Below are positions 1 to 42,031 of a DNA stretch of 42,031 nt, piece by piece. The notes beneath the pieces were generated by a model. It searched no databases. It was given only the letters and a program-made list of their open reading frames with translations, and was not told the origin of the DNA. Each line of letters opens with the position of its first letter. Within the stretch, counting starts at the first letter, position 1. The DNA lies in the NCBI GenBank assembly GCA_011391275.1, contig JAABQW010000274.1, forward strand, positions 1-42,031. The letters run 5' to 3'. Made by a program: the position numbers and the translations under genes. Source of the DNA: Betaproteobacteria bacterium (GTDB taxonomy: Bacteria > Pseudomonadota > Gammaproteobacteria > Burkholderiales > Usitatibacteraceae).

Positions 1-1
1 G

Positions 2-1657
2 GTCCTGGGGGTGGCGGCCTCGCGCGCGAAACTCCCGCCGATCGTGGGGTATCTCGTGGCCGGGATCCTCGTCGGCCCGCACACGCCGGGGTTCGTGGCC
101 GACATGGCGCTCGCGAGCCAGCTGGCCGAGATCGGCGTGATGCTGCTCATGTTCGGCGTGGGCCTGCACCTGTCCATGGGCGACCTGCTGTCGGTACGGC
201 GCATCGCGGTCCCCGGGGCCATCGTCCAGATCGCGGCGGCCACGCTCCTGGGCGCGTTCGTGGCCACCCTCTGGGGCTGGACCCCCGGCGAATCCCTCGT
301 CTTCGGGCTGTGCCTGTCGTGCGCGAGCACCGTGGTGCTGCTGCGGGCGCTCGAGGACCGCGGCGTCCTCGAAACGGTGAACGGGCGGATCGCCGTGGGC
401 TGGCTCGTGGTCGAGGACCTCGCCATGGTCCTCGTCCTCGTCCTGCTGCCCGCCGTCGCCGGGCTGCTGGGCGGCAAGCCCGCCGCCGGTGCCGCGGATG
501 CGAGCCTCCTGGCAACGCTGGGCATCACGCTCGCCAAGGTCGCGGCATTCGTCGTCCTCATGCTGGTGGTGGGCCGGCGCGTTTTCCCGCGCCTGCTGTG
601 GCTGGTGGCGAAGACAGGCTCGCGCGAGCTCTTCACGCTCTGCGTCATCGCCACCGCCCTCGGCGTGGCCTACGGCTCGGCGATGCTCTTCGACGTCTCC
701 TTCGCGCTGGGCGCCTTCTTCGCCGGCATGATGATGCGCGAGAGCGAGTTCAGCCACCGCGCCGCCGACGAGTCGCTGCCGCTGCGCGAGGCGTTCTCGG
801 TGCTCTTCTTCGTTTCCGTGGGCATGCTCTTCGACCCGCGGGTGCTGGTGGAGGAGCCCGTGAAGCTCTTCGTAGTGGTCGCGATCGTCATGGTGGGCAA
901 GACCCTGGCCGCCATCGCGCTGGTGCTCGCCTTCCGCTACCCGCTCAACACGGCCCTGACCGTGGGTGCCAGCCTCGCGCAGATCGGCGAGTTCTCCTTC
1001 ATCCTCGCGAGCCTCGGCGCGGGCCTGGGGCTCCTGCCCCCGGAGGGGCACACGCTCATCCTCGCCGGCTCGCTCATCTCGATCGCGCTGAACTCCGCGG
1101 TCTTCGCCCTCGTGGAGCCGGCGCGCAACTGGATCCGCGAGCGCTCGAGCTTCGCCCGGCAGCTCGAGACGCGCGACGACCCGCTCGCGCAACTGCCGAT
1201 GTCGGTGCCGCAGTCGCAGCTCACCGGCCAGGTGGTGCTGGTGGGCTACGGTCGCGTCGGACGGCGCATCGCCGAGGCCATGCAGGAGGCGGGCGTGGAC
1301 TTCGTCGTCGCCGAGCAGAACCGCGAGAAGGTCGAGCGGCTGCGCGAGAAGGGCCTGCACGCCGTGTGCGGCGACGCGGCCGAGCCGGCCACCCTCATCC
1401 AGGCCCACGTCGCCCGCGCGGGCGTGCTCGTCATCGCCACGCCCGACGCCTTCAACGTGCGCAAGGTCGTGGAGACCGCGCGCGCCCTCAACCCGCCCAT
1501 CGAGGTGATCGTTCGCACCCACAGCGAGGACGAGGCCGGGATGCTGCGTCGCGAGAGCGTCGGCACGGTGTTCATGGGCGAGGACGAGCTCGCGAAGGGC
1601 ATGACCCGCCACCTGCTCGAGCGCATGGGCAAGGGCACGCGCAAGGAGGACCGATGA
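2..1657 (+). CDS. YbaL/Kef-type monovalent cation:proton antiporter with C-terminal TrkA-N domain (5' end outside window)
   Basis: Frame open from the window edge; KLPPIVGYLVAGILVGPHTPGF, multiple TM helices, then VVLVGYGRVGRRIAEAM (Rossmann/TrkA-N) domain. Confidence 0.9.
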   Translation, partial: VLGVAASRAKLPPIVGYLVAGILVGPHTPGFVADMALASQLAEIGVMLLMFGVGLHLSMGDLLSVRRIAVPGAIVQIAAATLLGAFVATLWGWTPGESLVFGLCLSCASTVVLLRALEDRGVLETVNGRIAVGWLVVEDLAMVLVLVLLPAVAGLLGGKPAAGAADASLLATLGITLAKVAAFVVLMLVVGRRVFPRLLWLVAKTGSRELFTLCVIATALGVAYGSAMLFDVSFALGAFFAGMMMRESEFSHRAADESLPLREAFSVLFFVSVGMLFDPRVLVEEPVKLFVVVAIVMVGKTLAAIALVLAFRYPLNTALTVGASLAQIGEFSFILASLGAGLGLLPPEGHTLILAGSLISIALNSAVFALVEPARNWIRERSSFARQLETRDDPLAQLPMSVPQSQLTGQVVLVGYGRVGRRIAEAMQEAGVDFVVAEQNREKVERLREKGLHAVCGDAAEPATLIQAHVARAGVLVIATPDAFNVRKVVETARALNPPIEVIVRTHSEDEAGMLRRESVGTVFMGEDELAKGMTRHLLERMGKGTRKEDR

Positions 1658-1727
1658 AGCCGTTCGACCCGGTGCTGGCGGCCGTGGATTTTTCCGACGA
1701 CGCGAGGCGCGCCGCAACCCGGGCGCC
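1654..1727 (+). pseudogene. Truncated universal stress protein (UspA) N-terminus
   Basis: ATGA overlap with the antiporter; MKPFDPVLAAVDFSDDARRAATRA matches a UspA N-terminus, then homology stops abruptly just before a palindrome. Confidence 0.6.
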
Positions 1728-1740
1728 CTTGAAAGCCCGC

Positions 1741-1777
1741 GGTGACGGACACGGCGCCAGGCACCGTGTCCGTCACC
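1741..1777. repeat. 18-bp inverted repeat with 1-nt centre (REP-like palindrome / bidirectional terminator)
   Basis: ggtgacggacacggcgcc-a-ggcaccgtgtccgtcacc; arms complementary except one G:T pair; between convergent genes. Confidence 0.85.
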
Positions 1778-1781
1778 GAGG

Positions 1782-2753
1782 TCAGTCGGCGTGCCCGGCG
1801 ACGATCTTGTCGATCTGCTCCAGGATGGGCGCCGTGATGCGCGGGATGACCTCGAGCGCCTTCAGGTTCTCCTTCACCTGCTCCACGCGCGAGGCCCCGG
1901 TGATGACCGAGGAGACGTGCGGGTTCTTGGCGCACCAGGCGATGGCGAGCTGGGCGAGCGTGCAGCCGAGCTCCTTCGCCACGAACTCGAGCTCGCCCAC
2001 CGCGGCGTTCTTCTTCGCATCCGTGAGCTCCGCGACCAGGAACTGCATGCGCGGGATGGCGCCGCGGCTGTCCTTGGGCACGCCCGCGCGGTACTTGCCG
2101 GTGAGGAGCCCCGAGGCGAGCGGGCTCCAGGTCGTGAGCCCGAGGCCGATGTCGTGGAACAGGTGGCGGTACTCGCTCTCCACGCGCCGCCGGTGGAAGA
2201 GGTTGTACTCCGGCTGCTCGACGACCGGCTTGGCGAGGTGGTGGCGCTCGGCGATCTGCCAGGCGGCCATGATCTCGGAGGCGCTCCACTCGGAGGTGCC
2301 CCAGTACAGCGCCTTGCCCTGGCGGATCATGTCGTGCATCGCCCACACCGTCTCCTCGATGGGTGTGGCGGGATCGGGGCGGTGGCAGTACACGAGGTCC
2401 ACGTGATCGAGCTGCAGGCGCCTGAGCGAGGCGTCGATCGCGTTCATCAGGTACTTGCGGTTGAGCGTGTTCTTCTCGTTGGGGCCGTCGGTGATGCCCC
2501 AGAAGAACTTCGTGGAGACCACGTACTTCAGCCGCGGCCAGGCGAGCTTCTTGAGCACCTCGCCCATGATGCGTTCGCTTTCGCCCGCGGCGTACACCTC
2601 GGCGTTGTCGAAGAAGTTGACGCCCAGGTCCCACGCCGCGGCCATGCAGTCCATCGCCGCCTTCGTGTCGAGCTGGTTGCCGTAGGTCACCCACGAGCCG
2701 AAGGAGAGCTCGCTCACCTTGAGGCCCGCGCGGCCGAGTTGCCTGTAGTTCAT
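1782..2753 (-). CDS. Aldo/keto reductase (Kv-beta / YghZ-like)
   Basis: [25 protein letters not shown]...[15 protein letters not shown]...; start at the cat at 2751-2753, inside a longer spurious ORF. Confidence 0.92.
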
Positions 2754-2819
2754 CGTCGTCTCTGGAGGAATCGGGGGGAAGGGGGCATTATCCCGCAAGT
2801 CCCCCCGCGGAGCCCCGCC

Positions 2820-3341
2820 ATGCGCCTGCCGCTCGCCGCCCTGGCGTTGCTCGCCTGTGCCGCCGCCTCGGCCCAGTACCCGTCCCCGGGCGCGTCCCCC
2901 TCCCCGCCCGTCGCCACGGCGCCCTCGCCGCCGGCGCGAATCGCCGACGTCGCGTGGCTCGCCGGATACTGGGTCGGCGAAGGGCTGGGCGGCGAGGTCG
3001 AGGACGTGTGGCTGCCCCCGAAGGCGGGCGTGCTGCTCGGCGCCTTCCGCCTGCACCGCACCGACGGCAAGCCGGGCTTCTACGAGCTCTTCGCCATCGA
3101 GGAAGTGGACGACACCCTGCAGTTCGTCGTGAAGCACTTCCATCCCGACTGGGTGGGCTGGGAGGAGAAGGACAAGGCGCTGCGCATCCGGCTCTCCCGC
3201 GTCTCCGCCGACGAGATCGTCTTCGGCCGCATCGTCTTCAAGCGAACGGCGCCCGACGGGCTGGTGGTGAAGCTCGCCATCCGCGAGAAGGGCGGCGCGC
3301 TCCGCCACGAGACGCTCTCCTACCGCCGCAAGCCGTTGTAG
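2820..3341 (+). CDS. DUF6265-like secreted protein
   Basis: Signal peptide [45 protein letters not shown] pattern. Confidence 0.75.
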
Positions 3342-3395
3342 GCGCTTCGCCTCCCGGTGAGGGAGCGGGCGCGGCGCGTGCATTAGAATGCGCTG

Positions 3396-4574
3396 ATGGA
3401 ACATGCACGGCGCAACGTCTTCCTCCTGGCCTGCTGCCAGGCGCTGCTCTTCACCAACAACGTCACCCTCATCTCGCTCAACGGCCTGGCGGGGTTCGCG
3501 CTGGCCGACAACAAGGCGTTCGCCACCCTGCCCGTCACGGGCTACGTCGTGGGCGCGGCGCTGTCGACCTACTTCGCGTCCCTGTGGATGAAGCGCGTGG
3601 GGCGCCGCAACGGCTTCCTCACCGGGACGCTCTTCGGGCTCGCCGGGGGCGCCATCGCCACGCTGGGCATCTGGCTCGGGAGCTTCTGGACGCTCGTCCT
3701 GGGCACCCTCGTGCTGGGGACCTACAACGCCTTCGGGCAGTACTACCGCTTCGCGGCCGCGGACGCGACACCCGTGCACTGGAAGGCGAGGGCCATCTCG
3801 CTGGTGATGGCCGGCGGGCTCGTGGGCGGCATCATCGGCCCGGAGATGAGCAAGGTCACGCGCGACCTGGTGCAGCCCACCTTCCTCGCCTCCTACGCCT
3901 CGCTCATGGGCTTCTGCCTGGTGACGATGGCGATCCTCGCGGGGCTTCGCATCCCGGACCCGAAGGACGCCGAGGCGCACGGCCCGACGCGTCCCCTGAA
4001 GGAGATCATGGCGCAGCCCGTGTTCGTCGTCGCCGTGGTCGTGGGCGCGCTGGGCTACGGCGTGATGAACCTCCTCATGACCTCCACCCCGCTCGCGATG
4101 GGCTTCTGCGGCCACCCCTACGCGGCGGCGGCGAGTGTCATCTCCGCGCACGTGATCGCGATGTTCGGGCCGTCGTTCTTCACCGGGTCCCTCATCCACC
4201 GCTTCGGCGTGCTGAACGTGATGCTGGCGGGTGTCGCCGCCATGTTCGCCTGCGTGGCCATCGCCCTCTCCGGCCAGCTGGTCGTGCACTTCTGGTGGTC
4301 CCTGGTGCTGCTGGGCGTGGGCTGGAACTTCATGTACGTGGGCGGCACCACGCTCCTCACCGAGGCCTACCGGCCCGCGGAGAAGGCGAAGGCGCAGGGC
4401 GCCAACGAGATCCTCGTCTTCTGCACGACGGCCACCTCGTCCTTCACTTCCGGCGTGCTGGTGAACGCGGCGGGCTGGAACACCCTCAACTACGTGGCGC
4501 TGCCCTTCCTCGCGATCGCGGGGGCGGCGGCGCTCTGGCTGGCGCTGAAGCGCCGCGCGGCCGCCGCCGCCTGA
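3396..4574 (+). CDS. MFS transporter
   Basis: 392 aa with about 12 hydrophobic helices; [16 protein letters not shown]-type loop motif. Confidence 0.9.
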
Positions 4575-4582
4575 CCCGGGAG

Positions 4583-5065
4583 ATGACGACGATGAGCGAC
4601 ACCCATACCTTCGACGCGACCGTCCGCTGGCCCGCCGATCCCGCGCAGACGCTGCCGCCGGACCCGGCCTTCTCGCGCAACGCCGTGCTGGGGAGCCCGC
4701 GCCACGCCGACGTTCCCGGGTCGTCGCCCACTGTCTTCGGCGGCGAGGCGACGCGCTACAACCCCGAGGAGCTGGTGGCGATGTCGCTCGCCCACTGCCA
4801 CATGCTCACCTACCTCGCGCTCGCGGCGAGGAAGCGGGTCGCGGTGCTCGCCTACGAGGACCATGCGAGCGTGGTGCTGGGCAAGGATCCCGCCCTCGGG
4901 AAGATGAAGATCCTTTCGGGGCAGCTGCGGCCGAAGGTGACGGTGGCCCGGGGCACGAACCTCGACGACGCCCGCGCCATGCACGCCAAGGCGCACGAAC
5001 ACTGCTTCGTCGCCAACTCCGTCAACTTCCCCGTCGAAAACGCCCCCGAGATCCTCGAAGGCTGA
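4583..5065 (+). CDS. OsmC family protein (peroxiredoxin-like)
   Basis: [25 protein letters not shown] and [14 protein letters not shown] are OsmC-type Cys motifs; start at 4583 or 4592. Confidence 0.88.
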
Positions 5066-5071
5066 GCAGAA

Positions 5072-5096
5072 GAAAAAGGGGTCAGATCCCTTTTTC
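5072..5096. repeat. REP-like hairpin gaaaaaggg-gtcagat-ccctttttc
   Basis: Perfect 9-bp stem with 7-nt loop containing the GGGGTCAG core; directly after the OsmC gene. Confidence 0.8.
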
Positions 5097-5161
5097 CGCG
5101 CCCTGCTTTCCATGTCCGAAAACGGCGAGCGCACCCGGTCACGCGGCCGGATAATGCCGCC

Positions 5162-6598
5162 ATGATCCTCGATCCCGACCAGTGCTACCGGGCCCTTCGC
5201 ACCCACGACGCGCGCTTCGACGGGCGCTTCTTCGTGGGCGTGGGCACCACGGGCATCTATTGCCGCCCGGTGTGCACGGCGAAGACGCCGCTTGAGAGGA
5301 ACTGCACCTTCTTCCCGAGTGCGGCGGCCGCCGAGGCGGGCGGCTACCGGCCGTGCCTGCGCTGCCGGCCGGAGCTCGCGCCCGGATACGCTTCCGTCGA
5401 CGCCAACCGGCGCCTTGCGCAGTCCGCGGCAGGCCTCATCGAGGACGGCCGCCTTGAGGACGCGAGCCTCGCCGACCTCGCCGCCGCGCTGGGCGTGACC
5501 GACCGGCACCTGCGCCGCGTGTTCCAGCAGGAGTTCGGCGTCTCGCCCGTGGACTACGCGCAGACGCAGCGGCTGCTGCTGGCCAAGCGGCTCCTCACCG
5601 ACACGGCGATGCCGGTCCTGGAGGTGGCGATGGCCAGCGGCTTCGCGAGCCTGCGGCGCTTCAACGACCTCTTCCGCACGCGCTACCGCATGACGCCGGG
5701 GGAGCTGCGCAAGTCCGCGCCGGCCCGGGCGCAGGCGGACCGGATGACCTTCGACCTCGCCTACCGCCCGCCGTACGACTGGCCCGCGATGGTCGAATTC
5801 CTCGGGCGCCGGGCCATCGCGGGCGTGGAGGCCGTGGACGGACGGCGCTACCGGCGCACGGTGCGCATCGCGAGAAGTGACGAGCCGGCCGTGACGGGGT
5901 GGATCGAGGTCGCGCCCTCGCCACGCAAGTCGGCGCTGCGCGTGACGGCGAGCGCCTCGCTGGCGGGCGCCGTGCCGGCGCTGCTTGCGCGCGTGAAATC
6001 GCTCCTCGACATCGCCTGCCGCCCCGACGAGATCGCGGCCGCCCTTGGCCCGCTTGCCGAGTCCAATCCCGGGCTGCGGCTTCCGGGGGCGGTCGACGGC
6101 TTCGAGGTGGCGGTGCGCGCGATCCTGGGCCAGCAGATCTCGGTCGCGGCCGCCACGACGATCGCGGGGCGCTTCGCGAAGGCCCTCGGCGACCCTGTCG
6201 ACACGCCGCACGCCGGGCTCGACCGCCTGTTCCCGCCGGCCTCGCGCGTCGCCGCCGCCGCACCTTCGGACATCGCCGCACTGGGCATCATCGCCACGCG
6301 GGCACGCGCCATCGTCGCCCTGGCACGCGAGGTCGATTCGGGCGCGCTGCGCCTTGCGCCCTCCGCCCCGGTGGAGGAAACGCTCGCGGCGCTGGAAAAG
6401 CTGCCTGGCGTCGGCCCCTGGACGGCGCAGTACATCGCGATGCGCGCGCTCGCCTGGCCGGACGCCTTCCCGCACCCCGACGTCGCCGTGCTGAAGGCCA
6501 TGAAGGAAACCGATGCGCGCCGCGCGTCCGCGCGCGCGGACGCCTGGCGCCCGTGGCGCGCCTACGCCGTCCTGCACCTCTGGAAATCCCTGGCTTGA
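5162..6598 (+). CDS. Ada metal-binding domain + AraC HTH + AlkA DNA-3-methyladenine glycosylase fusion
   Basis: GIYCRPVCTA...PCLRCRPE (Ada Zn/phosphotriester Cys set), AraC HTH LADLAAALGVTDRHLRRVFQQEFG, HhH-GPD LPGVGPWTAQYIAMRAL. Confidence 0.93.
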   Translation: MILDPDQCYRALRTHDARFDGRFFVGVGTTGIYCRPVCTAKTPLERNCTFFPSAAAAEAGGYRPCLRCRPELAPGYASVDANRRLAQSAAGLIEDGRLEDASLADLAAALGVTDRHLRRVFQQEFGVSPVDYAQTQRLLLAKRLLTDTAMPVLEVAMASGFASLRRFNDLFRTRYRMTPGELRKSAPARAQADRMTFDLAYRPPYDWPAMVEFLGRRAIAGVEAVDGRRYRRTVRIARSDEPAVTGWIEVAPSPRKSALRVTASASLAGAVPALLARVKSLLDIACRPDEIAAALGPLAESNPGLRLPGAVDGFEVAVRAILGQQISVAAATTIAGRFAKALGDPVDTPHAGLDRLFPPASRVAAAAPSDIAALGIIATRARAIVALAREVDSGALRLAPSAPVEETLAALEKLPGVGPWTAQYIAMRALAWPDAFPHPDVAVLKAMKETDARRASARADAWRPWRAYAVLHLWKSLA

Positions 6599-6611
6599 AA
6601 AGGACCGACCC

Positions 6612-7112
6612 ATGACCCGATTCGCGCGCCTCAAGACCCCGCTCGGCACCCTGGTGGCCATCGCCGCCGGCGGCGCCCTCACGGGCCTGCACTTCGAAGG
6701 GGGCCGCCACGCCCCGCCGATCGCGCCCGAGTGGCGCGAGGACCCGTACGCCTCGCCCTTTCGCGAGTGCGCCGAGCAGCTCGCCGACTACTTCGCGGGA
6801 AAACGCCAGTGCTTCGACCTCCCGGTCGCGCCGGGCGGGACGCCGTTCCAGCAGCGCGTGTGGCGCGAGATCGCGAAGGTGCCCTTCGGCGAGACGATCA
6901 GCTACGCGGAGCTCGCGCGGCGGGCCGGGGCGCCGGGTTCCGCGCGCGCCGCCGGCGCGGCCACGGGCCGCAACCCACTGTCGATCGTCGTGCCGTGCCA
7001 CCGCATCGTGGCAAGCAGCGGCTCGCTCACCGGGTACGCCGGCGGCATCGAGCGCAAGGAGCGGCTCCTCGGCCTGGAAGGCGCGTCGGTCGCCGAGGAA
7101 ACCGCGGCTTGA
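6612..7112 (+). CDS. ogt: Methylated-DNA--[protein]-cysteine S-methyltransferase
   Basis: IVVPCHRIVASSGSLTGYAGGIERKERLL active-site motif. Confidence 0.95.
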   Translation: MTRFARLKTPLGTLVAIAAGGALTGLHFEGGRHAPPIAPEWREDPYASPFRECAEQLADYFAGKRQCFDLPVAPGGTPFQQRVWREIAKVPFGETISYAELARRAGAPGSARAAGAATGRNPLSIVVPCHRIVASSGSLTGYAGGIERKERLLGLEGASVAEETAA

Positions 7113-7993
7113 GGCCTGCCGACCTCGGCCGGCTGCTCCTGCTTGCCGCCATCTGGGGCGCGTCCTACCTCTTCATGCGCATCGCGGTGCCGCACGTCGG
7201 CGCCGAGTGGATGGCCGAAGGCCGCACCCTCGCCGGCGGCCTCGTCATGCTCGCCTATCTCGCCGCGACGCGCACCAGGCCCGCCGTGGGCAGGCACTGG
7301 CGCGGCTACCTGGTGCTGGGCGTGGTGGGCGTGGCGATCCCCTTCTGGCTCATCGGCACGGCGGTGAAGACGATCGACGCCTCGACGGCCGCGATCCTCA
7401 ACGCCACCTCGCCCATCTTCTCGGCGATCGTCGCGGCCGCCTGGATCCGCGAGCGCCTCACGGTCGAGAAGCTGGCGGGCATCGCGATCTCGATGGCGGG
7501 CATCGCGATCCTGGTGGGGTGGACCCCGAAGCCCATGACGGGCGCGGAGCTCCTCGCGTGCTCGCTCTCGCTCGCGGCCTGCGCGTGCTACGGCTTCGCG
7601 AGCGTGTTCACGAAGGTGTGCCTGAAGGACGCGCCGCCGGCGGCGCTTTCGGCGGCGACCTGCCTCGTGGGCGCGTCTGTAATGGCCCCCTTCACGCCGT
7701 GGTCCATGGCCACGGCCGCCGTGCCGGCCTCCGCGTGGGCGGCCATCGCGGTGCTGGGTGTCGTGTGCACGGGCTTCGCGTTCATCCTCTACTACCGCCT
7801 CATCGCGGACCTGGGGCCCGTGCGGGCGACCACGGTGACCCTCCTCATTCCCGTCTTCGGCATCCTCTGGGGCGTGCTCTTCCTCGGCGAACCCCTCACG
7901 CCCGGACGCATCGCCGGCGCGGCCACCGTACTCCTCGGCTGCGCGCTGGCGCTCGGTTTGCTGCGCATTCCTTTTCGCTCTCCTGCGGGGTAA
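7109..7993 (+). CDS. EamA/DMT family transporter
   Basis: Two EamA repeats (LLLLAAIWGASYLFMRIA; LLGCALALGLL); likely TTG start overlapping the ogt stop. Confidence 0.85.
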   Translation: MRPADLGRLLLLAAIWGASYLFMRIAVPHVGAEWMAEGRTLAGGLVMLAYLAATRTRPAVGRHWRGYLVLGVVGVAIPFWLIGTAVKTIDASTAAILNATSPIFSAIVAAAWIRERLTVEKLAGIAISMAGIAILVGWTPKPMTGAELLACSLSLAACACYGFASVFTKVCLKDAPPAALSAATCLVGASVMAPFTPWSMATAAVPASAWAAIAVLGVVCTGFAFILYYRLIADLGPVRATTVTLLIPVFGILWGVLFLGEPLTPGRIAGAATVLLGCALALGLLRIPFRSPAG

Positions 7994-8166
7994 ACCTTTC
8001 GGACACGGATGAACACGGATGGACACGGATAAAAGCGGATAAAGCCAGGCGGAAAGGGATCGACTCTGAATTGGCGTGCTCCGCGATATCGCCGAGATTC
8101 CATACCAGGGAATCATCCGTGTTCATCCGTGTCCATCCGTGCTCATCCGTGTTCCAAAGGTTTGCG
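7991..8166. repeat. GAACACGGAT-unit inverted-repeat element, locus 1
   Basis: Left arm aaacctttcggacacggatgaacacggatggacacggat (7992-8030); right arm atccgtgttcatccgtgtccatccgtgctcatccgtgttccaaaggttt (8115-8163); unique core between. Confidence 0.85.
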
Positions 8167-8182
8167 CCAGCATCACTCTCCT

Positions 8183-10258
8183 ATGCCGAACAGACTCGCC
8201 CGGGAAACCAGCCCTTACCTCCAGCAGCACGCGGACAACCCCGTCGACTGGTATCCCTGGGGGGAAGAAGCCCTTGGCGCCGCAAGGGCATCCGGCAAGC
8301 CGATCCTGCTCTCGGTGGGCTACTCCGCCTGCCACTGGTGCCACGTGATGGCCCACGAGTCCTTCGAGGACCCGGAAGTGGCGAAGGTGATGAACGACCT
8401 CTTCGTGAACGTGAAGGTGGACCGCGAGGAGCGCCCCGACATCGACCAGATCTACCAGGCCGCCCAGCAGATGCTCACGCAGCGAGCCGGCGGCTGGCCG
8501 CTCACGATGTTCCTCACCGCCGACCAGGTGCCTTTCTTCGGGGGGACGTACTTCCCGAAGGAGGCGCGCTACGGCCTGCCGGGCTTCGTGGACCTCATGC
8601 GCCGGGTGCGCGCCTTCCACGACGGGCAGCGCGCCGACATCGAGGCGCAGAACGGCGAGCTGGTCGCTGCCCTCGCGCGCACGCAGCCGCGCGGTGCGGC
8701 CCATGCGTCGGATTTCTCCGACCGGCCGCTCCTCGAGGCCATCGCCTTCCACGAAAGTGCCTTCGACCGCGAGCGCGGGGGGTTCGGCCAGGCGCCCAAG
8801 TTCCCGCACCCCGACGCGATCGAGGCCTGCCTTCGCCACTTCGCGAGGACGGGCGACGAGCGCGCGCTGGCGATGGCGACCACGACGCTCGCGAAGATGG
8901 CCGGGGGCGGCGTCTTCGACCAGCTGGGCGGCGGGTTCGCGCGCTACAGCACGGACAACGACTGGGCCATCCCGCACTTCGAGAAGATGCTCTACGACAA
9001 CGGCCAGCTCATCCGCCTCTACGCGGACGCCTGGGCGCTGACCGGCGAGCCGCTCTTCGCGCGCACGGTCGAGGAGACCGCCGCCTGGGCCATGCGCGAG
9101 ATGCAGTCGCCCGGAGGCGGCTACCACTCCTCGCTCGACGCCGACTCGGAAGGCGAGGAGGGAAGGTTCTACGTCTGGACGCGCGAGGAAGTCCAGGCCG
9201 CCCTCACCCCGGAAGAAGGGGCCGTCGCAATCCCGCACTACGGGCTCGACCGCAGTCCCAACTTCATGGGCCGCGCCTGGAACCCCGTCGTGGCCACGCC
9301 GCTCGCCGACATCGCCGCGCGGCTCGAGATCGGCGGGGACGAAGCCGCCGCGCGCCTTGAATCGGCCCGCGCGAAGCTCCTCGCCGCGCGCGACAGGCAC
9401 GTGCGCCCGGGCCGGGACGACAAGATCCTCACCTCGTGGAACGCGCTGATGATCGGCGGCATGGCCCACGCCGCGCGCGTCCTCGGCCGCGACGACTGGC
9501 TCGCCTCCGCGCGGCGCGCCCTCGACTTCGTCCGCGACACGATGTGGGACGGGGAGCGGCTGCTCGCGACGCACAAGGACGGAAAAACGCACCTCAACGC
9601 CTATCTCGACGACTACGCCTTCCTGCTCGCGGCCCTCCTGGAGGTGATGCAGGCGGATTTCCGGCCCACGGACCTCGCGTGGGCCGAGGCGCTTGGCGAC
9701 ACGCTGCTCGAGTCCTTCCACGACGAGGCCGGCGGCGGGTTCTTCTTCACCTCCCACGACCACGAGCGCCTCATCCACCGCCCCAAGCCCGGCCACGACA
9801 ACGCCACCCCGTCGGGCAACGGCGTGGCGGCGTGGGCCCTCAACCGCCTCGCCTTCCTCTCGGGCGAGATGCGCTTCCGGGACGCCGCCGAGGGCACGCT
9901 GTCCCTCTTCTGGCCCGCCATCGAGCGGTCCCCTGGCGGCTTCGGGAGCCTGCTCGCGGCGCTGGAGGAAATGCTTTCGCCTCCGACCACGGTCATCGTG
10001 AACGGCCCGCCGGCCGCCTTCGGCCCCTGGCGAGAGGCCCTGCGGCGCGATTACCTCCCCTCCACGCTGGTCGTTTTCGTGGGGGACACGGCCGGCATAC
10101 CCCCCCCGTTGGCCAAGCCCGCCGGACCGACGGTCAACGCATGGGTGTGCCAAGGCGTTAAGTGTTTGGCCCCCCTCGCGGAACCGGGCCAATTGCGCGA
10201 AACCGTGAAACCCCCGAAAATCGGTGGTTCCGCGCCTACCCGAAACCGTTCCGCCTAA
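8183..10258 (+). CDS. Thioredoxin-domain protein of the DUF255/YyaL (SSP411-like) family
   Basis: [31 protein letters not shown]...[22 protein letters not shown] hallmark. Confidence 0.94.
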
Positions 10259-10271
10259 GGAGAAGTCAGTC

Positions 10272-10583
10272 ATGAAGAAGTCCGGTCTCATCATCGCCGC
10301 CCTCGGCCTCGCGTTCACCGCCGCACCGGCGCTCGCCAGCCTGGAGCTCGCGACCAAGTCGGCCTGCACCGCCTGCCACGCCGTGGACAAGAAGCTCGTC
10401 GGCCCGTCCTACAAGGATGTCGCCAAGAAGTACGCCGGCAACGCCAAGGCCGAAGCCATGCTCATCGAGAAGGTCAAGAAGGGCGGCGTGGGCACCTGGG
10501 GCCAGATTCCGATGCCCCCGAACCCCAACGTCAAGGACCCCGACATCGCGACGCTCGTGAAGTGGGTTCTCGCGACGAAGTAA
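10272..10583 (+). CDS. Class I cytochrome c (c551/c552-like)
   Basis: Signal peptide, CTACHAVDKKLVGPSYKDVAKKYAG, distal Met in IPMPPN. Confidence 0.94.
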   Translation: MKKSGLIIAALGLAFTAAPALASLELATKSACTACHAVDKKLVGPSYKDVAKKYAGNAKAEAMLIEKVKKGGVGTWGQIPMPPNPNVKDPDIATLVKWVLATK

Positions 10584-10604
10584 TGTAAGCACCCGCTTAC
10601 AAGG

Positions 10605-10630
10605 AAAAGCCGGCCTCGCGCCGGCTTTTT
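10605..10630 (+). terminator. Rho-independent terminator after cytochrome c
   Basis: aaaagccggc-ctcgc-gccggctttt followed by T; preceded by a small hairpin gtaagc-accc-gcttac (10585-10600). Confidence 0.85.
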
Positions 10631-10706
10631 CGTTTGGAAAACCCTATAATCGCGCGCTCGACCCCATTCCCGTCCCACCCACCCCATTCCCCCAGGAGAC
10701 TCCTCC

Positions 10707-12032
10707 ATGAACCGTTCCACGAAGCTCGCCCTTGCCGTCGCCCTCGCGCTGGGCGTTGCGGCCTGCGGCCAGAAGGAAGAGCCGAAGAAGGCCGACGCCA
10801 AGCCCGCCGCCCCGGCCGGCGTCACCGTCACCATCGCCCACGCGGGCCCGCTCACCGGCTCGATCGCCCACCTCGGCAAGGACGACGAGAACGGCGTCGC
10901 GCTCGCCGTCGCCCAGGCGAACGACAAGAAGCTCGTCATCGACGGCAAGCCCGTCACCTTCAAGATGATGAGCGAGGACGACCAGGCCGACCCGAAGACG
11001 GGCACCACCGTCGCGCAGAAGCTCGTGGACGCCAAGGTCGCCGCCGTCATCGGGCACCTGAACTCCGGCGTGACGATCCCCGCCTCCGAGATCTACACCA
11101 AGGCCGGCATCCCGGTGATCTCCGGCTCCGCCACCAACCCGACGCTCACCGAGCGCGGCCTCAAGGGCGTCTTCCGTACCGTGGGCCGCGACGACCAGCA
11201 GGGCCCCGCGATCGCCGCCTACATCGCCACCGAGCTCAAGGCCAAGAAGGTCGCGATCATCGACGACAAGACCGCCTACGGCGAGGGCCTCGCCAACGAG
11301 GTCGAGAAGTTCCTCAAGGGCGCCAAGGTGACCATCGTCGGACGCGAGCGCACCACCGACAAGGAAACCGACTTCAAGGCGATCCTCACCAAGATCAAGG
11401 CGAAGAAGCCGGACGTCGTCTTCCACGGCGGCATGGACGCCACCGGCGGCCCGATGCTCAAGCAGGCGAGGGAACTGGGCATCAAGAGCGCCTTCTCCTT
11501 CGGCGACGGCGCCTGCACCAACGAGATGGCCAAGCTCGCCGGCGCGGCGGCCGAGGGGCTGATCTGCTCGCAGGCGGGCCTGCCCGCCGAGGCGGCCAGC
11601 GCGGACTTCAAAAACGCCTTCAAGGCGAAGTTCGGCGACATCAAGCAGTACGCGCCGTACTTCTACGACGCCACGCTCACCGTGATCGAGGCGATGAAGA
11701 AGGCCAACTCCGTCGACCCCGCGAAGTTCACGCCGGAGATGCACAACGTGTCCTTCACGGGCGCCACGGGCAAGGTCGAGTTCGACGCCAAGGGCGACCG
11801 CAAGGATGCCGAGATCACGATCTTCCGGCTCCAGGACGGCAGCATCAAGCCGCTGGCCGTGGTGAAGAACGGCGTCTCCGCGCCCTTCGCCGCACCGGCC
11901 GCACCCGCCGCCGCACCGGCCGCCTCGGGCGCCCCGATGCCGCCGGCCGCGCCCACCGCGGCCCCGGCAGCGGGCGCGAAGGCCGCCGCGAAGCCGGCCG
12001 AGGACCCGAAGAAGAAGAAGGGCGGCTGCTGA
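10707..12032 (+). CDS. livK: Branched-chain amino acid ABC transporter substrate-binding lipoprotein with A/P-rich C-terminal tail
   Basis: Lipobox LGVAACG; periplasmic binding fold VTVTIAHAGPLTGSIAHLGKDDENGVALAV; followed by livHMGF. Confidence 0.92.
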   Translation: MNRSTKLALAVALALGVAACGQKEEPKKADAKPAAPAGVTVTIAHAGPLTGSIAHLGKDDENGVALAVAQANDKKLVIDGKPVTFKMMSEDDQADPKTGTTVAQKLVDAKVAAVIGHLNSGVTIPASEIYTKAGIPVISGSATNPTLTERGLKGVFRTVGRDDQQGPAIAAYIATELKAKKVAIIDDKTAYGEGLANEVEKFLKGAKVTIVGRERTTDKETDFKAILTKIKAKKPDVVFHGGMDATGGPMLKQARELGIKSAFSFGDGACTNEMAKLAGAAAEGLICSQAGLPAEAASADFKNAFKAKFGDIKQYAPYFYDATLTVIEAMKKANSVDPAKFTPEMHNVSFTGATGKVEFDAKGDRKDAEITIFRLQDGSIKPLAVVKNGVSAPFAAPAAPAAAPAASGAPMPPAAPTAAPAAGAKAAAKPAEDPKKKKGGC

Positions 12033-12075
12033 TCGCCCGGCGCGCGGGGCCCGCCCCGCGCGCATGCACCCCAGG

Positions 12076-12104
12076 AAACGGGGCGGCCACGGCCGCCCCG
12101 TTTT
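12076..12104 (+). terminator. Hairpin terminator between livK and livH
   Basis: aaacggggcggcc-ac-ggccgccccgttt plus T; 13-bp perfect stem. Confidence 0.85.
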
Positions 12105-12154
12105 ACTTGCGCCGACTTGCGTAAAATCCCCCCTGGACCTCGAGGAGCGGCGAC

Positions 12155-13153
12155 CTGGACACCTTCATCCAGCAGGTGGTGAACGGCCTCACCCTGGGCT
12201 GCGTGTACGCCGTCGTGGCACTGGGCTACACGATGGTCTACGGCATCGTGCAGCTCATCAACTTCGCGCACGGCGAGGTGGTGATGATCGGCTGCATGGT
12301 CGCCTTCTCGGTGATCGTGGCGCTCGCCCCCACGGGGCTGCCCCCGTTCGTGATCGTGGGCGCCGGCATCGCCGCGGCCGTGCCCGCCTGCATGGCGGTG
12401 GGCTTCGCCGTCGAGCGCATCGCCTACCGGCCGCTGCGCAACGCCCCGCGCCTCGCCCCGCTCATCACGGCCATCGGCGTGTCGATCGTGCTCCAGCACC
12501 TGGCCCTCCTCGTCTGGAGCCGCAACATCATCGCCTTCCCGCAGATCATCGAGCTGAAGCTCTTCCACTTCGGCTCCTCGGAGACGAGTGCGGCCATCTC
12601 CAACATCCAGATCGCCATCATCGCCACGTCGGTGGCGATGATGGCCGGGCTCCTGCTGCTGGTCTACCGCACCCGCCTGGGCATCGCCATGCGCGCCACG
12701 TCGCAGAACCCGCAGGTGGCGGGCCTCATGGGCATCGACGTGAACCGCGTGATCTCGGCCACCTTCGTGATCGGCGCCTCCCTCGGCGCGGTGGCCGGCG
12801 CGATGGTCGGCACCTACTACGGCATCGCGCACTACCAGATGGGGTTCCTGCTCGGGCTCAAGGCGTTCAGCGCCGCGGTGCTGGGCGGGATCGGCAACCT
12901 CGCGGGCGCCGTGCTGGGCGGCATCCTCATGGGCCTGATCGAGGCGCTGGGCGCGGGCTACGTGGGCGACTTCACGAACGTGTGCCTGCTGGACCGCTTC
13001 CTGCCGGGCTTCTCCGCGGTGTGCGAGGCGAGCCCCGAGTCGAGCCTCTTCGGCAGCAACTACAAGGACGTGTACGCGTTCATCGTCCTCATCCTCGTGC
13101 TCGTCTTCCGGCCCTCCGGGCTGCTGGGCGAGCGTGTCGGCGACCGGGCCTAG
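12155..13153 (+). CDS. livH: Branched-chain amino acid ABC transporter permease LivH
   Basis: DTFIQQVVNGLTLGCVYAVVALGYTMVYGIVQLINFAHGE; gaggag RBS 7 nt before an apparent CTG start at 12155 (alternative GTG at 12176). Confidence 0.9.
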   Translation: MDTFIQQVVNGLTLGCVYAVVALGYTMVYGIVQLINFAHGEVVMIGCMVAFSVIVALAPTGLPPFVIVGAGIAAAVPACMAVGFAVERIAYRPLRNAPRLAPLITAIGVSIVLQHLALLVWSRNIIAFPQIIELKLFHFGSSETSAAISNIQIAIIATSVAMMAGLLLLVYRTRLGIAMRATSQNPQVAGLMGIDVNRVISATFVIGASLGAVAGAMVGTYYGIAHYQMGFLLGLKAFSAAVLGGIGNLAGAVLGGILMGLIEALGAGYVGDFTNVCLLDRFLPGFSAVCEASPESSLFGSNYKDVYAFIVLILVLVFRPSGLLGERVGDRA

Positions 13154-13165
13154 GTGGGCGTTATG

Positions 13166-13660
13166 GAGTTACGCCACCCAAGGACGGGGACACGGATGAA
13201 CACGGATGAACACGGATGTTGGATTGAAGGGCGATATCGACGTCTCACGAAGTGTCATCGGGGCTGCCTTTCGCGTTGCCAATGCACTGGGAGTCGGATT
13301 TCTTGAGAAGGTCTATGAGAACGCTCTCGCGGTCGAGCTGCGCCTCTGCGGACATTCCGTGGAGCAGCAACGCCCGATCGAAGTCCGCTACCGCAACCAG
13401 ATCGTCGGCATTTACCAGGCGGATCTGGTTGTGGATGGCCGCCTGGTCATCGAGCTCAAGGCGGTCGATGCCCTGTCGCCGAATCACAAGTCTCAATGCC
13501 TCAATTACCTGCGGGCCTGCGGTCTTCACACCGGCCTGCTCATCAACTTCGGTCGCCCGCGGATCGACATCCTGCGCATCCTGTCCTGAACCCGGAATTG
13601 CCCTATCCGTGTTAATCCGTGTCCATCCGTGTTCATCCGTGTTCCAAAGGTTTACGTAAC
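13166..13660. mobile_element. GAACACGGAT-unit inverted-repeat element, locus 2, carrying a GxxExxY gene
   Basis: Left arm gagttacgccacccaaggacggggacacggatgaacacggatgaacacggat; right arm atccgtgttaatccgtgtccatccgtgttcatccgtgttccaaaggtttacgtaac (13605-13660); lies between livH and livM. Confidence 0.65.
13206..13589 (+). CDS. GxxExxY family protein
   Basis: VIGAAFRVANALGVGFLEKVYENALAVELR (G-F-L-E-K-V-Y) ... YQADLVVDGRLVIELKAV; start codon lies in the repeat (MNTD). Confidence 0.9.
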   Translation: MNTDVGLKGDIDVSRSVIGAAFRVANALGVGFLEKVYENALAVELRLCGHSVEQQRPIEVRYRNQIVGIYQADLVVDGRLVIELKAVDALSPNHKSQCLNYLRACGLHTGLLINFGRPRIDILRILS

Positions 13661-13661
13661 C

Positions 13662-14756
13662 ATGGGCACCCCCTCCACCCTCCGCGACGACCCCCGACTC
13701 AAATGGGCGGGCCTCGCCCTCATCGCGATCGCCCTCATCGCGCTGCCCTTCGTGCTCGCCATGGCGGGCACGGCGTGGGTGAGGATCACGAACCTCGCCA
13801 TCCTCTTCGTCCTGCTCTCGCTCGGGCTGAACATCGTGGTCGGCTTCGCGGGGCTGCTGGACCTGGGCTACATCGCGTTCTACGCCGTCGGCGCCTACGT
13901 CTACGCCCTCCTCGCCTCGCCCCACTTCGGCCTTCACCTGCCGTGGTGGGCGATCCTGCCCATCGGCGCCGCGGTCGCGTGCCTGTTCGGCGTGCTGCTC
14001 GGCACGCCCACGCTCAAGCTCAGGGGCGACTACCTCGCCATCGTGACGCTGGGCTTCGGCGAGATCATCCGCATCTTCCTCAACAACCTCTCCGAGCCCT
14101 TCAACCTCACCAACGGCCCGAAGGGGATCGCGACCATCGATCCCATCCGCTTCCTGGGGCTGGACTTCTCCTCGGCCACGCGCATCGGCGAGTTCGCGCT
14201 CTCCGGCACCATCAAGTACTACTTCTTCCTGCTCGCCGTGCTGGTCGTGGTGATCGTGGTGAACCTGCGCCTGCAGGATTCCCGCATCGGCCGCGCCTGG
14301 GAGGCGATCCGCGAGGACGAGATGGCCGCGCGCTCCATGGGCATCAACACCACGCGCATGAAGCTCCTCGCCTTCGCCATGGGCGCCTCCTTCGGCGGCA
14401 TCGCCGGCGGCATGTTCTCGGCGATCCAGGGCTTCATCAGCCCGGAGAGCTTCGTCCTCAACGAGAGCGTGATGGTGCTCGCAATGGTAGTGCTGGGCGG
14501 GATGGGGAACATCTGGGGCGTGGTGCTGGGCGCGGTCCTGCTCTCCTTCGTCCCGGAGATCCTGCGCTACACGGTCGAGCCCGTGCAGCGCATGCTCTTC
14601 GGCCGCTCGCTCATCGACCCGGAGGTGATCCGCATGCTGCTCTTCGGGCTGGCGATGGTGGTGATGATGCTCTTCCGCCCCGCGGGGATCCTGCCCTCGG
14701 CGGTGAGGAAGCGCGAGCTCGCGACGGGGCGCGAAGGCGATGGCGACGACGCCTGA
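13662..14756 (+). CDS. livM: Branched-chain amino acid ABC transporter permease LivM
   Basis: LGLNIVVGFAGLLDLGYIAFYAVGAY...GDYLAIVTLGFGEIIRI. Confidence 0.94.
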   Translation: MGTPSTLRDDPRLKWAGLALIAIALIALPFVLAMAGTAWVRITNLAILFVLLSLGLNIVVGFAGLLDLGYIAFYAVGAYVYALLASPHFGLHLPWWAILPIGAAVACLFGVLLGTPTLKLRGDYLAIVTLGFGEIIRIFLNNLSEPFNLTNGPKGIATIDPIRFLGLDFSSATRIGEFALSGTIKYYFFLLAVLVVVIVVNLRLQDSRIGRAWEAIREDEMAARSMGINTTRMKLLAFAMGASFGGIAGGMFSAIQGFISPESFVLNESVMVLAMVVLGGMGNIWGVVLGAVLLSFVPEILRYTVEPVQRMLFGRSLIDPEVIRMLLFGLAMVVMMLFRPAGILPSAVRKRELATGREGDGDDA

Positions 14757-15552
14757 GGCGCCGGGGCGCGTGCCGCTCCTCGAGATCGAGGGCGTCACCA
14801 AGCGCTTCGGCGGGCTCACCGCGCTCTCGGAGGTGAGCTTCATCATCGCGAAGGGCGAGATCTACGGGCTCATCGGCCCCAACGGGGCGGGCAAGACCAC
14901 GCTCTTCAACGTGCTCACCGGCCTGTACCGCCACGACGAGGGGCAGTTCCGCTTCGCGGGGCGCCCGCTCGAGCAGGCCACGCCCGACCGCATCGCCGCG
15001 CTGGGCATCGCGCGCACCTTCCAGAACATCCGCCTCTTCGCGAACCTCTCGGCACTGGAGAACGTGATGATCGGCCGCCACGTGCGCACGAAGGCGGGCG
15101 TCTTCGGCGCCATCGCCCGCAACCCGGCCACGCGCGCCGAGGAGGCGGCGATCGTGAAACGCGCCCGCGAGCTCCTGGACTACGTGGGCATCGGCCCGCG
15201 CGGCAACGAACTCGCGCGCCACCTCGCCTACGGCGACCAGCGCCGCCTCGAGATCGCCCGCGCGCTCGCGACCGACCCGCTGCTTCTCGCCCTCGACGAG
15301 CCCGCGGCCGGCATGAACGCCACCGAAAAGCAGGACCTGCGCAAGCTCCTCGAATCCATCCGCCGCGACGGCACCACCATCCTCATCATCGAGCACGACA
15401 TGCGCCTGGTGATGGGGCTGTGCGACCGCGTCCTCGTCCTCGACTACGGCCGGCGCATCGCCGAGGGCCTCCCCGCCGACGTGCGCCGCGACCCGAAGGT
15501 GATCGAGGCTTACCTGGGCGCGCAGCATCACGATGCTGCCGTCAGCGAGTGA
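14740..15552 (+). CDS. livG: Branched-chain amino acid ABC transporter ATP-binding protein LivG
   Basis: GLIGPNGAGKTTLFNVLTGLY Walker A; LLALDEPAAGMNATE Walker B. Confidence 0.95.
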   Translation: MATTPEAPGRVPLLEIEGVTKRFGGLTALSEVSFIIAKGEIYGLIGPNGAGKTTLFNVLTGLYRHDEGQFRFAGRPLEQATPDRIAALGIARTFQNIRLFANLSALENVMIGRHVRTKAGVFGAIARNPATRAEEAAIVKRARELLDYVGIGPRGNELARHLAYGDQRRLEIARALATDPLLLALDEPAAGMNATEKQDLRKLLESIRRDGTTILIIEHDMRLVMGLCDRVLVLDYGRRIAEGLPADVRRDPKVIEAYLGAQHHDAAVSE

Positions 15553-15818
15553 CACTACCCAAGGACGGGGACACGGATGAACACGGATGAACACGGATAT
15601 TGGAGGGTTGGACCAAGGTGCCCCCTGCCTGTGACATCGGCATCGTGTCCTGATGCGACTGCGTTCGCGTGCCATCCATCAAATATCCGTGTTCATCCGT
15701 GTTCATCCGTGTCCCCGTCCTTGGGTCGCGTAACTCACCGTCCATTGGCTATGCCCTCCAATATCCGTGTTCATCCGTGTTCATCCGTGTCCCTGTCTTT
15801 GAGTAGCGTAACTCTCCG
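15553..15818. repeat. GAACACGGAT-unit repeat cluster, locus 3 (one forward and two reverse copies)
   Basis: acccaaggacggggacacggatgaacacggatgaacacggatattgg (15557-15603) and reverse copies at about 15683-15735 and 15758-15813; fills the livG-livF gap. Confidence 0.88.
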
Positions 15819-16526
<708 letters not shown>

Positions 16527-16687
16527 CCCGGGAGGGGCGGAGGATTTGCAGCTACACTTGTAAACCGCCGCGTGACGGGAAGCACAGACGGCGCCCGCGG
16601 CGGCCCCACAGAATAAGTGCATCGACAAAAGCGCGAGATTAAGGGCCTTTGCGCCCGGCCCCGAATCCTGGAAACCCTGACCTCCCC

Positions 16688-18466
16688 ATGACCTCCTCCC
16701 GGGCCCTTCGCGGCGTCCTCGTAGGCCTTCTCGCGATCGTGCTGCTGGGCGTGCTCGCGTTCCTGTACTCGCGCACGGAGGCGATCGACTTCAAGCGCGA
16801 CGCGCAGACGCTGGACCTGCTGCGCGAGCTGAAGGAACTCGACATGCGCTGGGACACGGACGCCACGCAGCTCGCCACGGCGGCCGTCCCCGGTACCGCC
16901 CTTCCCGATCGCGGCCCGGTGCTGGCACGCATCCTGCGCGAGCTCGAGCGCGGCCCTTCGCGCCGCGAGGTGGCCGACGCGCTTCCCGCGATCAAGGAAG
17001 GCATGGCCGGCAAGACCGCCGCCTGGGCGGCGCTCAAGGCGCGCCACGCCCGGTCGGGCGAGGCGCTGGTCGCGGCCCAGGCCGCGACCGCGGCGCTGGC
17101 CAACGCCGCCACCTTCATGCGGATGAGCGATCCCCGGCGCGCCGAGCGTTTCACCGCGCTCGCCGCCGAGTCCCAGGCGCTGCTGGCCGCCGTGCGCTCG
17201 GCGGAGTCCGCGGGCGGCCCCGTCGAGGCGCGCCTCGCCACGCTTCGGGAGGCCGCGGTCGATGCCGCGCCGGGGCTCGCGGAGCCGGCCGCCAGGGCCG
17301 AGCAGGCGCTGCGGGCCCTGCTGGCCGCCCGGATCGCGGAGCGGGAGGCGACCCAGAAGTTCGGCTTCCTCACCGTCGGCGGCCGGGTCGACCTCCTCGC
17401 GCAGACCATCTCGCGGTCGGTGCAGGCCGCCCTCGAGGACAAGGAGCGCTGGCGCGTCTACCTGTTCGTCTACGCGGCCGCCCTGCTGATCGGCGTCGGT
17501 TACCTCGTCGCGCGCGTCTTCGCCGCGCAGGCCGCCCTGAAGGAAGCCAACGAGAGCCTCGAGAAGCGCGTCGCCCTGCGCACGAAGGAGCTCTCGGAGG
17601 CGCTGGTGAAGCTGAAGGAATCCGAGGCGCAGCTGGTGCAGACCGAGAAGATGTCCTCGCTCGGCCAGATGGTGGCGGGGGTGGCGCACGAGATCAACAC
17701 GCCGCTCGCCTACGTGAAGAACAGCGTCGCCACCCTGCGCGACCGCCTGCCCGAGCTCGAGGACGCGGTGGCGCAGGCCGAGCGCCTGCTGGCGCTGCTG
17801 CAGTCGGCCTCCCCCGACCAGGCCGAACTCGAGAAGACCTTCGCGGCGGTGAGCTCCCGCCTGGCCCAGCTTCGCGCGCACCAGGTGCTGGACGACCTGG
17901 GGTCGCTGTCCAAGGACGGGCTGCACGGCATCGAGCAGATCTCCGACCTGGTGGTGAACCTCAAGAACTTCTCGCGGCTGGACCGCAGCAAGGTCGCGAG
18001 CTTCAATGTGAACGAGGGGCTGATCGCCACCCTCCTCATCTCCAAGCCGCAGCTTCGCGGCGTGGCCGTCGACAAGCGTTTCGGCGAGATCCCGTCGATC
18101 ACCTGCTCGCCCTCGCAGGTGAACCAGGTGTTCCTCAACCTCATCGCCAACGCCGCCCAGGCGCTCGACAAGCCGCAGAAGGCGATCGTCGTCACCTCGC
18201 GGCGCGAAGGCGCGGACGCGATCGCCGTCGAGATCGCCGACAACGGCAAGGGAATCGCCCCGGAGGTCCTGCCGAAGATCTTCGACCCGTTCTACACGAC
18301 CAAGGAGGTCGGCAAGGGCACGGGGCTGGGCCTGTCGATCGCGTACAAGATCGTCTCGCAGCACGGCGGGCGCATCGACGTGAAGTCGCAGCCCGGCAAG
18401 GGGACGGTGTTCACCGTGGTCCTGCCCACCCGGCAGCCGGAAGAGCGCGCCGCGGGGGAGGCCTGA
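16688..18466 (+). CDS. Membrane sensor histidine kinase (DAHL-like sensor region)
   Basis: Two TM segments; MVAGVAHEINTPLAYVKNS H-box; NAAQALDKPQ, DNGKGIAPEVLPKIFDPFYTTK, GTGLGLSIAYKIV. Confidence 0.92.
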   Translation: MTSSRALRGVLVGLLAIVLLGVLAFLYSRTEAIDFKRDAQTLDLLRELKELDMRWDTDATQLATAAVPGTALPDRGPVLARILRELERGPSRREVADALPAIKEGMAGKTAAWAALKARHARSGEALVAAQAATAALANAATFMRMSDPRRAERFTALAAESQALLAAVRSAESAGGPVEARLATLREAAVDAAPGLAEPAARAEQALRALLAARIAEREATQKFGFLTVGGRVDLLAQTISRSVQAALEDKERWRVYLFVYAAALLIGVGYLVARVFAAQAALKEANESLEKRVALRTKELSEALVKLKESEAQLVQTEKMSSLGQMVAGVAHEINTPLAYVKNSVATLRDRLPELEDAVAQAERLLALLQSASPDQAELEKTFAAVSSRLAQLRAHQVLDDLGSLSKDGLHGIEQISDLVVNLKNFSRLDRSKVASFNVNEGLIATLLISKPQLRGVAVDKRFGEIPSITCSPSQVNQVFLNLIANAAQALDKPQKAIVVTSRREGADAIAVEIADNGKGIAPEVLPKIFDPFYTTKEVGKGTGLGLSIAYKIVSQHGGRIDVKSQPGKGTVFTVVLPTRQPEERAAGEA

Positions 18467-18470
18467 GGCC

Positions 18471-20371
<1,901 letters not shown>

Positions 20372-20375
<4 letters not shown>

Positions 20376-21157
20376 GCACGCTCGCGAAGGACGACCTCGC
20401 GGACCTGCGGCGCGCCAAGGCGCTGCTGGAGAACCCCGGCCTCGCGGCGAAGCTCTCCTCGATGCTGGGGTCCCCGGTGGAAAAGGGCATGAAGATGCTG
20501 CCGTCGTCGTGGCAGAAGGGCGTGCACAAGGCGACGGAGGCGGCGCTCATGAAGGCGCTGGACGTCGCCGTGACCTCGCTCGGCGAGCGGGCGCGGTCGT
20601 CCTCGCAGGACCGGTGGCACCGCATGGCGGCCGCGGCCTCGGGCGCGGCGGGCGGCGCCTTCGGCCTGGCCGCGCTCTCCTGGGAGCTGCCGCTGTCCAC
20701 GACCCTCATGCTGCGCTCCATCGCCGACATCGCCGCGAGCGAGGGCGAGAACCCGCGCCACATCGACACCAAGCTCGCCTGCCTCACGGTGTTCGCGCTG
20801 GGCTCGACGAAGGACAGGCGCGACAACGCCACCGAGTCGGGCTACTTCGCGGCGCGCGCGGCACTTGCCTCGGCGGTCACGGAAGCCTCCGCGCACCTCG
20901 CGAGGAAGGGGCTCGCCAAGTCGGGCTCCCCGGCCCTCGTGAGGCTGGTGGCGGCCATCGGCGCGCGCTTCGGGATCGTCGTGTCGGAGAAGGCCGCCGT
21001 CCAGGCCATCCCCATCATCGGCGCGGCCGGCGGCGCGGTGGTGAACACCGTCTTCATCGGGCACTACCAGGACATGGCGCGCGGGCACTTCATCGTGCGG
21101 CGCCTGGAGAAGATCCACGGCGCGGAGCCCGTGCGCGCCGCCTACGCGAAAGCCTGA
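20372..21157 (+). CDS. EcsC family protein
   Basis: AAASGAAGGAFGLAALSWELPLSTTLMLRSIADIAASEGE...; ATGA overlap with upstream kinase gene. Confidence 0.85.
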
Positions 21158-21159
21158 AC

Positions 21160-21453
21160 ATGGCCGCCTACGTCATCGCCGAGGTCGAGGTCACCGACCC
21201 GGAGGGCTACAAGCCCTATACCGAGCAGGTGCCCGCCTCCATTGCCCACTACGGCGGGCGCTTCCTCGTGCGCGGCGGGACCGCGGAGGTGCTGGAGGGC
21301 GACTGGCCGCAGCGCCGGCGCGTGATCCTCGAGTTCCCCTCGATGGATGCCGCGCGCGCCTGGTGGGACTCGCCGGAATACGAGAAGCCCAAGGCCATGC
21401 GCCGCGCCGCGAGCAATGCCCGCCTCGTCCTCCTCGAAGGCTTCGACGGCTGA
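21160..21453 (+). CDS. DUF1330 family protein
   Basis: MAAYVIAEVEVTDPEGYKPYTEQVPASIAHYGGRFLVRGG... typical DUF1330. Confidence 0.93.
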   Translation: MAAYVIAEVEVTDPEGYKPYTEQVPASIAHYGGRFLVRGGTAEVLEGDWPQRRRVILEFPSMDAARAWWDSPEYEKPKAMRRAASNARLVLLEGFDG

Positions 21454-21460
21454 CCAAAAA

Positions 21461-21519
21461 GGAAATGGGGTCAGGTTACTTTGCACAAAACTCGTGCAAA
21501 GTAACCTGACCCCATTTCC
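21461..21519. repeat. REP-like hairpin with perfect 26-bp stem
   Basis: ggaaatggggtcaggttactttgcac-aaaactc-gtgcaaagtaacctgaccccatttcc; GGGGTCAG core. Confidence 0.95.
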
Positions 21520-21533
21520 TCTATTCGTGCTGC

Positions 21534-21564
21534 GTAATCAGATTAGTTTTCCTAATCTGATTAC
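21534..21564. repeat. Second hairpin with perfect 13-bp stem
   Basis: gtaatcagattag-ttttc-ctaatctgattac just past the helicase stop codon. Confidence 0.9.
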
Positions 21565-21569
21565 TTGGC

Positions 21570-22805
<1,236 letters not shown>

Positions 22806-23088
22806 GTTCGGTTCTTTCCCGCGCGGCCATTCCGGTGGCAGCACTCGTACGGCGATTGCGAAAGAAGACACGCCGCCCGTCATCGGAAACGGGACAGTCG
22901 CAACGCCGGAAAAGGAAAGGGGCGCGCGAAAACGGCAGGCCAATACACCGGCACCAACCGATTTCCGCAATCCTTGGGAGTTAACCGTGGGGAACTGCTG
23001 AGGGAAGAGAAGAGTTCTCTTCCGGGGAGGTCAGGGACGATGAACGAATGCGGTGCGAATTGCGTTATTGCTGCACTGCAGAACCGGC

Positions 23089-23117
23089 ACTATACGCGAA
23101 TAGGCCCTGATTACCAA
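23089..23117 (-). promoter_or_regulatory. Candidate sigma70 promoter for the rhlE-like gene
   Basis: On minus strand TTGGTA - 17 nt - TATAGT. Confidence 0.5.
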
Positions 23118-23266
23118 GGACTTTCTTGCGGCTCTCCTTGCGGCGCCATATGCACTCGACGCCGGGTTGCGCCGGTCAACGAGACGAGCGAAGCCGCGGC
23201 TCCCGGGCGAAGGCGATACCATCCGCTTCGGGCTGCCGCGAAGGTATCCGTGACCGGGGAGGATCG

Positions 23267-25471
23267 ATGCATCGCGTGTTCGCCGCCGTTGCCTGCGCCG
23301 CCGCCTTCCACCTCCACGCCCAGCCTGTCGAGCCGCCGCGCCCGAAGGTAGGGCTCGTGCTTTCGGGAGGCGGCGCGCGCGGCCTGGCCCACATCGGCGT
23401 GCTCAAGGCGATGCGCGAGCAGCGCGTGCCGGTGGACTTCATCGTCGCCACCAGCATGGGCTCGATCGTGGGAGGCGCCTACGCGGCAGGACAGACGCCG
23501 GAGCAGATGGAGGCGCTGGTCCGCAACGCCGACTGGGCGCAGATCTTCTCCGACCGGCCGCCGCGCGAGGACCTGTCGTTCCGGCGCAAGGAGGACGACC
23601 TGCGCTTCATCGGCAAGACCGAGCTGGGCCTGAAGAAGGACGGCGTCGTGTTGCCCCGCGGGGCCCTCGGGTCGCAGAACCTCGAGGAGTTCCTGCGCGG
23701 CATCTCGCCCCACGCCAACGAGGCGGCGACCCTGAACGACCTGCCCATTCTCTTTCGCGCGGTGGCCACGGACCTGGAGACCGGGAAGCAGGTGGTCCTC
23801 GCCGACGTGCCGCTCTCGGTCGCGATGCGCGCCTCGATGTCGATCCCGGGCGCATTCGCGCCCACGCAGGTCGACGGGCGCCTCCTGGGCGACGGCGGCC
23901 TGGTGCGCAACCTCCCCGTCGAGGTGGCGCGCGAGATGGGAGCCGACATCGTCATCGCGGTGAACGTCGGCACGCCGCTGCTGCCGCGCGATTCCCTCGC
24001 CTCGGCGCTCGGCGTCGCGCAGCAGATGATCAACATCCTCACCGAGCAGAACGTCGAGATCTCGCTCGCGAGGCTCGGGCCCGCCGACATCCTCATCTCG
24101 CCCGACCTCGCGAACGTGAGCTTCATCGACTTCCACCGCGGCGAGGAGCTGATCGCCATCGGCGAGCGCGCCGGGCGCGCCGCGGCCGCGCGCCTCGCGG
24201 GGCTCGCGATGCCCGAGACGCGGTACGTCGCGTGGGAAGCGCAGCGCAAGCGCTTCGCCGCCGTGCCCGAGCTGCCCGTTGCGCAGGTACGCGTCGTGGG
24301 CGCCGAACGCACCAATCCCGAGGCGCTCAAGCGCGAGGTCGCCGACCGGCTGGGCGTCGAGCCGGGCAGCCGACCCACCGAGGAGCAGCTCGTGAAGGCC
24401 GCGCGCGTTCTGCACGGCTCGGGCGAGTTCGAACGCGTGGACGTGCGAACCGGGCTCGAGGACGGGCGCCGCACGGTCGTGATCGACGTGAACGAGAAGC
24501 CGTGGGGACCGGACTACCTGCGCATCGGCGCTCGCGCGGTTTCGGATTTCGACACCCAGGGCGCCTTTTCCCTCACCCTGCAGCACACGCGCACCTGGGT
24601 GAATTCATGGGGCGCGGAGTGGCGCAACGAGCTCGAGCTCGGCGACGTGCGCCGCCTCCTCACCTCCTTCTACCAGCCGCTGGGTCCGGGCAGCCCCTGG
24701 TTCGTCGAAGGGTCGCTCCAGGCGGTGAAGAGCGACGTCGACATCTACGAGGGCATGCGCCGCACCGACCGCGCGACGCGCGAGGTCATCGGCTCGTACG
24801 CGCTGGCCGGCCGCCGCCTCGGCGGCTCGGGCGTGCTGAGGTTCGGCGTCGGGCACGAACACTACAAGGCCACGCCCATCATCGGCAGCCGCTCCGTGGA
24901 CAGTACCAGCGACAGCGCTACGGTCCTGCGCGTGGGGACCCTCTTCGACACGCTCGACAACGCCGACTTTCCGCGCCGCGGCTACGCGATCTCCGCCGAC
25001 GCCTTCCATTACAGCTCCAGGGGCCCTGGAGACCCGATCGTGGCGTGGCAGGTGAACGGCATCCTGCCGATCACATTCGGGCGCCTCACGCTTCTCGGCC
25101 TCGCCTTCACCCAGGGCTCGCGCGACGACCGCGTGTCCTTCCCCCTGGGCGGCCTCTTCAACCTGAGCGGCACACCGGCCGGAGCGATCTCGGGATCCCA
25201 GGCGGCCGGCGTCGGCGCGCTCGCCTACTGGCGCATGGGCCAGCTGCGCGGCGCGATGGGCGGGGACTGGTATGCCGGTTTCTCGCTGGAGGCCGGGCGC
25301 GTCTCGGGCAGGGCCGACGCCGGTCGCGCGGAAGTGCACAAGGCCGCGTCGCTCTTCCTCGGCCTCGACTCGATCATCGGGCCGCTCTACCTCGCATACG
25401 GCAAGACCTTCGGGGGCGAGTCGGCCTTCTATCTCTTCCTCGGCCGGCCCGCCAACCGCGCGCAGTGGTGA
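23267..25471 (+). CDS. Patatin-like phospholipase with POTRA and beta-barrel (PlpD-like, type Vd)
   Basis: LVLSGGGARGLAHIGVL, ATSMGSIVGGAYAAG, LLGDGGLVRNLP; POTRA-like VRVVGAERTNPEALKREV; BamA-like barrel ending in aromatic W. Confidence 0.9.
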   Translation: MHRVFAAVACAAAFHLHAQPVEPPRPKVGLVLSGGGARGLAHIGVLKAMREQRVPVDFIVATSMGSIVGGAYAAGQTPEQMEALVRNADWAQIFSDRPPREDLSFRRKEDDLRFIGKTELGLKKDGVVLPRGALGSQNLEEFLRGISPHANEAATLNDLPILFRAVATDLETGKQVVLADVPLSVAMRASMSIPGAFAPTQVDGRLLGDGGLVRNLPVEVAREMGADIVIAVNVGTPLLPRDSLASALGVAQQMINILTEQNVEISLARLGPADILISPDLANVSFIDFHRGEELIAIGERAGRAAAARLAGLAMPETRYVAWEAQRKRFAAVPELPVAQVRVVGAERTNPEALKREVADRLGVEPGSRPTEEQLVKAARVLHGSGEFERVDVRTGLEDGRRTVVIDVNEKPWGPDYLRIGARAVSDFDTQGAFSLTLQHTRTWVNSWGAEWRNELELGDVRRLLTSFYQPLGPGSPWFVEGSLQAVKSDVDIYEGMRRTDRATREVIGSYALAGRRLGGSGVLRFGVGHEHYKATPIIGSRSVDSTSDSATVLRVGTLFDTLDNADFPRRGYAISADAFHYSSRGPGDPIVAWQVNGILPITFGRLTLLGLAFTQGSRDDRVSFPLGGLFNLSGTPAGAISGSQAAGVGALAYWRMGQLRGAMGGDWYAGFSLEAGRVSGRADAGRAEVHKAASLFLGLDSIIGPLYLAYGKTFGGESAFYLFLGRPANRAQW

Positions 25472-25477
25472 GGCGTG

Positions 25478-25552
25478 AGGCCAGCGGGAGATTTCCTTGC
25501 TCGCAGTGCCCGGCGCGATCAGCCGCAGGACACGCATCTCCGCCGGCGTGAT
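25478..25552 (-). pseudogene. LuxR/GerE-type HTH remnant
   Basis: Minus-strand reading [23 protein letters not shown] resembles LTPREREVLRLIAQGLSNKEIA; no start or remaining domain. Confidence 0.5.
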
Positions 25553-26460
25553 TACCCGGCCCAGTCCCTCGGCACCAGGAAGTCTGTGTAGAGCCTCGCC
25601 TCGGGCGTGCCGGGCTCCGGCTTCCAGTCGTAGCGCCACTTCACCACCGGCGGCAGCGACATGAGGATGGACTCGGTGCGCCCGCCCGACTGCAGGCCGA
25701 AGTGCGTTCCGCGGTCCCACACGAGGTTGAACTCCACGTAGCGCCCGCGTCGGTAGGCCTGGAAGTCGCGCTCGCGCTCGCCATAGGGCAGGTCGCGTCG
25801 GCGCTCGACGATGGGCACGTAGGCCGGGAGGAACGCGTCGCCCACGGCGCGCATCACGTCGAAGCTGCGCTCGAAGCCGGGCTCGCTGAAGTCGTCGAAG
25901 AAGGTGCCGCCGATGCCGCGCGGCTCCTGGCGGTGCTTGTTGTAGAAGTACTCGTCGCACCATTTCTTGAAGCGCGGGTGCAGCTGCGGGTCGATGGCCT
26001 CCAGCGCGTCGCGATTGACCCGGTGGAAGTGGGCGCAGTCCTCCTCGAAGCCGTAGTACGGCGTGAGGTCCATGCCGCCGCCGAACCACCACACGGCCTT
26101 CTCCGGGTCCGCGTCCGGCGACTTGGCCGCGAAGAAGCGCACGTTCATGTGCACCGTGGGCACGTAGGGGTTGCGCGGGTGGAAGACGAGCGAGACGCCC
26201 ATCGCCTCCCAGGGCCGGCCGGCGATCTCCGGGCGGTGGGCCGACGCCGAGGGCGGCAGCTTCGCACCGATCACGTGCGAGAAGCCCACGCCGCCGCGCT
26301 CGAGGAGGTTGCCCTCCTCCACCAGGCGCGACACGCCCCCGCCGCCCTCGGGTCGGTCCCACGAATCGCGCAGGAAAGGCTTGCCGTCGAGTTCGGTGAA
26401 CTTTCCGACGATGCGGTCCTGCAGGCCGGTGAGGTAAGTTCTTACGGCATCGATATTCAT
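25552..26460 (-). CDS. hemF: Oxygen-dependent coproporphyrinogen III oxidase
   Basis: [60 protein letters not shown]. Confidence 0.97.
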
Positions 26461-26473
26461 GGTCGGCGAGTTT

Positions 26474-26597
26474 ACCCTCACCCCCGGCCCCTCTCCCAAG
26501 GGAGAGGGGAGCCACACACCCTCACCCCCGGCCCTCTCCCAAGGGAGAGGGGAGAAAAGTCTCCCTTCTCCCTTGGGAGAAGGGTCGGGGATGAGGG
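26474..26597. repeat. CTCACCCC/CTCTCCC palindrome, locus 1 (purD-hemF gap)
   Basis: ccctcacccccggcccctctcccaagggagaggggag ... cccttgggagaagggtcggggatgaggg; adjoins the purD stop codon. Confidence 0.9.
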
Positions 26598-27869
26598 TTA
26601 CTTCCGGTGGATGGCGCGGTGGCCGATGTCCCTGCGGTACTGCATGCCTTCGAAGCGGATGCCCGCGGCCACCTCGTAGGCGCGCTCGGCCGCGAGCTTC
26701 ACGTTCTCGCCCAGCGCCGTCACGCACAGCACGCGCCCGCCGGCCGTCACCACCTTGCCGTCCCTCGCCTCCGTGCCGGCGTGGAAGATGTGGCAGTCGT
26801 CGAGCCCCTTGGGCAACCCCGCGATCTCGTCGCCTTTCCTGGGCGTGTCGGGGTAGCCCGCGGCGGCCAGCACCACGCCCAGTGCGGCGCGGCGGTCCCA
26901 GTCGGCTTCCGCCCGGTCGAGCGTGCCGTCCACCGCGTGCTCCAGCAGGTCGAGGAAGTCGCTCTTCAGCCGCATCATGATCGGCTGCGTCTCCGGGTCG
27001 CCCATGCGGCAGTTGAACTCCACCACGCGCGGGGCGCCGTTCGCGTCGATCATGAGGCCGGCGTAGAGGAAGCCGGTGTAGGGCATGCCCTCCCGTTCCA
27101 TGCCCTTGAGCGTGGGCAGGATGACCTCGCGCATGGCGCGCGCGTGCACTTCCGGCGTGACCACCGGCGCGGGCGAATAGGCGCCCATGCCGCCCGTGTT
27201 CGGGCCGCGGTCGCCGTCGAAGATCCGCTTGTGGTCCTGGGTCGAGGCGAAGGCGAGCGCGCTCCGGCCGTCGGCCATGACGATGAAGCTCGCCTCCTCG
27301 CCGGCCATGAACTCCTCGATCACGACGCGGTGGCCCGCCTCCCCCATGCCGCCGCCGTCCAGCATCATGTCGATGGCGGCGTGCGCCTCGGGAAGCGTCA
27401 TCGCGACGACCACGCCCTTGCCCGCGGCAAGCCCGTCGGCCTTGATGACGATGGGCGCGCCTTTCCCGTCGACGTGCGCGTGCGCGGCGGCCGCGTCGGT
27501 GAAGGTGGCGTAGTGCGCCGTCGGGATGCCGTGGCGCACCATGAAGCGCTTGGCGAAGTCCTTGGACGACTCGAGCTGCGCGGCCGCCTTCGTCGGCCCG
27601 AATATGGCGAGGCCCTCGGCGCGGAAGGCGTCGACCACGCCCGCGGCGAGCGGCGCCTCGGGCCCCACGACGGTCAGGCCCACCTGCTCGTCCCTGGCGA
27701 GCTTCACCAGGTCCGCGACGGAGGTGGCGCCCACGTTCACGAGGCCCTCCTCGCGCGCCGTGCCGGCGTTGCCGGGGGCGACGAGCACCTTCGAGACGCG
27801 GGGCGATTGCGCCAGCTTCCACGCGATGGCGTGCTCGCGCCCGCCGGAGCCGATGACGAGCAGCTTCAC
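26598..27869 (-). CDS. purD: Phosphoribosylamine--glycine ligase
   Basis: [51 protein letters not shown]. Confidence 0.97.
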
Positions 27870-27879
27870 GGTCGCGGCC

Positions 27880-29448
27880 TCAGTGCCGGAAGTGACGCAT
27901 GCCGGTGAAGACCATGGCGAGGCCGTGCTCGTTGGCGGCGGCGATCACCTCCTCGTCGCGCACGCTGCCGCCGGGCTGGATTACGGCCCGCGCACCCGCC
28001 TTCGCGACCACGTCCAGGCCGTCGCGGAAGGGGAAGAAGGCGTCCGATGCCGCGACCGACCCGGCCAGCGACAGCCCGTTGTTCTTCGCCTTGATCGCGG
28101 CGATGCGGGTGGAATCCACGCGGCTCATCTGGCCGGCGCCCACGCCGAGCGTCATGCCGCCGCCGCAGAACACGATGGCGTTCGACTTCACGAACTTGGC
28201 CACGCGGAAGGCGAAGACGAGGTCGTTCATCTCGGCCCCGGTGGGCTTTCGCTTCGTGACGAAGCGCAGCTCCGCCACGTCGAAGGCGTCCGGGGTCTGC
28301 ACCAGCAGCCCGCCGCCCACGCGCTTCATGTCGAGGCGGTTCAAGTCCTTCGCCACCTCGATCGCGAGGAGCCGCACGTTCTGCTTGGCCGCGAAGACCT
28401 TCTTCGCCGCCTCCTCGTAGGCCGGGGCGATCACCACCTCGACGAACTGCTTCGAGACGGCCTCGGCCGTGGGCCCGTCGACCGGCTCGTTGAAGGCGAT
28501 GATGCCGCCGAAGGCGGAGGTCGGGTCCGTGAGGAAGGCGCGCCGGTAGGCTTCCAGCGGCGACTGCGCGATGGCCACCCCGCACGGGTTGGCGTGCTTC
28601 ACGATCACGCAGGCCGGCACGTCGAAAGTCCGGCAGCACTCCCACGCGGCGTCGGCGTCCGCGATGTTGTTGTACGAGAGCTCCTTGCCCTGGAGCTGCG
28701 TGAAGCGCGAGAGCGTCCCGGGGGCCGCGTCCCGCTCGGCATAGAAGGCCGCCGACTGGTGCGGGTTCTCGCCGTAGCGCAGCCGCTGCGCCAGCGTGAA
28801 CTGCAGGTTCAGCCGGTCCGGGAACTCGCGGGCGGCACCCCGCGCGTCGCGCGCGGTGAGCCACGAGGAGATCATGCCGTCGTACTCGGCGGTGTGGCTG
28901 AAGGCCTTCGCGGCGAGCGCGTAGCGGTCGGCGAAGCCCAGCTTGCCGCCGCTCGCGGCGAGCTGCCTCGCGAGCTCCGGGTAGTCGGCCGGGTCGGTGA
29001 CGATGGCCACGAAGGCGTGGTTCTTGGCCGCCGCGCGCACCATGGCGGGGCCGCCGATGTCGATGTTCTCGATCGCGTCGTCCATGGTGCAGCCGGGCTT
29101 CGCCACGGCCTGCGCGAACGGGTAGAGGTTCACCACCACCATGTCGATGGGCGGGATGGCGTGCTGCTTCATCGCCGCCACGTGCGCCGGGAGGTCGCGG
29201 CGCGCGAGGATGCCGCCGTGCACCTTCGGGTGGAGCGTCTTCACGCGCCCGTCCATCATCTCCGGGAACCCCGTGTAGTCGCCCACCTCGATGACGGGAA
29301 GCCCGGCCGAGGCGAGGAGCTTCGCGGTGCCTCCGGTGGAGAGTAGCTCGACGCCGCGCGCGGCGAGCGCCCTGGCGAATTCGACGACGCCGGACTTGTC
29401 GGAGACGCTGATCAGCGCCCGCTGGATTCGGATCTGGTCGTTTTGCAT
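27880..29448 (-). CDS. purH: Bifunctional AICAR formyltransferase/IMP cyclohydrolase
   Basis: [54 protein letters not shown]. Confidence 0.97.
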
Positions 29449-29491
29449 GGTCCGTCCCTGTCGTCGCGCGCGGTGGCGCAGGACGAACGGC

Positions 29492-29785
29492 TCAGTCGAT
29501 GCCGTGTTCCTGGAGCTTCTTGCGCAGCGTGTTGCGGTTGATCCCCAGGAGCTCGGCGGCGCGCGTCTGGTTGCCCTGCGCGTGGTGCATGATCACCTCG
29601 AGCAGCGGCTTCTCGACGCAGTTCACCACCATGCTGTAGATGCCCGAGGGCTTTTCCCCGTCGAGGTCCTTGAAGTACTGCTTCATCATCTTGCGCACGG
29701 TGAGCGACAGCTCGTTCTCGCGCTCGACGGTTTCCGCCCGGGCGACGGCCCGCGCTTGGGTTCTAGGCTGCAAGGGCCACCTCAT
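29492..29785 (-). CDS. fis: Fis family nucleoid/DNA-binding protein
   Basis: [41 protein letters not shown]. Confidence 0.94.
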
Positions 29786-30776
29786 CGGTATATTCGAGGC
29801 GCTCGGATCGCTCGGCGAGGCTCGCGAAGAAGAGGCCCACGGCGGCGACCTGTTCCTGCGCGGTCTCGAGCTGGTTCATGCGTGCGCGGAAGAGCGCGGA
29901 ATTCTTGAGCCCCTTCGTGTACCAGGCGATGTGCTTGCGCGCCATCCGCGAGCCGCGCTCCGCGCCGTAGAAGCCGTAGAGATCGTCCAGGTGCCCGAGG
30001 AGGACTTCGCGGATCTCGGCGACCTCCGGGGGGGCGAGCTTCGTGCCCGTCTTCATGTAGTGGTCGATCTCGCGGAAGATCCACGGGCGGCCCTGCGCGG
30101 CGCGGCCGATCATCACGGCGTCCGCGCCCGTGTAGTCGAGCACGTGCTTCGCCTTCTCCGGCGAGTCGATGTCGCCGTTGGCCATCACGGGGATGCCCAC
30201 CGCGGCCTTGACGGCCCTGATCGTGTCGTATTCCGCGTCGCCCGTGTACATGCAGGCGCGCGTGCGCCCGTGCAGCGCCAGCGCGGCGATGCCGCCCCGC
30301 TCGGCGATGCGGGCGATGGCGAGGGCGTTGCGATTCTCCTTGCTCCACCCGGTGCGGAACTTGAGGGTGACGGGGACGCCCACGGCGCCGACGACCGCCT
30401 CGACGATGCGCGCGACCAGCGCCTCGTCCTTGAGGAGCGCGGAGCCCGCGGCCACGTTGCAGATCTTCTTGGCCGGGCAGCCCATGTTGATGTCGATGAT
30501 CTGGGCGCCCTTGTCCACGTTGTACCTCGCGGCCTCGGCCATCATCGCGGGATCCGACCCGGCGATCTGGATGACCTTCGGCTCGACCTCGCCCTCGTGG
30601 TTGCCCCGGCGGATGGTTTTCTCCGACCCCCACAGGAGCGAGTTGGAGGCGACCATCTCGGACACAGCCATTCCCGCGCCCATCTTCTTGCAAAGTTGGC
30701 GGAAAGGCCGGTCGGTCACGCCCGCCATGGGCGCGACGACGAGGTTGTTGCGAAGGGAGATGGGACCGATCTTCAC
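29763..30776 (-). CDS. dusB: tRNA dihydrouridine synthase DusB
   Basis: NNLVVAPMAGVTDRPFRQLC, INMGCPAKKICNVAAGSALL; likely GTG start (MKIGPISLRNN) at 30776, ORF extends to 30818. Confidence 0.94.
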   Translation of the reverse strand: MKIGPISLRNNLVVAPMAGVTDRPFRQLCKKMGAGMAVSEMVASNSLLWGSEKTIRRGNHEGEVEPKVIQIAGSDPAMMAEAARYNVDKGAQIIDINMGCPAKKICNVAAGSALLKDEALVARIVEAVVGAVGVPVTLKFRTGWSKENRNALAIARIAERGGIAALALHGRTRACMYTGDAEYDTIRAVKAAVGIPVMANGDIDSPEKAKHVLDYTGADAVMIGRAAQGRPWIFREIDHYMKTGTKLAPPEVAEIREVLLGHLDDLYGFYGAERGSRMARKHIAWYTKGLKNSALFRARMNQLETAQEQVAAVGLFFASLAERSERLEYTDEVALAA

Positions 30777-31017
30777 GGCGTTTTGTAGTGGTCTGGGAGC
30801 CGCGGAAAAGGCGCCCATTTTATACGCAGTCGCACAAGCAACACATCACTTTTTTAATGTTGCGTGTGTCGACGACGAAAGTTCCTGCGCGAAGTCAAGC
30901 TTGCGCGCTTGCGCGGCGGAACAACAAGAAGCATGCCACGCTGCCCGGTGTTAAGTGGAGGGCACTCGTGTCGTCATCGCACGACACTCCGGCAAGCGCG
31001 TGCCGCGCTGCGGCGAC

Positions 31018-34848
<3,831 letters not shown>

Positions 34849-34895
34849 GGGGGGGCTCGCGAGAGAGGGGCCAATGTCGCCTCCCGGTCGGCTCG

Positions 34896-34912
34896 TGTCA
34901 ATCGCATTGACA
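34896..34912. promoter_or_regulatory. Candidate operator palindrome in divergent promoter region
   Basis: tgtcaat-cgc-attgaca, perfect 7-bp arms; TTGACA hexamer on each strand. Confidence 0.55.
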
Positions 34913-34969
34913 GGGGGTCGTTCCTGTCGCTACCGTTCGTAGGCTTTGACCCCCATCCGGAGAATCCCC

Positions 34970-35941
34970 ATGAGAACCATCCGCGCCCTCCCGGGCGTCC
35001 TCGCGCTGGCCCTTTCGCTCGGCGCCGCCGCCCAGACCAAGTGGGACATGCCCACGCCCTACGCCGCCACCAACTTCCACACCGAGAACATCGTCCAGTT
35101 CGCGGCCGACGTCGACAAGGCGACCGCCGGCAAGCTCAAGATCACGGTGCACCCCGCCGCGTCCCTCTTCAAGGCGACCGAGATCAAGCGCGCCGTGCAG
35201 GGCGGGCAGGCGCAGATCGGCGAGATGATCATCTCGGGCTACTCGAACGAGGACCCGATCTTCGGCCTCGACTCCATTCCCTTCCTCGCCACCAGCTACG
35301 CCGAGTCCGCCAAGCTCTGGGCGGCCTCGAAGAAGGCGGTCGAGGACCGCTTCGCCAGGCAGGGCATGTTGATCCTCTACACCGTGCCGTGGCCGCCGCA
35401 GGGCATCTACTCCACGAAGCCCCTCAACTCCATCGCCGACATGAAGGGCCTGAAGCTGCGGGCCTACAACCCCATGATCTCCCGCATCGCGGAGCTCGCC
35501 GGCGCCCAACCCGTCACCATCCAGGCCGCCGAGCTCGCCCAGGCGATGGCCACGGGCGCCGTGAACGCCAACATCACCTCGGGCTCCACCGGGTACGACA
35601 CCAAGGCGTGGGAAGTGGTGAAGAACTACTACGACACGCAGGCGTGGCTCCCGAAGAACATCGTGATCGTGAACAAGAAGGCCTACGACGCCCTCGACAA
35701 GGCCACCCAGGACGCGCTGCGCAAGGCGGCGGCCGACGCCCAGACGCGCGGCTGGAAGATCTCGGAGGAGAAGACCGCCTGGTACCTGGGCGAGCTCAAG
35801 AAGAACGGCATGAACGTGCAGCCGCCCTCCGCGCAGCTGAAGGCCGACTTCCAGAAGATCGGCAAGCAGATCACCGAGGAGTGGCTCAAGACCGCCGGGC
35901 CGGACGGCAAGGCGATCATCGACGCATACAGCAAGAAGTGA
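34970..35941 (+). CDS. dctP: TRAP transporter substrate-binding protein DctP
   Basis: Signal peptide; KWDMPTPYAATNFHTENIVQFAADVDKATAGKLKITVHPAASLFKATEIKRAVQGGQAQIGE; followed by dctQM. Confidence 0.94.
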   Translation: MRTIRALPGVLALALSLGAAAQTKWDMPTPYAATNFHTENIVQFAADVDKATAGKLKITVHPAASLFKATEIKRAVQGGQAQIGEMIISGYSNEDPIFGLDSIPFLATSYAESAKLWAASKKAVEDRFARQGMLILYTVPWPPQGIYSTKPLNSIADMKGLKLRAYNPMISRIAELAGAQPVTIQAAELAQAMATGAVNANITSGSTGYDTKAWEVVKNYYDTQAWLPKNIVIVNKKAYDALDKATQDALRKAAADAQTRGWKISEEKTAWYLGELKKNGMNVQPPSAQLKADFQKIGKQITEEWLKTAGPDGKAIIDAYSKK

Positions 35942-35947
35942 TGCATC

Positions 35948-36095
35948 TCCCTCACCCCCGGCCCCTCTCCCAAGGGAGAGGGGAGCGGAACTCTCCCTTC
36001 TCCCAGGGGAGAGGGGAGCAGAACTCTCCCTTTTCCCAGGGGAGAGGGGAGCGGAAATCTCCCTTCTCCCTTGGGAGAAGGGCCGGGGATGAGGG
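35948..36095. repeat. CTCACCCC/CTCTCCC palindrome with 33-bp tandem units (dctP-dctQ gap)
   Basis: gggagagggga units at 35974, 36007, 36040 (33-bp period); terminal arm ggccggggatgaggg. Confidence 0.93.
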
Positions 36096-36613
36096 TGCGT
36101 AAGTCGCTCGACCTCCTGTACGACGCCGCGGCCTGGGCCGCGGCGTTTTTCATGGTCGGCGTGCTCCTGATGGTGCTCGCGAGCGTGCTCGGGCGGATGT
36201 TCGGCTTCAACCTGCGCGGCTCGGACGCCTACGCGGGCTACTCGATGGCGGCGGCTGCCTTCCTCGCGCTCGCGCACACGCTCAAGCGCGGCGAGCACAT
36301 CCGCGTGAGCCTGCTGCTCGAACGCTTCGGGCCGCGCGTCACGCACGCGCTCGAGCTCTGGTCGCACGCCGCCGGCACGCTCTTCTGCGCGGTGCTCGCG
36401 GTCTACTGCGTGCGCCTCATCTGGCAGTCCTACACCTTCAACGACATCTCACAGGGCAATGACGCCACGCCACTGTGGATCCCGCAGATCGCGATGGCGG
36501 CGGGGGCGATCATCCTCTTCGTGGCCATGGCCGACGACTTCGTCCAGCACCTGCGCGGCCGCCACCCGCACGCCGCCGGGAAGGCGGAGTCCGATGTGAA
36601 GCGCATGGAGTAG
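36089..36613 (+). CDS. dctQ: TRAP transporter small permease DctQ
   Basis: MRVRKSLDLLYDAAAWAAAFFMVGVLLMVLASVLGR...; four TM helices, 175 codons including stop; ATG lies inside the repeat arm. Confidence 0.9.
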   Translation: MRVRKSLDLLYDAAAWAAAFFMVGVLLMVLASVLGRMFGFNLRGSDAYAGYSMAAAAFLALAHTLKRGEHIRVSLLLERFGPRVTHALELWSHAAGTLFCAVLAVYCVRLIWQSYTFNDISQGNDATPLWIPQIAMAAGAIILFVAMADDFVQHLRGRHPHAAGKAESDVKRME

Positions 36614-36617
36614 CGCG

Positions 36618-37910
36618 GTGGAAATCCTCACCACCGCCATCCTCATCGCCTTCCTCTTCGCGCTCCTCGCGAGCGGCCTGTGGATAGGCCTCGCGCTTCT
36701 CGGCGTCGCGTGGATCGGCATGGAGCTCTTCACCAGCCGCCCGGTGGGCGATGCCATGGCCGTCACGATCTGGGGCTCGGGCTCCTCGTGGACGCTCACG
36801 GCGCTGCCGCTCTTCCTGTGGATGGGCGAGATCCTCTTCCGCACGCGCCTCTCGGAGGACATGTTCAGCGGCCTGGCACCCTGGCTGCAGCGCATCCCCG
36901 GGCGGCTCCTGCACGCCAACATCATCGGCTGCACGATCTTCGCGGCAGTCTCGGGCTCCAGCGCCGCGACCGTCGCCACCATCGGCAAGATGACGCTCCC
37001 GGAGCTGAAGAAGCGCGGCTACCCCGAGGACATGACCATCGGCACCCTCGCGGGAGCGGGCACCCTCGGCCTGCTCATCCCGCCCTCGATCATCATGATC
37101 GTCTACGGGGTGACGGCCGAGGTGTCGATCACCAAGCTCTTCATCGCCGGCGTGCTGCCGGGGCTGCTGCTGGCCGGGCTCTTCATGGCCTACACGGTGG
37201 CCTGGTCGCTCCTCAACCCGGACCGCATCCCGCCGCCGGACGCGCCGATGACCTTCCTGCAGAAGCTGGCCACGTCCCGCAACCTCATCGGCCCCGTCGC
37301 CCTCATCGCCCTCGTGCTGGGGTCGATCTACGTGGGCATCGCCACGGCGACCGAGGCGGCGGCGCTGGGCGTGACGGGCTCGCTCGCGCTCTCCTGGATG
37401 CAGGGGTCGATGACCCGCAAGGTCTTCGCGGAGAGCCTCATGGGCGCCACGCGGCTCTACTGCATGATCGCGCTCATCCTCGCGGGCGCGGCCTTCCTCA
37501 CGCTTTCCATGGGCTACATCGGCCTGCCGCGCCACCTCGCGGAGTTCATCACGGGGCTGGGCCTCACGCCCTTCTGGCTGCTCTTCTGCCTGGCGCTCTT
37601 CTTCATCGTGCTGGGCTGCTTCCTCGACGGCATCTCCATGGTGGTGCTCACCATGGGCGTGATCCTTCCCACCATCCAGAAGGCCGGCATCGACCTCATC
37701 TGGTTCGGCGTGTTCATCGTCATCGTGGTCGAGATGGCGCAGATCACCCCGCCCGTGGGGTTCAACCTCTTCGTGCTCCAGGGGATGACGAAGAAGCAGA
37801 TCCCGTGGATCGCCCGGGTCACCATGCCGCTCTTCCTCCTGATGGTGGCGGCCGTGGGGCTCATCTACTTCTTCCCCGGCATCGTCACCTGGCTGCCGGC
37901 GCGGATGTAG
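36618..37910 (+). CDS. dctM: TRAP transporter large permease DctM
   Basis: GTG start; FAAVSGSSAATVATIGKMTLPELKKRGY, GTLAGAGTLGLLIPPSIIMIVYG. Confidence 0.96.
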   Translation: MEILTTAILIAFLFALLASGLWIGLALLGVAWIGMELFTSRPVGDAMAVTIWGSGSSWTLTALPLFLWMGEILFRTRLSEDMFSGLAPWLQRIPGRLLHANIIGCTIFAAVSGSSAATVATIGKMTLPELKKRGYPEDMTIGTLAGAGTLGLLIPPSIIMIVYGVTAEVSITKLFIAGVLPGLLLAGLFMAYTVAWSLLNPDRIPPPDAPMTFLQKLATSRNLIGPVALIALVLGSIYVGIATATEAAALGVTGSLALSWMQGSMTRKVFAESLMGATRLYCMIALILAGAAFLTLSMGYIGLPRHLAEFITGLGLTPFWLLFCLALFFIVLGCFLDGISMVVLTMGVILPTIQKAGIDLIWFGVFIVIVVEMAQITPPVGFNLFVLQGMTKKQIPWIARVTMPLFLLMVAAVGLIYFFPGIVTWLPARM

Positions 37911-37932
37911 GGACGGACGGCGGGCTCGCGCC

Positions 37933-38688
37933 ATGTGCCTGATCGCGATCGCCTGGAAGGCCCATCCGGATTTCCCGCTGGTGGTGGCGGCGAACCGCGA
38001 CGAGTGGCGCGATCGCCCCGCCTCTCCCGCGCACTGGTGGGTCGAGGCCCCCGGCCTCCTGGCGGGCCGGGACCTGCAGGCGGGCGGCACCTGGATGGGC
38101 GTCACGCGCGGGCGCCGCTTCGCCGCGGTGACGAACTTCCGCGACCCTTCCGACCGGCGCTCCACGGCGCTGTCGCGCGGCAACCTCGTGACGTCCTTCC
38201 TGCTCGGCCATGACGCGCCCGGCGCCTTCCTCGCGCGTCTCGCGGGGACCGCCTCGCAGTACAACGGGTTCAACCTGATCGTCGGCGACGGCGACACGCT
38301 CCTCTACTTCGGCAGCCGCGAGGGCGAGGTCCGCGCGGTCGACCCCGGCGTGCACGCGCTCTCCAACCACCTCCTCGACGAGCCCTGGCCCAAGGTCGAA
38401 AGGGCGCGCGCGGCGCTCGGCGAGTCGCTCGACGACGGCGACGAGCGCCTCTTCGCCATGCTTTCCGACGCCACGCCCGCCCCCGACTCGCGGCTGCCCG
38501 ACACCGGCGTGGGGCTCGAGCGCGAGCGCCTGCTCTCGCCGATCCTCATTGCCGGCCCCGATTACGGCACGCGCGCCTCGACCGTGCTGCGCGCCGGCCG
38601 CGAATCCGCGCGCCTCGAGGAGCGCACCCGCGACGCAGCCGGCGCCGTGACCTCCGTCGCGGCCTTCGACTTCCCCTTCGCGCCTTGA
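37933..38688 (+). CDS. NRDE family (TANGO2-like) protein
   Basis: MCLIAIAWKAHPDFPLVVAANRDEWRDRPASPAHWW, GGTWMGVTRGRRFAAVTNFR. Confidence 0.95.
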   Translation: MCLIAIAWKAHPDFPLVVAANRDEWRDRPASPAHWWVEAPGLLAGRDLQAGGTWMGVTRGRRFAAVTNFRDPSDRRSTALSRGNLVTSFLLGHDAPGAFLARLAGTASQYNGFNLIVGDGDTLLYFGSREGEVRAVDPGVHALSNHLLDEPWPKVERARAALGESLDDGDERLFAMLSDATPAPDSRLPDTGVGLERERLLSPILIAGPDYGTRASTVLRAGRESARLEERTRDAAGAVTSVAAFDFPFAP

Positions 38689-38731
38689 AGCGCTGCCCGC
38701 CCACGCGGGGGCCGGCCGCGCCGCAGCCGCG

Positions 38732-38745
38732 TTGACATTCGTCAA
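38732..38745. promoter_or_regulatory. FNR/DNR-like site upstream of octaheme nitrite reductase
   Basis: TTGAC-ATTC-GTCAA dyad, with TAGGGT (38767-38772) at a class II-compatible -10 distance. Confidence 0.5.
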
Positions 38746-38816
38746 AGGTGCAGACCCCTTGCCTGTTAGGGTTTCCGGAGCACCATTCCGCCCCCCTCTG
38801 CCCCAGGGAAAAGACC

Positions 38817-40553
38817 ATGACAATCAGTCCGTTCCAACGCCTCACCCGCATCGCCGCCGCGTTCGCGATCGCCGCCCTCGGCTTCGGCACGGCCCTGGCG
38901 GCCGACCCGCCCGCCAAGGCTGCCGCACCCGCGAAGACCGCCGCCGCTCCCGCAAAGCCCGCAGCGCAAGGCAAGGTGCCCCCGGGGAACAAGGAGTGCA
39001 TCGAGTGCCACGAGGAGCTCAAGGAGTTCCACGATCCCGGCAAGCACAAGACGGTGGCCTGCACGGAATGCCACCAGAACACGGCCGAGCACCTCAAGAA
39101 GAAGAGCGTGCGCCCGGTGACGATCACCGACCCGGCCAAGTGCGGCTCGTGCCACAGGAACCAGTACGAGACGATGTACCAGATCAACTACGAGCGCCCG
39201 GCGAGGAGCGAGAAGAGCCAGCTCACGGGCGTGTCGCCCAACCCGGCGTGGGAGAAGCTCATGGGGCCGCACGGCTTCACGAAGGAGCACAACATGCCGC
39301 GCTCGCACGCCTTCGCGCTCTACGACCAGCTCGTGGTCGACCGCGCGTTCGGCGGCCGCTTCGAGAACAAGTACGGCTGGGCGGATCTCGCCCGTCCCGG
39401 CGGGAACTTCAGGATCTGGGACGTGCTCGTCGACAAGTACCCCGGCGAGCCGCACAAGACCTTCCGCCCCGGCACCGCCGCGGCCGCGAACCCCGTGTGC
39501 ATGAGCTGCAAGACCGCCGACCACATCCTGGACTGGGCCTACCTCGGCGACCCGGACCCGAAGGCGAAGTGGAGCCGGCTCTCGAAGGTGAACGAGTTCG
39601 TGAAGGACGTGAACCACTCGCTCAACTGCATCTTCTGCCACGACCCGCACGGCGCGCAGCCGCGCATCATCCGCGACGGCCTCATCCAGGCCCTCACGCG
39701 GCCCGAGAAGGACACGCTGTGGCACAAGGACGCGAAGGCCGGCAAGATCGACGTGAAGGAGCTCGGCCAGCGCGGCTTCACCCGCAAGATCGCCATCCTC
39801 GACAAGTACGACACCAAGCTGCAGTGCGGCCAGTGCCACGTCGAGTACAACTGCAACCCGGGCACCGACCCCGTCGCCGGCAAGCCCGTCACGATGGCCG
39901 ACCAGCGCACCAACCACTTCCCGTTCAAGGAAGTGAACGACCTGGCCCAGCACTACCGCGACCTCAAGTTCCGCGACTTCAAGCACGGCATCACCGGCGC
40001 GATGCTGTGGAAGGCGCAGCATCCGGACGTCGAGGTGTTCTACGGCTCGGTGCACGACAAGGAAGGCGTCATGTGCCACGACTGCCACATGCCGAAGGCG
40101 AAGGACAAGAAGACGGGCAAGACCTTCACCTCGCACTGGCAGACCACGCCGAAGCACTACGTGCAGGAAGCCTGCCTCGGCTGCCACAAGACCTGGAAGC
40201 GGGAGCAGGCGGTCTACACGATCGACTCCCTCAGGGGCCGCTACATGGGGAAACTCCGCAAGGCCGAGTACCTGCTCACCCGCATGATCGACAAGTTCGA
40301 GGAGGCGAAGAACACCGGCGTGGACGAGGCCACCCTCAACGTGGTGCGCGAGAAGCACTACGAGGCGCACATCCACTGGGAGTTCTGGACCGCCTCCAAC
40401 GGGTCCTACTTCCACAACCCGAAGCTCGCCGACGACTCCATCAACAAGGGAATGGTGATCTCGCAGGAAGCGATCAGGATCCTCGAGGACGCGATGGGGA
40501 AGAAGCGCACCGTGGCGGCGGCTCCGGCCGCGGCCCCGGCCGCGCCGAAGTGA
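38817..40553 (+). CDS. Octaheme c-type cytochrome nitrite reductase (TvNiR/ONR-like)
   Basis: Eight heme motifs: CIECH, CTECH, CGSCH, CMSCK, CIFCH, CGQCH, CHDCH, CLGCH; CGQCHVEYNCNPG; signal peptide. Confidence 0.9.
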   Translation: MTISPFQRLTRIAAAFAIAALGFGTALAADPPAKAAAPAKTAAAPAKPAAQGKVPPGNKECIECHEELKEFHDPGKHKTVACTECHQNTAEHLKKKSVRPVTITDPAKCGSCHRNQYETMYQINYERPARSEKSQLTGVSPNPAWEKLMGPHGFTKEHNMPRSHAFALYDQLVVDRAFGGRFENKYGWADLARPGGNFRIWDVLVDKYPGEPHKTFRPGTAAAANPVCMSCKTADHILDWAYLGDPDPKAKWSRLSKVNEFVKDVNHSLNCIFCHDPHGAQPRIIRDGLIQALTRPEKDTLWHKDAKAGKIDVKELGQRGFTRKIAILDKYDTKLQCGQCHVEYNCNPGTDPVAGKPVTMADQRTNHFPFKEVNDLAQHYRDLKFRDFKHGITGAMLWKAQHPDVEVFYGSVHDKEGVMCHDCHMPKAKDKKTGKTFTSHWQTTPKHYVQEACLGCHKTWKREQAVYTIDSLRGRYMGKLRKAEYLLTRMIDKFEEAKNTGVDEATLNVVREKHYEAHIHWEFWTASNGSYFHNPKLADDSINKGMVISQEAIRILEDAMGKKRTVAAAPAAAPAAPK

Positions 40554-40569
40554 CGGCCTGGCGGCCCGG

Positions 40570-41436
40570 ATGCCGGCCTTCTGGATCATCGCCGGGGGAA
40601 TGACGCTTGCCGCGGTGGCCTTCGTGGCCGCCCGGCTCGTCGTCCCCCGCCGGGAGCCGGCACACGCGCAGCCCCGCGAGGCGAACCTCGCGGCGCTGCG
40701 TGCCTCGTGGGCGGAGCTCGAACGCGACTGCGCCACGGGAGTCCTTCCCGCATCCGAGCGCGAAGCCGCACGCGCGGAGCTCGCCCGCCGCGCCGAGGAG
40801 GAACTCGATGAAGGGCCCTCCCCCGCCGCCAGGGCGACGGCCTGGCCCGTGGCGGTGGCCGCCGCACTCCTGATTCCGCTCGGCGCGCTGCTCCTCTACC
40901 AGCAGGTCGGCAGCCCCGGCGCCATCGACGGATCCCGCGCCTTTGCAAGCCTGGAAGGTCCCCTCACGGCCGAGCGCCTGCCCGCGTACCGCAACCAGCT
41001 GGCCACCCATCTCGCCGGCAACCCCGCCGACGCGAGGGCGTGGGCGTTGCTCGCGCGGTTGGACCTCGCCCTCGAGCACTACGGCGACGCGGCCATGGCC
41101 TTCGACCGCGCCATCCGCGCCTCGCGGAAGGTCGCCGGCGACGCGGAAGTCTGGGTCGACTACGCGGAGGCCGTGGGTATGGCGGAAGGCCGCACGCTGC
41201 GCGGCCGGCCGGAGGCGTTCATCGCCAGGGCCCTGGAGCTCGACCCCGGCAACCCGCGCGCGCTCGAGATGGCGGGCAGCCTCGCCATGGAGCGCGGGGA
41301 CCCGGCGGCGGCGGCCCGCCACTGGCAGCTTGCCCTCGCCCGCCTCGACGCCGCCGACCCGCGCTCGGCGGATCTCGCCCGCGCCGTCGCGCGAGCCGGA
41401 AGCCTCGCCGCCCCCGGGGGAATGACGCGGCGCTGA
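40570..41436 (+). CDS. ccmI: CcmI/CycH-like cytochrome c biogenesis protein with TPR region
   Basis: N-terminal TM, basic/acidic coil, second TM, then PADARAWALLARLDLALEHYGDAAMAFDRAIRAS TPRs. Confidence 0.8.
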   Translation: MPAFWIIAGGMTLAAVAFVAARLVVPRREPAHAQPREANLAALRASWAELERDCATGVLPASEREAARAELARRAEEELDEGPSPAARATAWPVAVAAALLIPLGALLLYQQVGSPGAIDGSRAFASLEGPLTAERLPAYRNQLATHLAGNPADARAWALLARLDLALEHYGDAAMAFDRAIRASRKVAGDAEVWVDYAEAVGMAEGRTLRGRPEAFIARALELDPGNPRALEMAGSLAMERGDPAAAARHWQLALARLDAADPRSADLARAVARAGSLAAPGGMTRR

Positions 41437-41478
41437 TCCCGGTGCAGAATGCGCCTACAGACCAGCGGGGAGGGGCGC

Positions 41479-41724
41479 ATGAACGACAAGACGGTGAAGG
41501 ACGCCTTCATGGAAGTGGTCGTCAACCAGCTCGAGACGGGAGACCCGCCCGAGACGAAGACCGCGCTGGCCCGCCTGACGGCCGCCGGGCACTCCAACAA
41601 CGAGGCGATGCAGCTCATCGCGGCAGTGGCGCGAAACGAGATGCAGGCGATGCTGTCCGCGAGCCGGCCCTTCGACAACGCGCGCTACGCCGCGCTCCTC
41701 GCGAAGCTGCCGCAGCTCGACTGA
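41479..41724 (+). CDS. Small conserved hypothetical protein
   Basis: 81 aa; ggggaggggc RBS region; soluble helical sequence VVNQLETGDPPETKTALARLTAAGHSNNEAMQLIAAV. Confidence 0.75.
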   Translation: MNDKTVKDAFMEVVVNQLETGDPPETKTALARLTAAGHSNNEAMQLIAAVARNEMQAMLSASRPFDNARYAALLAKLPQLD

Positions 41725-41737
41725 GCGCCGCCCGGCG

Positions 41738-42016
41738 CTAGACCATCGGCCCCACGTCCACCACGTGGCCCACCTTCACGACGAGGGGCCACGCATGCTT
41801 GTGGGTGAAGAGCCCGCCCACCTCGACCCCGCCCGCCTTTTCCATCACGTGGATCACGCTGGAGTACGGATAGTAGTGGGTGACGCCGTCCTTCGCGCCC
41901 ACTGCCCCGAAGTAGGTGTCGGCGACGAGCGTGAGCAGGGCCTCGTCGATGTGGTAGGCCGTGTGGTAGTTGAGGCCGATCTTCTGCTGCAGGTAGCGGT
42001 CGAACAGCGGCTTCAT
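41738..42016 (-). CDS. Hypothetical protein, 92 aa
   Basis: MKPLFDRYLQQKIGLNYHTAYHIDEALLTLVADTYFGAVGAK...; good start context (ggggggaaATG on minus strand). Confidence 0.7.
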   Translation of the reverse strand: MKPLFDRYLQQKIGLNYHTAYHIDEALLTLVADTYFGAVGAKDGVTHYYPYSSVIHVMEKAGGVEVGGLFTHKHAWPLVVKVGHVVDVGPMV

Positions 42017-42031
42017 TTCCCCCCCTTGGCC

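Follow-up and report, generated by a model that had tools for sequence, protein, structure and literature searches.

A GxxExxY gene between inverted repeat arrays in a liv operon as a candidate mobility factor for dispersed hairpin repeats

The livH and livM genes of a betaproteobacterial liv operon are separated, in the window analysed here (the whole stretch of 42,031 nucleotides), by a short GxxExxY gene set between inverted repeats; the question that this locus raises is whether gene and repeats form one mobile unit and, if so, what moves it. The first-pass annotation had placed the gene between inverted arms built from a 10-bp unit, an arrangement borne out by the coordinates of the open reading frame and of both arms (Table 1). 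The unit reads GRACACGGAT and is present in three copies on the left and in four inverted copies on the right. The start codon lies within the left arm, as had also been pointed out; this holds at the window locus but is not a general trait, since the start codon of many other GxxExxY genes follows the arm and precedes the conserved domain. Matches to the 10-mer with at most one mismatch number 23 in the window, against 1.8 expected and a maximum of 5 in 100 shuffles, and the 20-bp double unit has 85 matches in the genome against 0 for a reversed-pattern control; together with the control placements and shuffled arms described below, these comparisons rule out a chance origin of the repeats.

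Table 1. Coordinates of the livH/livM block, its host genes and the related repeats in the window
Feature	Position	Strand	Remarks
livH	12176..13153	+	upstream host gene
Whole element	about 13166-13661		496-bp block between livH and livM
Left outer inverted stretch	13166..13187	+	GAGTTACGCCACCCAAGGACGG; imperfect partner of 13645-13661
Left arm	13188..13217	+	three 10-bp units, GGACACGGAT GAACACGGAT GAACACGGAT
GxxExxY gene	13206..13589	+	127 aa; TIGR04256/PF13366; PD-(D/E)XK + QxxxY motif; ATG at 13206
Right arm	13605..13644	-	four 10-bp inverted units, ATCCGTGTTA ATCCGTGTCC ATCCGTGTTC ATCCGTGTTC
Right outer inverted stretch	13645..13661	-	CAAAGGTTTACGTAACC; adjoins livM ATG
livM	13662..14756	+	downstream host gene, ATG at 13662
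Gene-less short hairpin, same family as livH/livM element	8001..8154	.	just 5' of 709-aa ORF 8129-10258; fold z = -6.9
Gene-less short hairpin between livG and livF	15569..15714	.	fold z = -9.5
Extra right arm (half element) before livF	15763..15792	-	

The comparison of the window's genome (G000) with its congeners includes four congeneric species about equally distant in the liv operon, at roughly 88-91% DNA identity. In the livH/livM gap, the window's element is present as one block, gene and both arms, in G000 and G200; another GxxExxY gene with CGCCGAT arms occupies the gap in G202 and G203, and also in sister-genus G152 and G204; and the gap is empty, with the two genes abutting, in G022 and G201. 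The empty site on one side and the full block on the other fit the arrival of gene and repeats as one unit, which is what had been proposed from the window alone. The livG/livF gap (window 15553-15818; L236-L242) is a recurrent insertion site, empty in G200, G022 and G201, where stop and start overlap as ATGA, and filled by three unit families, one in G000, one in G202, G203 and G204, and one in G152. For the sites that were followed into the congeners, G200 is empty at nine, including livG/livF, and has the same family at three, including livH/livM, whereas in G202 eleven are filled by another family and one is vacant. Conversion of the arms in situ was rejected, as the same-site cores are unrelated between species, with the exception of L060 in G202/G203 and, weakly, L062 in G000/G200; these mostly unrelated cores point to separate insertions or whole replacement. 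At livG/livF, the empty ATGA compared with the filled RTGA...ATGA in G000 gives a hint of a 3-4 bp duplication, the other sites being unclear, and neither a target-site duplication nor an excision product was established at the sites compared across congeners. Taken as a real and mobile unit, the block stands on ground that leaves very little room for doubt. Two further loci have notable flanks: in L042, the right arm and the start of trpC are duplicated, possibly as the scar of repeated insertion, and a second CGCCGAT-type GxxExxY copy in G152 (L044) has flanks with remnants resembling the end of livH and the start of livM, candidates for either flank capture or a decayed liv duplicate.

The gene-bearing block has numerous gene-less relatives. 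The source genome (3.27 Mb, 81% complete) contains one GxxExxY gene as opposed to about 40 gene-less copies, and single gene-less copies fold into one long hairpin, with z from -7 to -10. The outer motif GAGTKAYGC..CCAAAG of the livH/livM element also borders gene-less copies, and variant inner units are mirrored across both arms within one copy (AAAGGCGGAT/ATCCGCCTTT and AGAGGCGGAT/ATCCGCCTCT, for example). The cores of the gene-less copies are mostly unrelated, although some pairs in G000 (L052/L053, L063/L064, L051/L070) are 77-91% alike across most of the core, the highest values being 83-91%, as expected from copying. That the gene-less elements arose from the gene by deletion was considered and set aside, since their cores, read by eye, have no clear similarity to the gene ends.

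The GxxExxY protein of the window matches TIGR04256 with E 1.3e-39 and 135.1 bits (cut-off 35) over positions 2-115 of 116, and Pfam PF13366, PDDEXK_3, with 132 bits against a cut-off of 22. In an alignment of 47 sequences, E34, D73, E83, K85, Q97 and Y101 are invariant, which comprises the D and E-x-K catalytic residues and the QxxxY motif. The AlphaFold model (pLDDT 93.8) has Cas4 (4IC1, SSO0001) as its top Foldseek match, with E 2.7e-4, probability 1.00 and TM(query) 0.56, followed by MGME1, LHK-Exo, lambda exonuclease and AddAB; a sequence search against solved structures gave nothing significant for this protein. The earlier guess of a PD-(D/E)XK relationship is thus corroborated by the Pfam family, by the invariant D73, E83 and K85 and by a predicted fold nearest to Cas4. 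Judged by its model, the protein is a predicted nuclease of a minimal Cas4/RecB type, with intact active-site residues. It shares with the Cas4/RecB/lambda-exonuclease group (4IC1 SSO0001, MGME1, LHK-Exo) the predicted fold, the D, the E-x-K and the QxxxY, and differs from it in its size of about 125 aa, in lacking the iron-sulphur cysteine set, no cysteine being invariant in alignments A1 or A3, and in having, at the loci read, neither cas nor recombination genes linked to it. An assignment to Cas4 proper was rejected on the missing conserved cysteines for an Fe-S cluster and on the neighbourhood, made up of operon genes (liv and trp, for example). Since the only Pfam and NCBIfam matches are PDDEXK_3 and GxxExxY, with no HUH/Y1 transposase domain and no known transposase, the protein is not a RAYT and the block is not a known insertion sequence. 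The ratio dN/dS is 0.054 for the G000/G200 orthologues and 0.12 for G202/G203; the protein is under purifying selection.

A match to TIGR04256 is found in 31 of the 200 genomes of the order, in a patchy distribution; genomes of the order carry one copy or a few, and divergent copies within one genome reach 15. A search of a species-level genome collection, with loci chosen by similarity to GLLES-type proteins, yielded 80 loci from many phyla and groups, including Methanosarcinales archaea, Cyanobacteria, Bacteroidota, Planctomycetota, Chloroflexota and Acidobacteriota. Using a motif-free score for inverted flanks, whose threshold let through 0.6% of 2506 placements made at random within these loci, inverted arms were detected at 59 of 77 GxxExxY loci from bacteria and archaea and at 41 of 50 loci in the order set. 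The genes of the order have inverted tandem-unit arms of other sequence (CGCAGAGG, CACGAATGAA, CGCCAAGA and CACAGAGGA, for example), and a common grammar is apparent, often AACC followed by two to four copies of C-R-C-N-R-A-K with a period of mostly 8-11 bp. Among the 123 left arms, found without reference to any motif, 97 contain at least two CRCVRAK units, and shuffled arms average 0.4. The arm sequence varies by genome yet obeys one grammar of CRCVRAK repeats. The enrichment of such flanks at GxxExxY genes elsewhere, anticipated by the first-pass annotation, is real for inverted tandem-unit arms, but ATCCGTGTTC itself, as an exact word, is a local variant, present in 3 of 200 genomes of the order, all three with GxxExxY; a repeat peculiar to the source genome is accordingly true of the exact word alone, the grammar being general.

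These distributions bear on a domesticated host function, in which the protein would control or trim extruded palindromes, as SbcCD does, or regulate operons via the repeats, mobility being incidental or extinct. The purifying selection, the low copy number in the order and the operon positions would agree with such a role, which we nevertheless consider very improbable in view of the patchy presence, the many divergent copies in one genome and the swapping of families at the same site.

The abundance of the repeats is associated with the gene. When the 200 genomes of the order were scored by a generic three-unit pattern, GxxExxY was present in 22 of the 32 repeat-rich genomes versus 9 of the 168 others (p 7e-15, odds ratio 39) and in 12 of the 13 richest, and the association holds in genomes without TIGR02436 (p 3e-7). 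Nevertheless, the 10 repeat-rich genomes without detected GxxExxY count against a nuclease-driven model; the candidate explanations are loss of the gene-bearing copy or another mobility factor. Arrays of CRCVRAK are abundant, with GxxExxY undetected, in G022, G014, G039, G062, G084, G132 and G173. Repeats without the gene, together with the single gene among some 40 gene-less copies and the repeated occupation of certain junctions (livH/livM and trpD/trpC, for example), could also be explained if host processes (replication template switching, arm recombination) spread the palindromic repeats and GxxExxY, a passenger or homing gene, had settled in them, cutting arm sites elsewhere to copy itself. 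So strong a tie between repeat load and GxxExxY is, however, unexpected for protein-independent repeats, and we hold this explanation to be unlikely. As to the junctions, GxxExxY elements with differing arms occur at an apparent trpD/trpC junction in several families of the order (L002, L006, L008, L019, L036, L039, L040, L042).

The type of unit tracks the protein clade and not the host. Proteins with GLLES go with units ending in ..AG and those with GFLE with units ending in ..AT; the last unit letter is T in 23, A in 2 and G in 1 of the F-type proteins, and G in 78 and T in 1 of the L-type. In a tree of 110 proteins, all 82 ..AG cases fall on one side of one branch (support 97/91), and the tree requires one letter change for G and three in all, against a mean of 25 for G in shuffles, 0 of 500 being as low. 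Forty loci from other phyla, fetched later, obey the F/T-L/G rule with few exceptions (L204 and L232, for example), and in six genomes that harbour both unit types (G023, G035, G036, G145, G152, G169) each gene has its own unit. A Mantel test of protein distance against unit distance gives r 0.51 for the whole set and r 0.19 for the G clade alone, with p 0.0005 in both cases. Part of this match could be plain co-inheritance, because the arms are physically linked to the gene, and the main contrast amounts to few events on the tree, which counts against the nuclease-driven model; nevertheless, a 7-bp word still legible across proteins about 40% identical would be unexpected unless constrained, and a unit matched to the protein clade across phyla would be unexpected too if the repeats spread independently of the protein. 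Two subclades have their own arm types: GFLESVYQNAL proteins from different phyla (L011, L220) both have unusual ACAGGAT-type arms, and a small group of proteins with VYQEC or FHEC (L016, L218, L228) has units ending in A (CACGGAA, CACGAAA).

The reading that we favour, and consider on balance probable, is that of a compact mobile element with a nuclease that reads the arms and moves its own block as well as gene-less hairpins. Arm recognition by GxxExxY, and nuclease action on the arms driving the copying, are inferred; that the protein acts on the repeat has indirect support in the matching of unit and clade and in the load correlation. The 496-bp block would be the gene-bearing member of a family of mobile palindromic elements; the protein would recognise the unit of its own family, probably with several subunits on the tandem array, and also on arms that have been extruded into a hairpin or cruciform of DNA; nicking or end trimming by the protein may set off the replicative copying of the block, and may do the same in trans for gene-less hairpins bearing the same arms. 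The targets would be mostly short stop-start gaps in operons, where read-through may provide expression.

The free-standing TIGR02436 genes of the order (L273-L302), which encode a four-helix-bundle family, were taken as a negative control for inverted arms. Inverted tandem-unit arms were, however, present at 22 of the 30 genes, with other words that are often GTGA-based (GTGAC, GTGAGG, GGGGCTA, GTGAATGTC and others), and the genome loads of the two families display a partial double dissociation. An unrelated protein within the same architecture implies that the architecture does not need a nuclease; it also favours, to that extent, the spread of the repeats by host processes. These arms may reflect an architecture to which small selfish genes commonly resort, or else arm movement by host enzymes with a small arm-binding protein to guide them. 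It is mainly because of this result that our confidence in a nuclease-driven mechanism goes only somewhat beyond an even balance. The S23 protein encoded in 23S rRNA intervening sequences is of the same family as TIGR02436.

The genomic context introduces a further possibility, namely that the arms of the operon co-transcript fold into a long RNase III substrate, and that the protein binds or processes RNA or aids a spread based on reverse transcription. The neighbours are strongly co-oriented with the element (54:6 upstream, 48:6 downstream; both sides on the same strand in 33 of 36), and the gene therefore probably lives on read-through transcription; in addition, the intervening sequences of 23S rRNA are selfish single-gene hairpins with an S23 protein ORF, cut by RNase III (PMC4990558). 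Against this, arm mismatches compatible with G-U pairing on the transcribed strand are not in excess (125 versus 135, p 0.58), and this lack of wobble asymmetry gives no support for selection on an RNA hairpin of the transcribed strand; no Rfam family exceeded its gathering score, the weak matches being mostly to eukaryotic miRNA models, which react to any long hairpin; and the predicted fold is of the DNA-processing Cas4/RecB/lambda-exonuclease type. An RNA-level mechanism is thus rather improbable. The block shares with the 23S intervening sequences one short ORF within inverted arms and a selfish-element character (PMC4990558), and differs in its unrelated protein (PDDEXK_3), its units and its operon site; an assignment to these sequences was rejected, as the block lies between livH and livM, not in rRNA, and its ORF is PDDEXK_3 and not S23p/four-helix-bundle.

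The closest parallel to the proposed arm-reading nuclease is the REPIN/RAYT system, in which dispersed gene-less inverted-repeat hairpins coexist with a cognate nuclease gene, present in low copy and bordered by that repeat, enzyme and repeat co-evolving (PMC3116915, PMC8266576). As in that system (also TnpA-REP, REPtron), dispersed inverted-repeat hairpins are linked to a cognate gene; the RAYTs, however, are HUH/Y1 proteins related to IS200/IS605, with GTAG-tagged REPs of 20-40 bp, as opposed to a PD-(D/E)XK protein here, and the present elements differ further in having arms of two to four tandem 7-bp units, a gene between the arms and up to 15 copies. The best reading of these similarities is that the elements may work like REPIN/RAYT, but with an unrelated enzyme. 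Terminal inverted repeats, gene-bearing and short gene-less forms and scattered copies are also found in insertion sequences with their MITEs, from which the gene-less forms described here differ by their mostly unrelated cores, their near-constant length and the lack of gene ends recognisable as products of deletion. In the open-access literature, an association between GxxExxY and hairpins was not found described, and the unit sequences led to unrelated papers alone, apparently through primers; the findings point to a very widespread and, as it seems, undescribed kind of mobile DNA. A wider view, to which we give slightly less than an even chance, is that the GxxExxY elements belong, as one branch, to a large and so far undescribed class of mobile DNA in prokaryotes, in which a single small gene reads the arms, these being inverted arrays of the word that it recognises, and hundreds of gene-less hairpins are moved in trans; other branches would use unrelated proteins (TIGR02436), and the branches together would explain a large part of the anonymous hairpin repeats dispersed in bacterial and archaeal genomes from the environment. 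For an uncharacterised family found in many bacterial phyla and archaea, these data provide a function hypothesis with a testable DNA substrate, and they name a candidate mobility factor for dispersed hairpin repeats of hitherto unexplained origin; if true, REPIN-like repeat populations would have a second enzyme class, PD-(D/E)XK, next to HUH. The code that links protein and word (GLLES/..AG, GFLE/..AT) opens specificity swaps to testing, and a putative nuclease of 125 aa that reads short tandem words may itself be useful.

As to the replicons involved, a plasmid-borne or phage-borne element was rejected, with 8 of 72,556 plasmids and 5 loci in 2.9 million viral contigs. In large viral contigs, four loci (L152-L155) carry divergent GxxExxY genes, with 43-48% identity.
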